The notes under the pieces are model-generated. The model made no database searches and was not told the DNA's origin. It saw only the letters and a program-made list of their open reading frames with translations. From an uncultured Saprospiraceae bacterium (GTDB taxonomy: Bacteria; Bacteroidota; Bacteroidia; Chitinophagales; Saprospiraceae), in NCBI GenBank assembly GCA_937981555.1, contig CALJOK010000029.1, positions 1 through 64,000 on the forward strand: a stretch of 64,000 bases of DNA, written 5' to 3'. Positions 1-64,000 of this stretch are shown here, one piece after another; position 1 is the stretch's first letter, and each line of letters begins with the position of its first letter. The position numbers were made by a program, and so were the translations under genes.

Positions 1-2
1 AC

Positions 3-3000
3 GCCAATCGAGATTATTATTACGGAGATATTGAGGCGAGTAGTTTAAATAATTCAGTAGTATTTGCAGCAACCGAAGCAGGTTTGTTAAAAAGTGAAAA
101 TGGTGGAGTTGATTGGTCGATGAGTCCACAACTCAATAGAATCGATAATCCTGGCACTCGACCTTATTATTTAGCGGCATCGAAGTCAGATGTAAATGTA
201 TTGTTATCAACTTTTGGGAAAGAGGTTTATCGTTCAACTGATGGAGGAAATTCTTGGATTGTAGCATTTGATAATTCAGCAGGTGGACCGAATCATACTT
301 ACACGAGTCAGTACACCAATAATTCAACTTTTGGTATTTATCAAAGAACGTATAATTTCTTCGGGCTCGAACAAGACCATGATGATAGCAATGTTTTTTA
401 TCTCGGATTATTTAATTCGAGCAATCAACCTTGTATTTATAAATCAACAGATAGCGGCGCAAGTTTTGATTTTTTAGTTAATTTAAATACGGCTACTGGA
501 ATTTCACTTTCTACCAGTTTGCACTTTCGAACCATTCCTGCACAGCCTGATATGTTTTATATTTTCGGTCAATTTGCTGATGGAAATATTTATCATTTTA
601 ATGAAGATGGAACATTAGCGAGCGAAATTGTTTTAGATTCTTATGTGGAAGCGGGCGATATAAATTGGTTGGATGAAAATAATGTGTACACCGGTTTTTA
701 TGGTGCAAGTTCAATTATGAAATCTACTGATGGTGGCGCCAATTTTACAGACATGACAGATGGTTATGGTGGTTGTCCAAAATATGTACATCCTGATGTT
801 CGAGATATTGATGTGGTGGGGGATTTGGTTTTGATTGGGTCGGATGGAGGAATGGCTTTGTCGAAAGATGCGATGGTAACTGTGGAAAGTGTGGGACGAG
901 AAATTTCTTCGATTGATTTGTGGGGATTTTCGAGTTCGCCACATTCGGATATTGTATCCGCAGGTTGTGATCATGGACCAACTAAGATTCGAAGATTTGC
1001 TGGAGACAATGGTTGGATTAGTCGAGGTGGAGGAGATGCAGGACAAACTTCTGTCAACCAAAGTAATGATCGGTGGATTTATTTCGATCATGGTTATGGT
1101 ATTTTTAAAACTGAATTAGCTGCTGATAATTCCTTTGCATCGACGGAAGCAATTCAGCCAGATATCAGTTTGCATCGAGTGACTTTTCATCCGAATTTTT
1201 ATCAAACTGCTTTTGGCATTTCAGGAACAAAAGTGGAAGTGACGCACAACAATTTTACTTCTTTTGAAACCTTTTATGATTTTGGAGAAACAGTCAATCG
1301 AATACTTTTAGCACCAACTGACACGACAGTTTTTTACGCATTGTTAAGTAATAATAAAATTAGAAAATCGACTGATGCAGGTGTAACTTGGTCCATCGTA
1401 ACACCTTCTACTACTGCATCATCTGGGCAGTCAAATATCGTCGACATTGCAGTTGGTGATGATCCAAATCACTTGTGGGCTGCCTATGGAAATTGGCAGA
1501 ACGAAGCAAAGATTTTGCAATCAATTGACGGTGGAGAAACTTGGAATAACATTACTTCTACAAATTTACCAACAACGCCAGTTTCCCAAATTGTTTATCA
1601 GCGAGGAACAGACGGAGGAGTGTATTTAGCCTTTGCTGGACAATCTGGTGTTTTTTATAAAAACAATAATTTAGCGGAATTTCAAGCACTTGGTAATGGT
1701 CTTCCTATGCTCGGTTATATTCGAAATATTTATGCAGTTCCTGCCAAAGGGAAATACAGAATGGGGAGTTCAAGAGGAGCTTGGGAGCATGATTTATTTG
1801 AAGAATCGCTTAATCCGATTGCGGATTTTTCAGTTAGTTCGAATAAAAGTAAATGTGGTTTAACACCAATAAAGTTTTTTCAAAATAGCGTTCACTCTTC
1901 TGGGAATGCAACTTATGGTTGGACTTTTGAGGGTGGAAATCCAGCTATTTCAACTGATCCAAATCCTTCTGTAACTTATGCAAACATTGGGTCTTATGCT
2001 GTGTCATTGACCATAACTGATGAGTTTGGAAATAGCAATACAAAATTAATGGAAGATTTTATTCAAGTGCAAACTTCTATTTGTGAACCTGATGATATAG
2101 CTGGAAAAATGATTGACTTGCCAGTTGGAGCAACGAATCGACCTGCGCTTTCGGAAGTGCCAATTGAGGGAAATGAATTTACGATTACGACTTGGGTAAA
2201 GTTGCATGAATTGCAAAATAGCTTTGCTCAAATTGTCAGTACCAATGCTCCAAATACTCGCTTCGGTTTAGGTTTTGCTTTTATGAATTACACGGCAAAT
2301 TCCAATTTGATCTTTACTTCTCCAGATGTGAATTATTGGGAAACCTCTAGTTTAAATTTGCAAGTGAATCAATGGCACTACGTTGCGATTACTTACACGC
2401 CAACTGAAGTGAAAATTTATCTCGATGGCCAAGAACCTTGGATTAAAACTGGCAACTTCCAAGCGGTAGATTTTTCTCAATCTCCATTTTATATCAATAA
2501 TGATATTCATAATCAAGGAGGAAATTTTCATGGGCAAATTGATGAATTGGCATTTTATAATTACGCCTTGACGCAAGAAGAAATTCGAGAGAAAAGACAT
2601 TTAATAAAAAATCCTACGATAGAAAATGGCTTAGTTACTTACTATCAAATCAATCAATATGATGCTGATGAAAGCGCACTTTACGAAGTGATCGGAGGAC
2701 ACCAAGCGACGGTTTTAAATTCATTGATTGATGAGGTATCTCCAATTCCAGTTGCGACGGGAGTAGTTGCTCGTATAGAAAATGTGAGTAATGGAATGTA
2801 TGATTTTGTAGGAACAGATGCCGTCATTGAAATTCCGAATGGTACCACTCCTCCGAATGGAGAAGTAGTGGTAACACGATTAGATTCCGCTCCTAACAAT
2901 ACACCTACAACTGTTCCTGCGGTCACGCCACAATATTGGGTGGTCAATAATTATGGAACAAATGACATTGGTTTGGAGGCGACTTTAAAATTAACGAGTA

Positions 3001-3461
3001 CCGATTTTGTCAATGCTGATTTGATTACAAATTATAAATTACATATTCGACCGCCCAACGAAATTGGACTTTGGGGAGAACATGAAAATGCAACTTCTGT
3101 TTCCCCTTCGACTGATGAAATGGTTTTTACGGAGATTGGATATTTCGAACAATTCATCGTAAGTGATGCGATGGAGACGAGTATTGAAAATATTCCAAAG
3201 GAAAAAATAAATCCAATTATTCAAATTTCTCCCAATCCAGCGAGCGATCATTTGATGGTTTTATTTAATGATGAAGCGAAAGGGGAATATCAATTATCCA
3301 TTTTTGATGCGGCGGGAAAAATAATACAATTGCAAAATGTAAATGTGATTGGAGGCAGTTTGGAAAAAATAGATTTGACAGACTTGTCGAGTAGCGTTTA
3401 TGTTTTGTCGGTGCAACAGGTTGGGGTAGAGGCGGAGAGTTTTAAGTTTGTGAAAAAATAA
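3..3461 (+). CDS. T9SS-exported multidomain protein (BNR/sortilin-like repeats, PKD, LamG-like), 5' end outside window
   Basis: The reading frame is open from base 3, so the true start lies upstream of the window; a TTG at base 84 is only an internal codon. The visible part has at least five BNR/sortilin-type repeats with Asp-box-like motifs (STDGGNSW, KSTDSGASF, KSTDGGANF, KSTDAGVTW, QSIDGGETW), which suggests one or more beta-propellers. Then come a PKD-like domain (coding bases about 1850-2060; WTFEGG, NIGSYAVSL), a concanavalin/LamG-like domain (about 2100-2600) and a C-terminal T9SS type A sorting domain of about 80 residues (SPNPASDHLMV to FKFVKK). It should be exported by T9SS and be cell-surface or secreted. 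The substrate cannot be told. A perfect hairpin follows the stop codon. Confidence 0.88.
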   Translation, partial: ANRDYYYGDIEASSLNNSVVFAATEAGLLKSENGGVDWSMSPQLNRIDNPGTRPYYLAASKSDVNVLLSTFGKEVYRSTDGGNSWIVAFDNSAGGPNHTYTSQYTNNSTFGIYQRTYNFFGLEQDHDDSNVFYLGLFNSSNQPCIYKSTDSGASFDFLVNLNTATGISLSTSLHFRTIPAQPDMFYIFGQFADGNIYHFNEDGTLASEIVLDSYVEAGDINWLDENNVYTGFYGASSIMKSTDGGANFTDMTDGYGGCPKYVHPDVRDIDVVGDLVLIGSDGGMALSKDAMVTVESVGREISSIDLWGFSSSPHSDIVSAGCDHGPTKIRRFAGDNGWISRGGGDAGQTSVNQSNDRWIYFDHGYGIFKTELAADNSFASTEAIQPDISLHRVTFHPNFYQTAFGISGTKVEVTHNNFTSFETFYDFGETVNRILLAPTDTTVFYALLSNNKIRKSTDAGVTWSIVTPSTTASSGQSNIVDIAVGDDPNHLWAAYGNWQNEAKILQSIDGGETWNNITSTNLPTTPVSQIVYQRGTDGGVYLAFAGQSGVFYKNNNLAEFQALGNGLPMLGYIRNIYAVPAKGKYRMGSSRGAWEHDLFEESLNPIADFSVSSNKSKCGLTPIKFFQNSVHSSGNATYGWTFEGGNPAISTDPNPSVTYANIGSYAVSLTITDEFGNSNTKLMEDFIQVQTSICEPDDIAGKMIDLPVGATNRPALSEVPIEGNEFTITTWVKLHELQNSFAQIVSTNAPNTRFGLGFAFMNYTANSNLIFTSPDVNYWETSSLNLQVNQWHYVAITYTPTEVKIYLDGQEPWIKTGNFQAVDFSQSPFYINNDIHNQGGNFHGQIDELAFYNYALTQEEIREKRHLIKNPTIENGLVTYYQINQYDADESALYEVIGGHQATVLNSLIDEVSPIPVATGVVARIENVSNGMYDFVGTDAVIEIPNGTTPPNGEVVVTRLDSAPNNTPTTVPAVTPQYWVVNNYGTNDIGLEATLKLTSTDFVNADLITNYKLHIRPPNEIGLWGEHENATSVSPSTDEMVFTEIGYFEQFIVSDAMETSIENIPKEKINPIIQISPNPASDHLMVLFNDEAKGEYQLSIFDAAGKIIQLQNVNVIGGSLEKIDLTDLSSSVYVLSVQQVGVEAESFKFVKK

Positions 3462-3474
3462 GAAAATGATAATA

Positions 3475-3507
3475 AGATATCGGATACCTTTAAGGTATCC
3501 GATATCT
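3475..3507. terminator. Bidirectional hairpin terminator
   Basis: Perfect 16-bp inverted repeat (agatatcggatacctt) with a single-base centre, lying in the 49-bp gap between two convergent genes. It has no long T run, so it may act mainly as an mRNA 3'-end stabiliser. Confidence 0.65.
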
Positions 3508-3510
3508 CTA

Positions 3511-4905
3511 TTACAAAGTTTTCAAATATTCTACCAAGGCCCAACGATAATTTTCCGACAAAGAATCTGCAAAAGTATGTCCTTGATTTCCATAACCTGG
3601 AAGCGTCGTATCGTAAGTCATTTCTCCTTTTCCTCTATTTTTATTTTTGTATTCCCAACCTATTTTTTCCCAATCATATTTTCTAGAATCCTGCGACCTT
3701 TTCCATTTTTCAGGGCGAGCACTACTTTTTAAAACATGATAAATTGTAGGGACAGAACCATTGTGCAAGTAAGGAGCAGTTGCCCAAATTCCATCTAAAG
3801 GTGGCGCGATATATCCACGCTCAGGTTCGAACCAAGATCGAGGTTCTGATTGAGCAAACCAACTTTTATTGTACCAATCCACAATTTTACTATCCGCTCC
3901 ATAGCTCGCATAAAGCGGGTCAGTACCTATTTTTGTAATCGAAACAACTTTGTTCGGATACGTTTCAGGTTCATCATAAGTGCCGTGACAACCTTGGCAT
4001 TTTTTTTGAAAAACTTGCTTGCCTTGCGCTGCTAATTTTAAATCAATTTTACCAGGATACTTGGGTGGTTCAATCGAATTAATCCATGCAGCAATGTGAA
4101 CGAATTTCTCTTGAGCGACTCTCGCTGAGGTACTATCTTTGATACCCAAGACAGAAGCTTGAAATAATAATTTGGTAAAATCACCACGACCAACTGCTGT
4201 GTAGTACAATGCATTTTTCTTTTGCATATGCCAAAGCGCAGGAATATCGCTGGCTATATTATAATCGCGCACATCATATTGAGGCACAGAAGTATAACTC
4301 AAATCTACAGGATCTCGATAACGCATGCAGGCTTCTGCAATTCGTGCAGCAGGATTGACGCCAGGATTTTCAGTATGAATATAAGGCGCCATGAGTTTGA
4401 AGTAATTGCCGAAATCATCGAAGGCAGCAATCGTTGTCGAGTCATTTTTATATTTTTTTCGTACTCGCCAATTCATTAATTTGGCAGGGACGGTCAAGTT
4501 TGTTTGATTATCGTTGAGTGAATTTCCAAGACCTAAAATTACCTTACCATCTACTTTTCCAGCATGGCAACTAAAGCAAGTTCCGTTCATCACTTCGACT
4601 CCTTGCACCGTTTCAAAAACAGCAAAACCATATTCAGATGCGAGTCCTGATTTTCTAGCAAATTTCTCCCGATTGCGTTCGACTCGTTTTTTCATCAAGT
4701 CATACGGAATGCCCGAACCTAAATATGCACCATGAGTCAAATAGTAAAAACCACTATCTGGATCGCCTTCAAGATTTTGAGGGTAGGGAGAAATGACTTT
4801 CGTTTTCCAATCAGTATTTTCGACGATAGGAGGTAAGTCATATTTCTTTTGGCAGGCAAAAAATAAAACGAGGAAGGAGACAGAAAGTAAATAGTACTTT
4901 TTCAT
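3511..4905 (-). CDS. Di-haem c-type cytochrome lipoprotein (RoxA/YhjA-like cytochrome fold)
   Basis: 464 residues. The N-terminus is a lipoprotein signal with lipobox LFFAC (Cys18), so it is probably periplasmic and membrane-anchored. Two covalent haem sites are visible: CFSCH near residues 110-114 and CQGCH near 303-307. The motif APYLHNGSVPTIYHVL near residue 370 is typical of the large di-haem cytochromes related to RoxA rubber oxygenases and bacterial cytochrome c peroxidases. Family knowledge supports a periplasmic electron-transfer or peroxidase/oxygenase role; the substrate cannot be inferred. Start is ATG at 4905. The gene converges with the T9SS gene to its left and has an AT-rich 240-bp leader shared with the divergent SH3-domain gene. 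Confidence 0.85.
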   Translation of the reverse strand: MKKYYLLSVSFLVLFFACQKKYDLPPIVENTDWKTKVISPYPQNLEGDPDSGFYYLTHGAYLGSGIPYDLMKKRVERNREKFARKSGLASEYGFAVFETVQGVEVMNGTCFSCHAGKVDGKVILGLGNSLNDNQTNLTVPAKLMNWRVRKKYKNDSTTIAAFDDFGNYFKLMAPYIHTENPGVNPAARIAEACMRYRDPVDLSYTSVPQYDVRDYNIASDIPALWHMQKKNALYYTAVGRGDFTKLLFQASVLGIKDSTSARVAQEKFVHIAAWINSIEPPKYPGKIDLKLAAQGKQVFQKKCQGCHGTYDEPETYPNKVVSITKIGTDPLYASYGADSKIVDWYNKSWFAQSEPRSWFEPERGYIAPPLDGIWATAPYLHNGSVPTIYHVLKSSARPEKWKRSQDSRKYDWEKIGWEYKNKNRGKGEMTYDTTLPGYGNQGHTFADSLSENYRWALVEYLKTL

Positions 4906-5090
4906 AAATAGTTAAACAAGGAATTTGACATTAGGTTCTTTAATTTCTGAAAGTTTTTTTTTCATAAAAGTTAATTAAAATGATAAATGAAAAAAATGAA
5001 ATTTTGTGATTTTTAAAGAAAATAGTTTTTATCAAAAAAATGATTGGTTTGGTTTTTGAAAATATTGTAAATAATCACGCCAACCAAAAA

Positions 5091-5111
5091 AATACTATTT
5101 CAAGTAGTATT
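5091..5111. promoter_or_regulatory. Interrupted palindrome, possible operator
   Basis: aatacta..tagtatt, 7-bp arms around 7 bases, sits 35 bp upstream of the SH3-domain gene start in the divergent intergenic region. It has the size and symmetry of a dimeric repressor site, but AT-rich DNA gives such palindromes by chance. Confidence 0.25.
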
Positions 5112-5145
5112 CAAATTTTTCCAAAAAAACTTAAATTCTTTTTCG

Positions 5146-5931
5146 ATGAAAACTCTATTTACTTTTCTATTAATCCTCTCTTTTTTATTTCCATCTTTTG
5201 GCGTTAGCGATTATAAATCTAATGATGATTTATACGTTTGGGCTATTTCAGGATTGAATTTGCGTACTCAACCTGATGCGAAATCTAGTAAAATAGTTAA
5301 TATTCCTTATGGCGAAAAAGTGAGAGTAATTGATGCTCAAATCAATACACGTCAGTTTAGTTATACGATGAGTAAGAGCAGTTCAGTTGCTTGGCAAATA
5401 GATGGATATTGGGTGCAAGTTAGATTTGGTGATGAAGAAGGATATGTTTTTGATGGATACTTAGGGAAGTTTCCGACGATAACTAAAAGTGCTGAGACTA
5501 TTCCATACTTGACGCTGAAAACATTTCAAGCCTATGGAAAGGAAAATTGGGGAGGACTCAAAAATGAGAAAAAAGAATCCACTTTAGACTTTGATGATAA
5601 TGCAAGAGATCCTGACAAAGGACTTTCTTCGAGTTACCGGCTTACTTTCAAGAACGGTTCATCTTATGAAGATGTCAATGAAAGCTTCTCAGGCTATGTT
5701 AGTATTTTCATCAAGGATATTAGCTTGGAGGAAGGCTACCTTTTTCTAAACGCTTTGATGGGGATAGAATATAAACAGAAAATGAGAAAAGGTATTGAAC
5801 GTGTTGGAGAAGGGATTCATCTTGCTGCTGTGGAGGAAAATCAAGTTAGATTTACTGGAGAAGGGATGAGTACGATTATTCTAAAAAAAGTGGAAGGAGG
5901 GATAATAATTCAATCAGGTGGAGGATGCTAG
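5146..5931 (+). CDS. Exported SH3-domain protein
   Basis: 261 residues with a Sec signal peptide (hydrophobic FTFLLILSFLFPSFG) and then a bacterial SH3 (SH3b/SH3_3) domain at about residues 28-105. The diagnostic string is GLNLRTQPDAKSSKIVNIPY, followed by GEKVRVI and WVQVRFGDEEGYVFDGYLG. SH3b domains usually bind peptidoglycan peptides or other cell-wall ligands. The C-terminal 140 residues (to the final GGC) match no family I recognise and carry no catalytic motif. It is transcribed alone, divergent from the cytochrome gene, and ends at a strong hairpin. Confidence 0.8.
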   Translation: MKTLFTFLLILSFLFPSFGVSDYKSNDDLYVWAISGLNLRTQPDAKSSKIVNIPYGEKVRVIDAQINTRQFSYTMSKSSSVAWQIDGYWVQVRFGDEEGYVFDGYLGKFPTITKSAETIPYLTLKTFQAYGKENWGGLKNEKKESTLDFDDNARDPDKGLSSSYRLTFKNGSSYEDVNESFSGYVSIFIKDISLEEGYLFLNALMGIEYKQKMRKGIERVGEGIHLAAVEENQVRFTGEGMSTIILKKVEGGIIIQSGGGC

Positions 5932-5959
5932 GTTTGTAAGAGTATATTTACAAAAATAT

Positions 5960-5994
5960 AAAAGCCATCAATCATTATTTGATTGATGGCTTTT
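5960..5994. terminator. Bidirectional intrinsic terminator
   Basis: 15-bp perfect stem (aaaagccatcaatca) with a 5-base loop; the arms end in A and T runs, so it reads as an intrinsic terminator in both directions between two convergent genes. Confidence 0.85.
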
Positions 5995-6001
5995 TACATT
6001 T

Positions 6002-6631
6002 TTATTTTCCAGACAAAGCCAAGGTCAATCCTAATATCGACAACACGCCAACTTTACTCCACTTCGTAATTTTCCAAAATTTTGCATTATTCACATAACC
6101 CGTCAACCGACTTGCCAAAATTGAAATTAAACTAAAAATCACCAAGGCCTGAACCATGAATATCAAGCCAAGAATAATCATTTGGACAGTTATATTAATT
6201 CCATTTGGACTGATAAATTGAGGAAGGAAGGCGATGAAAAATAGGGAGACTTTTGGATTTAAAACATTCATCAAAAATCCTTTTCTAATCAATGGAAATA
6301 GTTGGAATGTTTCTTCTTTTGATTTTTTTCCCAAAGTAACTTCCATTTTTTTTTCTTTGGTCGCCATAAATGCTAAGTAAAACAAATAGGCTGCACCTAA
6401 ATATTTTATGACAGAAAATGCAAGGGCTGATTTTTGGATGACGATGGAAAGTCCTGTCGCCGCGGCCAAGGTATGAATTAAAACTCCTGTGCAAAGTCCA
6501 ATGGAAATGGCGATTCCATTTTTTTGGCCTTTAGTGATGCTTTCTGTTAAAACAAAAATATTATCAGGGCCTGGCATAAAAGTTAATAAAACAGAAGCCA
6601 ATAAAAAGGAAAGAATAAGTTCTATTTGCAT
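6002..6631 (-). CDS. LysE/RhtB-family amino-acid exporter
   Basis: 209 residues, the usual size for the LysE/RhtB superfamily (about 200-210). It shows the family signature near residues 19-50 (PGPDNIFVLTESITKGQKNG, then GLCTGVLIHT) and about six hydrophobic segments. The family exports amino acids or homoserine lactones across the inner membrane. The substrate is not predictable from sequence. Start is ATG at 6631. The gene is single, between two convergent/divergent neighbours. Confidence 0.9.
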   Translation of the reverse strand: MQIELILSFLLASVLLTFMPGPDNIFVLTESITKGQKNGIAISIGLCTGVLIHTLAAATGLSIVIQKSALAFSVIKYLGAAYLFYLAFMATKEKKMEVTLGKKSKEETFQLFPLIRKGFLMNVLNPKVSLFFIAFLPQFISPNGINITVQMIILGLIFMVQALVIFSLISILASRLTGYVNNAKFWKITKWSKVGVLSILGLTLALSGK

Positions 6632-6720
6632 ATAGCGTTTTTTTCAAAATTAGTTAATTTTTTTTACTGAAAAAAGATAAACAGTATTTTCATTTTTATG
6701 CTAAATAGTTTTTCTTTTTA

Positions 6721-6753
6721 TTTGGTTAAATTTACGAACAAGCTCTAAATTTG
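6721..6753 (+). promoter_or_regulatory. Bacteroidota-type promoter of the VOC gene
   Basis: TTTG at 6721-6724 and TAAATTTG at 6746-6753 match the Bacteroidota -33 (TTTG) and -7 (TAnnTTTG) elements with about 21 bases between them. The gene start is 25 bases further on. Confidence 0.6.
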
Positions 6754-6777
6754 CTTTTCTTTATTTAAATTTTAAAA

Positions 6778-7188
6778 ATGAATACCATTTATAATACATT
6801 TCGTCCTAGCGGTTTTGGGACAATTAGTGCCTATCTTTTTACAGAAGATCCTAAAGGTTTAATTGATTTTTTGCAAAAAGCATTCTATGCGGAAGAGGTT
6901 GATCGAACAGTCGATGAAGAAAGTGGAGTGATTAGAAATTGCATTTTAAAGATTGGGGATTCTTGTTTTATGTTGAGCCAAGCTGCTGGCGATTTTATGG
7001 GCATGCGAACTGCATTTTATTTATATACGAATGATCCTGATGCCTTACAAAAGAACGCTCTTGAGAATGGAGCGACTGAAATTTTTCCACCTGCTGATAT
7101 GGATTATGGAGATCGACAAGGAGGAGTGATGGATCCTGCGGGCAATTATTGGTGGATTTCGAAAAGGTTGGTGGAAGAAAATTATTAA
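6778..7188 (+). CDS. VOC-superfamily (glyoxalase/PhnB-like) protein
   Basis: 136 residues, a normal size for a two-module vicinal-oxygen-chelate protein. The order PSGFGTISAYLF, DFLQKAFYAEEV, CILKIGDSCFMLSQA, YTNDPDALQKNALENGATE and DRQGGVMDPAGNYWWIS follows the PhnB/YdhR-like subgroup. VOC proteins bind a metal and act on small electrophiles or antibiotics, but many of this subgroup have no known substrate. It has its own promoter-like signal and a short leader. A 28-base palindromic repeat lies just after the stop codon. Confidence 0.88.
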   Translation: MNTIYNTFRPSGFGTISAYLFTEDPKGLIDFLQKAFYAEEVDRTVDEESGVIRNCILKIGDSCFMLSQAAGDFMGMRTAFYLYTNDPDALQKNALENGATEIFPPADMDYGDRQGGVMDPAGNYWWISKRLVEENY

Positions 7189-7201
7189 TAACATTTCCTA
7201 C

Positions 7202-7229
7202 GTAGCGGTCTGCTAAAGTAGACTGCTAC
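7202..7229. repeat. 28-nt palindromic repeat, copy 1
   Basis: gtagcggtctgctaa..gctac forms an imperfect hairpin with G-T wobbles. A second copy of the same length and layout, in inverse orientation, lies at 37414-37441. Both are intergenic and flanked by ACG/CGT. This fits a REP-like dispersed repeat. Confidence 0.55.
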
Positions 7230-7263
7230 GTGTTATAAATACTCTATGTAAAACCATCGAAAA

Positions 7264-8370
7264 ATGAAAACCAAACTTAACCTTCAAGTCAAAAGTTTAT
7301 TTCTTCCTTTGCGTACTACTTTTAAACAAGCTTCTTCTGTTCGGAATGTGGGCGAAAGCATTTGGTGCGAAGCTCGAAGAGAAAAGATAATTGGCTTTGG
7401 CGAAGGTTGTCCTCGAATATACGTCACGAACGAAACAGTTAAGACTGCACTTGATTGGATCAATCAAAAAATTCCAGAGATTCAAAATGAATGTTATTCA
7501 CTTGATGCACTAAAATATTGGATGAATGAAAACCGTGTAGAGATTGATAAAAATCCCGCCGCTTTTTGTGCGATAGAAACTGCGCTGCTTGATCTTTTTT
7601 CCAAAGAAAAAAATACAAGTGTTGAAAAATTGTTAGGTCTCGAAAGTCCTGAAAGAATTTATACTTACACGGGCGTTTTAAGTGATGGAGGAGAGGAAAA
7701 ATTATTGGCTCATGCAACTCGATTTTTGCAAGGAGGTTTTACTGATTTTAAAATTAAAGTAAACGGTGATCTTAAAATTGATCAAAATAAAATTGAACTC
7801 CTTTTTGATTTAGCAAAAAAATATAATATTTCTAATCTTCGAATTCGACTCGATGCGAATAATCTTTGGGCAGAAAAGGTAGAAGAGGCGATTGCTCACT
7901 TAAGCGCATTAAATCTTTCCATTTTTGGAATTGAAGAACCAGTTGCACCAAAAAATTATAAAGCACTTAGTCGTATTTCAAATGAATTAGATCTATCGAT
8001 TATATTAGATGAAAGTCTTTGCACGACTTCTGATTTTGAAAAGTTAGATCAAGTCGATGGAAAATTTATTGGCAACTTAAAAGTGTCGAGATTGGGTGGA
8101 GTCATCCGTTCACTCGAAATAATTGAAGCACTCAAAAAACGAAATCATCAAATCATCGTCGGAGCACATGTTGGCGAAACTTCTATTTTAACTCGTGCAG
8201 GAATGTGCATAGCTCAAGCAGCTGGCCAATATTTAATTGCTCAAGAAGGAGGTTTCGGCGAAATACTTTTGGAGAGAGATGTAGTTCAACCGAGTTTAAT
8301 TTTTGGAAAGCTAGGTCAGATTAATTTATTGAAGTTTTCAGGCAAGTGGAATTATGGTTGGGGGTTTTAA
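7264..8370 (+). CDS. Enolase-superfamily dipeptide epimerase (L-Ala-D/L-Glu epimerase type)
   Basis: 368 residues. The muconate-lactonising-enzyme subgroup signature is complete: the KxK pair in FKIKVNGD near residue 163, metal ligands in LDANN (about 196), EEP (about 225) and LDES (about 249), and the second catalytic lysine in KVSRLGG (about 273). In this family the two lysines deprotonate and reprotonate the alpha carbon of L-Ala-D/L-Glu and related dipeptides during murein-peptide recycling. Dipeptide specificity cannot be settled without structure. No recycling partner (ligase, permease) is adjacent. Start is ATG at 7264. Confidence 0.87.
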   Translation: MKTKLNLQVKSLFLPLRTTFKQASSVRNVGESIWCEARREKIIGFGEGCPRIYVTNETVKTALDWINQKIPEIQNECYSLDALKYWMNENRVEIDKNPAAFCAIETALLDLFSKEKNTSVEKLLGLESPERIYTYTGVLSDGGEEKLLAHATRFLQGGFTDFKIKVNGDLKIDQNKIELLFDLAKKYNISNLRIRLDANNLWAEKVEEAIAHLSALNLSIFGIEEPVAPKNYKALSRISNELDLSIILDESLCTTSDFEKLDQVDGKFIGNLKVSRLGGVIRSLEIIEALKKRNHQIIVGAHVGETSILTRAGMCIAQAAGQYLIAQEGGFGEILLERDVVQPSLIFGKLGQINLLKFSGKWNYGWGF

Positions 8371-8626
8371 AAAAAACACTAAAATAATAGAATTTATTAT
8401 TTGGAAATAAAATCAATTTAATGATCTGTTTTAAAGGGTTTTGTCGAAATATGAGTTTCTTTTTTTTTGGAAAAAATGAAAATATGTTTTTCCTGTCTAG
8501 CCTAGAATAAATTACTTTTGAGTTACTTACCAAAAACTGAAAAAAATTCCAATTTCTTATTTTTATTAATTTTCAATTCTTTTAAAAAAGATACGGTCAA
8601 ACTTTTACATTTAAAACAAACACTTC

Positions 8627-11600
8627 ATGAAAAGATTAACACTTTTAGTCATAGTCGGCATTTTATTTTTTCCAAACCTTATTCAAAGTCAATGTGCTCC
8701 AATCATTCAGGGATATACCAATATTGGAGAACTCAATGGTCACAATTATTATCTTTCTATAGATGATGCAAAACCGACAGATGCGCAAGCAGCAGCGGAA
8801 GCATTAGGTGGATATTTAGCAGTAATTGATGATGCGGGAGAAGATGATTTTATTTTTCAAAATATAAATGAATTGACTTACATTGGATTAAATGATGCTG
8901 ATGCTGAAGGAACTTTTGAATGGTTTAATGGAGATCCTGTTGGGTATATTAATATTGATCCATGTGGATTTTGTACGAGTAATTCTGAGAACCAAGATTA
9001 TGTGGTGAAAGAACCTTGGGGAGGAGGAGGATGGAGTTTTTCCAATTTTTGGAATGCTCGAAAATTCCTTGTGGAAATTCCTTGTGGAACTGTACCAACA
9101 GGTCTGCAAGTGAACTGTGATTTGAATATTGATCCAAATGATTTACAAGTTGAATCTTCTGACCCTACTGGAAATATAGTGAATTGGACACCGCCAACTG
9201 CGACGACTGATTGTCCAGGTGGAATTGTATCAATTGAACAAGTTAGTGGACAACCATCTGGAAGTTTTTTTACAGCGTGGATTGATAATTATATAGTTTA
9301 TATAATTATCGATGCTTGTGGAAATGAAAAGGAGTGTTATTATGAACTTGAGGTAGATGGTCTTTATGGAGGCATCAATTGCCCTAATGATATTATAGTT
9401 GACGCTACTTCTGCCGATGGAGCAATTGTGAATTTTGATCTTCCAACTATTTCTCCAACGACTTGTATTCCTGGAACACCGAATCAAGTTTCAGGAGCTC
9501 CGAGTGGAAGTGTATTCCCAATTGGGACAACTGAAATTCAGTTCGTTTCATTTTTTGGAGGTTCGACTACTTATTGTCAAAATGGAATTTCTTGTAGTTT
9601 TACGATAACGGTTAATCCCACAAATACAGGAGGAGGATGCCCTGGAGATTTTTCAGGATTTACAACACTTGGAGAATTTGGCGATAGCAAATATTATATT
9701 TCCAATGATGTCTCACGGCCTGTGGATGCGCAAGCCGTTGCGGAATCGAATGGTGGATATTTAGCCACGATTAGTTCGCAAGCGGAAAATGATTTTATTC
9801 AGCAAAATATTTCAGACTTGGTCTATATCGGTTTGAATGATTATGATTCAGAAGGTGATTTAGAATGGTTTAATGGGGAAGCATTTACCTTTGACAATGT
9901 AAACCCATGTGGTTTTTGCAATGAAAACTCAGCTGACATGGATTTTGTGGTTATGGCACCTTGGAATGGAGAGTGGAGTTTTTCTAATTTTTATAATAAT
10001 AGAAAATACATCATGGAAGTTCCTTGTGGAGGAAATTCTGGTGGGGGTGATTGTTCATTTATCACAGAAGTAGGAGTGAATCCAAGTCAGATTGAAATAG
10101 TGAAAACGAATGATGGTTATCAAGCTCAAGTTTTGACTTCTTCTTTTGATATTGATTATCGAGAAGTTGATTTAAATGATAATGGAATAGTAACTACTAT
10201 AAATGATGTTGCACCAGATATGCCTAATTCAAGCACCTACCTTAAAGGTGAAAATTTTTATGTGACTTATCCAATGTCAAATGGGATTAGTTTTGACTTG
10301 TCTGGCTATGGGGTGGATGGAACACCTATGTGGAATTCAACTTTTGACATCAATACAATAGACCCAAATGCAGATCAATTGGTTAATGTAAAATTAGTTG
10401 ATGTCGGCGATGGAATTATGGGATTTGGTGCTTACCATTTTGGCAATGCCGGTACTTGGAGAAGATTTGTAATAAAGATAGATTACAATGGAAATGAAAT
10501 TTTTCAAAACAATATGAACGTAGTAACTGAATACCCAACTTATCAAGGCATACAGGCTGCTGTTGATGGAGGTCTTTATTATACTAGAAGAAGTGATTCA
10601 GCTACGGGGTATTTTGGTAGAATAACAGGTAATGGAAATTTTGCTTGGGAGAATGTCGTGATCGGAGATTTGGTGACTAATAAAATGTTCTTAGTTGGGG
10701 AAACTCCAGATGAACAGTCTGTTTATTTGTCAGTTGCCAATAATAATAGTTATAAGGCATTTGTCCGTAAATATAATGTTGCAACAGGTGATGAGCTTTG
10801 GGAAGTTGATCTTAATAATGTTTTTTCACCCGACCGATTTGGCTCAACCTTCGGTTATCGAGGAGCAGCAGTTACGCCTGATGGAGGAATCATCGCAGCT
10901 ATAACATATTCCGAATTGGGAACTTCTTATATTAATGGTACAGAGTACGGACGACTGGATGCCAACGGAAACTTAATGTGGTGGCATGATGCACCAGTTG
11001 GTTTTTTTGGAATGCTTGCCAATGCTGCGCTTGCTGATGGCAGTTTGTTTTTTACAAAAAACAATGCAGGAAATTCTACCACCATTATAAGAATGAATGA
11101 TGATGGAACTTTTGATCCAGCTTGTGCGAATGGAAACTCGCCAGATTTGGATTTGGCTAATTTGAGTTTCGTCAGCTCGATGTTAGAAGTAGGGCAGACT
11201 TATAATGCTGAATTTCAAATTCACAATAATAATTTGGCAACTGCGACTCAGTATGAAGTAGCTGTTTTTATGCAAGAATATGATTTTTCAAATCCGAACC
11301 CTACGGAGCATTTTGTTAGTTCGCATTCCTACTCAAATACTGAATTTGGATTTTTTGAAACAAGTGTAGATTTTATCCCACCTAATATTCCTGAGGGACA
11401 ATATAAATTAAAATTGGTGATAGATTATGGAGATAATGTTTCCGAGTCGGATGAAAATAATAATACGATAGAAGCTATTGGTATTTTTACTTTGGAAAAT
11501 AATGGAGGTGGTGACTTGTCTGATTTGACGATTTCTAATTTGACGAATTTTCCTAACTCAACTGAAACAGGTGAAGTGGTTTCCTTTAATTTTGACTTAA

Positions 11601-12610
11601 ATAATATAGGCACAATTACGGCGTCTGGAAATTACAATATCAATATGTACATTTCTACCGATGCGACATGGAGTGCAGATGATCTGTTGGTAGGTGAAGT
11701 TCCAACTGGAGATACACCCGTAGGAACTATTGCAAATGTTCCTGGAGCGATTGCAGTCCCAAATCTTTCTGATGGAAATTATTTCTTAATTATTGTCGCT
11801 GATGACTTTGACGACATCGAAGAATCTAACGAAAATAACAATACACTTATGGCTGCATTTGAAATCACTTCTGGTGGAGGTGGTTGCCCAACTTCGTTGC
11901 CCGATTATATTTCAATAGGCGAATTTAATGGGTCAGCTTATTTCCTCTCTAGTGATGTAGCTCAACCTGTGGATGCACAGATTGCTGCCGAAGCACTCGG
12001 TGGAAATCTGGCAACGATTGATTCACAAGCGGAAAATGATTTTATTTTTCCTAACCTTGGAGAACTAGTTTACATCGGTTTGAATGATTACCAAACAGAA
12101 GGTACTTTGGAATGGTCGAGCGGAGAACCAGTTAATTTTACCAACTTCGATATTTGCGGTTTCTGCAATGGGAATGCTGACAATATGGATTTCGTAGTGA
12201 TGCATAGTTGGAATGGAGGATGGAGTTGGAGTAACTTTTTTAACTCCCGTAAATATATTGTTGAGATTCCTTGTAGCCCAACCTTGACTAATCCGAATGT
12301 CAATAATTCGTTGATTGCTCAAGTGCCTAATCAACTTGATTTTGAAGAATTAATGATTGAAAAATTACATCCAAATCCTGCGATGGATTTTATTTACACG
12401 ACGATCCAAAGTTCAATTGAACAAGAAGTGGAAGTGCAAATATTTGATGCAAGAGGCGCCTTGATGAAAAATGAAACATTACTTTTAGCAAAAGGTAAAA
12501 ATGTAACTCGGATTTCTATTTCGGATTTGCCTGGAGGATTTTATTCCGTTTATATTCCTACTGCACAAGGGAAGAATTCAACTAAACGATTTGTGAAGGT
12601 GAGAAATTAA
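8627..12610 (+). CDS. T9SS-exported giant with three variant C-type-lectin-like domains (paralogue 1)
   Basis: 1327 residues. Approximate order: signal peptide 1-22; C-type-lectin-like (CTLD) domain 23-153; two HYR/Ig-like domains 155-335; CTLD 337-467; propeller-like region with W-rich repeats 475-830; two CARDB-like domains 838-945 and 962-1080; CTLD 1087-1216; T9SS type A sorting domain from about 1235. Each CTLD begins with a Cys, has YIGLND and LEW.NG-type motifs, a CGFC motif, then WNG.WS[FW]S and RK[YF]..E[IV]PC. It is probably an adhesin or ligand-binding surface protein. The neighbour at 12945 is a paralogue with the same parts rearranged, and their C-termini are nearly identical. 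A strong terminator follows. Confidence 0.9.
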   Translation: MKRLTLLVIVGILFFPNLIQSQCAPIIQGYTNIGELNGHNYYLSIDDAKPTDAQAAAEALGGYLAVIDDAGEDDFIFQNINELTYIGLNDADAEGTFEWFNGDPVGYINIDPCGFCTSNSENQDYVVKEPWGGGGWSFSNFWNARKFLVEIPCGTVPTGLQVNCDLNIDPNDLQVESSDPTGNIVNWTPPTATTDCPGGIVSIEQVSGQPSGSFFTAWIDNYIVYIIIDACGNEKECYYELEVDGLYGGINCPNDIIVDATSADGAIVNFDLPTISPTTCIPGTPNQVSGAPSGSVFPIGTTEIQFVSFFGGSTTYCQNGISCSFTITVNPTNTGGGCPGDFSGFTTLGEFGDSKYYISNDVSRPVDAQAVAESNGGYLATISSQAENDFIQQNISDLVYIGLNDYDSEGDLEWFNGEAFTFDNVNPCGFCNENSADMDFVVMAPWNGEWSFSNFYNNRKYIMEVPCGGNSGGGDCSFITEVGVNPSQIEIVKTNDGYQAQVLTSSFDIDYREVDLNDNGIVTTINDVAPDMPNSSTYLKGENFYVTYPMSNGISFDLSGYGVDGTPMWNSTFDINTIDPNADQLVNVKLVDVGDGIMGFGAYHFGNAGTWRRFVIKIDYNGNEIFQNNMNVVTEYPTYQGIQAAVDGGLYYTRRSDSATGYFGRITGNGNFAWENVVIGDLVTNKMFLVGETPDEQSVYLSVANNNSYKAFVRKYNVATGDELWEVDLNNVFSPDRFGSTFGYRGAAVTPDGGIIAAITYSELGTSYINGTEYGRLDANGNLMWWHDAPVGFFGMLANAALADGSLFFTKNNAGNSTTIIRMNDDGTFDPACANGNSPDLDLANLSFVSSMLEVGQTYNAEFQIHNNNLATATQYEVAVFMQEYDFSNPNPTEHFVSSHSYSNTEFGFFETSVDFIPPNIPEGQYKLKLVIDYGDNVSESDENNNTIEAIGIFTLENNGGGDLSDLTISNLTNFPNSTETGEVVSFNFDLNNIGTITASGNYNINMYISTDATWSADDLLVGEVPTGDTPVGTIANVPGAIAVPNLSDGNYFLIIVADDFDDIEESNENNNTLMAAFEITSGGGGCPTSLPDYISIGEFNGSAYFLSSDVAQPVDAQIAAEALGGNLATIDSQAENDFIFPNLGELVYIGLNDYQTEGTLEWSSGEPVNFTNFDICGFCNGNADNMDFVVMHSWNGGWSWSNFFNSRKYIVEIPCSPTLTNPNVNNSLIAQVPNQLDFEELMIEKLHPNPAMDFIYTTIQSSIEQEVEVQIFDARGALMKNETLLLAKGKNVTRISISDLPGGFYSVYIPTAQGKNSTKRFVKVRN

Positions 12611-12628
12611 TAGAAAGTGTTTTATAAA

Positions 12629-12670
12629 AAAAAGGGAGTAGCTAGTTTGATTACTAGTTGCTCCCTTTTT
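12629..12670 (+). terminator. Intrinsic terminator
   Basis: 18-base arms (aaaaagggagtagctagt with its near-complement), one wobble pair and a 6-base loop, followed by a T run. It ends the first lectin giant, so the second one is transcribed from its own promoter. Confidence 0.88.
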
Positions 12671-12944
12671 ATATTTAAGATCGAAATTCTACAAAAAAGT
12701 AGTTTTTATTTTAAATTGTTTTTTGAAAAAAAAATAGGAACAAACCTTTATATTAAAGGTGTTTTATAAAAATAGTTGTTATTTTTTTTTGGAAAAAGCG
12801 ATAATATGTACTTCACTTATCTTTTTTTGTCTCTTACTTTTAGAATAAGCTTTTCAATGAAAATATATAGAAACTAAAATTATCTCATCCCAAGAATTAT
12901 TTTTTCATTTGCCTAATTTCTTTTAGGCGCAAATACCCTATGCT
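12671..12944 (+). promoter_or_regulatory. Leader of the second lectin giant with a block shared upstream of three genes
   Basis: No reading frame of note. A T-rich block followed by ggaaaaagcgataatatgt (12783-12809) resembles the block at 8461-8487, which lies at nearly the same distance (about 160 bases) upstream of paralogue 1. A weaker match (ttttgaaaaaagtgataac, from 18397) lies in front of the reverse transcriptase. It looks like a duplicated promoter region; no canonical TAnnTTTG is present. Confidence 0.4.
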
Positions 12945-15900
12945 ATGAAATTAATAATTAACCTGTTTTTCATTTTTTCATTTTTCATTTTTTTACCAAA
13001 AGGTCATTCCGAATCCGAAAACTTCTTATCTAACAATTGTAATTTTTCCATTGCTAATGGTCAAATTGATTGTACCGAATATTTACCCAATGGAAATTTA
13101 AGAGTTGTCGTAAATAATAACAATATATTGACGGAACACGAAATTGACGAAAATGGATCAACTGTAGCCAGTCAAGAATTAGGCTTTGCGGTAGAATCTA
13201 TTCTCGAAATTGAAAACAATATTATTGTAAAAAGAGATGCTTCTGGGAATATCGTTTCTCAACAAGCACTAAATGCAACGCTGGTCGGTGAATATTTTTC
13301 TTTTGAAAAAGTAATTGAATTCGATGGCGGTTATATTATTGCTGCTTATGAAAGTGAATCAGTTGATTGGACTTTTGATCCAGGATTAACTTTGGTAAAA
13401 ACAGATTTGAACACGACGGTTTTAAATGTTTTTCAAATTGAATCAGAAGGACAACCTCAATATACGTTTGTACATAACTTAGTGAAAATTGAAAACAATC
13501 GATTTGCGATTATTGTAAATCAACAGCTCGGACAATATTTTCCTGAAACTAATTTCTATCTTTTTGATGCTAGTTTTGATCTCAAATTTGAGAAAGAAAT
13601 AAATAATTTTAATCAAGGTTCTTCAACTTTTCCAAATGCAAATTTAAGACAAACAGCTTGTGGGTACTGGTATTATCGTACGGTAAACGGAAGTGAAAAT
13701 TGTAATTATAGTTGTGTGATTTCTAATTCTGATATTTATTTTAACCTTGAAAATGATGAAATTATAAATTATAAAAACAGCGGTACAGCAATTGGAAGCA
13801 TCGCAGGAGACGTGACTTTTTCTATTCCTACCACCTATATTTCTAATTACGGATCTTCTTCAACGTATAATGATAGCGGGGTTTTAAAGGCATATTATCG
13901 TTCAACTATTCCTGGAAGTCCGTCTTATCAATTGGTTCATTTGGATTCCAATGGAGATACCCTTTGGCAAAAAACACCTGATGAAATTTTTACTTGGGTG
14001 GAATTTGTAAAAATTGGAGCAAATTATTTTTTGCTTGATGGAGAAGTTCAAGGATCTTCTAACTCGGCGATTACCTTACAACAAGTCTCCGCTCCATGTC
14101 CCTCCACTAGTAACACTTGCCCAAATGAAATTGCTGATTTTACTTTCCTCGGCGAATTCGAAAACAGTAAATATTTTTTGTCCAATGATGATTCTCCACC
14201 TAACAATGCGCAGATAATCGCTCAACAAAATAATGGTTACTTAGCTGTAATTAATTCGCAAGCAGAAAATGATTTTCTTCAACAAAATATTTCTGAAATG
14301 ACTTACATCGGTTTAAACGATGTGGATTCGGAAGGAAATTTAGTTTGGGGAAATGGCGACCCACTAATTTATAACAATATAAACCCGTGTAGTTTTTGCA
14401 ATGAAAATTCTGATGAACAGGATTACGTAATTATGGCACCTTGGGATGGTGCATGGAGTTTTTCTTCTGTTTGGAATTCCCGTAAATATATTGTTGAGGT
14501 TCCTTGTAATAGTTCGTCAGGAGAATTTGAAATCACCTATGATTGTCCTGCAGAATTTCCTCAATCAGGAATTTGGGAAGTACCAGTTACGCTGGCTAAT
14601 AATACTGCAAATCCATCTAATCCCTTTTTCCTATCATTGTATTTAGAAGGAAATGGAACTGGACCAAATCCACAATCGCCTTTTGCTACGGTTACTGCTC
14701 CAATCTTGCAAGCAGGAGAATCGACCACTATTATTTTGGAAGCTAATCTGCCTAGCATCAGTTATTATTTACCCAATCGAAAAACTTTTCCATCATTTTA
14801 TATTGGAGAATTTACCTATGGAGATTTCTATATTTCTCGAAGTGCGACCGTTCCTCAACCAACAGTTCCGTTTGATTTTTATTGTAAAAAATATACGACA
14901 GATTTAGCAGTTGCTATTCAAAATTCAGTTCCAATCTTCACTCCGAATAATGAAGTTATTTATACTGTTGAAGTAACTAATAATGGTGATGAGGATGCTT
15001 ATAATATTCAAACACAATTATTAGAATCCATGGCATCTTCTTATCCTATCGGAGGGACAGTTGATTATAGTGCTGATATAAATAATTTGAGTGCAGGTAG
15101 TTGGCAAAGATTATCAGGAGGGAATTATGTCTGGTATCTTTCAGAATTAGGAGTGGGTGAAACGGCAACTGTGGATGTGATTTATCACTTGGATGATCCA
15201 TTGGAATTTGGAGCAAATCTGCCTGATGATTTTACTGTAAATGTGTCTACGACGAGTGGACATTTAATTGATACAGATGATTCTAACAATACTTCTACAT
15301 TTGTTTTTGAAAAAGAAAATTCAGGTGGCGGAGACTGTCCTGATGTGATTGCTGGTTTTACTTTGCTTGGTGAATTTGGAGATTCTAAATATTTTATTTC
15401 CAATACTGCTGCACAACCTGCTGATGATCAAGTAGTTGCGCAACAAAATGATGGCTACCTCGCAGTAATTAATTCTCAAGAAGAAAATGATTTTCTCCAA
15501 CTAAACATTTCCGAAATGACTTACATCGGTTTGAATGATGTAGATTCGGAAGGAAACTTAGTTTGGGGAAATGGCGATCCACTCAATTATAACAATATAA
15601 ACCCGTGTGGTTTTTGCAATGAAAATTCAGATGATTTAGACTATGTAATTATGGCTCCTTGGAATGGCGCATGGAGTTTTTCTTCCGTTTGGAATTCCCG
15701 TAAATATATTGTTGAGATTTCATGTGATAATATTCCAATGCCAACTGATTTTTGTGGTTATTTAAATGACTATTCAATTTCATCCACCGAAAATTTTAAA
15801 AATTATTCCCTCGAAGAAACTCCATCAGGTTTAGTTTTACAAACTGCTACTCAGGAAGATATGGGGGACAATAATAATTCTATTTTTGAATTTGCAAATA

Positions 15901-18344
15901 TCAATAATGATGGACAAGCAACAGGAGTTTCAAGTTTAACTTTACCCGTTGATAACAAATCAAAATTTGGAAATTTTGGCTACCGCCTTGAAGAAATTAC
16001 TTCTACTCAATTTCAAATTGTAGCAGTCAATTCAGATAATGGAAATATTTGGGAAAGCATTGTTACACTCAATGTATCAGATAATAATATTGACGAATTA
16101 ATCTCCATTGAAATCAAAGAAATGGAAGACCATTTGGTGGTAGCTGGGAGTTATCATTTTGGAGGAGTGACTACGCCGACTTGGCGATCATTTTTAATAA
16201 AGTTGGATTTAGATGGAAATGAAATTTGGCAAAATGTTTTTGATGTAGTGACTTATTATCCAAAATTATTGGTGCACGGTGCAGCTACGAACGGAGGTTA
16301 TTATTTGGATTTAGATGATGTAAGTGATGGGATTAATTATTTAGTAAAAACGGATGAATTTGGAAATCCAGTTTGGACTGAATTGGTGACAATTATATTG
16401 GTAGTTGAAGAAATTACTTTTGCAGGGGAGTCGCCTGATGGTTCTGGAGTGATACTAGGAGTGCATAGTCAAAATACGAACAAAGGAGAAATTATAAAAT
16501 TTAATATAAATACAGGAACTAGAATTTGGACTAAAAACCTTAGTCCTCTACTCTCGGGAGGTCAGGGAACTGTTGCACAAGGTATCAATGGTGTTGTCGC
16601 AACCTCAGATGGTGGAGCTGTTTTTATTGCTGATTTTTTAAGTTATAGTTTAATGACGCAGATTTATATTTATGGTCGTTTGGACTCCGATGGGAATGAA
16701 CTTTGGCATTATAAAATTCCTGATGAATTAAGAGATCATCATGCTACTTTAGAAACTTCAGATGGTGGTTTGGTTTTTTCAAAATACAATGAAGAGAATC
16801 ATACGGTCGATATATTTAAAACAAATAGCAATGGACTTTTTGATCCGATTTGTAATGTGGCTGTTTTTTCAGATTTGTCCTTATCAACTTTAAGAGGATG
16901 GCAAGGTGGATCAATTGCAAATGGAGAGACAGAACTCATTGATTTTAAAATCCATAACAATGCTCTTGCGGATGCGGAAAACTATGTGATTAAGGCATAT
17001 CTTTCGACAGATAATCTATTGAGTGCTAATGATATTTTGGTCACCGCTTTTGGATATTCCAATACTCCCTTTGGAGTGCATGAGGTGACAGAAGCATTTC
17101 AAATTCCATTGGTGCCAGAAGCGGAATATCGATTGCTTTTGGAAGTAGATGGGAATCAAACTATTGCTGAAACAGATGAGGAAAATAATGTTTTACCTTT
17201 TAGTCCATCTCGATTGATCACAGGTGGACCACTTTTAGAATTGCCTGATTTTCGTCCTGGGTTTTTGAATGTTGGAGGAAATTTTGGTTTAGAAACTCCT
17301 CCAGGGAATTATACTTATAATTTTGATTTGAGTAATATTGGCAACATTTCATCCAATGGTGGAACTGCCAAAATCTTTCTTTCGCATGATACAGAATGGT
17401 CACCAGATGATATTTTAATTGGGGAAAAAATAATTGGGAATGTACCTGTTGGAAGTTCTGTTTTGCTAGAAGAGCCGATTGATGTTACTATTACGAATGG
17501 TATTCCTCTAGGACTTTATCGAGTAATTTTAGTCATTGATTCGGAGGAGGAAATTTTGGAATTTGATGAATTAAATAATATTTCGACAAGTGGAATTACA
17601 GTCGTTCCAACATCCAATTGTCCAACCGACTTGCCTAATTTTGATTTCCTTGGAACATTTGAAAATTCAAATTATTTCCTTTCTCATGATGCAGCACAAC
17701 CTGTAGCCGCTCAAGCGATTGCAGAAAATAACGGAGGATATTTAGCCACCATAAAATCAGCAGACGAAAACGAATTTATCTTTTCTCAAATAAATGAGAT
17801 GGTTTATTTCGGACTTAATGATTTTGAAATGGAAGGCAGTTATGACTATTTTAATGGAGAAACAGTTAGTTGGGTAAATTTTGATATTTGTAGTTTTTGC
17901 AATGAAAACTCAAGTGAGATGGATTTCGTCGTCATGCATAATTGGAATGGAAAATGGAGTTGGAGCAATTATTACAACTCACGTAAATATATTGTTGAAA
18001 TTCCCTGTGGCTCAACGGTGACTAGTCCAACTATCAATAATTCTTTAATTGCTCAAGTCCCTAATCAACTTGATTTTGAACAATTAATGATTGAAAAATT
18101 ATATCCAAATCCTGCAATGGATTTTATGTATACGACCATTCAAAGTCCCATGGAGCAAGAAGTGGAACTACAAATTTTTGACGCAAGAGGTTCATTGATG
18201 AAAAATATAACAATACATTTACAAAAAGGAAAAAATGTAACTCGGATTTCTATTTCAGATTTGCCTGGAGGATTTTTTTCCGTTTATATTCCTACTGCAC
18301 AAGGGAAGAATTCAACTAAACGATTTGTGAAGGTGAGAGGTTAA
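12945..18344 (+). CDS. T9SS-exported giant with three variant C-type-lectin-like domains (paralogue 2)
   Basis: 1799 residues. Approximate order: signal peptide 1-21; propeller-like region 25-380; CTLD 391-521; Ig-like and DUF11-like domains 525-790 (VIYTVEVTNNGDEDAY); CTLD 797-927; second propeller-like region 930-1305, matching the one in paralogue 1; two CARDB-like domains 1308-1420 and 1430-1550; CTLD 1558-1688; T9SS sorting domain from about 1705. CTLDs 1 and 2 of this protein are much closer to each other than to the third, which suggests an internal duplication. The last ~100 residues match paralogue 1 with only about a dozen differences. A surface adhesin or ligand-binding role is inferred from the domains; no enzyme motif is seen. 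Confidence 0.9.
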   Translation: MKLIINLFFIFSFFIFLPKGHSESENFLSNNCNFSIANGQIDCTEYLPNGNLRVVVNNNNILTEHEIDENGSTVASQELGFAVESILEIENNIIVKRDASGNIVSQQALNATLVGEYFSFEKVIEFDGGYIIAAYESESVDWTFDPGLTLVKTDLNTTVLNVFQIESEGQPQYTFVHNLVKIENNRFAIIVNQQLGQYFPETNFYLFDASFDLKFEKEINNFNQGSSTFPNANLRQTACGYWYYRTVNGSENCNYSCVISNSDIYFNLENDEIINYKNSGTAIGSIAGDVTFSIPTTYISNYGSSSTYNDSGVLKAYYRSTIPGSPSYQLVHLDSNGDTLWQKTPDEIFTWVEFVKIGANYFLLDGEVQGSSNSAITLQQVSAPCPSTSNTCPNEIADFTFLGEFENSKYFLSNDDSPPNNAQIIAQQNNGYLAVINSQAENDFLQQNISEMTYIGLNDVDSEGNLVWGNGDPLIYNNINPCSFCNENSDEQDYVIMAPWDGAWSFSSVWNSRKYIVEVPCNSSSGEFEITYDCPAEFPQSGIWEVPVTLANNTANPSNPFFLSLYLEGNGTGPNPQSPFATVTAPILQAGESTTIILEANLPSISYYLPNRKTFPSFYIGEFTYGDFYISRSATVPQPTVPFDFYCKKYTTDLAVAIQNSVPIFTPNNEVIYTVEVTNNGDEDAYNIQTQLLESMASSYPIGGTVDYSADINNLSAGSWQRLSGGNYVWYLSELGVGETATVDVIYHLDDPLEFGANLPDDFTVNVSTTSGHLIDTDDSNNTSTFVFEKENSGGGDCPDVIAGFTLLGEFGDSKYFISNTAAQPADDQVVAQQNDGYLAVINSQEENDFLQLNISEMTYIGLNDVDSEGNLVWGNGDPLNYNNINPCGFCNENSDDLDYVIMAPWNGAWSFSSVWNSRKYIVEISCDNIPMPTDFCGYLNDYSISSTENFKNYSLEETPSGLVLQTATQEDMGDNNNSIFEFANINNDGQATGVSSLTLPVDNKSKFGNFGYRLEEITSTQFQIVAVNSDNGNIWESIVTLNVSDNNIDELISIEIKEMEDHLVVAGSYHFGGVTTPTWRSFLIKLDLDGNEIWQNVFDVVTYYPKLLVHGAATNGGYYLDLDDVSDGINYLVKTDEFGNPVWTELVTIILVVEEITFAGESPDGSGVILGVHSQNTNKGEIIKFNINTGTRIWTKNLSPLLSGGQGTVAQGINGVVATSDGGAVFIADFLSYSLMTQIYIYGRLDSDGNELWHYKIPDELRDHHATLETSDGGLVFSKYNEENHTVDIFKTNSNGLFDPICNVAVFSDLSLSTLRGWQGGSIANGETELIDFKIHNNALADAENYVIKAYLSTDNLLSANDILVTAFGYSNTPFGVHEVTEAFQIPLVPEAEYRLLLEVDGNQTIAETDEENNVLPFSPSRLITGGPLLELPDFRPGFLNVGGNFGLETPPGNYTYNFDLSNIGNISSNGGTAKIFLSHDTEWSPDDILIGEKIIGNVPVGSSVLLEEPIDVTITNGIPLGLYRVILVIDSEEEILEFDELNNISTSGITVVPTSNCPTDLPNFDFLGTFENSNYFLSHDAAQPVAAQAIAENNGGYLATIKSADENEFIFSQINEMVYFGLNDFEMEGSYDYFNGETVSWVNFDICSFCNENSSEMDFVVMHNWNGKWSWSNYYNSRKYIVEIPCGSTVTSPTINNSLIAQVPNQLDFEQLMIEKLYPNPAMDFMYTTIQSPMEQEVELQIFDARGSLMKNITIHLQKGKNVTRISISDLPGGFFSVYIPTAQGKNSTKRFVKVRG

Positions 18345-18360
18345 ATAGGAAGAAATAAAA

Positions 18361-18393
18361 AAATGAGCAACTTGATTTTCGAGTTGTTCATTT
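18361..18393 (+). terminator. Intrinsic terminator after lectin giant 2
   Basis: 12-base arms (aaatgagcaact / agttgttcattt, one wobble) with a 9-base loop and a following T-rich run. It separates the giant from the reverse transcriptase gene 59 bases downstream. Confidence 0.7.
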
Positions 18394-18451
18394 TCTTTTG
18401 AAAAAAGTGATAACTTTCCACTTCTAATTTATTCATCAACCATCATTTATC

Positions 18452-19243
18452 TTGAATTCAATTTTCACCATCTATGATTTAAAAAATGCGATTCCTAAGA
18501 TTGGGAAAGGTCATCCTTTTTTGCCCGACCGGAAATGGTTGGAGGAAGACTTGGAGGGAAAGCTATATGAAATTGTAAACGAAATCAATCAAAATGGGTG
18601 GGCATTTAAATCCATTGAGAATTATACGGAATGGCAAGAAAAAGCAATTCCTGCCATCAAAATGTCCACTCCTGATTGGCTAGTTCATTTTGTGATTTTG
18701 GAAAAAATTGAAAAGAGTATCCAAGAATTTTTTATTCCAAATACTGCTTTCCAAATTTCAAAAATGGATGAACTCATTGATCAATGTAAATTATGGAAAA
18801 AAGAAAATCCAACTGCTTGGGTTTTACAAACTGATATTAAATTCTTTTTTAAAAATATTAGACATGATTTATTATTAGGTAGTTTGGAATCGAAATTGTC
18901 AACGCAAGTATTTAATATTTTAAAGCAATATTTGAATGCCACTTTGGATGCTGAAAAAGGTTTAGAGAAAAAAGGAATAGCGATAGGAGCAGAGTTAAAT
19001 TATTTATTGGCTTCAGCTTATTTGTTGCCAATCGATGCTGCTATTTTTCATTCAGAAAAAGTGATTCATTACGCCAGATATGTAGATGATATTTTAATTT
19101 TTTGTCAAGATGAACAAGAGGGGAGGAGAGTGCAAAAAATGATTGAATTGGAGTTGGAGAAAATTGGTTTAGGATTAAAATTTTCAAAAACTAAAATCCA
19201 AAGTGTGGAAGAAGATATCCTATTCCTAAGACAATTATTATAA
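18452..19243 (+). CDS. Short reverse transcriptase (RVT_1), thumb-less or truncated
   Basis: 263 residues from a TTG start; no in-frame ATG lies before the conserved part and a stop sits 27 bases upstream. Palm motifs are intact: motif A QTDIKFFFKNIRHD with Asp128, motif B KGIAIGAELNYLLASAYL, motif C RYVDDILIF (Tyr210-Asp213), motif D LGLKFSKTKI, and a motif-E-like ILFLRQLL right at the C-terminus. The catalytic aspartates are kept, so activity is possible. It ends where the thumb domain should start, and lacks maturase and endonuclease domains. Motif B is IGxxxN rather than the QGxxxSP of group II introns or the IGxxxSQ of diversity-generating retroelements. It lies directly downstream of two lectin-fold genes. 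A repeat element begins 12 bases after the stop codon, so recent truncation is possible. Confidence 0.85.
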   Translation: MNSIFTIYDLKNAIPKIGKGHPFLPDRKWLEEDLEGKLYEIVNEINQNGWAFKSIENYTEWQEKAIPAIKMSTPDWLVHFVILEKIEKSIQEFFIPNTAFQISKMDELIDQCKLWKKENPTAWVLQTDIKFFFKNIRHDLLLGSLESKLSTQVFNILKQYLNATLDAEKGLEKKGIAIGAELNYLLASAYLLPIDAAIFHSEKVIHYARYVDDILIFCQDEQEGRRVQKMIELELEKIGLGLKFSKTKIQSVEEDILFLRQLL

Positions 19244-19255
19244 AGAAAACGACCA

Positions 19256-19488
19256 CTAAACATATAATCTAACAGCCCCAAAGGGGCGAAACATCACAGC
19301 CTATGGTGAAGCCATAGGAGAGAATAAAAACAATCTACGTCAAGCACCAACGGTGCGCAACATCTCCCCCAAAATAAAAATGTTTCGCACCTTTGGCGCT
19401 TTGTCATATCACATGGATTAAATTTCCTACGGCTTCGCCATAGGCTGTGATGTTTCGCCCCTTTGGGGCTGGTAGGTTATATGTTTAG
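19256..19488. repeat. 233-bp REP/MITE-like inverted-repeat element
   Basis: Terminal inverted repeats of about 64 bases (19256-19319 and 19425-19488) match with only a few differences and start and end with ctaaacat/atgtttag. Inside is a second, shorter inverted pair. Four copies of a 13-base hairpin of the type GCnCCAAAGGnGC, each followed by GAAACAT or GCAACAT, occur near 19273, 19344, 19387 and 19455 in alternating orientation. There is no coding capacity. It fills the gap between the reverse transcriptase and the DUF4132 gene. Confidence 0.75.
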
Positions 19489-19507
19489 GGGTTAAAAAAT
19501 AAAAAAG

Positions 19508-19535
19508 AGGTGTTTCTCTCTTTTGAGAAACACCT
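19508..19535. terminator. Bidirectional terminator
   Basis: Perfect 11-bp stem (aggtgtttctc) with a 6-base loop and A-rich flank on the left. It is placed to end the DUF4132 gene reading leftwards. Confidence 0.75.
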
Positions 19536-19562
19536 AACATGTTTACATTTTTTGTTGTGGAA

Positions 19563-22500
19563 TTACTTCCTGTTAATTTGAATTAAAATACTCGGATCCG
19601 TAATTTTTTCATCGTCAGCTAGCAAAAAAGCCTTACTCATAATCACCATCAAAGTTTTATCTCCACCTTCAAACGGTAACCATATTTTCTTTTCCATTCG
19701 ACTATTACTAGCAGGGACGATACAAAGGTATTGGTCATTCGGTTCCATCAAAATGTTACCACTTCCCAAGTTGATTTTATAAGTTCGGTAAGTGCCCACG
19801 ACTTTCAAGAAATTACCTTCAAAAGAACATTTTTTGGCAATTTTAGTCATTGGTAAAAGTCGCTCCAACAAGTCTTTTCTAATGTCAGCCATCGCAGTTT
19901 GAGATCTTTTTCCAAAGGAAGCATCTCTCCAATAATTCATCAAATCACCCGTTTGGTTTTGATCGAAATATGGGTCAATTCCTAAACCTGCGACCGCAAC
20001 AAATAAATCAACATCACGCATTATTTCCGAAAGAATGACTGGTGGAATATCCTCTAATGGTACTTTTTCTTGTTGGTAGTATCCATATCCTTTTCTGTTA
20101 GGATCTAGTTTCCTAAATTGTAAATCTAAAGTGTCACAATCAGCATATAAAACCCCTCCACGAATGTTGAGAATTGCGACTAATTCTGCACTAGGAATAG
20201 CAAATGTAGGTGCTTCTTCATAAGTCATTTTCCATTCCCTATTTTTTCCTAAACTGTACAACGTATTTCCTCGAAGGTGATGCCCTGCGAAGCGATTAGA
20301 ATGGTCATACGTAAGTTCTTCCGCAGGGGTAAGCAAGTAAACTTCTCGAAAGGCTTGCTTAAAAGGTTGTTTGATTTGTTGGTCAAAAATTCGGTTTCTC
20401 CAAGCCAAAGTTTCTTCCACAGAAACCAAGGAAGGATGCCAAAGTCGAATGGAAGTGTTTTCTTTAAGTTCAACGTTATTTTCTTGATAATCAATTAGTT
20501 GTGAATCTTGTATCATAAAAGAAGTGATTACTTCCTTGTCTTCCATAATCCATATTAATTTCTCAGAAATCACTCGCAACAATCCATGATTCAAAATAAA
20601 TTCCTTCCAATTATCTATAGACCAAGTTCGTTGTTGAAGCCAAGATTTTTCAAATTTTCTTGCTTGACTATTGAGCGTTTCTACCACACTTTTCCCTTCT
20701 GCTTTAACTGTTTTTATCTCTGCTGGGAAGTCATTTTTTAAGTGAGCAGGAACTGTTTTTTGGATTTTACCAGAAGGCATTTCCCAAGTGATATTTACTT
20801 TGAATCCATCTAGTTGTAACAATGCTTTTACATCTCCAATTTCGATGGTTTTTTTACCATTGATTAGATCATGGTCAGGCACCGAACGATCTGCCAATTC
20901 TTCTGGAGAAAACTGTTCCAGTAGTTTAGTGAATTTCTTTTTTCGAGCGGCAATGGCACGTTTATAAACAGAGTATTTTGCTTTCGCTTCAATATTATTG
21001 ATGATCCCAAATGCAGCTAAATTGCCAATATCAGCAAGTGTTTCCAAAGCGATATTTCCAAGTTTAGCATTCAATGGACCTCCTGGAACTTTTTTATAAG
21101 CACGGTTGGCAATCTTCTGCAGCATATATAATTGACCATTGCCAGGATGTAACCTACTGAGCCAAGTCAGACCTTTCAAAGCACATACTTTTTCGGTGTC
21201 TTGAAACCACTCATCTCCTACGACAAATTTTTCTAAAATCATTACTTGACCATTCTGAAAATCTTCTTTTCCTAGTTGATCGACAAGTTCAGTTGCTAGT
21301 TTTTGCCAAGTTTTGGAAGGCTTCCGATTTTCGGGATAACGTAGAGATTGGACAAGCAATTTAGTCCAAACTGGAAGGTTGGAAAGTTTGTCTAATTCCG
21401 CTCGAATGACTCTAAATTTTGGATCTTTTGTTAGATCGATTTGGTCCAAATCAGTTTTTAATTTTACAGGTTTTAATTCTTCAATTCGTTTGACAAAAGC
21501 AATTACGGGTTGATTTGATTTTGCAAAATTTATGTTGTCCACTCCAAAGATTACTTCCTTGTGTTGCGTGTAAGTTTTTTCATTGACCAAAGTTACTCGT
21601 TGATTAGCCCAATTCAAATTGTCAGTTCCATAGAAGTCAGGAGAGCCAGATTTATTGATTAAAATAAATTGGTATGGAATTTCATTTTCAAATAATAAAG
21701 TATTGATTGGATGCATGATGTTAATTCCCAAACCGTTGGCCGTTTGCAAATCGTACTGTTCGCCTTTTATTTGAAAACGAACAAATTGCATCTTGTCTCG
21801 ATCTTTATAAAATTTGACAATATCAACATCTGCCACTTCTTGCAATATTCTAAAGAATGGACGCACTTGTTCAGGACTCATACCTTTATAAACACTTTGC
21901 GAATATCCAGGTTGAATCGGTTCGAAACCACTATGAGTCAATTGATTGATTGTCGCTGTTTCACTTTCTTGAACTTCTCTCAGTTGAGCAAAATCTTGGA
22001 GTAATTTTAAAATATTTTTGTCTTCAATATGCTTGCCTTTGGTCTCAGGATAATAGTTCCAAAGTGCTTCCAATGTTTTGATAGAACCATTTTCTAACAA
22101 TGCTTTTGCGGCGGTGATAATTCCTTTGGGGAGTTTGATGGTTTCATTTGGTTTGAGGCAAAAAGTAGTAAAATCAGCGATTTGATTTTCCGTCCAATTT
22201 ACTTTTGCTAAAAGTAAATCTAGGTATTTGCTTTGCCTTTTGTAGGTCAATTTATTAAATAATTGAGGCTGCTCATTGATTAAAACTAGCTTACAAAAAT
22301 CAATTAGAACATCATCGGCTAGTTCAAGTGCTTTTGGAAAAAAAGAAAATTGATCTGTTGCAAAATCCTTGAACTCTTGCCATTCCAGCGAACTATTTTT
22401 TTCTTTTGCCTCTTCTTCTGCTACTTGATAAAAAGTAATTGCTTGCTCCGTTGCATCGGAATAACCAAGATTACTTTCAGTCAATAATATTTTAAAAAAG

Positions 22501-23081
22501 TCAGGAGTGTATTTTTTAAAATAACCTTCCTCTTTCAAAACTACTCTTGGGAAAAAATCTAAATCTTTAAATGATTTTTTAAGCTTTCCAGCTTTTAATT
22601 TCCCTAACAAAAAGATCAGGCAGATCTCAGCTTGGTATGCTTTGGGGAAATGTTGAGCGATATGATTAGGAATTTTGACATTATAATCATGCTCAGGAAG
22701 GACAGCCAGAAACAATAAAATTCTCACATATTTATAATCTAAACCAGTTATTCGTTCGGCAGTAATATATCGTTGAAGTGCCAATTGCAAATATTGAGCG
22801 TTCGAAATTAAATATTTATAAGTTTCTTTAAAGGCTAGAAATTCTACATCGGTTTGGGTAAAAATTGATTTTTCAGAATGGACTATTTCAGTTAAAAGTT
22901 TAGCCATTTGCTGGGAAGAGTAATCGCCCATTTTACTATTAAAAACCCGATTACCCAATTCCATTGTTTTGTACCAATCCTTTTTGGAAAAAATGGAAGA
23001 GAGAAAAGATTTCTTTTCTTTGGCATAATCAGGCAATTCGTTTTTCTTCAGCAGGCTTAAAATAGATTCAGGAGATAACAT
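19563..23081 (-). CDS. DUF4132 (MolR/YehI-like) protein
   Basis: 1172 residues from ATG at 23081; the frame also offers a TTG at 23126. The N-terminal ~500 residues are alpha-helical and repeat-like. A DUF4132 core is recognisable near residues 814-845 (WLQQRTWSIDNWKEFILNHG, LLRVISEKLIWI). The C-terminal part contains a conserved block (PPVILSEIMRDVDLFVAVAG, then YKINLGSGNILM and YLCIVP) typical of the extended family of E. coli MolR/YehI. Biochemical function is unknown in the family; homologues in enterobacteria lie near MoxR-ATPase/VWA genes, which are absent here. The gene lies 60 bases after the Gly-Gly protein gene on the same strand, so the two are probably co-transcribed. Confidence 0.82.
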   Translation of the reverse strand: MLSPESILSLLKKNELPDYAKEKKSFLSSIFSKKDWYKTMELGNRVFNSKMGDYSSQQMAKLLTEIVHSEKSIFTQTDVEFLAFKETYKYLISNAQYLQLALQRYITAERITGLDYKYVRILLFLAVLPEHDYNVKIPNHIAQHFPKAYQAEICLIFLLGKLKAGKLKKSFKDLDFFPRVVLKEEGYFKKYTPDFFKILLTESNLGYSDATEQAITFYQVAEEEAKEKNSSLEWQEFKDFATDQFSFFPKALELADDVLIDFCKLVLINEQPQLFNKLTYKRQSKYLDLLLAKVNWTENQIADFTTFCLKPNETIKLPKGIITAAKALLENGSIKTLEALWNYYPETKGKHIEDKNILKLLQDFAQLREVQESETATINQLTHSGFEPIQPGYSQSVYKGMSPEQVRPFFRILQEVADVDIVKFYKDRDKMQFVRFQIKGEQYDLQTANGLGINIMHPINTLLFENEIPYQFILINKSGSPDFYGTDNLNWANQRVTLVNEKTYTQHKEVIFGVDNINFAKSNQPVIAFVKRIEELKPVKLKTDLDQIDLTKDPKFRVIRAELDKLSNLPVWTKLLVQSLRYPENRKPSKTWQKLATELVDQLGKEDFQNGQVMILEKFVVGDEWFQDTEKVCALKGLTWLSRLHPGNGQLYMLQKIANRAYKKVPGGPLNAKLGNIALETLADIGNLAAFGIINNIEAKAKYSVYKRAIAARKKKFTKLLEQFSPEELADRSVPDHDLINGKKTIEIGDVKALLQLDGFKVNITWEMPSGKIQKTVPAHLKNDFPAEIKTVKAEGKSVVETLNSQARKFEKSWLQQRTWSIDNWKEFILNHGLLRVISEKLIWIMEDKEVITSFMIQDSQLIDYQENNVELKENTSIRLWHPSLVSVEETLAWRNRIFDQQIKQPFKQAFREVYLLTPAEELTYDHSNRFAGHHLRGNTLYSLGKNREWKMTYEEAPTFAIPSAELVAILNIRGGVLYADCDTLDLQFRKLDPNRKGYGYYQQEKVPLEDIPPVILSEIMRDVDLFVAVAGLGIDPYFDQNQTGDLMNYWRDASFGKRSQTAMADIRKDLLERLLPMTKIAKKCSFEGNFLKVVGTYRTYKINLGSGNILMEPNDQYLCIVPASNSRMEKKIWLPFEGGDKTLMVIMSKAFLLADDEKITDPSILIQINRK

Positions 23082-23141
23082 TGTAAATGTATTGTTATAG
23101 ATTTTTCGTAAAAAGGTTTTTTCCAAAAAAATGAACTGATT

Positions 23142-23552
23142 TTATCCACCAACTAAAGGCATCAATTGTATAAATCTTACCATTGAGTTTCCAGTTAAGA
23201 CTAATTCTTCTTTTAAATCTTCTCGTTGTTTGCCATCAACAATTACAAAAAATACATTTCGTTGAAAACCAGATAATGCCTCATAATATGCTTTTTCAGC
23301 ATCAATAGTTCCATCGTTTGATTTGGCAAACCTTTTTTGAATAGCATCTTGATTTAAGACTTGTTCTTGAGTGGTTTTGTAGAAAGGAGAAATGTTTCTC
23401 GTTTTTAAATCTTGATTAATTTCTTTAACTCTAGCAGTCACTTTCTGTTGGATCAGGTCGCTGACCGTAATTCGCTCTGAGGAAAAATGCATAGAGATTT
23501 CATTAATTTTTCCAGTTCCGAAAACTTCTTCTTTGATGGTAAGTTGAAACAT
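23142..23552 (-). CDS. Small beta-grasp-like protein with C-terminal Gly-Gly (ubiquitin/MoaD-like candidate)
   Basis: 136 residues from ATG at 23552. The frame continues upstream only to an ATT at 23624, and a TAnnTTTG promoter element lies inside that extension, so the ATG is preferred. The N-terminus starts straight into a strand-rich segment (FQLTIKEEVFGTGKINEIS) and a helix (VSDLIQQKVTARVKEI). A charged middle insert follows. The end reads FFVIVDGK, ELVLTGNSMVRFIQLM, PLVGG. An exposed Gly-Gly tail after a last beta strand is the hallmark of ThiS, MoaD and bacterial ubiquitin-like proteins. No E1, E2 or JAB peptidase gene is in the window. The fold is inferred; the tail and the pairing with DUF4132 are seen directly. 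Confidence 0.72.
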   Translation of the reverse strand: MFQLTIKEEVFGTGKINEISMHFSSERITVSDLIQQKVTARVKEINQDLKTRNISPFYKTTQEQVLNQDAIQKRFAKSNDGTIDAEKAYYEALSGFQRNVFFVIVDGKQREDLKEELVLTGNSMVRFIQLMPLVGG

Positions 23553-23581
23553 GACAAGTTTGTTTTGAATAAAAGAATAAA

Positions 23582-23589
23582 CAAATGTA
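23582..23589 (-). promoter_or_regulatory. -7 box of the Gly-Gly/DUF4132 unit
   Basis: On the minus strand this reads TACATTTG, a perfect TAnnTTTG, 30 bases before the preferred ATG. No clear -33 element is at the standard spacing. It is the main argument for the shorter protein start. Confidence 0.45.
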
Positions 23590-23624
23590 GTTAATTTGGT
23601 TTGTTTTACATAAAGTTTAATCAA

Positions 23625-24020
23625 AAAGGTTATTTTAATGATGTTTTGACGCTATTTTTAAAATAAATCTAATTGATTAACCTCCATAAAACTAAAGCTA
23701 AGAACAAAAGGATATGAAAATAATAGTGGAGAAGTAAATGGCGAAGCTAATTTATTTTTAATTCTTGCATCGGGTGCAAAAGCAGCATGCATTTCATAGC
23801 CCCAACTTTCAAGTTGGGGTTATGAAATCTTTGCAATTATTATTATTGATTCTCCGATAGCTTGACCAAGGAGAATATTTTTGTAAAATATTTATTCCAC
23901 AAGATTAAAAGTTACCAATTGAGGTTTACGAAGTGTGAGGTATTTTGGTGAAAAAAGAAGCGATTAGTTTAGCGAGAGGAAGTTAAAATTTAGACAAGCT
24001 CTATAGGAATTGAAAAAAAA
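23625..24020. other. Gene-free stretch with one strong hairpin
   Basis: No reading frame with coding character. A hairpin at 23791-23828 has 18-base arms (atttcatagccccaactt) with one wobble and a 2-base loop. A small ttgca..tgcaa hairpin precedes it at about 23764. The remainder is AT-rich with nothing else I can support. Confidence 0.5.
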
Positions 24021-24072
24021 TAGACTTTATTCTTAGAAGTTTGATATTCAAAACTCACTAGAATAAAGCCTA
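24021..24072 (-). terminator. Terminator of the 24112 gene
   Basis: Arms tagactttattcttag and ctagaataaagccta pair imperfectly around a 21-base loop. On the minus strand the hairpin is followed by a run of T. Confidence 0.65.
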
Positions 24073-24111
24073 TTTTTTATAAAACGTTGGTGGCTGAATT
24101 TTTTAATCTAA

Positions 24112-25368
24112 TTATAGCTTAATTAATTTTTCCACTAACAATTGATTTTGAACATTGATTTCCATTATGAAAACGCCCTTTGGCAAATCTGAAATATCAA
24201 TACTTTGCTGGCCTTCTTTCCACTCTATTATTTTTACCAATTTTCCTGTTTGATCTAAAATTCTAACAATTGCCTCTTCTTGCAAAGGCAGTTCAATATT
24301 AATTTTATCAATCGCAGGGTTTGGAAAAATATCGAACCCTGTACTTTTTACTTTAATCGTTTGTACCGATGAATATTCAAATGCTCCATCAAAATCAACT
24401 TGCTTCAACCTAAAATACAAGATGCCTTCTGGTGGATTTTTATCCATAAATTCATATTGTTGAGATTGAGAAGTACTTCCAGCACCTTTTATATTTCCAA
24501 TCTTTTCAAAAGTTCTTCCATCAGTACTTCGTTCAATATCAAAACCTTCATTATTAGTTTCACTTTGGGTTTCCCAAGCGACTAAGACCATATCATGCTG
24601 CTTTCGAACTGAAAATGAAGATAGCTCGACAGGCAAAGCGACCGCTTTTCGGATATTAATTCCAACATGAATACCGGGCAATGGACTTATTGATGATCCA
24701 GAAAATGTCCATCCAACAGGTACGGATAAAGCACCAGCTGTAGTACTGGTAGCACCTCTACCTTGGAAGATTGTTCCAGGAAAAGAAAGATTATTTTGTA
24801 GGACTTGTCCTCCATTTGGAGTAGCATTTGGAGGACTAAAGCATAAACCAGTAATGCATCCAGCGATAACTCCATCATAAACCAAATCATCAACTCTACT
24901 AGTTATAGTTAAGGCGGAAGTAATAGAAAGAGCTGGAATTTGCGCTTCTAGGTAGTTATCTACTGGGGTAGTTTGATCCACGCCACTAAATGAAATAGCA
25001 TTGATCCCCAAAAAGTTAGCAGTTCCCCCAGATACAGTAAATACAATATCTCCAGTTACTCCACTCGCCATATTACTCCCTAATGCTAAAGTCCATACAT
25101 TATTATTAGATCCTTGCGCTACCATGGGTGTTCCATCAAAAGTAACGGTGGCTGGAGGAAGGTCTGCTCCTACAGAAACTAAAAGTAATCGGTCAGAGCC
25201 TAATGGTACAGTATAAGCAGGCAGGGTAAGACTTGCAAGGGATTGGGAAGCTACCCCGAGAGGATTCGAAGAAGTAATTTGAGCTTGGGTAAAATTGGTA
25301 AATAAGAATAGGTAAATAAGTAGTGTTGTTAATTTAGTGTTTGTCATTTTGGTGAAGTTTTTGAGCAT
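24112..25368 (-). CDS. T9SS-exported protein of unknown function
   Basis: 418 residues with ATG at 25368; a second ATG seven codons later gives an equally good signal peptide (TTLLIYLFLFTNFTQAQ). The first ~230 residues are a Ser/Thr/Gly-rich beta region (LLLVSVGADLPPATVTFDG, FSGVDQTTPVDNYLE) resembling surface domains of unknown function. Then come a fibronectin-III-like segment typical of Bacteroidota (ELSSFSVRKQHDMVLVAWET, NEGFDIERSTDG) and a T9SS type A sorting domain (FPNPAIDKINIELP to LVEKLIKL). It is exported and probably surface-anchored. It has its own terminator and lies downstream of a 1.2-kb gene-free region with RNA-like structure. Confidence 0.85.
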   Translation of the reverse strand: MLKNFTKMTNTKLTTLLIYLFLFTNFTQAQITSSNPLGVASQSLASLTLPAYTVPLGSDRLLLVSVGADLPPATVTFDGTPMVAQGSNNNVWTLALGSNMASGVTGDIVFTVSGGTANFLGINAISFSGVDQTTPVDNYLEAQIPALSITSALTITSRVDDLVYDGVIAGCITGLCFSPPNATPNGGQVLQNNLSFPGTIFQGRGATSTTAGALSVPVGWTFSGSSISPLPGIHVGINIRKAVALPVELSSFSVRKQHDMVLVAWETQSETNNEGFDIERSTDGRTFEKIGNIKGAGSTSQSQQYEFMDKNPPEGILYFRLKQVDFDGAFEYSSVQTIKVKSTGFDIFPNPAIDKINIELPLQEEAIVRILDQTGKLVKIIEWKEGQQSIDISDLPKGVFIMEINVQNQLLVEKLIKL

Positions 25369-26066
25369 AGAGATATCCTTTCAATCGAAATATTTTTATT
25401 TCTATTGATTGAAAACATACCTTGATAGCATGTGATTAATAATAATTAATGATGGTGAAAATTGAATTGATTTTTTCTAGGAGGGAATGAAGTCTTGAGT
25501 TCAAATAAATCGGATAAGATAAAGATAAAGGATTATTTTATAATAAAACTGACATAATAATATTTAATATTTTAACATGTGTTTTTTGTTGTGGCAAAAT
25601 GATTGAAATTAACAAGATTCTCATTAATTCTAAAATTGGAATAAACTCATTTTAAATCCGAATTATTAAAAAAAAGTAATTGGTCTAAGTATTTTTATTT
25701 ATGTCAAATTATTAAGTAAGGTATTGATTGTCAGTTGTTTATTAATATGATTTATTTTATGTATTAAGAAAGTTAAATTTCCCAATAAAAATTAATTTAA
25801 AGTGTGACTATTATCAAAACGTCTGGTCTTAACAATGAATTTAAATGATAAATACCTACCCAAGCAAATACACATCATAAAAAAATAAATATTTAGGAAC
25901 TACTTCTATACTTATTTTTATCCTAGCATTTTTTCTAAATCTTATTTTTCTTTTTAGAAAAAATCGAATTAACACAAAACATTTATGACGTTCCCAGTAA
26001 TTTGAGATAACAAAATGTTATTTCAATAATGGAAAAGTATTGTTTACTTCTAGTGAGTTTGAATCC

Positions 26067-26436
26067 TGATGAGAAAACATCAAGAAGTATTACTGATACA
26101 ACTTAAGTGCAGCTGGTGATTTTTTTAATTCATCAGTTGCACATTTCAAAAGACAAATAGGGTGTTTTTTATAAAAGTCAAAAAGAGAGGAGAGACTTTT
26201 TGACGAAAAAAGTAGATACGCAAAACCGAAGATTGATAAGAAGTTAATCTACTAAGGGCAGCAGTTGAATTGGCATTTACTGTTGCCCACTTATTTGAAA
26301 GAGTGTTGTTTTTAAATAGCGTCAAATTAGATTTTATTTTTTGACCAAGAGAAAGTAGATGATTTTAAAAGGCGATTTTATTCCAAAAACTATTAAAATA
26401 TCTACTCAGAGGCAGTTGCTAATTTAGCAGCTGCCT
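26067..26436. ncRNA. Candidate structured RNA: three tandem three-stem modules
   Basis: Modules 2 (26177-26288) and 3 (26321-26436) share the same order and spacing: a GTCAAA..TTTGAC stem; 6-8 bases later an AGTAGAT..ATCTACT stem closing a 29- or 39-base loop; 2-3 bases later a G-C richer hairpin (gggcagcagt/actgttgccc in one, aggcagttgct/agcagctgcct in the other). Module 1 (26067-26142) has TGATG..CATCA, AAGT..ACTT and gtgcagctggtga/tcatcagttgcac in the same order. The stems are kept while much of the loop sequence differs, which suggests selection on RNA structure. The strand is undecided because wobble pairs allow folding both ways. Confidence 0.45.
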
Positions 26437-26444
26437 TGTTTTGT

Positions 26445-26480
26445 AATTATTATAACGCTAGTGCTAGCGTTATAATAATT
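26445..26480. terminator. Perfect 17-bp palindrome
   Basis: aattattataacgctag and its exact complement around two bases. It lies 97 bases past the stop of the amidohydrolase gene and just after the stem-loop modules, so it may end either transcript. Confidence 0.5.
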
Positions 26481-26576
26481 TGTTTGCGTAAGATGAATAG
26501 ATTTTATTCTAAATGAAATTGTATGGGAGAACGTAAAACGTCTAACGTTCAATGTCCATCAAATAAAGTCTAATAA

Positions 26577-28199
26577 CTAATTATCATTTTTTTCCTTTTC
26601 CTTTTCCTTCTTCTTCATTCCAGGTTGAACGATTTCAAAATCCTCATCTGTCTTCGCTGCTTTGACCATTTTTTTCACATCTTCGAGCAATAGTTTTGCA
26701 TCGAAAATAACTCCATCCTTGATCGTATATTTTACGCCACCTACTCTGACCACTTCATTATCTTCTGTCAATTTGATGGCACCAGTTCCGTAAAGTACTT
26801 TTAAATTTTGCAAAGGATTTTCTTCGACGATGACAAAGTCTGCTAATTTCCCAACTTCCACCGAACCAATCTTATCAGCCATCCCAAGTGCCTCCGCTCC
26901 ATTTAAAGTAGCCGAACGAATTACTTCCAAAGGATGAAAACCAGCTTCTCTCAATAATTCTAATTCACGAACATAAGCAAAACCATACAACTGATAAATG
27001 AATCCAGAGTCAGAACCAGCGGTCACCCGACCACCCCGATTTTTATATTCATTGATAAAAGTCATCCACAATTGGTAATTTTTTTTCCAAGCTACTTCTT
27101 CCTCTGTTCCCCAATAATGCCAATACGAACCATGTGAAATTTTACTCGGCATATAAAAACGCCAAAGCGAAGGCATCGTAAATTCTTCGTGCCATTCCAA
27201 CCTTCGCGTTCGTTGTAAGTCTCGACTCGCTTCATATATGTTGAATGTAGGGTCAATCGTAAAATCCAATTCAATCAATTCATTCATCACATTATTCCAA
27301 TGCTCAGAGTGGGGTGGGGCAGCCTGCGCCCACAATCGACCTGCTTCCTTAAATCGGTGTTGTTCATTTTGATAGTTATAATCGAGTGGATAATGTTGTA
27401 CCGTTCGGTCGGTAAAAAGTGCTTCGGGCAATCCATACCAATGCTCCATCGTCGTCAATCCAGCTTGAGCAGATTTTAAAACATTCCATCGAGCTACATC
27501 CATTTGAGCATGATGGCAAGCAGAACGCAATCCTAATTTTTTATTTTCATCCAAAGCGGCAGCCATAATTTCAGGCGGTGCTCCGAAGAATTTAACGCCA
27601 TCGGCACCTTTTGATTTATTTTCTCGAACCCATTTTCTTGCGCCTTCGGTGGTGCTTATCGGTTCATCATTTCCCATTCCAAAAGCGGTGTACGCTAAAA
27701 TCCTAGGCGCAGTAATCTCATTTTTTTCGCTTCGTTTTTTATGTTCTAAAACCCACTCCAAACCATTGCCTGCCGAGGGATCACGAATCGTCGTAATGCC
27801 ATGACCCATCCATAATTTAAAAACATATTCTGCATCAGCACCTTGAGGTTTTCCGCCAATGTGTCCATGCATATCGATAAAACCAGGAAGTAAATACATT
27901 CCTTCGCAATCCAATTCTTTTCCTCCTTTTTTAAGTTGAGGACGTTTAGAGTCATCAATTTCTACGCCTGGATTTCCGACGACATTGATGCTTTTGATAA
28001 TGTTATTTTCGACGACGATATCAATTGGTCCACGAGGAGGCGCACCATTTCCATTAATCAAAGTGATCCCTCGAATGATGAGTTGCGTGTGTGGCCCATC
28101 TCCCCGAAATCGATCAGGTGCTTTTTGAACTTGAGCAAAAGAGGTTTGGTAGATAAAAAATAAAAGTGCGAAGAAAAAGTATTTTTGGTTTTGTATCAT
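26577..28199 (-). CDS. Exported amidohydrolase (imidazolonepropionase-like)
   Basis: 540 residues from ATG at 28199; a GTG at 28271 is in frame, but the ATG immediately precedes a good signal peptide (FFFALLFFIYQTSFAQ). Metal-dependent hydrolase motifs are present: LLPGFIDMHGHIGG near residue 105 (HxH), HHAQMDV near 228, a later HWYG, GSDSGF near 393 (the general-acid Asp), and the C-terminal GSVEVGKLADFVIVEENPL that closes the composite beta domain. Secreted relatives in Bacteroidota are annotated as peptidases or imidazolonepropionase-like enzymes of unclear substrate. The C-terminus is a charged KKKEKEKEK tail. It is transcribed divergently from a TPR lipoprotein across a dispersed inverted repeat. 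Confidence 0.88.
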   Translation of the reverse strand: MIQNQKYFFFALLFFIYQTSFAQVQKAPDRFRGDGPHTQLIIRGITLINGNGAPPRGPIDIVVENNIIKSINVVGNPGVEIDDSKRPQLKKGGKELDCEGMYLLPGFIDMHGHIGGKPQGADAEYVFKLWMGHGITTIRDPSAGNGLEWVLEHKKRSEKNEITAPRILAYTAFGMGNDEPISTTEGARKWVRENKSKGADGVKFFGAPPEIMAAALDENKKLGLRSACHHAQMDVARWNVLKSAQAGLTTMEHWYGLPEALFTDRTVQHYPLDYNYQNEQHRFKEAGRLWAQAAPPHSEHWNNVMNELIELDFTIDPTFNIYEASRDLQRTRRLEWHEEFTMPSLWRFYMPSKISHGSYWHYWGTEEEVAWKKNYQLWMTFINEYKNRGGRVTAGSDSGFIYQLYGFAYVRELELLREAGFHPLEVIRSATLNGAEALGMADKIGSVEVGKLADFVIVEENPLQNLKVLYGTGAIKLTEDNEVVRVGGVKYTIKDGVIFDAKLLLEDVKKMVKAAKTDEDFEIVQPGMKKKEKEKEKNDN

Positions 28200-28266
28200 G
28201 ATTGTTTTGTTTTTGATAAATTTACAAGGATTATTTTTAAAAAAGGTTAGGTGAGTTTTATTTTTC

Positions 28267-28343
28267 ACCACATAGAAAACATAGCCTTTAACCTTAATTA
28301 TTTCAATAAAAAAAGAACTATGTTTTCTATGTGCCTATGTGGT
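28267..28343. repeat. Dispersed inverted repeat between divergent genes
   Basis: Left arm accacatagaaaacatag (28267-28284) matches the complement of 28318-28343, which carries an extra gcacatag. It resembles the word-like intergenic repeats seen elsewhere in this window, and lies where promoters for both divergent genes should be. Confidence 0.5.
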
Positions 28344-28377
28344 AAAAAAGATTAGCCTTATTATTAAAATTATAACA

Positions 28378-29364
28378 ATGAAATTACAAAACATCATTTT
28401 CCTGTTTTCCTTGATTACATTAATTTCTTTTTCTTGTCAAAATGAAAAAAAGCCTGCCGCAACTACGGAAGCAATTTCTGAAGAAAAAGTAAAAAAGACG
28501 CAATCAACGAATCAAGTTTTTACTTCTCCTTTGGGAAAAAAATTGACCGTTGCACCTCCTTCCAAAAAGATGTTGGAACTATTTGAAAAAGCAAAAAATG
28601 ATTTTTACAAAAATTCCAAAGACTTGGAGAACATCATTTGGTTGGGAAGACGAACTGCTTATGTGGGGAAATATGAGGAGGCGATAAAAGTCTATTCTGA
28701 TGGATTAAAACTATTTCCAAATGAACCAAGGTTGTATCGTCATCGAGGTCATCGATATATTTCTATTCGGAAATTTGACGAAGCAATTGTCGATTTCGAA
28801 AAAGCAACTCAATTCATCAAAGGGAAGGAGAATCAAATAGAACAAGATGGTTTGCCGAATAAATTAAATATTCCGATCAGCACTTTGCATGGGAATATTT
28901 GGTATCATTTGGGACTGGCTTATTATTTAAAACGTGATTTTGAAAAAGCATTTTCTGCATATCAAAATTGTAGGAATGTTGGTTCCAATGATGACAATAT
29001 TGTTTCGAGTACACATTGGTTATTTATGATTCAAAGTCGATTGGGAAATCATGAATTGGCAAAAGAGCAATTGAAACCAATTCGTGATGGCATGAATATT
29101 ATCGAAAATGAGAGTTACTATCAGTTGTGTAAATTTTATAAAAAAATGATTCCAATGAAAGATATGATGCAAGCTGATGGAACTCCTGCTGGCAATGCAG
29201 TTCAATATGGATTGGCGAATTGGCACTTCTATAATGGCGATGGCGAGCAAGCGAAATTGGATTTGGAGAAAATATTGGAAGGGAAGGCTTGGATTTCGTT
29301 TGGTTATATTGCAGCGGAAGCGGATTATTTGAAGTCTTTTTTTGAAGAGAAAAAAGAGAAATAA
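28378..29364 (+). CDS. TPR-containing lipoprotein
   Basis: 328 residues from ATG at 28378; an upstream in-frame GTG at 28339 would put residues before the lipoprotein signal, so it is rejected. The lipobox is ISFSC near residue 20. Several tetratricopeptide-like repeats follow (LGRRTAYVGKYEEAIKVYSD, FDEAIVDFEKATQF, YYLKRDFEKAFSAYQNCR). TPR proteins are scaffolds for protein partners. The protein is probably anchored in the periplasmic leaflet. It is divergent from the amidohydrolase, which may be functionally linked. Confidence 0.85.
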   Translation: MKLQNIIFLFSLITLISFSCQNEKKPAATTEAISEEKVKKTQSTNQVFTSPLGKKLTVAPPSKKMLELFEKAKNDFYKNSKDLENIIWLGRRTAYVGKYEEAIKVYSDGLKLFPNEPRLYRHRGHRYISIRKFDEAIVDFEKATQFIKGKENQIEQDGLPNKLNIPISTLHGNIWYHLGLAYYLKRDFEKAFSAYQNCRNVGSNDDNIVSSTHWLFMIQSRLGNHELAKEQLKPIRDGMNIIENESYYQLCKFYKKMIPMKDMMQADGTPAGNAVQYGLANWHFYNGDGEQAKLDLEKILEGKAWISFGYIAAEADYLKSFFEEKKEK

Positions 29365-29382
29365 TTTTAAGGTTAAATTATT

Positions 29383-29415
29383 ACTCAGCAGGTGACTTGA
29401 ATTCACCTGCTGAGT
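29383..29415. terminator. Bidirectional hairpin
   Basis: Perfect 13-bp stem (actcagcaggtga) with a 7-base loop between convergent genes. There is no long T run. Confidence 0.7.
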
Positions 29416-29443
29416 AGAAAACCTTTCCTGTATTTTTAATCAG

Positions 29444-30217
29444 CTATTTTTTTAAGGCAAAAACAATCCCAAATGAAATTCCAAATTGATTAAATTTCTT
29501 ACCTAACTTTCCTGTTAAAATTTCATTGTCTCCAAAAATGATATAGCTACCATTTAGATAATTCTTATTTGAAAATGCTCCAACGAAAGCACCTTTAAAA
29601 GAAAGTCGAGGGCTAATCATTCTATGATAACCAATTTCGAGTTGAGGTAAAATTAAAATTTGACCATCATCTTTTACTCCAAATCTAGCTGTTAATAATT
29701 CTTTTGGCATTCCAGATGTTCCGCTTGCGCTAACTCCAAATCCATAACCAGGAGCTAAATTTCCAATTCCACAAACAGATAGTCCTCCAGAAATTAAATT
29801 TTTTTCGTTTGAAAATATGAAATAATTGAGTCCAATATTCAATCCTATATAAGGAAATTCATATTCTGTGAAATAGTCATTGTATCCATCCCAACCAAGT
29901 TGGCGAAAATCTTCCGTTAAGTTTAAAGTGAATTTACTGGAAGAAACGCCAACGATAATTCCTGTTTGTATTGATAATTTGGAATTCAAACGAGCATGTC
30001 GAATTAAGTTAGCTTGAAAGGAAAATGAATTGTTAGGTGTTAGATCATTCTCTTGGGTGGGATAATTTTTGGAAATAGTTAACGGTTGTGCATTCAAAAC
30101 ATGGAACGAGAATTCGAAACTTTTTTTAAAAAGGTTGTCTTGGAAAGTTGATTGGCCAAATGTAATAATTGGAGCAAATAGGAGGAGCAAATAGCTCAAG
30201 TGGATTGATGTTTTCAT
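29444..30217 (-). CDS. Exported outer-membrane beta-barrel-like protein
   Basis: 257 residues from ATG at 30217, which opens a clean signal peptide (LLLLFAPIITFGQ). The same frame stays open far upstream into the end of the helicase gene, but that part is the out-of-frame shadow of the Gly/Arg-rich tail and is rejected. The mature protein has alternating hydrophobic strands with aromatic ends (FSFQANLIRHARLNS, YIGLNIGLNYFIF, QLEIGYHRM) and finishes FNQFGISFGIVFALKK with a basic end, as in small porin-like barrels. No specific family is recognised. Confidence 0.75.
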   Translation of the reverse strand: MKTSIHLSYLLLLFAPIITFGQSTFQDNLFKKSFEFSFHVLNAQPLTISKNYPTQENDLTPNNSFSFQANLIRHARLNSKLSIQTGIIVGVSSSKFTLNLTEDFRQLGWDGYNDYFTEYEFPYIGLNIGLNYFIFSNEKNLISGGLSVCGIGNLAPGYGFGVSASGTSGMPKELLTARFGVKDDGQILILPQLEIGYHRMISPRLSFKGAFVGAFSNKNYLNGSYIIFGDNEILTGKLGKKFNQFGISFGIVFALKK

Positions 30218-30254
30218 AATTTTATATTTTTTCAAATATATCAATTTCCTCCAA

Positions 30255-30291
30255 TAAAAAGCGGAACTAAAACTTTCCGTTCTAGCTCCGC
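30255..30291 (-). terminator. Intrinsic terminator of the DEAD-box gene
   Basis: Arms gcggaactaaaac and gttctagctccgc pair with two wobbles. On the minus strand the stem is followed by TTTTT. Confidence 0.75.
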
Positions 30292-30314
30292 TAATATTTA
30301 TTTTCAAAAAGTAA

Positions 30315-32099
30315 TTACACTTTTCGTCTACGTCTTCTTTTGCTATCGCCGCCGCCGCTTCCGCCTCTTCTTTCACCGCCGCCGCCACGTCGATCACCAC
30401 CACCTCGTCTTCGATCGCCACCACCTTTTCGATGTCCGCCACCGCCGCCGTAACCTCGACCACCTCCGCCACCAGCAGAACGTTTCTCTTGAGAAACTTC
30501 AATTGAGATAGGCACTCCTTCAAAGTTTCTTCCTTTCAAGGCATCAATCAAATCATTTTCAATACCTTCTTCAATTTCGAAGAATGAAAAGTTTCGAAGG
30601 ATTTCAATTTTTCCAATTCCAGCATTTCCAGAATCCAATCCTTGATTAATTAAACCAATCAATCGACCTGGATCCAATCGGTTACTTGCTCCTACATTAA
30701 TAAATAATCGAGTATAAGGAGTTCGTTGTCTATCGTCTCGACTTCTTCTTTCATTTCTATCACGACCACGATCTCCAACATTGATATCGCGAGCGTTTTT
30801 ATAATAATTTAAAAATCGATTAAACTCGATAGAAACAAAATGCTTAATCAATTCTTCTCGATCTAAATCTTCAAGTTTTTCATATATCGCAGGAAGGAAT
30901 TGCTCGATGGTTTTTTCATCTACATCAACAGCTTTCACTTTGTCGATGAGTGTCATCAATTGAGTTTGACAAATATCCATTCCGCTTGGGACAGGTTCTC
31001 TCGTAAATTGAATTCCAGATTTACGATCGATGTCACGCAATTTATTAGTTTCACGAGAGTGAATAACGGCAATCGAAATTCCACTTTTTCCAGCTCGACC
31101 AGTTCGACCACTTCGGTGAACATACACTTCAGGATCATCTGGCAAATTGTAATTAATTACATGAGTCAAATCATCTACATCTAATCCACGAGCTGCCACA
31201 TCAGTCGCCACTAAAATTTGTATCTGTTTTTTTCTAAATTTCTGCATCACTTCATCCCGTTGACCTTGGGACAAATCTCCATTCAATACATCTGCACTAT
31301 AACCATCGTACATTAATTTATTCGCGACCTCCATAGTCTCTCTACGAGTTCGGCAAAATATGATCGCATATATTTCAGGATTAATATCCGCAATTCTTTT
31401 GATCACTTCGTAACGATCTCTCGCTTGAACCTGGTGATAGATATGTTTTACGTTGGTCGCACCAACATTCATTTTTGCAACTTTGATTTCTACAGGATCA
31501 TCCATGTAATCTTTAGAAATTCGTAAAACCTCACGAGACATAGTTGCAGAAAAAAGTAAGGTAGTTTTATCATCTGGAGTAGCTGACAAGATTGCATCCA
31601 AATCATCTTTGAATCCCATTGTCAACATTTCATCCGCCTCATCCAAGATAACTCTTTCGACATTCTCCAAATTCAATCTTCGTCGATTGATTAAATCTTT
31701 GGTTCGTCCAGGAGTTCCTACGACAATTTGAGCACCTTTTCTCAAGGCTCTAATTTGTGTATCAATACTCGTACCTCCATAAACTGCTAAGACAGATAAG
31801 CCTTTAATTTTTGCAGCATAATTGTTGAGATCTTTTGAGATTTGCAAACACAACTCACGAGTTGGGCAAAGGATAATTGTCTGTGTACTTCGATCACTTA
31901 CATCAGTTAAGTGTACTGCCGGCAATCCGAAAGCTGCTGTTTTACCAGTTCCAGTTTGAGCTAAGGCAATGATATCTTTGTCGGAAGAAAGAAGTTGAGG
32001 AATAGCTTTGGCTTGGATTGGAGTAGGTTTTTCAAATCCCATATCCGTAATCGCAGCGATAATTTCAGACTTTAAGCCTGTTTCATTAAATGAGTCCAT
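30315..32099 (-). CDS. deaD: DEAD-box ATP-dependent RNA helicase (DeaD/CsdA type) with Gly/Arg-rich tail
   Basis: 594 residues. All helicase motifs are present: Q motif FEKPTPIQ, motif I AQTGTGKT, PTREL, TPGR, motif II DEAD, motif III SAT, ARGLDV, and motif VI HRSGRTGRAG. After the two RecA-like domains come a DbpA-type RNA-binding domain (about 460-545; TRLFINVGASNRL) and a tail of about 55 residues rich in GGG, RGG-like and RRR motifs. DeaD proteins unwind structured RNA in ribosome assembly, mRNA decay and cold response. The tail probably binds RNA without specificity. It is transcribed alone; the strong conservation of motifs suggests a fully active enzyme. Confidence 0.95.
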   Translation of the reverse strand: MDSFNETGLKSEIIAAITDMGFEKPTPIQAKAIPQLLSSDKDIIALAQTGTGKTAAFGLPAVHLTDVSDRSTQTIILCPTRELCLQISKDLNNYAAKIKGLSVLAVYGGTSIDTQIRALRKGAQIVVGTPGRTKDLINRRRLNLENVERVILDEADEMLTMGFKDDLDAILSATPDDKTTLLFSATMSREVLRISKDYMDDPVEIKVAKMNVGATNVKHIYHQVQARDRYEVIKRIADINPEIYAIIFCRTRRETMEVANKLMYDGYSADVLNGDLSQGQRDEVMQKFRKKQIQILVATDVAARGLDVDDLTHVINYNLPDDPEVYVHRSGRTGRAGKSGISIAVIHSRETNKLRDIDRKSGIQFTREPVPSGMDICQTQLMTLIDKVKAVDVDEKTIEQFLPAIYEKLEDLDREELIKHFVSIEFNRFLNYYKNARDINVGDRGRDRNERRSRDDRQRTPYTRLFINVGASNRLDPGRLIGLINQGLDSGNAGIGKIEILRNFSFFEIEEGIENDLIDALKGRNFEGVPISIEVSQEKRSAGGGGGRGYGGGGGHRKGGGDRRRGGGDRRGGGGERRGGSGGGDSKRRRRRKV

Positions 32100-32397
32100 T
32101 AAAATTTTAATTTTAATTTCAGACCCATTTCTATAATTATACCTGTAACCTGCGAAATTAGCCCAAAATATGTTTTACCAAATAAAGTGCAAAGGTGGGC
32201 TTTTTTAATGACTAATATGCAATTTATGGTAATTATCTTTTGATTTTGGGAAATTATATTTTTTTGGATGGAAGATGAATGCCACAGATCGAGCGGGTTT
32301 TAAGGGATTTGACGATCATAAAACTATGGGAGAAAATCCGAATAAATTCATTTGATCTGCGACATCTGTGTTCTACTGCAGATCGTAAATTTAAAAT
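32100..32397. other. Leader of the helicase and degenerate inverted repeat
   Basis: 32283-32374 holds a degenerate inverted repeat (gccacagatc..gatctgcgacatctgtg) of the same style as the repeats at 61801 and 62625. Otherwise the stretch is AT-rich, with no coding frame. Confidence 0.4.
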
Positions 32398-33264
32398 TTA
32401 GACATCAAAATTATTTTTGGGTGAGCGATTTCGCTGTTGATATATTTTAATAATTTCTTCAAGTTCATGATGAATGAATTCTATGTGGTCCAGTTTTATC
32501 AAATCACCAAATTCATTATTGTCTTTCATTTTTATTTCTAATAGATGACCAGCAGACCATTTTTCGTTTTCAGGAAAAATATTAATAGATTGAATGTTCT
32601 CCCAAATAATAAAATTAGTGTTGATTGTTTGTATCCCATTTTTATTGATGATAAGTTGTGGCGTTTTTAAATCGATGGTTTTTCTTTTAATTATTGAATA
32701 GGCTATCATGGATAAAATGATGACTCCTACTCCTTTTTTTTCGTGATTAGAATTTTCTGAAAAAATCAAAAACAAGCTAAGACCTGTAAAAGTCAAGTAT
32801 AAAAAATATGGAAAAATCAAATTTCTTTTTGAATTAAATACTTTCAATTCTTCAGGAAGTTCTCCACTTGGATAGGTGTAATAACTAATCTCAGGCGGGT
32901 CAAGTTTTGGTTCTAATTTTTGTAAAAGATTATTTTGACGTGCTGTTCTTATTTCAGTTTTATTAAAAGAACTTTCATCTGGCCAAATTAACTTGGCACC
33001 AATCGCTTTGCGTTTTAACTCATGTACATTTTTAACATTTGAAAATGCCCAGATGCGCCAATGAACAATTGCAATACTCCAATATAGCCAAGGGAATATA
33101 AAAAATGATAAAATGAAAATCAGAATAGGAATACCTTTATGGATATCCGTCATAAAAAGAGACGCGGATAATACGGTACCAACAATTATAATACCCCATG
33201 CAGGGTAGTTGACCATCATCTGACCTTTTTGAATTGCTTCTTTTATGGTGACCTGTTTTTCCAT
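32398..33264 (-). CDS. Integral membrane protein of unknown function
   Basis: 288 residues. Two pairs of hydrophobic segments are clear: near residues 18-65 (WGIIIVGTVLSASLFM and ILIFILSFFIFPWLYW) and near 148-190 (FPYFLYLTFTGLSLFLIFS and GVIILSMIAYSII). The C-terminal ~90 residues are soluble and beta-rich (LIINKNGIQTINTNFIIWEN, IQSINIF), resembling bacterial PH-like domains, but that is tentative. It starts four bases after the leucine-rich-repeat gene stop, so it is the third gene of an apparent three-gene operon (34742 to 32398). Confidence 0.7.
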   Translation of the reverse strand: MEKQVTIKEAIQKGQMMVNYPAWGIIIVGTVLSASLFMTDIHKGIPILIFILSFFIFPWLYWSIAIVHWRIWAFSNVKNVHELKRKAIGAKLIWPDESSFNKTEIRTARQNNLLQKLEPKLDPPEISYYTYPSGELPEELKVFNSKRNLIFPYFLYLTFTGLSLFLIFSENSNHEKKGVGVIILSMIAYSIIKRKTIDLKTPQLIINKNGIQTINTNFIIWENIQSINIFPENEKWSAGHLLEIKMKDNNEFGDLIKLDHIEFIHHELEEIIKIYQQRNRSPKNNFDV

Positions 33265-33268
33265 TTTT

Positions 33269-34312
33269 CTAAAATTCTGTCAAAAGAGTACTATTAGGAT
33301 GTGAAGTTTTAAACTGCTCAATTTCCTCTTCCGAGATTTTTGTTTCCGACAAAAGTAAATTTAAATTTTCCATTTTTTCCAACGGTTCTAAAGTTGCAAC
33401 TGCCGTTTTATTAAAAACAATTTTTTGCAAATTCTCTAAATTTCGCAGCGGGTTCAAATTTTGAATCATCGTTTCTTGACAATATAAATCTCGAAGTTTC
33501 GACATCTTTTCAACTCCTTGAAGTGATTTGGTTGGAGTACCTAAAACTGATAAAACTTCAAGATTGACTAAGTTTTTAAGAGCGGTGATTGATTCTACTT
33601 TTGTTTTGGACAAGTAGAGTTGCTCTAAATTAATAAAATTTGTTAGGATAGAAATATCCGTAAAAGCATTGTTATCTAAATGGAGACTTTTGATTTTTTT
33701 ACAATTTTGTAAAGGTTCGATAGAAGTGAATTTATTATTTTGCAAAGTCACCCTTTCCAACTCAACGTTATTTTCCAAACCTTTTAAAGATTTGATTTGA
33801 TTGTCTGGTGCTTTCAAATTTGTTAGTTTTTGGTTTTTTGCCAAATGCGAAAGCGAACTAATTTTATTTTTTGCGATGCTTAAATATTCAAGATGTTTCA
33901 GTTTTTTGAGTGGCTTGATTGACTTAATTTGATTGCGATCTGCTACGAGTTTTTTAAGTTTGGTCAGTTTAGCCAGAGGTGATAAATCTGAAATTAGATT
34001 TCCAGCACAAAAAAATACTTCCAAATTTTTAAATCGTTCGATTGGTTTTAGGTGAGTGATGTTTTTTCCAGTAATGGCAATTTCAGTTTCTGAAAATAAT
34101 TGATCTAGTTTGGCTTGAGTAACTTCAGTTCCGAAACCGACTTTTCGATTAAAAACTAATTGCCATTGTTCGTCCAAATTATTCCACCACTTCATATCTG
34201 ACTTACTGACATTGACGAAAGTGTAGTCGATTTTTCTTTGAGAAAAAATAGGAGAGGAGAGGAAAATAAAAATTAGGGTGAATAATGTTATGGGAAAATA
34301 TTTGTGTTTCAT
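33269..34312 (-). CDS. Exported leucine-rich-repeat protein
   Basis: 347 residues with a signal peptide (TLFTLIFIFLSSPIFSQ). From about residue 80 to the end it consists of roughly 11 leucine-rich repeats of 21-22 residues in the internalin/SDS22 style (LSPLAKLTKLKKLVADRNQ, IKPLKKLKHLEYLSIAKN, LTNFINLEQLYLSKT). LRR proteins are ligand-binding scaffolds. There is no sortase or T9SS signal, so it may be periplasmic or surface-exposed by another route. It is the middle gene of a tight three-gene cluster with a lipocalin-like protein upstream and a membrane protein downstream. Confidence 0.85.
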   Translation of the reverse strand: MKHKYFPITLFTLIFIFLSSPIFSQRKIDYTFVNVSKSDMKWWNNLDEQWQLVFNRKVGFGTEVTQAKLDQLFSETEIAITGKNITHLKPIERFKNLEVFFCAGNLISDLSPLAKLTKLKKLVADRNQIKSIKPLKKLKHLEYLSIAKNKISSLSHLAKNQKLTNLKAPDNQIKSLKGLENNVELERVTLQNNKFTSIEPLQNCKKIKSLHLDNNAFTDISILTNFINLEQLYLSKTKVESITALKNLVNLEVLSVLGTPTKSLQGVEKMSKLRDLYCQETMIQNLNPLRNLENLQKIVFNKTAVATLEPLEKMENLNLLLSETKISEEEIEQFKTSHPNSTLLTEF

Positions 34313-34331
34313 ATTTACTAAGTTGAATTTT

Positions 34332-34742
34332 TTATTTATTTTTTTCGATCCTGTGATTTAAACTTTTCACAGCAATTATATTTTTTGACAGATCAGTAAT
34401 TAACCAATCCTCTTCAATCTTTCCTCCCCAATATTCGTATCGAATATTTAAAGTGGAATCAGATGTTGTTTTCCAAGTTCCTTTATAATTCTGATAAGAA
34501 ATAGGAGGCGTTCCACACCAACCTGAATTTTGTCGTTTCACTAAAGTTCCATTTTTCTTGAATTCTATTCCAGGTTTTTTGCTGTCGAAAGACCGTTCCT
34601 TTTTGAATTGGATTGATTGGTTATGTTGATTAGAATAAACCCACGTACCTAATAATTTATCTTCCAAAGTATCGGAATAAGAGATAAAAGAACTCAATAT
34701 TACAATGACTGAAAATAGGATTATAATTTTTAAAAGGTTCAT
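34332..34742 (-). CDS. Small exported lipocalin-like protein
   Basis: 136 residues with a signal peptide (IIILFSVIVILSSFIS). The mature part has the layout of small Bacteroidota lipocalin-like proteins: an early LLGTWVYS, then repeated beta hairpins (GIEFKKNGTLVKR, YKGTWKTTSDSTLNIRYEY, DWLITDLSKNIIAVKSL). The ligand is unknown. It is first in the cluster with the LRR and membrane genes. A recurring ataacaatacat motif lies about 90 bases upstream (34822-34838). Confidence 0.65.
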   Translation of the reverse strand: MNLLKIIILFSVIVILSSFISYSDTLEDKLLGTWVYSNQHNQSIQFKKERSFDSKKPGIEFKKNGTLVKRQNSGWCGTPPISYQNYKGTWKTTSDSTLNIRYEYWGGKIEEDWLITDLSKNIIAVKSLNHRIEKNK

Positions 34743-34845
34743 AACTATGATGTTTTATTAATGCATAAAATAAAACAAAGATAATCATGAAAAAACTCCT
34801 TTTTACTTATCAAAAAGTTAAATGTGAATGTATTGTTATGAAATC

Positions 34846-35685
34846 CTATTTCTTCTTTTTTAATTTAAATCTCGCTCCAAAAACCACATTCCATTGTCCA
34901 AAAAAGAATTGCTGACTTGCTTTGTCATTTTTCGAATTGGTCGTGCGAATATCTGGCATATTAATCCAACCAACTTTTGATTCCGTTTGGATGAAAAAGT
35001 GTTTAAAAATTTTAGTGCGTAAACCAATCATCGCATCGAATCCATAACCAGAAAGATGGAATTGGTCGTTGCGTTCTTTGCTTAATAAAGTAGCATTGGT
35101 TCGAGGAAAAAGAATCCCAGTTCCGATGCCTTCCGTTAAGTGAAGTTCAAGCATCCGCCATTTCAAAATCCGATCTGAACGACGCAAGGCAACATTGATA
35201 TAATTCAATCCATCGGTATGTTCCAATCGGAGGAAATCTCCTGCGAGAACAATTTTATCATTATTATAATTACCATCGTAAACTGTTTCAGAGTTTTCAA
35301 TTTCCCCAGAAATATTGACCGTTTGATCGTTACTCACTACATATTTCATGTGATCAGAAGCAATTGAAATTTCATATTTTTCATGAAAAAAATAGCCTGC
35401 TCTAAAATTATATTGTGGAATCGTCACGTAGGTTGGATGAAAATAAGTCTTCAATTTAAATGCACTTTGACGATCAGTAGCGACGACATTTTCTAAATTA
35501 AAATCATAATCTTTACCTCGGAAATGAATATCAGAATCAGAAAACCATCCTCGATTCCAGCCCCAATAAACATAGAAATCACCTTTATTGTGATCGCTAG
35601 AGATGGAGTTTTGATTCTGTGAAAATCCAATTTGTGCGAAAAGTAGTAATATATTTACAGAGATGATAAATCGAATTTTTGTCAA
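34846..35685 (-). CDS. Exported outer-membrane-like protein
   Basis: 279 residues from a TTG at 35685, which directly opens a signal peptide (TKIRFIISVNILLLFAQIG). The frame extends to an ATG at 35766 that overlaps the preceding gene by 22 bases; that start would bury the signal behind 27 atypical residues, so it is less likely. The mature sequence alternates aromatic-ended strands (DFYVYWGWNRGWFSDSD, YNFRAGYFFHEKYEISIASD, GYGFDAMIGLRTKIF) and ends FGARFKLKKKK, consistent with an outer-membrane beta-barrel. Function is unknown. Confidence 0.7.
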   Translation of the reverse strand: MTKIRFIISVNILLLFAQIGFSQNQNSISSDHNKGDFYVYWGWNRGWFSDSDIHFRGKDYDFNLENVVATDRQSAFKLKTYFHPTYVTIPQYNFRAGYFFHEKYEISIASDHMKYVVSNDQTVNISGEIENSETVYDGNYNNDKIVLAGDFLRLEHTDGLNYINVALRRSDRILKWRMLELHLTEGIGTGILFPRTNATLLSKERNDQFHLSGYGFDAMIGLRTKIFKHFFIQTESKVGWINMPDIRTTNSKNDKASQQFFFGQWNVVFGARFKLKKKK

Positions 35686-35744
35686 AATATGTGATTTGAA
35701 TTTTAATAAAAAAAGCAAATTTAAGCTAATTTGTAAACATGTTT

Positions 35745-37064
35745 TTATAATCTCACACCTTCCCATTTTGCGCCTCTAAAATCCATCAATGCATCAAAGG
35801 AAGCTTTATCATTCTTTCGGAATTCAAATGACTCTGCTGATTTTTTGTCTGAGAAAAAAACTGTTTCACTTTCAGGAAATAAGACACCGTTGTTCTCCCC
35901 ATCTTGATAAACGACTAATTTTCCTTCTTCTAATTTTACTTCCAAAATCAAATGTTCAATTTCTTCAAAGTTATAAGCACCGACGTATTTTTTTAAAATA
36001 TCCTCAGAAATTTCAATAGCGATTCGATTGATTTCTTTTGGCACGTCATAAGGTTTTCCTTCTAGGATTTTTTGCACATCTTCAATTATTTTTTGGAAAG
36101 GGATTGCATCGTAATTTGTCAAAAAAACGAATTTATATTTCAGCTCAGGATTGGAATGAATGTAAGCTCGTTTTCCATCCGTCCCGCCAGCATGTCCAAT
36201 GACTCCGCTTTTATTTTTCAAGATGGAAACAAAAGGTTCTTTTTCCAAGTAACTGATAAAGGACATTAAATCATCAATAGTGGAGTAAATTTTTCCCATC
36301 TTAAAAGTTTCAGGCAAGAAATCTTTAATAGGAATGATGTCTCCATTGTCGTTTAGTTCATGACCGTAAGCATATTTATTTAAGTTACTATTGTCAGCAT
36401 AAAAATGTCCTCCAGAGTCATCCATTTGCAGACGATCAAAAAAAATATGATGAAGGTTTTGAGAAAAAGAGGTATTGGCAATTTGACCAATCACATAGTA
36501 TAAAACTTGAAAACCTACATTCGAATATCGAGTATCTGTTCCTGGTTCAAATTCTAATGTTTGTTTTTTTGCCAGATCTATTACTTGTTCATTCGACAAG
36601 TCAAATTCATTTTGTTGAAGATCAACATACTCCCGTGGGAGTCCGGATTGATTGTACATTAAATGCTCAATAGTAATTTTTTCTCCGTTTGGGAAGTCAG
36701 GAATATATTTGTTTAGATAATCGGTTCGTTTAATTTTTCCTTCTTGTTCTAATTGAAGAATACTCGCTTTAGCCATCAATTTTGAAATAGAGCGAACATC
36801 AAATTGACTGGCGGTCGTCACGTATAAACTACTATCTTTTTGTTCCGTTAGATTAAATGCTTTTTTGAAAACCTCTTCTCCATTTTGCTGCACAATGACG
36901 CATCCATTGAACTCTTTCAAGCGAGTTAATGCTGTAAAATATTCATCTAATTTGGCCGTGTTTGGATTGGAGGGGAGAGTAGTGGTTGGAGTTTTAGAAG
37001 CTTCGTTTTTGCAAAAAGTAAAACTGATGCAAATGCTCAGAAATAAAATTACTTTGAAATTCAT
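35745..37064 (-). CDS. Class C beta-lactamase-like serine hydrolase lipoprotein
   Basis: 439 residues. Lipobox FTFC gives Cys18. The catalytic motif SxxK is SISK at residues 92-95, the YxN motif is YSN (RYSNVGFQVLYYV) and the third motif is the HAGG variant (IGHAGGTDG), as in EstB/PBP4*-like hydrolases. A C-terminal beta domain of ~100 residues (LKKYVGAYNFEEIEHLILEV) matches the usual lipocalin-like extension. Such proteins are typically esterases or D-amino-acid peptidases rather than true beta-lactamases. It precedes the barrel protein at 34846 on the same strand. Confidence 0.88.
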   Translation of the reverse strand: MNFKVILFLSICISFTFCKNEASKTPTTTLPSNPNTAKLDEYFTALTRLKEFNGCVIVQQNGEEVFKKAFNLTEQKDSSLYVTTASQFDVRSISKLMAKASILQLEQEGKIKRTDYLNKYIPDFPNGEKITIEHLMYNQSGLPREYVDLQQNEFDLSNEQVIDLAKKQTLEFEPGTDTRYSNVGFQVLYYVIGQIANTSFSQNLHHIFFDRLQMDDSGGHFYADNSNLNKYAYGHELNDNGDIIPIKDFLPETFKMGKIYSTIDDLMSFISYLEKEPFVSILKNKSGVIGHAGGTDGKRAYIHSNPELKYKFVFLTNYDAIPFQKIIEDVQKILEGKPYDVPKEINRIAIEISEDILKKYVGAYNFEEIEHLILEVKLEEGKLVVYQDGENNGVLFPESETVFFSDKKSAESFEFRKNDKASFDALMDFRGAKWEGVRL

Positions 37065-37131
37065 GCTAGATATTTAGAGGTTAGATAGAACCAAAAAGAC
37101 GATTGGAGACGTGAAAGGTTACGATTGAAAA

Positions 37132-37365
37132 TTATTGATTTTTCTGTTTTTCCTCTTTCTCTTTTTTCATTTTTTCGACGATCGGCTGGAACTGTTCTTG
37201 GATATGTTCATTGAACCAGGCATCGATTAGGTCTCTTCGAAAGCGCCATTCCTTGCCTATTTTGGCCGCAGGTATTTTTCCCTTTTGCGCCCAAGTATAA
37301 ATGGTTTGTGGTTTTAATTTAAGATATTTTGCCACATCCTCGATAGTCATTATTTCTCCATCCAT
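37132..37365 (-). CDS. Excisionase-type helix-turn-helix DNA-binding protein
   Basis: 77 residues. MTIEDVAKYLKLKPQTIYTW followed by GKIPAAKIGKEWRFRRDLID is the HTH_17/excisionase family signature, a MerR-like winged helix. Members occur both as phage or transposon excisionases and as small chromosomal regulators. There is no integrase nearby, so a regulatory role is more likely. The C-terminus is a Lys/Glu-rich tail. One copy of a 28-nt palindromic repeat lies 49 bases upstream. Confidence 0.88.
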   Translation of the reverse strand: MDGEIMTIEDVAKYLKLKPQTIYTWAQKGKIPAAKIGKEWRFRRDLIDAWFNEHIQEQFQPIVEKMKKEKEEKQKNQ

Positions 37366-37413
37366 AGTCTATTATTAATATGAAAAAAAGATTATTTGGT
37401 TAGTTCTTAAAAT

Positions 37414-37441
37414 GTAGTAACCTGCTTTAGCAGATTACTAC
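37414..37441. repeat. 28-nt palindromic repeat, copy 2
   Basis: gtagtaacctgctttagcag.. is the inverse-orientation relative of the element at 7202-7229: same length, same centre, with paired changes in the arms. Confidence 0.55.
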
Positions 37442-37471
37442 GTTTTAGTGTTAACCTAAAGTTGAGCAAAA

Positions 37472-38305
37472 TTAATCATTTTTGAGAGAATCATTTTGCG
37501 TAGTTTCAATAGATTCATTTTGTGGTTTTTCTGGAATAATTTCTTTTGGTTTCTTCGGAGGATCATTTTGTGGTTTTTCGAGAGAATCATATTGATTAGG
37601 TTTTTGCTTCTTTTGAATGTTTGGTTCACCCATCATTTCTCCAAGAGATTTTATCATACTGGAGTAAAAATTCCCTTGAGTATTTTGTCTAAATAATTCA
37701 AAAGGCATGTCTTTGTAACCTACAAATGGACGAAGATTCCAAGCCAATTGAATTCCTACAAAAGCAAAAATAATTACCCAAACTCGGAAAATACTTAAAC
37801 CAATTTGAGGATAAACTCCTTGCTCCGCAAATGAATTTCTTAAGGCATCCAAGACTGCTCGCATTCCGAAAAATCCTGAGAAAACGAAAACTCCAACATG
37901 CAAGAATTTTAGGAAATTATAATTATCACCTGACAATTGAAATAACAAAACGATAGGTGCAAATGCCAACATGATTGTCGTCGTCATCAAAAATCCGCTT
38001 AACATCATGACTGCCAATTGTTTGATTTTGACCTTGGATCCCAAGACCAATTGGACGATGTAAAATGAAGGGAAACAAATAATCAAAGTCAAAAAGAGTA
38101 AAGAAGTCAACTTGGCGCCAGACGATAATGCTTGCATCCAACTATTATAACTTCCCATAATCAAGCCGTAGCAAAATGAAAAAAGTGCAATGATTAAAAT
38201 TTGCGCACTAATGATGTTGGAAGGGTAGGTTTCTTGTGTGATTTTTTCAAAATGTTCATCACGTTCTTGGAGTACTTCGAATGCATCTGTGAATGGTAAT
38301 TTCAT
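37472..38305 (-). CDS. Multi-pass membrane protein with low-complexity tail
   Basis: 277 residues. About five or six transmembrane segments lie between residues 30 and 195 (ILIIALFSFCYGLIMGS, LLFLTLIICFPSFYIVQLVL, FLMTTTIMLAFAPIVLLF, VFVFSGFFGMRAVLDAL, FRVWVIIFAFVGIQLAW). The N-terminal ~30 residues are cytosolic. The last ~50 residues are a Pro/Lys/Gln/Asn repeat region (EKPQND, EKPQNE), probably disordered. The layout resembles YIP1-like or actin-binding membrane proteins of Bacteroidota, but I do not recognise the family. Transcribed alone. Confidence 0.72.
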   Translation of the reverse strand: MKLPFTDAFEVLQERDEHFEKITQETYPSNIISAQILIIALFSFCYGLIMGSYNSWMQALSSGAKLTSLLFLTLIICFPSFYIVQLVLGSKVKIKQLAVMMLSGFLMTTTIMLAFAPIVLLFQLSGDNYNFLKFLHVGVFVFSGFFGMRAVLDALRNSFAEQGVYPQIGLSIFRVWVIIFAFVGIQLAWNLRPFVGYKDMPFELFRQNTQGNFYSSMIKSLGEMMGEPNIQKKQKPNQYDSLEKPQNDPPKKPKEIIPEKPQNESIETTQNDSLKND

Positions 38306-38340
38306 GGTAAATCAAATTTTTGTTTTGAGTCATGTTAATT

Positions 38341-38451
38341 GATTCTTGGATAAATTTTGTGTTTTAAGTCAAGTTATAATTGAAATCAACACTTTCGTTG
38401 GTCGTTTTTGCTTCCAATTTTAACTTGATCACAGAATTTTTCCAAGAATAC
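38341..38451. repeat. Long imperfect inverted repeat
   Basis: 38341-38385 pairs with 38412-38451 (attcttggataaattttgtg / cacagaatttttccaagaat and tcaagttataattga / ccaattttaacttga). A hairpin of this size would be transcribed upstream of the gene at 38305. Confidence 0.55.
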
Positions 38452-38549
38452 TAATAAAATAAAGTTACCAAATAAGAATGTGAGAAAAGAATTTTTATTG
38501 TTGTTTGTTACTGTTTTATGATGTTTTTTATTGTTAAATGAAATTTAGT

Positions 38550-39242
38550 TTAAGTATTCTCATCAATTGATTGGATCAAATGATTTAATTTTCCTTTCAT
38601 TAAATCATAATATTTAAGGACATATTTCCTATTGCCTTCAATTCGCCAGAGGTAACTCAAAAGTTTCTTTTTCTCTTTTGTAGTTAAATTTTTAGGATGA
38701 TTAATTCTGATCAAATCTCCCTTTTCGTCAAAATCCATGTACTCTGCTAGGAGGTTATTTATTTCTAAATAATAATTTTTATTGAATTGCATTTCATCAT
38801 AACTCTCTTCTAGCTTTTCAATTATTTCATAATAAAAATCATAAAGTGAAATAATTTCTAGTCGCAAAGAATCATTTTTGACTAAGCCCAAACCTTTTGA
38901 TTTGAGTGATTCGTAACCAGATTTATTTTGAATAGAAATAAAATCTCGTAGCAAATAAAAATAATGAATAGCAGCCGAATCTTGATCGGCATTTGGGTCT
39001 TCTATTAATTGTCTAAAATAATGGCAAGTCTCTACTCCTTTATTGTGACCCATGATATTTTGTTCCACATCGGATAAATCGAGTTGTAATCCATTTTTAA
39101 TTTCAGTTAGAATTTTAGTTTCAGCACGAGCTTCCCTACGGTTTTCGCCCCAATTGCTCATCGCAAATGCTAAGCTTACTCCGACAAAAATGGATAGGAA
39201 TTCAAAGACATAATTTTTCCAATTATTTTGAATCGTTTTCAT
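38550..39242 (-). CDS. DUF6090-like single-pass membrane protein
   Basis: 230 residues. The N-terminus has the family layout seen in many Bacteroidota: a short cytosolic part, one membrane helix (FEFLSIFVGVSLAFAMSNWG) and then ENRREARAETKILTEIKNGL. The rest is helical and soluble (YDFYYEIIEKLEESYDEM). Function is unknown in the family; it often occurs in multiple copies per genome. A motif ctataacaatacttttac lies 20-40 bases upstream of the start on the same strand. Confidence 0.75.
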   Translation of the reverse strand: MKTIQNNWKNYVFEFLSIFVGVSLAFAMSNWGENRREARAETKILTEIKNGLQLDLSDVEQNIMGHNKGVETCHYFRQLIEDPNADQDSAAIHYFYLLRDFISIQNKSGYESLKSKGLGLVKNDSLRLEIISLYDFYYEIIEKLEESYDEMQFNKNYYLEINNLLAEYMDFDEKGDLIRINHPKNLTTKEKKKLLSYLWRIEGNRKYVLKYYDLMKGKLNHLIQSIDENT

Positions 39243-39275
39243 TTTTTATAAATTTGATAGTTTGTAAAAGTATTG

Positions 39276-40100
39276 TTATAGAGTTTTTTTCTCAGCGATA
39301 ATTTCAATCATCATTGGACAAAAAATAGTTGCTCCATTCTTGTTTTCTAATTCATCAAAAGCAGCAAGCGCTGCTGAGGCTTCCTCTTGAGAAAGATAAC
39401 CTGCTTCAATTAATCTTGGGAAATAACTATAGAAAAAAGATCTTGGCCATTGCCAAGTTGCATCTTTTGGAGTGGCTAATTTTGCCATTGGTCGGAGGTT
39501 TAAAATATTCATTCCAAGTTCTTCTGCCAATTTTGGAAGTTGTCTGCCAATATCAATTTCGCTTTCAGAATCTTTAAAACTTTTTAAGGCAGCTTTGATC
39601 GCTGTGGTTAGTGGAGGAAAATTTGGTTCTGTTTGGAAAGTGGACCAATCGTAATATTCATGGATGACCATTCTGCCACCTGGTTTTAAAGCTTTTAAAA
39701 CTTTGGCTAAAATCTCTTTCGGGTTAGGTAACCAAGCTAATGCCCAACGACAATACATTCCATCCAAACTTTCCTCCTCCAATTTCATTTCATTAAAATC
39801 AGCCACAACTCCTTCTATATTCAAATGATGTAATTGAGCTGTTTTATTTAAATAGTCAATATAATTTTCGGATAAATCAATGCCAATTACTTTACCCGTT
39901 GGTCCAGTTATAAATGCTAATTCTTTGGTGCAAAAACCTGGACCACAACCTAAGTCAAGAATGGTTTGTCCCGCTCTAAATTGAGCTAAATTCCATCCAT
40001 GTTGAGCTTCGGAAGCCCAAACCTGATGTTGCAAACCGAGGCGATAAAGTTCTTGTTGGTCGGTTCCTAAAATGTAAGCGTTATCTTCTTGGTTTGACAT
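39276..40100 (-). CDS. Class I SAM-dependent methyltransferase
   Basis: 274 residues. Motif I is ILDLGCGPGFCTKEL near residues 49-63 and the acidic post-I residue follows in IGIDLSENYIDYL; LDGMYCRWALAWLPNPKEIL and LKPGGRMVIHEYYDW are motifs II and III. It belongs to the ubiE/type-11 methyltransferase group. The substrate cannot be read from the sequence. The gene lies between an unrelated lipoprotein and the DUF6090-like gene with short gaps, and may be co-transcribed with the latter. Confidence 0.87.
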   Translation of the reverse strand: MSNQEDNAYILGTDQQELYRLGLQHQVWASEAQHGWNLAQFRAGQTILDLGCGPGFCTKELAFITGPTGKVIGIDLSENYIDYLNKTAQLHHLNIEGVVADFNEMKLEEESLDGMYCRWALAWLPNPKEILAKVLKALKPGGRMVIHEYYDWSTFQTEPNFPPLTTAIKAALKSFKDSESEIDIGRQLPKLAEELGMNILNLRPMAKLATPKDATWQWPRSFFYSYFPRLIEAGYLSQEEASAALAAFDELENKNGATIFCPMMIEIIAEKKTL

Positions 40101-40133
40101 TTTGTATTTTTTTGAAAAAATGTAAATGTAATG

Positions 40134-41195
40134 TTACTTAGGTAAGTATTGACTTTCTAGTGTCTTGTTAAAAGCGATTCGGAATATTTTATTTTCTGAA
40201 AAATCTTCCTTTTTTAATCGAATTGGATCTGCGATGATAGAACGATTTTTTTCATCAATTCCAACTATGACGAATTCCATGTGACCATACCAGCCTTTTT
40301 CTTTGAACGGATATTTATTCTCATATTGATCTTTAGTTTCATCAGGATTTCCTAAATTTAAATATTTTTCATTAAAAAATTCTAAATTTTTATCAGTTAA
40401 AATTGCATCCGTAAATGTATTGTTATTTTTAAAGCCATCCTCATGGATGAGTTCAATTGAATAGATAGAATGTTTTAAAATGATTGTATTCTTTTCAGGA
40501 GAAGTAGTTAAGAAATACTTATTCCATTTCCATAAGAAATCTTTTTTGTCAAAAGAATATTCTTTTAGGTGATTGTCAAAATTGGAGTGAGTTTTTATTG
40601 ATTCAAGTTCATTTTGATAAGGTAATCGGAAGGTAGCTAGATATTCTTTTCTCCAAATTCTATTTGAAAAAGCTTTACGAACACTACCTTCATATTGATG
40701 TACCAATAATGTTTCTAAGGTAAAACAATCCTCATCTTTTTGTGCAGAGTTAAAGTTTAAATTCTTTTTTTCGATTAAGGCATTTTCATTATATCGATCA
40801 CTCATCCATTTTTCCATTTCCAGAACTTGAGCAGAGGAAAGGCCGATCAAAGGATAATCAATATATTTTGGATGAAAAATATAATTTTTGAGAATGGAAG
40901 TAGAGGCCTTTAATATTTCATCTATTTCGAAATTAGAACCGTAACGTGGATCAAGAGATTCTTTTGGTAAAATACTCATTACCTTCTTAGGATAACTCGA
41001 TCCATAAACTGAAATATACCAACTCAAAAAAATCAAATATTCTCGATTTAAAATCGGTTTTACTCGAATACCAAAATGATCGTTTTCGAGAAAAGAGGGA
41101 TGGTTTTTATTAGACTGTAGTCCAGTTGTTTTTTTTGAAAAATTACAATTGGAAAAAATAAAGAGGAGCAGGAGGTAGATTATTTTTTTATCCAT
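40134..41195 (-). CDS. Lipoprotein with a divergent GldJ/formylglycine-enzyme (SUMF1-type) domain
   Basis: 353 residues from ATG at 41195; this start overlaps the preceding TonB-like gene by eight bases, which suggests translational coupling. Lipobox FSNC. The middle resembles the GldJ/GldK/SUMF1 fold: an EYLIFLSWYISVYGSSYP segment, HPKYIDYPLIGLSSAQVLEM followed by EKWMSDRYNE (compare the hPxYxdyPVVGVSweQA...YcxWr..R.N pattern), and FRLPYQNELESI (compare YRLPTEAEWE). Catalytic Cys residues of true formylglycine enzymes are not evident. GldJ and GldK are essential in gliding and T9SS, so a structural envelope role is inferred. Confidence 0.6.
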   Translation of the reverse strand: MDKKIIYLLLLFIFSNCNFSKKTTGLQSNKNHPSFLENDHFGIRVKPILNREYLIFLSWYISVYGSSYPKKVMSILPKESLDPRYGSNFEIDEILKASTSILKNYIFHPKYIDYPLIGLSSAQVLEMEKWMSDRYNENALIEKKNLNFNSAQKDEDCFTLETLLVHQYEGSVRKAFSNRIWRKEYLATFRLPYQNELESIKTHSNFDNHLKEYSFDKKDFLWKWNKYFLTTSPEKNTIILKHSIYSIELIHEDGFKNNNTFTDAILTDKNLEFFNEKYLNLGNPDETKDQYENKYPFKEKGWYGHMEFVIVGIDEKNRSIIADPIRLKKEDFSENKIFRIAFNKTLESQYLPK

Positions 41196-41661
41196 GAAGT
41201 TTAAATCTAACGGGGATTTCATATTTTACTTTGACTGGTTTTCCATTTTTCATTGCAGGTCTGAAAGGCAATTCAAATCCTCTGCGAATTGCGGATAAAG
41301 CTTCTTTGTCAAAATCTTGCCCGAGGGATTTAGCGATTTTGGAATTTTCTAGTTTACCCATTTCGTTGACGATGACTTCTACTTTTACTGTTCCTTGAAT
41401 TCCTTTTTCTCTTCCTTGGGCAGGGTAATTCATTTTGCGATACATCGTCATTAGGAATTCTTTTTCCCCAGCAATTGCTTCAGGTTTTTGATCTAATTCT
41501 CCATCTGTGAATGTTCCGTTTTGGAATATTTGATAAGTGGTTTTCTCGAACGAATTGTTTTTATTTTTGGTACTAGTATTAGTTTCTTTGGTGGAACTAC
41601 AGGAGGAGGTTATTGCTAAAATAGAGAGGAGGAGTAAAAATGTAAGTGTATTGTTTTTCAT
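41188..41661 (-). CDS. Lipoprotein with TonB C-terminal domain
   Basis: 157 residues with a lipoprotein signal (lipobox TSSC). Residues about 75-157 form a TonB C-terminal domain: YPAQGREKGIQGTVKVEVIV, LENSKIAKSLGQDFDKEALS and FRPAMKNGKPVKVKYEIPV. A classical TonB has an N-terminal transmembrane anchor; here it is replaced by a lipid anchor, so energy transduction through ExbBD is doubtful. Such stand-alone domains occur widely in Bacteroidota. Its stop overlaps the start of the next gene. Confidence 0.85.
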   Translation of the reverse strand: MKNNTLTFLLLLSILAITSSCSSTKETNTSTKNKNNSFEKTTYQIFQNGTFTDGELDQKPEAIAGEKEFLMTMYRKMNYPAQGREKGIQGTVKVEVIVNEMGKLENSKIAKSLGQDFDKEALSAIRRGFELPFRPAMKNGKPVKVKYEIPVRFKLHG

Positions 41662-41710
41662 GATTTATATTTTGAATTTCAGAATTGGGAATAAAAAATA
41701 TTTTTTTATG

Positions 41711-41825
41711 AAATTTTTTGACGCTGACTTTTTTATGTTTTAATTTTCCAAAGAAAATATCTTATGAAGATAAAGAAAACAGATAAAATTATAAAAAGGC
41801 ATAAGAAGTCAGCGTCAAAAAAAAT
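41711..41825. repeat. Long inverted repeat
   Basis: Arms of about 26 bases (ttttttgacgctgacttttt at 41714 onward and cataagaagtcagcgtcaaa from 41800) with a 62-base loop. The right arm ends at the stop codon of the next gene. Confidence 0.6.
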
Positions 41826-42937
41826 TAATCTTTCAACTTATCCAAGATCGCATCTACATTTACATTTTCCCGAATCAATTCAATCGCACGTTGCGTTTTC
41901 CAAGGTGTTCGAGTATTTATTTTTACTTCGATTCTACTGATCTTTACCACCGAACCATAAGTGTCTAAGTCAGTCGCAATCACAGGAATCTGATGTGTTT
42001 CAATATATTCTTTAAAGGTATCAGAAACATGTGTCCCTGAAGTATGACGACCATCACCCGTAATGATAACTCCAGAAATAGGAGTCTTCGACAAATTTTT
42101 CAAACTCGAAATCAATTTCACTTTTTCAATAGCTTCATCTAATCTTTTGGAACTAACGACCAATAAAATATTTTTAAAATTATTAAATTCATTGATTGCG
42201 ACCAAAGAACCGGCAACGATATCTTCCACTCGATTGTCCAATTGATCGTTGTTAAATAAGACCGTTCCTTTAATCGCACTAGTAACTGTTTCCATCATAG
42301 GAAACGATAACCGTTTGTCAAAAGGTAAAACGCCCATCAAATCTAAACCTAAAGTTTTGAGTTTTTTTCCAACATAATATTCTACATCTTTTATTTTCTC
42401 AGGAATCACTTTGTTGACAATTACCCCAACGATCGGAATTTCATATCGTTGAAATTGAGCGATGCTCATCGTCAATTTATCAATCGTACTTCCTATACCG
42501 CCTTCGACAATCATCAAGACATTGGCACCCAACATTTTTGCGACATCGGCATTAGAAACATCAGCGACACTTCCCACCCCTGGATGACCAGTTCCTTCAT
42601 ACACCACCATTTCATGTTGCTTGTTTAGTTGCTTGGAAGCATGAATTATATTTTCCCGAAATTTAAATTGAGAAGGATCTTCGATATATTTTTGGGTAAC
42701 ACCTCGAGCCATTACCACGGGACTGTGTAGAGATCCGTCAATTTTAAAACCTAAAATTTGGGAAAACAAAGTCACATCCTTATCAATCATTTGGCCTTCT
42801 ATATAAAGGTGTTGTTGTCCGACTGGTTTGCAATAGCCTACATTATAACCATGTTCCACAATATTGGTGACAAGTCCTAAAGTAGAAGTGGTTTTCCCAA
42901 CATGCTGTCCTGTTGCTGCAACGTAAAGAGGTTTCAT
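41825..42937 (-). CDS. BioD-like P-loop ATPase with DRTGG-type domain
   Basis: 370 residues. Residues 1-220 are a dethiobiotin-synthetase-like AAA_26 domain: P-loop ATGQHVGKTTST near residue 8, then CKPVGQQH and VVYEGTGHPGVGSVADVSNA. Residues 230-345 resemble the DRTGG domain (GVIITGDGRHTSG, IPVIATDLDTYGSVVKISRI). This architecture is the N-terminal part of large phosphotransacetylases (Pta), where it is regulatory. Here it stands alone with no acetyltransferase domain. The gene is divergent from pckA with a 480-bp gap. An allosteric or nucleotide-sensing role is inferred only from the family. Confidence 0.82.
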   Translation of the reverse strand: MKPLYVAATGQHVGKTTSTLGLVTNIVEHGYNVGYCKPVGQQHLYIEGQMIDKDVTLFSQILGFKIDGSLHSPVVMARGVTQKYIEDPSQFKFRENIIHASKQLNKQHEMVVYEGTGHPGVGSVADVSNADVAKMLGANVLMIVEGGIGSTIDKLTMSIAQFQRYEIPIVGVIVNKVIPEKIKDVEYYVGKKLKTLGLDLMGVLPFDKRLSFPMMETVTSAIKGTVLFNNDQLDNRVEDIVAGSLVAINEFNNFKNILLVVSSKRLDEAIEKVKLISSLKNLSKTPISGVIITGDGRHTSGTHVSDTFKEYIETHQIPVIATDLDTYGSVVKISRIEVKINTRTPWKTQRAIELIRENVNVDAILDKLKD

Positions 42938-43123
42938 ACGTAAGTAAGTTTAGAGTAATTAAATGATTGGTTTTTTAGAAAAAATACAAATGATCGTTTG
43001 ATATTTAGAAAGAGGGGTAATTTTTACAAAACTAATCAATGCATTATAATTATGAATAATATTGATACGTTTCTTCAAAAAAAAATGAATTATCGTTAAG
43101 GAAATCACCTAGTTAATTTTGCG
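42938..43123. other. Intergenic stretch upstream of pckA, left part
   Basis: AT-rich DNA between the divergent BioD-like and pckA genes. Nothing is supported here apart from the promoter and hairpin listed just to the right. Confidence 0.4.
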
Positions 43124-43151
43124 TTGTTTTAATTAATTAGCCGTAAATTTG
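43124..43151 (+). promoter_or_regulatory. Bacteroidota-type promoter upstream of pckA
   Basis: TTG at 43124 and TAAATTTG at 43144-43151, spaced by 17 bases, matching the TTG/TAnnTTTG pattern. It lies 266 bases before the pckA start and about 40 bases before a terminator-like hairpin. Confidence 0.5.
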
Positions 43152-43190
43152 TGTACCATTTAATTAAAAGACTGTAAAAACCATAAAAAA

Positions 43191-43286
43191 GTCATTTAAC
43201 GAATTACCACTTTAATACCGATAAACACTTGATATTCAGCCGTTTATAATGTATTTGGTTCGTTAAATGGCTGTTTTTATTTTAGG
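43191..43286 (+). terminator. Terminator-like hairpin in the pckA leader
   Basis: gtcatttaacgaa (43191-43203) pairs with ttcgttaaatggc (43259-43271, one wobble) across a 55-base loop and is followed by tgtttttatttt. It could end a ~130-base RNA made from the promoter at 43124, or work as an attenuator for pckA. Confidence 0.45.
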
Positions 43287-43416
43287 AAATCAAAATTTAG
43301 AAAGTAAAAAGATATATGTGATAAATGATGAGGTTTGCCTTGTCTTATCGTTGACATCTCTTTACTAATCAAAACTGTAGAAATTTAAAATAACTTTTTA
43401 ACCCGAGAATTTTATT

Positions 43417-44988
43417 ATGAAATCTTCAAATCAGAGACACAACCTTCAACCAGCAGCACTAGTTGAAAAAACGATCAGACTTGGTCAAGGAAAATTAAGT
43501 AGCGCTGGAGCCCTCGTAGTTAATACTGGAAAATTTACTGGACGTTCGCCTAAAGATCGGTTCATCGTAGAAGATGCGATAACGGAACATGCGGTGGATT
43601 GGGGAGATATTAATATCCCAATTGCGAAATCATCTTTTGATGCATTGTATGCAAAAATGATGAAGTACATGGAATCTTGTGAAGAGGTTTATGTGCGAGA
43701 TGCAGCAGCCTGTGCTAATCCAAATTACCAGTTGAACGTGCGAGTTTACAATGAATTTCCTTGGCAAAACTTATTCGTTTACAATATGTTTTTGCGACCA
43801 ACGGAAAATGAGTTGGCAACTTTTTCACCTGATTGGGAAGTGTATGCTTTTCCTTCAGTTTTGGCTGATGTAGCAGAACACAAAACTCGTCAAGAGAATT
43901 TTTCTATCATTAATTTTACTGAAAAGAAAATTATTGTTGGTGGAAGTGCTTACACCGGTGAAATCAAAAAAGGAATTTTCTCCGCATTGAATTTTATTTT
44001 GCCAACAGAAAATGCAGTACTGCCAATGCATTGCTCAGCGAACACAGGTGCGCAAGGTGATACGGCATTATTTTTTGGGTTGTCTGGTACTGGAAAAACA
44101 ACTTTGTCTAATGATCCTGAGCGAAGACTGATTGGAGATGATGAGCATGGTTGGTCAAAGGAATCTATCTTTAATTTTGAAGGTGGATGTTATGCTAAGA
44201 CGATTGACCTTTCACCAAGCAAAGAACCGCAAATTTTTAAAGCAATTAAGTTTGGAGCCATGTTGGAAAATATTGGTTTTGAAGAAGATGGTTGTACGGT
44301 AAATTATGAAGATACTTCGATCACTCAAAATACAAGAGTGAGTTACCCGATTTTTCACATTGATAATATCATGTTTAAATCGAGAGGAGACTTACCTGAA
44401 AATATTTTCTTTTTGACTTGTGATGCATTTGGGGTTTTGCCTCCGATCAGCAAGTTGACTCCTGAGCAGGCGATGTATCATTTCATCAGCGGATATACAG
44501 CAAAAATTGCAGGAACGGAAGATGGAATTAATGAGCCATTGGCAACATTCTCAGCTTGTTTTGGAGCGCCATTTTTACCATTGCATCCAACACAGTATGC
44601 TGATATGTTAGGGGAGAAGATTAAAAAAGGAAGTCGAAGAGGAGAAGGAAAAATCAATGTATGGTTAATCAATACTGGTTGGACTGGTGGAGGTTATGGA
44701 CAAGGTGCTCGAATGGAATTGTCTTACACTCGTGCGATGATTAAAGCTGCCTTGACTGGAAAATTAAATAAAGTTGAATTCCATAATCATCCGATTTTTG
44801 GATTGGCGATGCCTAAGGCTTGTCCTGATGTTCCGAATGCAGTATTGAACCCAAGAGACACTTGGAGAAATGAAGAGGAGTATGATGCAACGGCCAACAA
44901 ATTAGCGAATTTGTTTACGGAAAATTTCAAGAAATATTCAGATAAGGCATCAGCAGAAATTGTGAGTGCTGGACCTGCAATGGTGTAA
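43417..44988 (+). CDS. pckA: ATP-dependent phosphoenolpyruvate carboxykinase
   Basis: 523 residues, close to the usual 520-540. It converts oxaloacetate and ATP to phosphoenolpyruvate, CO2 and ADP in gluconeogenesis. Signatures: GKFTGRSPKDRF near residue 40 (substrate-binding Arg), GLSGTGKTTLS near 221-231 (P-loop), GDDEHGWS near 240-247 (metal-binding kinase motif), and the late TWRNEEEYD. The N-terminus is shorter than in E. coli but typical of the Thermus/Bacteroidota form. The ATG at 43417 is the only good start. It is transcribed alone and ends at a strong terminator. Confidence 0.97.
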   Translation: MKSSNQRHNLQPAALVEKTIRLGQGKLSSAGALVVNTGKFTGRSPKDRFIVEDAITEHAVDWGDINIPIAKSSFDALYAKMMKYMESCEEVYVRDAAACANPNYQLNVRVYNEFPWQNLFVYNMFLRPTENELATFSPDWEVYAFPSVLADVAEHKTRQENFSIINFTEKKIIVGGSAYTGEIKKGIFSALNFILPTENAVLPMHCSANTGAQGDTALFFGLSGTGKTTLSNDPERRLIGDDEHGWSKESIFNFEGGCYAKTIDLSPSKEPQIFKAIKFGAMLENIGFEEDGCTVNYEDTSITQNTRVSYPIFHIDNIMFKSRGDLPENIFFLTCDAFGVLPPISKLTPEQAMYHFISGYTAKIAGTEDGINEPLATFSACFGAPFLPLHPTQYADMLGEKIKKGSRRGEGKINVWLINTGWTGGGYGQGARMELSYTRAMIKAALTGKLNKVEFHNHPIFGLAMPKACPDVPNAVLNPRDTWRNEEEYDATANKLANLFTENFKKYSDKASAEIVSAGPAMV

Positions 44989-45032
44989 ACCCGTGTCTCC
45001 TAAAGGGGAAAGATATATTTAAAAGAATCTTA

Positions 45033-45072
45033 AATGCGAATGAAGTGTTATGCTTGGTTCGCATTTTTTTTT
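45033..45072 (+). terminator. Intrinsic terminator of pckA
   Basis: aatgcgaa pairs with ttcgcatt across a 17-base loop and is followed by a run of T. Confidence 0.7.
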
Positions 45073-45168
45073 GCAAAAAGAACTCCGTACAACTCTGCGA
45101 AAAACTCCTGTTAGACTCTGGGGTAAAAAATTACATCCAATTTTATTACTTTTAGAAAAAAAACGAAA

Positions 45169-45780
45169 ATGTTACTTGAACTCAACGCACAAAACCCAAG
45201 CGCCCGAAAAATACAAAAGGTCGTTGAGACCTTAGAAAAAGGAGGCGTTATCATCTATCCAACAGATTCCGTTTATGGATTAGGTTGTGATATTTTTAAT
45301 CCAAAAGCAGTAGCAAGGATTTGTCAGATAAGAAGAATTGATCCAGCAAAAGCTAACTTAACTTTTATCTGTAAAGACATTCAGCAATTATCAAAATATG
45401 TATTTCAGATTGATAATCAACTGTTTAGGTTGCTAAAAGATAATGTGCCTGGTGCATTTACATTTATTTTAAAAGCGAATAAAGAAGTGCCTCGCCATTT
45501 TAAAAATAGAAGAAAAACGATAGGTGTGCGAGTTCCAAATAATCCGATTGCTTTGGCGATTTTGGAAGAACTAGGTCGACCGATACTTTCTATTTCTTTA
45601 AAGTCAGATGATGAAGAAGAAGATTTTATTATTGATCCATCATTGATTCATGATGATTTTCAAAAACGTGTAGATATTGTTATAGATGGCGGAATGGGGA
45701 ATGATGAGCCGAGTACGATTGTGGATTGTACAACGGATGATTTTGAGATATTGAGGGAGGGGAAGGGAGTGTTGAAGTGA
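45169..45780 (+). CDS. Sua5/YciO/YrdC-family protein (threonylcarbamoyl-AMP synthase-like)
   Basis: 203 residues, single-domain. Motifs: KGGVIIYPTDSVYGLGCDIF near residue 25, PAKANLTFICKDIQQLSKYV, PGAFTFILKAN, RRKTIGVRVPNNPIALAILE. In this family L-threonine, bicarbonate and ATP give threonylcarbamoyl-AMP for the t6A modification of tRNA. The first motif is followed by IRRIDPAKANLTFIC in place of the canonical KxRPxxxP, which favours the YciO subgroup, whose role is less certain. It is followed after 42 bases by an unknown gene in the same orientation. Confidence 0.85.
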   Translation: MLLELNAQNPSARKIQKVVETLEKGGVIIYPTDSVYGLGCDIFNPKAVARICQIRRIDPAKANLTFICKDIQQLSKYVFQIDNQLFRLLKDNVPGAFTFILKANKEVPRHFKNRRKTIGVRVPNNPIALAILEELGRPILSISLKSDDEEEDFIIDPSLIHDDFQKRVDIVIDGGMGNDEPSTIVDCTTDDFEILREGKGVLK

Positions 45781-45822
45781 TTTTTTATAAAACCTCTGGT
45801 TTGTAAACTATAAAAAATAATA

Positions 45823-46632
45823 GTGAATTTAAAGTATAGAACATTTAAAACAGCTTATCCTTTTCTTATCAAAGTTCCTTTCTCTGAATTAGAAATATAT
45901 TTCGACAATAGATTGAAACCTCTGATAATTAACAATATTCTCAATTTTGAAATTGATTATCTGTATTTATCTCACCGTTATGGCATAGGAATACCATATG
46001 ATTCAATTGGAAAAAAACTTAATGTTTTTGGAGAAAATTATTTAAGACATATCCACTCTTTTATGTTAGAATCTGGAGAAATAAATTTTTTTCTTCAATC
46101 TTTAATTAGCGATAAAATAACTTATGCACCATTGGTGTCCAAAATATCTTATTTTAATTCAGAAGATAATTTAATTGAAAATTATATAATAGATATAGAT
46201 AATTTTGAAGGAATATCAGAATATCAAAAGGGGGCATTTGTAAACCAATCACCTTTTGATGGTTTTTCTGAAGGGTTTAGTCAAAGGCATATAGAAGAAT
46301 GTCAGGATGCCTATGAACTGAATTATATTATGCTGCATTTTGGAATAAGGTCGAATATATTTTATCCTTACATTGAAAATGATGAAGGAAATGCCTTTTT
46401 AGATAATAGAATTATTGCATACCGAAATGCACCAAGGTATAACAGCCTGTTAAGAGGTGTGAAAAAGCTTTGTAAGAAATATGGGTTTAGTATTGATTTA
46501 GCTGAAGGGGATTTAAATTATGAGCGTAGCACTTATGAAACAGTAGATGGAATTTTGTTAGATGGCAAAATTATTTATCAAGAGGATATAGAAGACGGTA
46601 CAATAAAATTACCTTGTATTGATTCATTTTGA
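45823..46632 (+). CDS. Protein of unknown function
   Basis: 269 residues from a GTG start (a stop codon lies four codons upstream and there is no ATG). It has no signal peptide or membrane segment, so it is cytosolic. Composition is rich in Ile, Asn, Tyr and Asp, and base use is more AT-rich than in the neighbours, which could mean recent transfer. Recognisable strings such as YLYLSHRYGIGIPYDSIG and QDAYELNYIMLHFGIRSNIF match no family I know. It follows the Sua5-like gene closely and may be co-transcribed. No hairpin ends it clearly. Confidence 0.65.
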   Translation: MNLKYRTFKTAYPFLIKVPFSELEIYFDNRLKPLIINNILNFEIDYLYLSHRYGIGIPYDSIGKKLNVFGENYLRHIHSFMLESGEINFFLQSLISDKITYAPLVSKISYFNSEDNLIENYIIDIDNFEGISEYQKGAFVNQSPFDGFSEGFSQRHIEECQDAYELNYIMLHFGIRSNIFYPYIENDEGNAFLDNRIIAYRNAPRYNSLLRGVKKLCKKYGFSIDLAEGDLNYERSTYETVDGILLDGKIIYQEDIEDGTIKLPCIDSF

Positions 46633-46817
46633 GAATTTTTTTTTATGTCAGAACAGAATTAATTATTTACAACCACGCAGAGTCTCTTTTCTTATATGCT
46701 AGTGTGCAAAAAACAAAAAGCGATTTCTTTTCAAACCTGACTTATCCCTTTTCTTCGCTAAAAAATTCTAAAAAAAAATCTAATTTAGCCTATCTATTAA
46801 ACTAAAACTTTAAAAAA

Positions 46818-47795
46818 ATGAAAAACACGTTTATCCTTCTTTTTTTGATTCTCCCTTTTTTAATAATTGCTCAATCGGATTATGAAATCATCAATGTTAT
46901 TCCAGCGCCAACCTCGGCTACTTTAGACATCACCAATGATGGTAGTTTTATTTATACCAAAAGTAATAGTACGATTTATAAAATTGATCCAGCCGATGGA
47001 ACTATTGTCGATGAGATATCTTCTACTAATACAGATGGAAATGGATTAGCTTTTGGAGATGGACATTTATGGGCTGGTGGAAAATTGTCAATCGGTCAAG
47101 GCATTATTCGGAAGATTGATCCTTTAACTGGAGATGTCGTTCAAACCATCGAACATAGCATTTCAGATTTTACTCATGGGATGCAAATCGTTGATCAAGA
47201 ATTATTGGTTAATTTTTATTTTGCAGGAAAATCAGATACGATATACGTTTTCGATTTGAATGGAAATGTGTTGAATAGTTATCCAGTAGATCTTGACTAT
47301 TCACATGGATTAACTTTTGATGGAGCAGATTATTGGCTTACTTCAAACACAATTATGAATGGTGGTGCGGTCGATGCTAATATTTATAAATTGGATCCGA
47401 TGACTTTTGAAAAAGTAGATACATTTGATTGTCCAGGTTTATATTATCCAAATGGAATTACTGCTTTTCAAAATTCACTTTGGGTGGCAGATAATGCTAC
47501 CGATTCCATTTATCAAATAAAATTAGATATAGATGTAGCTATAAATAATTTGGAGAAAAATGATATTTCTATTTACCCAAATCCAGTTCAAGATTATTTA
47601 GAGATTGATTTAGGGGAGAGCTATAAAGAAGTAGAAGTAAGAATATTTAATTTGAATGGACAACTTTTAATCAATAATAAATATGATAGTCGAATAAAGT
47701 TATCGTTAGATATTCCATTTCCATCAGGAATTTATTTTGCAGAAATAATAACGGAAAAGAAAGTTTTGGGAATTTATAAAATAGTGAAAGAATAA
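46818..47795 (+). CDS. T9SS-exported beta-propeller protein
   Basis: 325 residues: signal peptide (FILLFLILPFLIIAQ), a propeller of about six repeats of the SMP-30/glutaminyl-cyclase/YncE type (YTKSNSTIYKIDPADGTIVD, GHLWAGGKLS, IIRKIDPLTGDVVQTIEH, YWLTSNTIM, IYKLDPMTFEKVDTF, SLWVADNATDSIYQIKLD), then a T9SS type A sorting domain (IYPNPVQDYLEIDLG to YKIVKE). It is exported and probably surface-bound. Whether it is an enzyme or a binding protein is not determined. It ends at a strong hairpin convergent with the FkbM gene. Confidence 0.85.
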   Translation: MKNTFILLFLILPFLIIAQSDYEIINVIPAPTSATLDITNDGSFIYTKSNSTIYKIDPADGTIVDEISSTNTDGNGLAFGDGHLWAGGKLSIGQGIIRKIDPLTGDVVQTIEHSISDFTHGMQIVDQELLVNFYFAGKSDTIYVFDLNGNVLNSYPVDLDYSHGLTFDGADYWLTSNTIMNGGAVDANIYKLDPMTFEKVDTFDCPGLYYPNGITAFQNSLWVADNATDSIYQIKLDIDVAINNLEKNDISIYPNPVQDYLEIDLGESYKEVEVRIFNLNGQLLINNKYDSRIKLSLDIPFPSGIYFAEIITEKKVLGIYKIVKE

Positions 47796-47804
47796 AATTT
47801 AAGA

Positions 47805-47845
47805 GTAAATGAGATGGATCATAAAAAAATCCATCTCATTTACTT
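47805..47845. terminator. Bidirectional terminator hairpin
   Basis: Perfect 16-bp stem (agtaaatgagatggat) with a 9-base loop between convergent genes. Confidence 0.8.
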
Positions 47846-47855
47846 CTAAAAATTA

Positions 47856-48611
47856 TTAGAATAAACGAGCATAAATATCCCCCGAAAAAAGCTGAGTCCC
47901 TTTTCGTCGGATATGTTCTAACAATACATTTGCATCTACCCATTTTTCTAATTCCAATTGATAAGAATCTCCTTCCGACCAATTGTATTGATAATTTCCC
48001 AAACTATTTAAATGCTTCAAACAAGTTACCCTACTCTTCTGTCTCGTCGATAAAAATTCAAAAGATAAAATAGGAATGGGTTGAGTTAACCCTTTCAGCA
48101 CTTTCGTTTCAAAACCTTCCACATCGATTTTACAAAAAAAAGGTAAGCCATATTTTTCAATCAAAAGGTCCAAAGTAGTTACTTCAACTTCAACCGTTTC
48201 ATCCCAGGTCACCGAAGCTTCGGAAGCATCATTAAGTGCCTTACGCCATTTATTTCCAGACAAAGTACTTACGGTAGGATAGAGGTGACTAACATGTAAA
48301 TCCATTTTGCCTAACTCTTTGCCAGCAGCTATTGGAAGAATCGTGACGTTCGGTTTTTTTCCAAAATGACGTTGCAAATATTGATGACAAAGTGGTTGTG
48401 GATCGAGTGCAATTATCTGACTATCAAGGGCTAACCATGCATCCATACGATTGCCCAGGTGCGCTCCAATATCAAAACAAAGCGAACCTTCGGGAATAAA
48501 TTGCTGATAAAAACGAATGAGTTTTTGACGTTGGAATGGATTCCAATAATACATGGCTTGCGACCGGAGCATGCCAAATTGCTGCTCCAAACGGGCTAAT
48601 GGTGTTTTCAT
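47856..48611 (-). CDS. FkbM-family SAM-dependent methyltransferase
   Basis: 251 residues from ATG at 48611 (an in-frame TTG at 48644 is less likely). Motif I is CFDIGAHLGNRMDAW near residue 42 and motif II is IIALDPQP; LPFFCKIDVEGFETKVLKGL is the FkbM hallmark (KIDVEG.E..VL.G). FkbM enzymes O-methylate hydroxyls on glycans, lipids or secondary metabolites. No biosynthetic cluster surrounds it, so glycan decoration is a guess only. Confidence 0.88.
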   Translation of the reverse strand: MKTPLARLEQQFGMLRSQAMYYWNPFQRQKLIRFYQQFIPEGSLCFDIGAHLGNRMDAWLALDSQIIALDPQPLCHQYLQRHFGKKPNVTILPIAAGKELGKMDLHVSHLYPTVSTLSGNKWRKALNDASEASVTWDETVEVEVTTLDLLIEKYGLPFFCKIDVEGFETKVLKGLTQPIPILSFEFLSTRQKSRVTCLKHLNSLGNYQYNWSEGDSYQLELEKWVDANVLLEHIRRKGTQLFSGDIYARLF

Positions 48612-49031
48612 GATAATGTATGTTTGTTTTCTCAATCTTATCAAATTGGGCAGATGATAATTTGAGATGTATGTTTAATCTACCTTTAAAATAAAGGAAT
48701 TTGATTAAAGAAACGAATGTAGAATTATTCCATTTGTCGAACTTTCGTCCAGCCAAATCGAAGAAAGAAGATTTGAATTGTTAAAAACTTTAACATTGTG
48801 GTATTCAATGAGAGCAGAATTATTAGTTTAATTAACTACAAAAATAATTCTAATCTATAACGAAGCAAGCGTTTCGTTTTTACAAAAAAAATAAGTCGGT
48901 TAAGCAATTAATTTGAAATGAAGTGACTCACTTCGAAGGGGAGAGGTATGTTAATTGATGAAATCCGAATGTATTAAACAATTAAGATTATTTATAACAA
49001 AACATTTACAAACCTATTAAATATTAAAAAA
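48612..49031. other. Divergent intergenic region
   Basis: A 15-base perfect palindrome, gaagtgactcacttc, lies at 48920-48934. The motif tataacaaaacatttaca lies at 48993-49010, just before the next gene. No reading frame looks coding. Confidence 0.4.
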
Positions 49032-50336
49032 ATGAAAAACGGAAAATTGAATTTCGACGCGATTATGGATTCCGTTTTGGGGTTAATTTCGCAGCAAAAA
49101 AACAAAGTAGATGAGCATCACGAGCGAATGTTGAAGCAAGCTGAGAAAATGGGAACCCAAGATGGTTCACTCGATTTACCTCAAATTGAAGATTCACAAG
49201 TGAGTCCTCATGAAGGTATGCTCAAACATGAATACCAAAAATTCATTGCTGAATTATGGAAAAAAGGAAAACCATATCTCGATGGACCTCATTTGGAATT
49301 TAAAACTCAAACGGAGAAAATTGAGGATTTAAAAAACAATCATAAAGAATTAATTGAAAGTGAAAAAGCATTGATTGATCAAAAGAAAATGGAGGATGAT
49401 AAATTTATCCAAAAAGACTTTGACATTCAAAAACTAGAAATTGATAATTATGAAAAAGTGGTGCAACGAGATTATTTGACTGCCAAATCTGAACTTGAAG
49501 ATGTGCAAGAACGAACAGGACGAATGGCTCCGATTATTCATTTTAAATCTAAGATTCTTTATGTGTTGTTGCTGATAGGAATTGGTTTGGCGGAGGTGCC
49601 TTTGAATATGCAAATTTTCCAAAAGTTTGGAGAAGCATTTTTTATCACGATCATCATGGCAAGTTCCTTGGCAATTTCGATTCCAGTTTTGGCGCATTTT
49701 ACAGGAGTGTTTATCAAGCAACGAAAAGAGAAAAAAGAGTTCCTCTTTTTTAGTGTGATGTGTGTGTTGCTTTTTGTGATTTTCAATTTTGGAGTGAGCA
49801 TTTTTAGAGCATATGTTTTAGCAGAAAATATAGGGGAGGAGTCGAGTTATTTGAACATTGTGATTTTTACTTGCTTGAATTTGATTTTGTTTTTCATTGG
49901 AGTTTTGGCGGCATATTTTAGTCATGATGAAAGTTATGAATTGGAGCATGCACATGGGAAATTCACGAATGAAAAAGCAGCTTTCGATAAAGAAAAATTA
50001 AAAATTCAAAGTCAATTGAAAGCTTTGGAAACCACAAAAAATACTCGTCTGCAAGAACGCAACGAACAATATACTTTGGCGAAAATAGCGATCCTCCATA
50101 AGAAGGATACTTTGATCACAGAGCGCAACCGTGCGGTTAAAGTTTACGATGAACTGCTTAATGCATTTATTGCGCTGGAAGCGATGGTGGATGCAGGTTA
50201 CCGAATTACTGTAGAGAAGTATCGAGCATCCAATTTGATGCATCGAAAGAATCATCTTTCTCCTCAAAGTTGGGCAAAAGGAATCCCGACACTTGATTTG
50301 AAATTTGAGAAAACACCAGAATTAGACCCGAATTAA
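49032..50336 (+). CDS. Coiled-coil membrane protein of unknown function
   Basis: 434 residues. Residues 1-170 are charged and helical with coiled-coil character (EKIEDLKNNHKELIESEKAL, KLEIDNYEKVVQRDYLTAKS). Four transmembrane helices follow between about 172 and 292 (LLLIGIGLAEVPLNMQIF, FFITIIMASSLAISIPVLA, FFSVMCVLLFVIFNFGVS, IVIFTCLNLILFFIGVLA). Residues 300-390 are a second coiled coil (FTNEKAAFDKEKLKIQSQLK). Both coils are probably on the same side of the membrane. I do not recognise the family and see no nucleotide-binding motif. A VWA-like lipoprotein gene follows, but a terminator lies between the two. Confidence 0.75.
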   Translation: MKNGKLNFDAIMDSVLGLISQQKNKVDEHHERMLKQAEKMGTQDGSLDLPQIEDSQVSPHEGMLKHEYQKFIAELWKKGKPYLDGPHLEFKTQTEKIEDLKNNHKELIESEKALIDQKKMEDDKFIQKDFDIQKLEIDNYEKVVQRDYLTAKSELEDVQERTGRMAPIIHFKSKILYVLLLIGIGLAEVPLNMQIFQKFGEAFFITIIMASSLAISIPVLAHFTGVFIKQRKEKKEFLFFSVMCVLLFVIFNFGVSIFRAYVLAENIGEESSYLNIVIFTCLNLILFFIGVLAAYFSHDESYELEHAHGKFTNEKAAFDKEKLKIQSQLKALETTKNTRLQERNEQYTLAKIAILHKKDTLITERNRAVKVYDELLNAFIALEAMVDAGYRITVEKYRASNLMHRKNHLSPQSWAKGIPTLDLKFEKTPELDPN

Positions 50337-50384
50337 AACTTACTTTTTATACTACTAAACAAAGAACAAAGCTATGATTACTTG

Positions 50385-50436
50385 TCTCCCTCCAATGCGT
50401 TTGTGAGTTCCGAGAATTGCGGGAGGGAGATTTTTT
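50385..50436 (+). terminator. Intrinsic terminator
   Basis: tctccctcc pairs with ggagggaga around a 28-base loop and is followed by TTTTTT. It is positioned to end or attenuate transcription between the two unknown genes. Confidence 0.7.
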
Positions 50437-50470
50437 ACTACTAAAATTCACCATTAAAATAAGTCAAGAA

Positions 50471-51187
50471 ATGAAAAATATAATATTTGTTTTATCAATA
50501 CTAATGTTGGTTGGTTGTGCTGAAAGTCAGCCAGTTACAAATACCGAATTATTTATCTATTTAGATTATACAGAAGGTCAGGACTATTCTGATTTATTAG
50601 AAAATGATGTTGAAAAATATTTGACGATGATGAATGTAACAGAGGAAGATGACCGGAATTTTGGAAAAGTTCGTATTTATCCTTTGCATGATATTTCATC
50701 GAGTGTAAGCAAAACGGTGAAGTTGAAAAAAGGGAAATCGAAGTTGGAAGGCAATCGATATATTCGTCAAAAAGAGTTGGATAAATTTAAAACTCAACTC
50801 ATTGAAAAGACGTCAGAAATCAATAGTTCATTTACTGGAAAAGCGCTGAATTCTTCTCATATTTTTAGCCCTCTTTGCAAAGGGATTCATAAAATAAATA
50901 ACTCAAATGCTGACCGTAAAGTCATTGTTATTTATTCGGATATGTTGGAAAATTCAGAGCTAGCAAACTTTCATTCTGGTAAATTGAAATACGAAAATCT
51001 GAAAGCTAATTTTGATGGTTCTTGTGAGTTTGAGGATTTGTCAGATTGTGAAGTTTACATCATTCATCCGATTGACAAACGAAATGATAACAAGATACGC
51101 ACGGCCGAAAATTTTTGGTCAAAATATATGGAGGAAAAAGGATTGGATAGTGATATGTGGCATTTTGATACGAGTATTGATATCTAG
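50471..51187 (+). CDS. Lipoprotein with a VWA-like domain
   Basis: 238 residues from ATG at 50471; the frame extends upstream into the terminator T run and that part is rejected. Lipobox LVGC. The mature part starts with a strand and an acidic loop, ELFIYLDYTEGQDYSDLLE, and later has KVIVIYSDMLENSE, placed like the two core strands of a von Willebrand A / Rossmann-like fold. The canonical MIDAS DxSxS is changed to DYTEG, so metal binding is uncertain. It may bind partners at the membrane together with the coiled-coil protein encoded just upstream. Ends near a hairpin. Confidence 0.62.
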   Translation: MKNIIFVLSILMLVGCAESQPVTNTELFIYLDYTEGQDYSDLLENDVEKYLTMMNVTEEDDRNFGKVRIYPLHDISSSVSKTVKLKKGKSKLEGNRYIRQKELDKFKTQLIEKTSEINSSFTGKALNSSHIFSPLCKGIHKINNSNADRKVIVIYSDMLENSELANFHSGKLKYENLKANFDGSCEFEDLSDCEVYIIHPIDKRNDNKIRTAENFWSKYMEEKGLDSDMWHFDTSIDI

Positions 51188-51256
51188 TTTTTTCCAAAAA
51201 AAGTGAGGCTGTTTAATTAATTAAAAGTTGATTAATTAAATTTTCGTACCTTTTTT

Positions 51257-51291
51257 ATGCGTTGCACTTTTGGAGTGTGGCGCATTTTTTT
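51257..51291 (+). terminator. Intrinsic terminator
   Basis: atgcgttgcact pairs with agtgtggcgcat with three wobbles and a 5-base loop, followed by seven T. Confidence 0.75.
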
Positions 51292-51339
51292 ATTAAAATA
51301 ATTGTATTTTATATAGCGACTTAAATAAAGAGTTTAAAG

Positions 51340-51576
51340 ATGTATTTTATTGCATATATAATTTTAGGATTTTGTTTTCTTACCTTTTTGTACTTTGGTT
51401 ATCGAGATGATTTCAATCGAAATCCGAGAAGATTTATTGGAACTGTTTTAGGCGTACTTGGATCTTTTTTAATTGTTTATTTTTTGGAATCATGGAAAGG
51501 AGTTTTTCTAATAGTTTACAATGGAATAATTTATCAATTCTTTTTTAGGAATAAAAATGAAAAAACTAGAGAATGA
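51340..51576 (+). CDS. Small membrane protein
   Basis: 78 residues, ATG at 51340. Three hydrophobic segments (FIAYIILGFCFLTFLYFG, FIGTVLGVLGSFLIVYFL, VFLIVYNGIIYQFFF) separated by a basic/acidic loop and ending in charged NKNEKTRE. No family is recognised. It lies between a terminator and the mcrC gene and could belong to the mcrC transcript, whose start is 70 bases further on. Confidence 0.5.
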   Translation: MYFIAYIILGFCFLTFLYFGYRDDFNRNPRRFIGTVLGVLGSFLIVYFLESWKGVFLIVYNGIIYQFFFRNKNEKTRE

Positions 51577-51646
51577 AAATAACCATTTTCAATTAACTTT
51601 CTATCTTTGAAAATAACTATAACCAATTTCCTTTTTTATAAAATAA

Positions 51647-52915
51647 ATGAATCCAACCATCACGCCAACTCACCTCCTTCAAGTCTTCGAATATCAAACG
51701 CTTCGCGTAGGTGACGAACTCAATGGTTGTGTTTTTTCCAAAAAACATTTCCACGCACTTGCTCGCTATTCCGAAAAAAATGGTGGTAAATATTACAGCT
51801 TACTTTTCAATGGAGTGAAATTTTCGCACTATGTTGGAGCGATTCAAATTGGTCATTTGACGATTGAAATTTTGCCGAAGGCGGACAAAAAAGAAAATGC
51901 AGTTGTCAATCAATGGCACGATGTATTGATGGATATGCTCAAGGAATGTCGATTGATAAAAGTGGAGACGTTAGCATCCGCCCGATTGCAATTGAGAACG
52001 AATTCTATTTTAGAATTATACTTTGAAATATTTTTAAAGGAAATAGAAAAATTACTACGCAAGGGACTTTTTCGAAGTTATCGAAAAGTAGAAGGCAATG
52101 TGAAATTTTTAAAAGGCAAATTAATTTTCCATAAAAATATCCAAAAGAATTCTGTGCACCAAGAACGATTTTATACTGAATATCAGCAGTATGATTATGA
52201 TCATTTGTTGAATCGAATTTTACGAAGGGCATTAGATGTTTTAGAAAAACTAGTACTTTCTCCTTCGGTACTTTCGCGAGTGAAAGAGATGAAAATGTAT
52301 TTTCCTAAATCTGGGAAACAGAACTTCACCGAACGAGATTTTCTACAATTTGCACATGATCGAAAAACGGAATCTTATCAAACTGCTTTAGAAATTGCAA
52401 GATTGTTAGTCTTGAATTTTAGTCCAGATTTGAGAGGAGGAAAACATCATTTGTTGGCAATCATGTTTGATATGAATGTGTTGTTTGAAGAATATGTTTT
52501 TAGACAATTGAAACGATTAGAAAATGCAAATTTAGAAGTAAAGCGGCAGCAGCGAAAACCATTTTTCCAAAGGAGAAAAATTCAACCAGATATTGTTTTG
52601 ACTTATTTTGGAAAACGATATGTGTTAGATACGAAATGGAAAGTTATGCGTGAAGCAAAGCCTTCGATGATCGATTTGAAGCAAATCTATGTTTATAATA
52701 AATACTTTAAAGCGGAGAGAAGTTTGTTATTGTATCCTAATGTTTATGGACTAAAAAATCTCCCACCTCAACCTTATCATCCCTCCGAAAAATTCCCATC
52801 AAAGTCAGCCTTGAAAGAGAAAATAATGTTTTGCCAAATATGTTTTTTAGATATAAAATCAGGAAATAAACTAAATCGAAATTTAGGAAAAGATATCTTA
52901 CTGACACTCCAATAG
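51647..52915 (+). CDS. mcrC: McrC-type 5-methylcytosine restriction nuclease, without McrB
   Basis: 422 residues. The N-terminal ~115 residues are the McrC DNA-cleavage-regulating domain type (HYVGAIQIGHLTIEILPKAD). The C-terminal nuclease has a PD-(D/E)xK core: QPDIVLTY near residue 314 and VLDTKWK near 326-332. McrC normally works with the GTPase McrB, which recognises modified DNA, and McrC alone does not cut in the known systems. No McrB or other AAA+ gene is adjacent: upstream is a small membrane protein and downstream a cysteine peptidase. McrB may lie elsewhere, may be lost, or a different partner may be used. Start ATG at 51647 fits the family. Confidence 0.85.
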   Translation: MNPTITPTHLLQVFEYQTLRVGDELNGCVFSKKHFHALARYSEKNGGKYYSLLFNGVKFSHYVGAIQIGHLTIEILPKADKKENAVVNQWHDVLMDMLKECRLIKVETLASARLQLRTNSILELYFEIFLKEIEKLLRKGLFRSYRKVEGNVKFLKGKLIFHKNIQKNSVHQERFYTEYQQYDYDHLLNRILRRALDVLEKLVLSPSVLSRVKEMKMYFPKSGKQNFTERDFLQFAHDRKTESYQTALEIARLLVLNFSPDLRGGKHHLLAIMFDMNVLFEEYVFRQLKRLENANLEVKRQQRKPFFQRRKIQPDIVLTYFGKRYVLDTKWKVMREAKPSMIDLKQIYVYNKYFKAERSLLLYPNVYGLKNLPPQPYHPSEKFPSKSALKEKIMFCQICFLDIKSGNKLNRNLGKDILLTLQ

Positions 52916-52995
52916 TTTTGATGTAATATTTCCATTTTTTTTTTGATATATTTGAAGTAGGCATCATTTACAAACACTAATAAAAATCAAAATTT

Positions 52996-54120
52996 ATGCG
53001 ATTTAAATTTATTAAAATAATTGCACTTGTAGTTTTTTCTGGTTCGGTCAGTCAAGCTCAAGTGGAGATGAAAAGTCCAAATTCCTATGGCTTTAAATCT
53101 GTCAAAACGATTAGTTGTACTCCAGTCAAAAGTCAAGATCGAACTGGAACCTGTTGGAGTTTTGCGACATCTTCATTTTTGGAGAGTGAAGCAATTCGAA
53201 TGGGGCATGGACCACAAGATTTTTCAGAAATGTATGTGGTCAGAAATGTTTACAAAGACAAAGCACGTAACTATGTTATGCGTCAAGGGAAAGCAAATTT
53301 CAGTCAAGGAAGTTTGTCACACGATTTGATTCGAGTGATTGGTGATCATGGAATGGTTCCTGAATCAATTTATTCAGGAAAACTAGAAGGCGATCAAAAA
53401 CATGATCATAGTGAAATGGCAGCAGTACTCAAAGGGATGTTGGACGGAGTATTAAAACAAAAAAGATTAAGCAAAAAATGGATGAAAGCATTTGATGCTG
53501 TTGTCGATACTTATCTGGGAGAATCTCCTCAAGAATTTACTTACGAAGGAAAAAAATATTCAGCAAACTCTTATGCGAAGAAAATGGGATTGGATGCAGA
53601 TAATTATGTGAATATCACTTCTTTTACTCACCATCCATTTTATAAAAATTTTGTTTTAGAAATCCCAGATAATTATTCGAATGGTTCATTTTATAATTTG
53701 CCAATAGAAGATGTTCAAGCGATTGTAGAAAATGCAATCAACCAAGGTTACTCTGTAGCTTGGGATGGAGATGTAAGCGAAAAAGGATTTTCGTCTAAAG
53801 AGGGAATGGCAATTGTCCCAGAGGATGTAGAACGAGAAGATTTATTTATCAATCCTGGAAAAGAAAAAATGATTACTCAAGAGTTACGTCAAGAACAATT
53901 TGAGAGTTATTCAACGACTGACGATCACTTGATGCACTTGACTGGAATTTCGAAAGATAAAAAAGGAACGAAGTATTTTTTGATAAAAAATTCTTGGGGA
54001 GAGGTGAGTGAATACAAAGGATATTTGTACATGTCAGAATCTTATCTTCAGTTAAAAACGGTTGCAATTTTAGTTCATAAAGATGCTATACCTGCAAGGA
54101 TTAAAAATAAAATGAAGTAA
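52996..54120 (+). CDS. Exported papain-like (C1/bleomycin-hydrolase-type) cysteine peptidase
   Basis: 374 residues with a signal peptide (IALVVFSGSVSQAQ). The catalytic Cys is in TGTCWSFATSSFLESE (Cys53), the His in HLMHLTGIS near residue 315, and the Asn in KNSWG near 331. The long gap between Cys and His and the sequence around them fit the aminopeptidase C / bleomycin hydrolase subgroup. That subgroup is usually cytosolic, so an exported form is notable. It probably trims peptides in the periplasm or outside the cell. Strong terminator follows. Confidence 0.88.
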   Translation: MRFKFIKIIALVVFSGSVSQAQVEMKSPNSYGFKSVKTISCTPVKSQDRTGTCWSFATSSFLESEAIRMGHGPQDFSEMYVVRNVYKDKARNYVMRQGKANFSQGSLSHDLIRVIGDHGMVPESIYSGKLEGDQKHDHSEMAAVLKGMLDGVLKQKRLSKKWMKAFDAVVDTYLGESPQEFTYEGKKYSANSYAKKMGLDADNYVNITSFTHHPFYKNFVLEIPDNYSNGSFYNLPIEDVQAIVENAINQGYSVAWDGDVSEKGFSSKEGMAIVPEDVEREDLFINPGKEKMITQELRQEQFESYSTTDDHLMHLTGISKDKKGTKYFLIKNSWGEVSEYKGYLYMSESYLQLKTVAILVHKDAIPARIKNKMK

Positions 54121-54143
54121 ATCTTACTTCTAATAAGAAATGT

Positions 54144-54186
54144 AAAAGCGTTGTTATAATTTAATTTGTAACAACGCTTTTTTTAT
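54144..54186 (+). terminator. Intrinsic terminator
   Basis: aaaagcgttgtta pairs perfectly with taacaacgctttt around a 12-base loop and is followed by T. Confidence 0.85.
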
Positions 54187-54198
54187 AAAAAAAAACTA

Positions 54199-54363
54199 CC
54201 GTCTAATCACGAGTGATTAAACGGCATTCTTAAACCCTAATTGATTAAGAGTTTAGTATAACAAAACCGAACAAAACCTTTTTTATCTAGTGATGAGCTA
54301 GAAGTGATAAGTAATGGTTTTTTTGGTACTCATTACTTATCACCTATAGTTCACCTCATCACT
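54199..54363. repeat. Two hairpins, one bipartite, between convergent genes
   Basis: 54199-54224: ccgtctaatcac/gtgattaaacgg with one wobble. 54289-54363: agtgatgag plus gtgataagtaatg pair with cattacttatcac plus ctcatcact, two separate stems in one long hairpin. They are stronger than needed for termination alone. Confidence 0.6.
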
Positions 54364-54366
54364 CAT

Positions 54367-55614
54367 TTAATTAAACACTACTTCTTCCACTTCTCGCCAA
54401 CTAACATAAATCGGATTAGTACTATCTTGATGAAAAACCAAGAGTCCTTCATTTTTAAAGGAAACATCTTGAGAATCTCTTAATTGAATTTGTTTTTTAC
54501 TTCTAAGTTCTACGGTACAATTACTTTCACTTTGAGGAGAAATTCTTTTGATATTGCGGAAAGGAATTTCGAAAAACATTTTGCCAGAACCACCATTCAG
54601 TACTTCAAAATCATATTGTTCATCAAGGTCGAAAACGATTTTACCTTTCAATGATTTTCCTTCTTTAGTGGTAACAGTTCCAGTAATTTCTCGAGGTTTT
54701 TGAAATTGACTATAACCTTTTCCTGCTTTCTTATTTGGAATAAATTCTACTCTTTGCAAAGTAGACCAATCAACATTGATGTGGCCAATCTCATCATTGG
54801 TAACGGTGATGCCACGGTTTTTAAAGTTGACATCATTGGTTCCAAAAACGTAAACTTCTTTTCCATCGTTCATGGTCACCATACTTCCTGCTTGATGAGG
54901 TTTGATGATTTTAATTTTGGCAAAAGTAGATTTGAATCTTCCAGTCTTAACTTCACCATCCAATTCATCAGAAGTAACTCTTTCATCTTTGTCCCATTCA
55001 ATCACGCCGCTGTAATTTCCTTCAGAGGTGAAAACAGTTCCGTACAATGGTTCGCCGATTGCTGATTTGAATTTTCTAGGTTCTTTTAGAAATTCCACTT
55101 TTGAAATTTCCATCCAATCAATTTCAATTTTTCCTTTTTTCTGATCATAGATCACAATAGGTGTATCCATGTCATTTGTTCCTTTTCCTGAGACAGTCAC
55201 TTTTGATCCATCTCGTAATTGTAAATCTGCCTTTTGCCAACGACTCATTTTGATGCTTTTAATTTCACCAAATTGGCAAGAGAACTGGTGTAAAAAAGTG
55301 TATTCACTTTTATCGTTTTGCATTTGGGAATCATCTAGGGAGCTATGAGTTTTGTTTTTATAATATTTTTTTTCTTTTTTCAATTGAAGAATTTCTCCAT
55401 CCGTCAAAAAATCAATATTGTTATTATAGACTTTATTAGCATTAAATCGATCAGTCCAAAAGGCTTCCTCATTGCCCCATCGAATCTGTCCGACATAAGT
55501 TTCTCCTAAAAAAGTGGACACCTTTCCATAAATAAATTCTGTTTCTGCTTGGGCCGTAAAAATAAATCCGAATGTAAAAGAGACGAGAAGATGGAAGAAT
55601 AGTGGTTTTTTCAT
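54367..55614 (-). CDS. Exported protein with three tandem beta-domains of unknown function
   Basis: 415 residues with a signal peptide (FHLLVSFTFGFIFTAQA). Three tandem copies of a ~100-residue unit follow, each opening with a G-x-V-T/S-x-x-x-G-x-x-Y/L-x-G-x-I pattern: YGKVSTFLGETYVGQIRW, YGTVFTSEGNYSGVIEWD and TGTVTTKEGKSLKGKIVFD. Each is followed by conserved D/N-rich, I-K-I and ends with an acidic W-x-x-[VI]-x-x-V-E-F-like phrase (DWSTLQRVEFI, SWREVEEVVF). It is probably an all-beta, SH3/Sm-like repeat protein. No named family is recognised. The first copy has an extra insert. A motif tataacaaaacagttac lies about 110 bases upstream on its strand. Confidence 0.72.
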   Translation of the reverse strand: MKKPLFFHLLVSFTFGFIFTAQAETEFIYGKVSTFLGETYVGQIRWGNEEAFWTDRFNANKVYNNNIDFLTDGEILQLKKEKKYYKNKTHSSLDDSQMQNDKSEYTFLHQFSCQFGEIKSIKMSRWQKADLQLRDGSKVTVSGKGTNDMDTPIVIYDQKKGKIEIDWMEISKVEFLKEPRKFKSAIGEPLYGTVFTSEGNYSGVIEWDKDERVTSDELDGEVKTGRFKSTFAKIKIIKPHQAGSMVTMNDGKEVYVFGTNDVNFKNRGITVTNDEIGHINVDWSTLQRVEFIPNKKAGKGYSQFQKPREITGTVTTKEGKSLKGKIVFDLDEQYDFEVLNGGSGKMFFEIPFRNIKRISPQSESNCTVELRSKKQIQLRDSQDVSFKNEGLLVFHQDSTNPIYVSWREVEEVVFN

Positions 55615-55931
55615 ATTTCGATTTTTTTGTTTTTGATTGGTCTAGCTTTGACCTTTCAAAAGAGTATTTTTTATCATCAATTATATATCAGAGATGATTA
55701 TTTTGTTCTGTTGGAAAAAATGTAACTGTTTTGTTATGTCATACTAAAATTACAATTTGCTATTAGAGTTTGACAAATAATAATCTTCACTTTCTTTTCT
55801 TCTGTACTAATGACAAACTCCGATTTTCGAAGTTGCAACATATTTTAAAATTTAACACTTTTAAGATGTTAAAGAGGTGTTAACGTTTTTTCAAGTAGAT
55901 GACGAATCTTGGAAATGTTTTGTTACAAAAA
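55615..55931. other. Intergenic stretch
   Basis: Contains the ACATAACAAAACAGTTACAT copy of the recurring motif (minus strand, 55720-55739) and an imperfect inverted repeat (aacacttttaa..ttaaagaggtgtt, about 55854-55882). No coding frame is supported. Confidence 0.4.
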
Positions 55932-56557
55932 TTATTCGCACAAAACTTTTTCTATTTGTAAATTGGTGAAATTATTTATTTGCTGAATGATTGTTGTATC
56001 ATCTTCTCCTTTTATATGGTATCTCCTTTTATAATTCTCCAATGTTTTAAATAATAATTCACAAGAAGAATTATGACCGCTTCTGCAACGCTCATAATAA
56101 ATTGAAATTAGTCCGGTCCAACCAAAAGTTGTTTCTGTACTTCTATATGTCAAATCATTAAAATGGATAATAGCTCTTTCATAATCCTTATTTGCTAATG
56201 CTGTGTAGCCTTGTTTCCAATACCAATTCAATTCTTTAGATTGTGGTGGAGGTATTGGTTGATAATGATGAGGCGCTAATCTCATATGAGCAGTTTCCAC
56301 TTTTGTAAAAAAGAAATTAACCGCAACAAAGGTTAAAGGAATAAGTATCAAAGTGAAAACCAATAGTTGAAAAATACCAACCGTTGTCTTTTTTTCTTAA
56401 TCCTCAATTTTGCTTGATCTCCTAATTCAATCAACGGCTTCATTTCAATCTCCTCTTTTGGAGAATTTAATTCATCCCAATGTTGCTGTTTGATTTTTTC
56501 AAACCCAACTCTAGGTTTTCTAAGTTTATGTTCTTTTGGTGAATTGTATAAACTCAT
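55932..56557 (-). pseudogene. Frameshifted gene: cytosolic arm, membrane helix and TPR-like domain
   Basis: Two overlapping frames belong to one protein. Part 1 (56557 to 56348) encodes MSLYNSPKEHKLRKPRVGFE to KIKKKRQ. Part 2 (56363 leftwards, no ATG of its own) encodes a membrane helix, LLVFTLILIPLTFVAVNFFF, then a TPR-like domain (YWKQGYTALANKDYERAIIH). The join is at a run of seven A on the minus strand (T7 at 56389-56395): with one extra A the frames fuse into KIKKKKTTVGIFQLLVFTL, a natural entry into the helix. Part 2 by itself would start inside the helix at a TTG. This is either a real frameshift mutation, a read error in a homopolymer, or slippage-dependent expression. Confidence 0.7.
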
Positions 56558-56743
56558 CCGCTTTATATTTTGATAGTTGAAAAGAATACTTTAAAATTCA
56601 GCAATAGTTACTTCGTAATTTATTTTTTTCGATAAAAACATTTTTAAATAAGATTAAAAATCTTCCAACCTTCGTTATATAGTTGTTGTCTTTACATCAT
56701 TACACTTCTAAGCAACTATTATCAAAAAATAAAACCTTTCAAA

Positions 56744-57478
56744 ATGAAAAAGATTTTCACGCCATACACTATGGCATTATTAGGAGTATTGATTCTATTT
56801 AATCAAATTCAAGTTTCGGCTCAAAACAAAAGAGTTCGTGGCAATGGAGACGTCACTACGGAAGTTCATGATGTCAAAGCATTTTCAACATTAGAATTAG
56901 CTGGGGTCTTAAATGTGTACATCGAGCAAGGCGAAAAGGAAAGTGTAACGGTTGAAACTGATGAAAATTTACATGAATTTGTGATTATCGAAAATCGAGG
57001 AAATTCCTTAATTGTAGATACTCAAAAGAGAATTTCGATAAAGAAAAAAAATAAGATGAACGTTTATGTTACCGTTCGAGATATTGATCGATTGAAAATT
57101 TCTGGTGTCGGACATGTAGAAACATCTGGAACCCTTCGTTTAAAGGGGCTTGATTTGAGAATTAAAAGTGTTGGGAATGTCACACTTGATTTGGAGGCAG
57201 ATTATTTAGATGCTCGTTTGAGTTCTGTAGGAAATGTTTCGCTTTCTGGAAAGATTGGTAAGGCTGATATTGACAACACAGGTGTTGGAAGATTAGCTGC
57301 TTATGACTTGCACAATGAAGTATTGAAATTAAAAGCTGCCGGTGTTGGGAAAACGGAAGTCTACGCTTCAAAGGAATTAGCTATCAAATCGACTGGAGTT
57401 GGAAATGTATATTATAAAGGTGATGCAGTCATTACCGACTTGAATGTGCGTGGAGTAGGGAAGGTGAAGAAAAGATAA
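56744..57478 (+). CDS. Exported head-GIN (DUF2807) protein
   Basis: 244 residues: signal peptide (MALLGVLILFNQIQVSAQ) and then a putative auto-transporter adhesin head GIN domain (DUF2807). Diagnostic features are the opening VRGNGDVTTEVHDVKAFSTL, ELAGVLNVYIEQGEKESVTV, and a right-handed beta-helix of repeated (I/L)xxxGVGxV phrases (KISGVGHVETSG, RIKSVGNVTLD, RLSSVGNVSLSG, KAAGVGKTEVYA, KSTGVGNVYYKG, NVRGVGKVKKR). The family is common in Bacteroidota; the function is unproven. Transcribed alone. Confidence 0.9.
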   Translation: MKKIFTPYTMALLGVLILFNQIQVSAQNKRVRGNGDVTTEVHDVKAFSTLELAGVLNVYIEQGEKESVTVETDENLHEFVIIENRGNSLIVDTQKRISIKKKNKMNVYVTVRDIDRLKISGVGHVETSGTLRLKGLDLRIKSVGNVTLDLEADYLDARLSSVGNVSLSGKIGKADIDNTGVGRLAAYDLHNEVLKLKAAGVGKTEVYASKELAIKSTGVGNVYYKGDAVITDLNVRGVGKVKKR

Positions 57479-57484
57479 CTCTTC

Positions 57485-57547
57485 AATGGTTAATGGTTAA
57501 TCCTAGAATTATTATTTTGGGAAATTAACCATTAACCATTAACCATT
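57485..57547. repeat. Inverted repeat of ggttaat units
   Basis: Left arm aatggttaatggttaat, right arm of three attaacc units (57524-57547), between convergent genes. It serves as a bidirectional terminator or stabiliser and has expanded by one unit on the right. Confidence 0.55.
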
Positions 57548-57552
57548 AAAAT

Positions 57553-58326
57553 TTACTGCATTCTAATTTGAGCTAAAAGAATTCTGGCTCTTTTCATTTT
57601 ACTAGGATCTCCCTGTGCCTCTTTCATCATCTCTCTTACACTATCCTCATTGTAAACGGCAATCGTTTCCATATTTATGTCAAATTCCTTATCGTCTAAT
57701 TTTTGTTTTTGAACAGTTACTGTTCTGGTATTCACTTCTTTAGTCTTCACATTTTTGATTGACATTTCCATTACAAAACCTTCCATGCTATTTTGAAGTG
57801 CTTTAGCTACTCTTGGTAATGCTCGCTGTTGAGATTTTAAAGTTGGAAAAAGATCATTTGGTTCGATTTCAAACTTTTTAGTAATCCAAGCTACTCCTTC
57901 ATATTTATCATCATTTGCTACTACCTTATAACATTTGTAACCATTGATTTTTTTGGTTTCTCGAGTAATCTTGACCACTACATTATTAAATCGTTGTCTT
58001 TTTTTATTATATTTTTTATTGAGGTTACGATATTGCATGTCGTTGGAATTCTTGACAATAGCAACTGAGTCACCAGTTTCGTTATCAACGGTCATGGTAA
58101 TTTTATCCCCTGAAGAAGTATTATTGATCATTTTTACATAGCCTCTGGAAGTCTCTGTTTCCAGCATAGCCATCTCATTTTTAATCGTAAAATGAGTATT
58201 ATAAGTATGTGGGAAATTATTGATAATGGAAATTTTTCCTTCAAATTTTTGAGCTAGAATAAAGGATAATCCAAATAGGAAAAAGAAAGAAAAGGAAAAA
58301 GATTTGTAGAAGATGGAATGTCGCAT
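57553..58326 (-). CDS. Exported DUF4412-like protein
   Basis: 257 residues with a signal peptide (FFFLFGLSFILAQ). The mature part shows the DUF4412/LolA-like layout: an opening FEGKISI, a strand-rich middle (HFTIKNEMAMLETETS, MQYRNLNKK), ITRETKKINGYKCYKVVA near residue 120, and WITKKF. Members are thought to have a lipoprotein-carrier-like fold with unknown ligand. The C-terminal ~40 residues are charged and helical. It is followed on the same strand, upstream of its start, by a 54-residue membrane peptide gene. Confidence 0.75.
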   Translation of the reverse strand: MRHSIFYKSFSFSFFFLFGLSFILAQKFEGKISIINNFPHTYNTHFTIKNEMAMLETETSRGYVKMINNTSSGDKITMTVDNETGDSVAIVKNSNDMQYRNLNKKYNKKRQRFNNVVVKITRETKKINGYKCYKVVANDDKYEGVAWITKKFEIEPNDLFPTLKSQQRALPRVAKALQNSMEGFVMEMSIKNVKTKEVNTRTVTVQKQKLDDKEFDINMETIAVYNEDSVREMMKEAQGDPSKMKRARILLAQIRMQ

Positions 58327-58494
58327 GGTGTTTTTTTTTAAATATTGGTTTAAGGAGAAGAAGTATTCATTTATTTTTATCTGTCTAAGATAAGAATATT
58401 CGACTTTTTATTATTAACTAAAAATTATTTTAGCTAATAGACGGCAATGATTTAGGAAAACGGTATGGGACAGACTCTTATAATAGAGTGAATT

Positions 58495-58659
58495 TTAAAA
58501 ACTTGCTCTTACTTCAGTAACTTCAGAGTTTTCGATGTGAAGTTCTTGTGGAGTTTCATCTTGAACTAAACTGCTAACTGCTTGATATGCGCCTACCCAA
58601 AAGAATGCAGAGAAAAGAGTTCCGAATGCTAAGCCTTTAATGAATGATAATTTTTTCAT
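58495..58659 (-). CDS. 54-residue membrane peptide
   Basis: ATG at 58659 gives MKKLSFIKGLAFGTLFSAFF, continuing WVGAYQAVSSLVQDETPQEL and ending HIENSEVTEVRASF. It has one basic start, one hydrophobic helix of about 18 residues and an acidic tail, the layout of a small single-pass membrane protein. A normal, non-repetitive codon pattern and clean start and stop support it as a gene. It lies between the DUF4412-like and DUF2452 genes on the same strand with gaps of 168 and 308 bases. No family is recognised. Confidence 0.6.
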   Translation of the reverse strand: MKKLSFIKGLAFGTLFSAFFWVGAYQAVSSLVQDETPQELHIENSEVTEVRASF

Positions 58660-58967
58660 AGGAAGATAATTTTGGGAATAAAGAATAATCGATAATTGTT
58701 GGTTATTTTCCTAAATACAAAAACCTCTCCTTTTTTTCCGAAAATGATTTTTTAGTATTTCATAAATTATATATATATCTAATCTAGATTTAGGAGAAGG
58801 TGAACCTGTTTTTTATTTGGGAAATATATGGAATATAAACGATTAAACAAGTGAAAGATTGTTTTTTCGAAATTAACTATAGTTTTTGTGGTTGTTTATG
58901 AAAAAAAGAGAGATAGTATAAAATAGATAATTTATATGTAATTGCTTGATAATTAGTTATTTATAGA
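58660..58967. other. Gene-free stretch
   Basis: AT-rich, no coding frame and no strong hairpin. It probably contains the promoter of the 54-residue peptide gene; a tatatata stretch lies near 58770. Confidence 0.4.
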
Positions 58968-59420
58968 TCATAATACATCCCATGTATGATCAGAAAGAAG
59001 TGTAACAGTAGCCACAAAATTTTCAAACGGAATTGATTTACCCCATTCATTAGGTCCAATCATAGAAAGCGTTTCTTTTCCATTTTTTCTTTCATACAAA
59101 TGATAAGTATGACCAATTAATGGTTTGAAATTAATATCAGCCAAATAAATTTTTTCTGAAATTATTACTCTTTGATGGATTTTTTCAGCCTGAGCAGCAA
59201 GCAAAGTCACTTGTTCTCGAATTTGATCTAATTGCATTTCAGTTTGATCGTACATAGCTGAAACCGCCAATCCTTTTACTCGACCTTTATCAATAGGTTT
59301 GATGACTGAGCCACCGACCGTATGTGCGTAGGGGAGCAGGTGTGGATTTTCTGCTATTTTATCCTTATCAATTGGATTGAATTTCAATTCAGTTGCTTCT
59401 TTTTTCTTCGAATCAGACAT
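58968..59420 (-). CDS. DUF2452 protein
   Basis: 150 residues, full length. Family signatures are strong: NPHLLPYAHTVGGSVIKPID, KGRVKGLAVSAMYDQTEMQL, then QIREQVTLLAAQAEKIHQRV, YHLYERKNGKETLSMIGPNE and the C-terminal LLSDHTWDVL. DUF2452 is almost confined to Bacteroidota and its function is unknown. There is no signal peptide, so it is cytosolic. Transcribed alone. Confidence 0.92.
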   Translation of the reverse strand: MSDSKKKEATELKFNPIDKDKIAENPHLLPYAHTVGGSVIKPIDKGRVKGLAVSAMYDQTEMQLDQIREQVTLLAAQAEKIHQRVIISEKIYLADINFKPLIGHTYHLYERKNGKETLSMIGPNEWGKSIPFENFVATVTLLSDHTWDVL

Positions 59421-59501
59421 TATCTTTTATTTTGATTTTGTTCAAAAATGTAAACGTTGGAGATGAGATTATGTTTATTTTTTTTGGAAAAAGGAGTCAA
59501 G

Positions 59502-59640
59502 TGTGAGGTTGATCGCTGCGTTTTCGGTCAGGAATCAGGGACTTTTATGATTCCCAGAGTTTAGAATCTTGTTTTACAAAAAGTGGGGATAACAAAAATG
59601 CATCTGACACCTGACCGAGAGCGCAGTGATCAACCTCACA
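59502..59640. repeat. Long inverted repeat with 31-base arms
   Basis: tgtgaggttgatcgctgcg.. (59502-59532) pairs with 59610-59640 with three differences, around a 77-base loop. No coding frame. Confidence 0.7.
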
Positions 59641-59649
59641 ATAAAAAGA

Positions 59650-59677
59650 GCCACGCCCCAATTTAATGGAACGTGGC
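59650..59677 (-). terminator. Intrinsic terminator
   Basis: gccacg..cgtggc with a T run on the minus strand side (ctctttttatt), placed 30 bases past the stop codon of the 59707 gene. Confidence 0.7.
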
Positions 59678-59706
59678 ATTTATTTCTGAAAAAGTATTTC
59701 TAAAGC

Positions 59707-60705
59707 TTATTTCAATTTAAAAGTATTTGCTCCAGTTAAGTAACCTTTGTTGTATACTTCTACGGTGTAAGTACCTTTGGTAAATTCAACTCCAGGTTCC
59801 CATAAGAAACAAGATACTGCATCCTCTGTATTATTGTAGTCAACAGTTTTTATATGTGTAAATCTCATTTGCTCTTGCGCTTCAGTCGTAGTGAAAACAC
59901 CTGATCCCATTGATTCAGAAGCTAAAGTTTCACCTTGTGGAGAAATCAATCTTACATGAAAATCTTCTTTTCCAGATTGAGCAACATCGTTAGGTTCAGC
60001 AGTAAAACATACTTTTAATCGATCAACGTTTTTCGCAAATTTTTTCTTTACAGCTTTTCCACTTCCTCTTACTTTCCATCCTGATACGCTTAAGTCACGA
60101 ATATCAACTACAGAAGCTCGAACCACAGTTGCACTCAAATCAGTATTTCTAGAAGTTAACTCGTCTTTTTCACTCATCAACGCTGCACGAGCAGTTGTCA
60201 ATTCATCGTTCATTTGTCTCTCCTCCACTACCTGTGTAGTCAAGTTTTCTTTCTCTTCAGAAAGTTGAGAGTTAGCAGCAGTTAATTGCTCATTTTCTTC
60301 TCTCATCGTGGTTAATTCAGCTAAGTATTGATCTCGTTGAGAACGCATATCTTCTACCATAGCGCGAATCTCGTTAAGTTCTCTTTTGGTTTTTTTACCT
60401 CCAGAAAGCAAAGCAGTAATTCTTTTGTTTGCTTTAGACAACTCATCTTTTTGAGTATCAACTAAGGCATTAATTTCTTCATTCTCACCTTTCATCGCCT
60501 CGATTTCTTCTTGAGCAGCATAGTGTAATTTTTCTAATTCACCTCTCAATTTTTTAGTCTCTACTAACTCAGCTTCTTGAGTTTCGATCGTATCGCTTTT
60601 TTGGTAATTATTGTATAAAAGAACAGCATTGGTAGCCAACAAAAGTAAAATAATTACTGCTGCGATAGCGGTCAATTTTTGTTTTGAATCATTTGAAAAG
60701 CTCAT
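59707..60705 (-). CDS. Membrane-anchored coiled-coil protein
   Basis: 332 residues: one transmembrane helix near 12-31 (IAAVIILLLLATNAVLLY), a coiled coil of about 170 residues (EAMKGENEEINALVDTQKDE, QLSEEKENLTTQVVEERQMN) and a C-terminal beta domain (residues ~205-332; VVDIRDLSVSGWKVRGSGKA, RLKVCFTAEPNDVAQSG, TKGTYTVEVYNKGYLTGA). The type occurs in many Bacteroidota, often labelled SMC-like. Function is unknown; the layout suggests a periplasmic spacer with a terminal binding domain. Confidence 0.75.
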   Translation of the reverse strand: MSFSNDSKQKLTAIAAVIILLLLATNAVLLYNNYQKSDTIETQEAELVETKKLRGELEKLHYAAQEEIEAMKGENEEINALVDTQKDELSKANKRITALLSGGKKTKRELNEIRAMVEDMRSQRDQYLAELTTMREENEQLTAANSQLSEEKENLTTQVVEERQMNDELTTARAALMSEKDELTSRNTDLSATVVRASVVDIRDLSVSGWKVRGSGKAVKKKFAKNVDRLKVCFTAEPNDVAQSGKEDFHVRLISPQGETLASESMGSGVFTTTEAQEQMRFTHIKTVDYNNTEDAVSCFLWEPGVEFTKGTYTVEVYNKGYLTGANTFKLK

Positions 60706-61044
60706 AATAAATAATTTAAGTTTACAATTTTTTAATCCTACTGGTTTTTCGGATTATTTAAAAAAATGTTTCAATCGTGTTGTCGTATTGATTAATTGGT
60801 TTTGAAAAAAAGGTGAACCAAGTTTTTTTTAGTAAACATGATTTTTACTTTTGATGTAAAGATAACGCTAAGCCTTTGTATTAGAGTGTTTTCTTCTATT
60901 TATTTATGGGTTTTTTATTGAATGAAATAAAAAATCGATAAAGCTGAAACTATTGTAAACATTAGGTTTTTTGAAAAAAAATAACTTTATTCATGATGAT
61001 TTTTCAAAATCTATTTTTATTATATTAAGAAAAAACAATATACT
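60706..61044. other. Divergent intergenic region
   Basis: AT-rich with short A/T runs, between the coiled-coil gene and the divergent exonuclease gene. No hairpin or frame is supported; promoters for both genes must be here. Confidence 0.4.
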
Positions 61045-61794
61045 ATGTTAGGACACCTCGATCTCTCTAAAGTTCTTTTCCTTGATGTAGAATGCGTCAG
61101 CGGAAAAGCTAATTATGATGAACTCAATGATGATTTTAAGTATCTCTGGAAACTAAAATCAAAGTCAGTTTTAAGAAAATACGATGAAGAAATTACGGAA
61201 GAAGAAGCGGATGCAGCGTATAAAGATAAAGCTGGAATCTATGCGGAGTTTGGAAAAATCGTTTGCATTTCAGTTGGCATCATCGCTCGAAATCCAGAGA
61301 CCAAAGAATTATTTGTTCGGTTAAAATCTTTTGCAAGTGAAGATGAAGCAGAGTTACTTAGAGATTTTTCTCAAATGGTTACTCAATATTATAACAATAC
61401 AACTACACATGCTTTTTGTGGACATAATATTCGTGAATTTGACATGCCGTACATTTGCCGAAGGCTACTTATCAATCAATTGCCTTTGCCCAATTCATTA
61501 AATATAGCAGGGAAAAAACCTTGGGAAACGAAACACTTTATCGACACTCTAGAACTTTGGAAGTTCGGAGATTATAAAAATTATACCTCTTTAAAATTGT
61601 TGGCAGCCGTTTTTGGTTTCCCATCTCCGAAGGATGATATTGATGGTTCAGAAGTGGGGCGAGTTTTTTGGGAAGAAAATGATTTACCTCGAATTGCGAA
61701 GTACTGTGAAAAAGATGTTTTGGCGACGGTTCAATTATTATTGAAGTATATGTTGCAGCCTCTTTTGACCGATGATCAAGTGATTCATGTGTGA
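61045..61794 (+). CDS. PolB-related 3'-5' exonuclease (DEDD fold)
   Basis: 249 residues. The RNase-H-like DEDDy motifs are present: Exo I LFLDVEC (Asp14, Glu16), Exo II in FCGHNIREFDMPYICRRL (Asp near 138), Exo III YCEKDVLATVQLLL. It belongs to the stand-alone family related to the proofreading domain of family B polymerases (PF10108 type). It probably removes 3' nucleotides from DNA in repair; RNA cannot be excluded. An inverted repeat follows the stop codon. Confidence 0.88.
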   Translation: MLGHLDLSKVLFLDVECVSGKANYDELNDDFKYLWKLKSKSVLRKYDEEITEEEADAAYKDKAGIYAEFGKIVCISVGIIARNPETKELFVRLKSFASEDEAELLRDFSQMVTQYYNNTTTHAFCGHNIREFDMPYICRRLLINQLPLPNSLNIAGKKPWETKHFIDTLELWKFGDYKNYTSLKLLAAVFGFPSPKDDIDGSEVGRVFWEENDLPRIAKYCEKDVLATVQLLLKYMLQPLLTDDQVIHV

Positions 61795-61800
61795 TTTCTT

Positions 61801-61901
61801 TGCCGCAGATTGGGCTGATTTTTATGATTATTAATGATGTTCTCAGTAGACTTAGTTTCGTCAATCATAAAGGATCATAAAAATCAGTCCAATTTGCGGC
61901 A
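61801..61901. repeat. Dispersed inverted repeat
   Basis: tgccgcagattgggctgatt.. (61801-61828) pairs with 61874-61901 with two mismatches. Related in style to the repeats at 28267, 32283 and 62625. Confidence 0.65.
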
Positions 61902-61953
61902 AAAAAAATCCCAATATCTGTGGAAGTCCCACTCGAAAACTTAATTTTGCGGC

Positions 61954-62619
61954 ATGAAGCATTTAATCGCACCTTCCGTACTCGCAGCTAATTTTCAAAA
62001 CTTGAAAAAAGATTTTGATATGATTAATGCTAGCGAAGCCGACTGGTACCATGTTGATGTCATGGACGGCAATTTTGTACCCAACATTAGTTTTGGAATG
62101 TTTATCATTAAGCAGATGAAAGCCATGGCGACCAAGCCGTTGGATGTTCATTTAATGATTGTTGAACCTGAAAAATACATCGAACAATTTCGAGAAGCAG
62201 GAGCTGATATCATCACCGTTCATTATGAAGCATGTCCACATTTACATCGAACAATCCAACAAATTCATGCAACTGGCGCAAAAGCAGGAGTTGCGTTGAA
62301 TCCACATACGCCAGTTAGTGTATTGGAAGACATAATTGAAGAGTTGGATTTAGTATGTTTGATGTCAGTTAATCCTGGTTTTGGAGGTCAAAAATTTATT
62401 TATCAAGTGATCCCCAAAGTTAGAAAATTAAAAGAGATGATTGACACTCGAAATACTAAGACTTTGATTGAAATTGATGGAGGAGTTGGTTTGCAAAATG
62501 CAGAAGAACTACTCAAATCTGGAGCTAATGTTTTAGTAGCAGGAAGTGCAGTTTTCAAATCAGAGAATCCTTTGGATACGATTTCACGTATGAAAGGTAT
62601 TGAAGGGATGGTGATATAA
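61954..62619 (+). CDS. rpe: Ribulose-phosphate 3-epimerase
   Basis: 221 residues, full length. It interconverts ribulose 5-phosphate and xylulose 5-phosphate in the pentose-phosphate pathway. Signatures: IAPSVLAANF at the start, YHVDVMDGNFVPNISFG near 31-47 (catalytic Asp), DVHLMIVEP, MSVNPGFGGQKF near 142, EIDGGVGLQNAEELLKSGAN near 174, VLVAGSAVF. ATG at 61954 is the natural start. An inverted repeat follows the stop codon. Confidence 0.97.
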   Translation: MKHLIAPSVLAANFQNLKKDFDMINASEADWYHVDVMDGNFVPNISFGMFIIKQMKAMATKPLDVHLMIVEPEKYIEQFREAGADIITVHYEACPHLHRTIQQIHATGAKAGVALNPHTPVSVLEDIIEELDLVCLMSVNPGFGGQKFIYQVIPKVRKLKEMIDTRNTKTLIEIDGGVGLQNAEELLKSGANVLVAGSAVFKSENPLDTISRMKGIEGMVI

Positions 62620-62624
62620 AATTA

Positions 62625-62705
62625 GCCACAGACTAAACACAGACTTTACTGACTTTCCCAACTGCGAAATTTAGAGAGTTAGTAAAGTCTGTGTTTGTCT
62701 GTGGC
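62625..62705. repeat. Dispersed inverted repeat
   Basis: gccacagactaaacacagac.. (62625-62654) pairs with 62677-62705 with one inserted base and one mismatch. It lies immediately after rpe. Confidence 0.65.
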
Positions 62706-62757
62706 CAATTTATGTTAATTCCCAAATGAACTTTCCAAATCTACGTTAACATTGTTA

Positions 62758-64000
62758 TGAAATTAAATTTTACTTTTTTACCCATCCTATTCTTTTTTCT
62801 TTTTGCAAATAATGCGATAGCTCAAACTGGAAAAACCTCCACTCTTGTCGGTCAAGTAACTGATGTTGAAACGGGTACTCCGATTGAGTTGGCCACCATT
62901 TACATTAAAGAAAATACGAATTATTCCACCGAAGCTAGTCTTAATGGAAACTTCACTTTGAAAGTTCCACACAACAAAAGATTCACTTTATTGATTTCTC
63001 GAACTGGTTACAAAGAAGGTAGTATCGTCATCAATCCGATGCGAACTGGCGAAACGAGAAAACTAAATGTAAAACTCGCGAGTCAAGAATCAACACTCGA
63101 AGTGATCGTCACAGCAAGTAAATTAGAAGAAGCTGGAATGATAAAAGAGGATGTGGAAGAATTAAAATATATTCCATCTACGACAATGAATTTGGAAAAT
63201 GTATTGCCTCATATCGCACTTGGTGTGAGCAGCGGAACGGGTGGAGAATTGAGTTCCCAATATAATGTTCGTGGTGGAAATTATGATGAAAATTTAGTCT
63301 ACGTCAATGATTTTGAAATCTATCGACCCCAATTAATTCGAAGTGGGCAGCAAGAAGGTTTGTCATTTCCAAATATGGATTTGATTCGAGATTTGTCTTT
63401 TTCATCAGGTGGTTTTGAAGCTCGATATGGTGATAAGTTATCTTCGGTTTTGGATATAAAATACAAACGTCCTGATTCTACTCGCGCCTCGATTGGTTTG
63501 AGTGCCTTAGGGGGATCTGCACATATTGAAGGGAGTATGGATTTGGATTCTACCTTTCGAAAATTTAGATATTTAGTAGGAGCGAGATATAAAACAACTC
63601 GATATTTGTTAGGGACTTTGGATGTGCAAGGAGAATATGTTCCTAATTTTGCAGACATTCAAGGGTATTTTACATTTGACATTAATCGAGATTGGCAAGT
63701 AGGTTTGATTGGAAATTATAATCGAAGTGAATACCAATTTACACCTGCTTCAAGAGAAACGGCTTTTGGTTTGATCGATTTTTCGCTTGATCTTTTTACT
63801 GTTTTTGAAGGGCAAGAGGTAGATGACTTTACGACATACATGGCAGGTACTTCATTGACTTATGTGCCAGACCGAAAGTACAATCCTTTGTTCTTAAAAT
63901 TCTTAGCATCGGTTTATCAAAGCAATGAAAATGAGCGAATTGATATCATCGGTGATTATATTTTAGGTCAAATTGAAACAGGATTGGGGAGTGATAATTT
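62758..64000 (+). CDS. TonB-dependent receptor, 3' end outside window
   Basis: 414 residues visible; the frame is open to the window edge. ATG at 62758 opens a signal peptide (FLPILFFFLFANNAIAQ). Then come a carboxypeptidase-D-like regulatory domain (about 30-105; LVGQVTDVETGTPIELATIY, LNGNFTLKVPHNKRF) and a plug domain (SSQYNVRGGNYDENLVYVND, then SFSSGGFEARYGDKLSSVLD). The beta-barrel starts afterwards. It is an outer-membrane active transporter; the substrate is unknown. No partner SusD gene is visible in the window. Confidence 0.93.

Follow-up and report, generated by a model that had tools for sequence, protein, structure and literature searches.

The window, a 64,000-nucleotide stretch of a contig from an uncultured Saprospiraceae bacterium, carries a small gene and a very large one on the reverse strand (Table 1). 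The small open reading frame (23145-23552, stop codon at 23142-23144) encodes a protein with the C-terminus ..RFIQLMPLVGG, and the ATG of the giant lies 60 nt past this stop. The sequence-only reading had described this arrangement, a 136-residue protein ending in Gly-Gly upstream of a same-strand, 1172-residue DUF4132 protein, and both the reading frames and a match to PF13569 (E 2.2e-46; 158.5 bits against a curated cut-off of 27) bear it out. At its C-terminal end the giant also matches PF24879, the DUF7737 profile (E 3.4e-37; 127 bits, cut-off 27). An alternative TTG start at 23126 would give a giant of 1187 residues, and it is to this longer frame that residue numbers such as Cys1135 refer. 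The TAnnTTTG box noted earlier ahead of the first gene is present as TACATTTG at 23589-23582, which we take to be a Bacteroidota-type -7 promoter box.

Table 1. Features of the two-gene locus, in window coordinates.
Feature	Position	Strand	Basis or remark
Giant DUF4132/DUF7737 protein, 1172 aa from ATG 23081	19563..23081	-	ORF and Pfam profiles
DUF7737 domain (PF24879)	19575..19886	-	Presence goes with that of the small protein
Cys1135 codon, in QYLCIVP	19722..19724	-	Residue seen with GG-tailed partners and not with others
DUF4132 domain (PF13569)	20232..20771	-	Profile match
Small, putatively ubiquitin-like (MoaD/SAMP-like) protein gene, 136 aa plus stop	23142..23552	-	ORF and profile matches
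Terminal Gly-Gly codons of the PLVGG tail	23145..23150	-	GG in 40 of 42 homologues of alignment A1
Variable insert, residues ~52-98, from the first helix to the third predicted strand	23259..23399	-	Alignments
TACATTTG box, 5' of the small gene	23582..23589	-	Sequence

Chance can be ruled out as the source of the Gly-Gly end, since 40 of the 42 small-protein homologues in alignment A1, the window protein among them, terminate in GG; 38 of these tails read PLVGG, one PLIGG and one QLMGG. Two of the 44 distinct sequences were excluded from A1, the tailless L074 and the fragment L076, which ends LVGGYF, and neither is GG-terminal. Across the 40 GG homologues, the mean share of the majority residue is 0.98 over the last five positions versus 0.57 over residues 1-126. 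A GG that is essential everywhere is likewise ruled out, by two clades that have ..GSYW-like or ..FKTL-like tails instead. Pfam, NCBIfam, PHROGs and PADLOC assigned no family to the small protein: the best matches were to Urm1 (two of the 42 members, E 0.008) and to PHROGs, each of them hit by no more than two members. The viral contigs and phage records searched contained no relatives of the small protein or the giant, and the PDB held no sequence relatives of either protein or of DUF7737 (best E 0.068).

The small protein probably adopts a beta-grasp, ubiquitin-like fold of the MoaD/SAMP type, as suggested by a published prediction for a Deinococcus homologue and by weak profile similarity. 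According to PMC9650054, DR_A0165 of Deinococcus radiodurans is predicted to be structurally similar to MOCS2 (5MPO), SAMP1 (3PO0) and eight further structures. With hhalign, the small-protein profile matched ThiS/MoaD weakly (E 0.001, probability 21). The all-class profile scored 23.6, above all 100 column shuffles (maximum 18.1), and the A1 profile reached 19.5, where 60 shuffles peaked at 18.3. Against subsets of the ThiS/MoaD set the all-class score dropped to 18.0 and to 11.4, in the second case to less than its shuffles gave. Neither the small protein nor its homologues matched Pfam ThiS. Our own fold prediction was poor: AlphaFold2 run on two small-protein sequences gave a poor model (pLDDT 45) with the order bb-a-(aa)-bb, the AlphaFold models overall reached pLDDT 45 and 49, and Foldseek returned nothing for them at E <= 0.001. 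The alignments are compatible with two beta-grasp halves separated by an insert of ~50 residues, which is shortened in the tailless class L074/L159/L160.

Matches to the small-protein profile were present in 46 of 298 genomes of the same family and in 11 of 395 genomes of the phylum. The family genomes hold 54 DUF4132 places that bear DUF7737, and for 52 of these the small gene is in the genome, linked in 44 cases (match starting within 8 kb; the small genes of G055, G198 and G251 were added by hand) and elsewhere in 8; of the two remaining places, one is a short fragment and the other a pseudogene. For DUF4132 places without DUF7737, several of which are partial ORFs, the small gene was absent in 11 of 16. 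Three such places were linked: two (G253 and G251) are truncated at contig edges, with the first DUF7737 residues at the edge, and the third (G059) has a giant with a repeat-rich C-terminal stretch, no DUF7737 match, and a small protein ending QLMGG. Thus, the pairing is restricted to DUF7737 proteins and does not extend to DUF4132 generally; the pair suggested by the sequence-only reading is a conserved one, tied to a different domain from the one it named.

Among the 46 family genomes in which the small-protein profile matched, three (G020, G037 and G138) have no DUF4132, and their small proteins are tailless. All 10 genomes of the phylum sample with DUF4132 over the cut-off contain the small gene, and homologous pairs also occur in Deinococcus, Nonomuraea and Novosphingobium. 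DUF7737 was found in only one of the 112 genomes of the class to which G518 belongs, namely G518. Acetobacter has a DUF7737 giant that lacks the Cys, and the stretch searched there contained no small gene. At four loci (L035, L038, L049 and L053) the order is reversed, with the giant first and the genes abutting within 1 nt, as measured between stop-to-stop frames rather than start codons. These reversals, and the unlinked pairs kept within one genome, rule out a merely inherited neighbourhood. We are highly confident that the small protein and the DUF4132/DUF7737 giant form a conserved, dedicated partnership. The DUF4132 domain is common to the window giant and to MolR/YehI, which is encoded with the MoxR-vWA genes YehLMPQ; unlike the window giant, YehI has no DUF7737 match, its neighbours are MoxR, vWA and SWIM genes, and the small-protein profiles matched nothing in the region surrounding E. 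coli yehI. In the portions of the literature searched, we found no biochemical activity assigned to DUF4132.

The tail of the small protein coincides with one residue of the giant. Tails could be assigned for 68 of 74 giants, in six cases by way of a small gene lying unlinked elsewhere in the genome; 48 of these 68 DUF7737 proteins have both the GG tail and the Cys equivalent to C1135, 20 have neither, and none is mixed. The earlier expectation that a terminal GG would be kept beside DUF4132 holds in the window's clade and fails in two paired clades, which counts in part against the sequence-only reading; in those clades the matching Cys is absent too. An internal GG (LVGGYF, L151) is paired with Ser, not Cys. 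Deinococcus falls among the long class B giants, yet its small proteins end in ALAGG and the Cys is present; its Bacteroidota relatives have other tails and Ser, Asn, Gly or Ala at that site. Because the tree, from which three fragments (L124, L131 and L162) were excluded, contains only two independent GG switches, a sign test is unable to reach significance (p 0.5). Of 51 conserved columns in the giants, one non-GG clade has lost 4 and the other 12; two losses are shared (C1135 and the nearby V1137), versus about one expected by chance. The co-loss of GG and Cys could be due to chance.

One locus, L117, has a 233-aa ThiF/MoeB-type gene beginning 2 nt past the giant's stop (again measured between stop-to-stop frames), giving the order small-giant-E1. 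It was the only linked E1 detected by tblastn with the source genome's own MoeB over the fetched loci, and we roughly estimate, rather than compute, the chance of an E1 adjoining one of ~60 pairs at ~0.05. There is no E1 gene at the window locus, the genome's own ThiF lying on another contig. ThiF is frequent in GG genomes (34/39), in non-GG genomes (15/17) and in genomes without the small gene (18/20), and its presence is therefore uninformative; it was not found in five GG genomes, two of which (G168 and G226) are 92-94% complete.

By profile and gene order, DR_A0165 (SEP068184) and DRA0166 are a homologous pair, with both GG tail and Cys. The published account describes DR_A0165 as a protein found only in Deinococcus that binds Trx1 and regulates oxidative stress negatively; in the parts consulted there was no mention of DUF4132 or ubiquitin. 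The D. radiodurans operon is reported to be induced by DNA damage, and a strain deleted for the small gene is described in the literature.

Our preferred reading, for which we put the chances just short of even, is a dedicated two-protein system in which the giant is the target of the GG tail, possibly via a thioester at DUF7737. The small protein would serve as dedicated partner of DUF4132 proteins ending in DUF7737, its C-terminal strand and tail engaging the giant's C-terminal region. Within the GG class, which includes the window protein, a MoeB-type E1 may activate the terminal glycine, which Cys1135 of DUF7737 could then receive or retain in the form of a thioester or acyl-disulfide. The giant would thereby be charged or switched, perhaps, as in Deinococcus, in response to DNA damage or oxidative stress. 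We regard a covalent step between tail and giant as conceivable, at somewhat less than even chances. More tentative still is the proposal that the giants are a new class charged by ubiquitin-like proteins, with E1-activated GG joined to the DUF7737 Cys and the tail reduced to a non-covalent plug in Cys-less clades.

Non-covalent docking, which we consider a real but somewhat doubtful alternative, would make the tail a peptide ligand in a DUF4132/DUF7737 pocket, with GG, GSYW-like and FKTL-like ends as clade-specific plugs and with neither E1 nor thioester. It is consistent with the persistence of pairing in the two clades without terminal GG, the loss of the tail in the three DUF4132-free genomes, and the irregular presence of E1 as a neighbour. 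Moreover, 26 of the 51 columns conserved in GG giants are kept across all tail classes, including H847, Q920, R927, E928, R945, R1037, D1038 and D1040. However, docking by itself leaves unexplained the strictly terminal GG, its coincidence with the Cys, and the small-giant-E1 operon.

The small protein resembles MoaD, ThiS, Urm1 and SAMP in ending with a Gly-Gly that is preceded by a hydrophobic strand and Pro, in the MoeB-type E1 of its genome, and in the published fold prediction for its Deinococcus homologue. It differs in its length (~130-140 aa), its variable insert, the lack of a ThiS/MoaD Pfam match, its DUF4132/DUF7737 partner, and the two clades without terminal GG. A sulfur carrier, with GG thiocarboxylated by a MoeB-rhodanese and the sulfur used by the DUF4132 protein much as MoaE does with MoaD, would fit the likeness of PLVGG to the PPVSGG ends of ThiS/MoaD proteins encoded here and in related genomes, the rhodanese-like end (by eye) of the genome's own E1, and the published similarity to MoaD-type folds (PMC9650054). 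Nevertheless, we think it unlikely: any third gene next to the pair is shared by at most 7 of 45 loci, the genome already has two separate ThiS/MoaD proteins, and the pair is retained in non-GG clades.

Bacterial Ubl operons with E1, E2 and JAB and the Ubl-like conjugation of CBASS (compare PMC1779556 and PMC10097602) have in common with the chemistry proposed for the present pair an E1-family enzyme acting on a ubiquitin-like protein, and the operon includes an E1 at one locus; in contrast, the window locus has no E1, no E2 or JAB was noticed, and its giant is a DUF4132 protein. Classical conjugation of the small protein to many cell proteins, with DUF4132 as an E2/E3-like enzyme, is very improbable. 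In its favour, 157 proteins were recovered with DR_A0165 under each of the four tagging schemes (PMC9650054). This intersection takes in C-terminally tagged forms, which are unable to conjugate via a free GG, so that it is no proof of conjugation, and we noticed nothing resembling an E2 or JAB gene among the recurrent neighbours of the pair.

Returning to the dedicated partnership, the DUF7737 branch of DUF4132 comes with a putatively ubiquitin-like partner in four phyla, including that of D. radiodurans, and a stress peptide published as Deinococcus-only is recast as one member of a broad family. The GG-Cys coincidence yields a prediction that concerns a single residue and points to what may be a new kind of bacterial ubiquitin-like partnership.

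The sequence-only reading described a 136-residue ORF and then a 1172-residue DUF4132 ORF across a 60-nt gap, preceded by a TAnnTTTG box. ORF reading bore this out: the gap separates the small gene from the ATG of the downstream giant on the same strand, and TACATTTG is found 5' of the small gene, the first of the pair. Domain search placed PF13569 in the giant and PF24879/DUF7737 at its C-terminal end; giant residue numbers below follow a 1187-aa frame beginning at TTG. The window genome encodes two DUF4132 proteins, with one small gene for each. A reverse transcriptase adjoins the pair in three relatives, and that of the window is closest to the PADLOC models Drt3a/UG-type RTs (E 2e-27).

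Features of the gene pair and its surroundings
Feature	Location	Strand	Basis
Small-protein ORF, 136 aa, C-terminus MVRFIQLMPLVGG	window 23145-23552	-	ORF reading
DUF4132 giant, 1172 aa counted from ATG	window 19563-23081	-	ORF reading
Small reverse transcriptase (RVT_1), beside pair	window 18452-19243	+	domain match
Large secreted-looking protein; C-type-lectin-like repeats, T9SS-like end	window 12945-18344	+	by eye
Short REP-like inverted repeats (cctatggtgaagccatagg and similar), 3' of pair	window 19300-19450		by eye
Small reverse transcriptase, beside pair	L033:1468-2322		
Small reverse transcriptase, between giant and small gene	L036:5177-5977		

The pairing of small protein and giant is real and specific. 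Small-protein profiles matched 46 of 298 genomes of the window's family and 11 of 395 in the phylum sample; PF13569 matched 57 and, over cut-off, 10. Among 70 DUF4132 places in the family set, 54 carry DUF7737: 44 of these are linked to the small gene, another eight lie in genomes that carry it at a separate site, and two are without it (one a 273-aa ORF, one a pseudogene). Of the 16 places without DUF7737, 11 have no small gene, two belong to genomes whose small gene is located at a different DUF4132, and three are linked (two contig-edge truncations and one decayed-looking). The proposed pair stands for DUF7737-type giants (52/54 with a small gene) and mostly fails for those without the domain (11/16 lacking one). 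In the phylum sample, each of the 10 genomes whose DUF4132 match exceeds the cut-off carries the small gene, and in the eleventh small-gene genome, G603, it adjoins a DUF4132/DUF7737 remnant. Among pairs encoded on one strand of a locus, 55 have the order small gene-giant and seven the reverse; four of the seven abut (at most 1 nt apart). No recurrent third gene was found in more than 7 of the 45 loci searched.

A homologue of the MoxR-type AAA ATPase of locus L137 (AAA_5, E 2e-34) occurs in 7 of 12 stretches searched around DUF7737-less giants and in the E. coli yehI stretch (yehL). Because of this neighbor, DUF4132 proteins with and without DUF7737 seem to be two separate systems. Small-protein profiles gave no match at E <= 0.01 in the 12 stretches or the yehI stretch. 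The loci concerned, E. coli included, are L133-L138, L140 and L128.

By sequence comparison, small-protein tails fall into four classes. Class A, including the window, ends in F(I/V)xLTPLVGG; class B tails (FIRLTFLAGSYW and similar) accompany giants of ~1700 aa, with the order DUF5724-DUF4132-DUF7737 at L072; class C tails (FFKRGKLDSIDFKTL-like) accompany giants of ~1200 aa; and class D is tailless (..RFVRC, ..CFVQMK and ..RFVQIR, in genomes G020, G037 and G138, from which both DUF4132 and DUF7737 are absent). Tailless, insert-poor homologues lie at L159:4995-5339, L160:4782-5132 and L074:413-754, in genomes without DUF4132. The expectation that Gly-Gly is kept beside DUF4132 held for class A and failed for classes B and C, which are paired without it. 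In the GG rows, the majority residue averages 98% over the last five positions versus 57% over residues 1-126.

Plasmid-collection records hold pairs from Nonomuraea gerenzanensis (tail VPLVGG), Novosphingobium humi (TPLKGG) and Deinococcus (ALAGG, four records), and a class B pair from Bacteroides finegoldii (LSGRLW). Small-protein profiles found no match in DNA near the Acetobacter DUF7737 giant, nor in the stretches searched around Cys-bearing DUF7737 giants at L166 and L172 (Nonomuraea), L152 and L158. The genomes of these last four have one small gene each, elsewhere; several giants may be served by one small protein. In G059 (L070:3500-4260), the giant stops short of DUF7737, in a stretch rich in tandem repeats, and the small protein has the unusual tail QLMGG, which gives the impression of a decaying system.

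The column of C1135 (window QYLCIVP), in DUF7737, was compared in 74 giants extending into that domain. It holds Cys in 52 and Ser, Asn, Gly, Ala or Phe in 22, with Phe in Acetobacter. Among the 68 with an assigned tail, 48 combine GG with Cys, 20 combine non-GG with non-Cys, and none is mixed; at L151, YF follows GG and the column holds Ser. Most instructive is Deinococcus, whose giants form a fully supported clade (100/100) together with the Bacteroidota class B giants, yet GG and Cys are both present. C1135 is the sole column that is invariant (100%) across the 47 GG giants while reaching 0% in each of the two remaining clades (15 and 4 rows). The tree shows two switches of GG and three of Cys, the additional Cys switch probably being Acetobacter. 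The coincidence is not statistically decisive, because there are only two independent pairs (p 0.5) and because classes B and C share two column losses (C1135, V1137) when about one is expected by chance, 4 and 12, respectively, of the 51 columns conserved in GG giants being lost.

The window genome has one ThiF-family E1, MoeB (rhodanese-like end by eye), and two ThiS/MoaD proteins. ThiF is present in 34/39 GG genomes (24/24 at completeness of at least 95%) and also in 18/20 genomes without the small gene. At L117 (genome G634), a 233-aa ThiF/MoeB-type gene begins 2 nt past the giant's stop, giving the order small(GG)-giant(Cys)-E1. When the window-genome MoeB was searched by tblastn against loci fetched around pairs, no other linked E1 was found.

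In profile comparisons, the 42-row small-protein alignment matched ThiS/MoaD weakly (E 0.006, residues 100-136). The all-class profile (E 0.001, probability 21, 34 columns) scored 23.6 versus a maximum of 18.1 among 100 shuffles, and fails against subsets of the ThiS/MoaD set. Predicted models were poor (pLDDT 45 for the small protein, 49 for DUF7737), and neither gave a structural match. Given these profile results and the small protein's own models, we file it, provisionally, as prokaryotic ubiquitin-like, outside ThiS/MoaD.

Judging from gene order (Trx1, small, DUF4132), the L170 protein is Deinococcus radiodurans DR_A0165. The accessible text of PMC9650054 describes a predicted fold resembling ten structures, MOCS2 (5MPO) and SAMP1 (3PO0) among them, which its authors tie to molybdopterin synthase; this prediction is independent support for the likely fold. 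There, too, the DR_A0165 peptide goes up under both gamma irradiation and H2O2, the deletion strain survives H2O2 better, the peptide binds Trx1, 157 proteins co-purify with it, and it is considered Deinococcus-only with a highly conserved C-terminus. In the accessible text of PMC8533742, DdrO depletion strongly upregulates the drA0165-drA0166 operon, mitomycin C increases tagged DRA0166, and a DdrO-type motif is given at -83; the two sources conflict, because the corresponding text of PMC9650054 reports no such motif. The literature searched contained no mention of DUF7737 or DUF5724, and the accessible portions of the three papers that name DUF4132 no statement tying it to a ubiquitin-like protein.

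An E1 would activate the GG tail, which a putative thioester would then link to C1135 of the giant, a scheme consistent with each assigned pair. Nearly as likely, the tail docks on the giant non-covalently. The E1/thioester scheme is bolder than partnership as such; it draws on two switches in evolution and a single operon with an E1. Best supported is that the small protein would be a ubiquitin-like protein dedicated to DUF4132 giants of the DUF7737 type, its tail acting on the giant.
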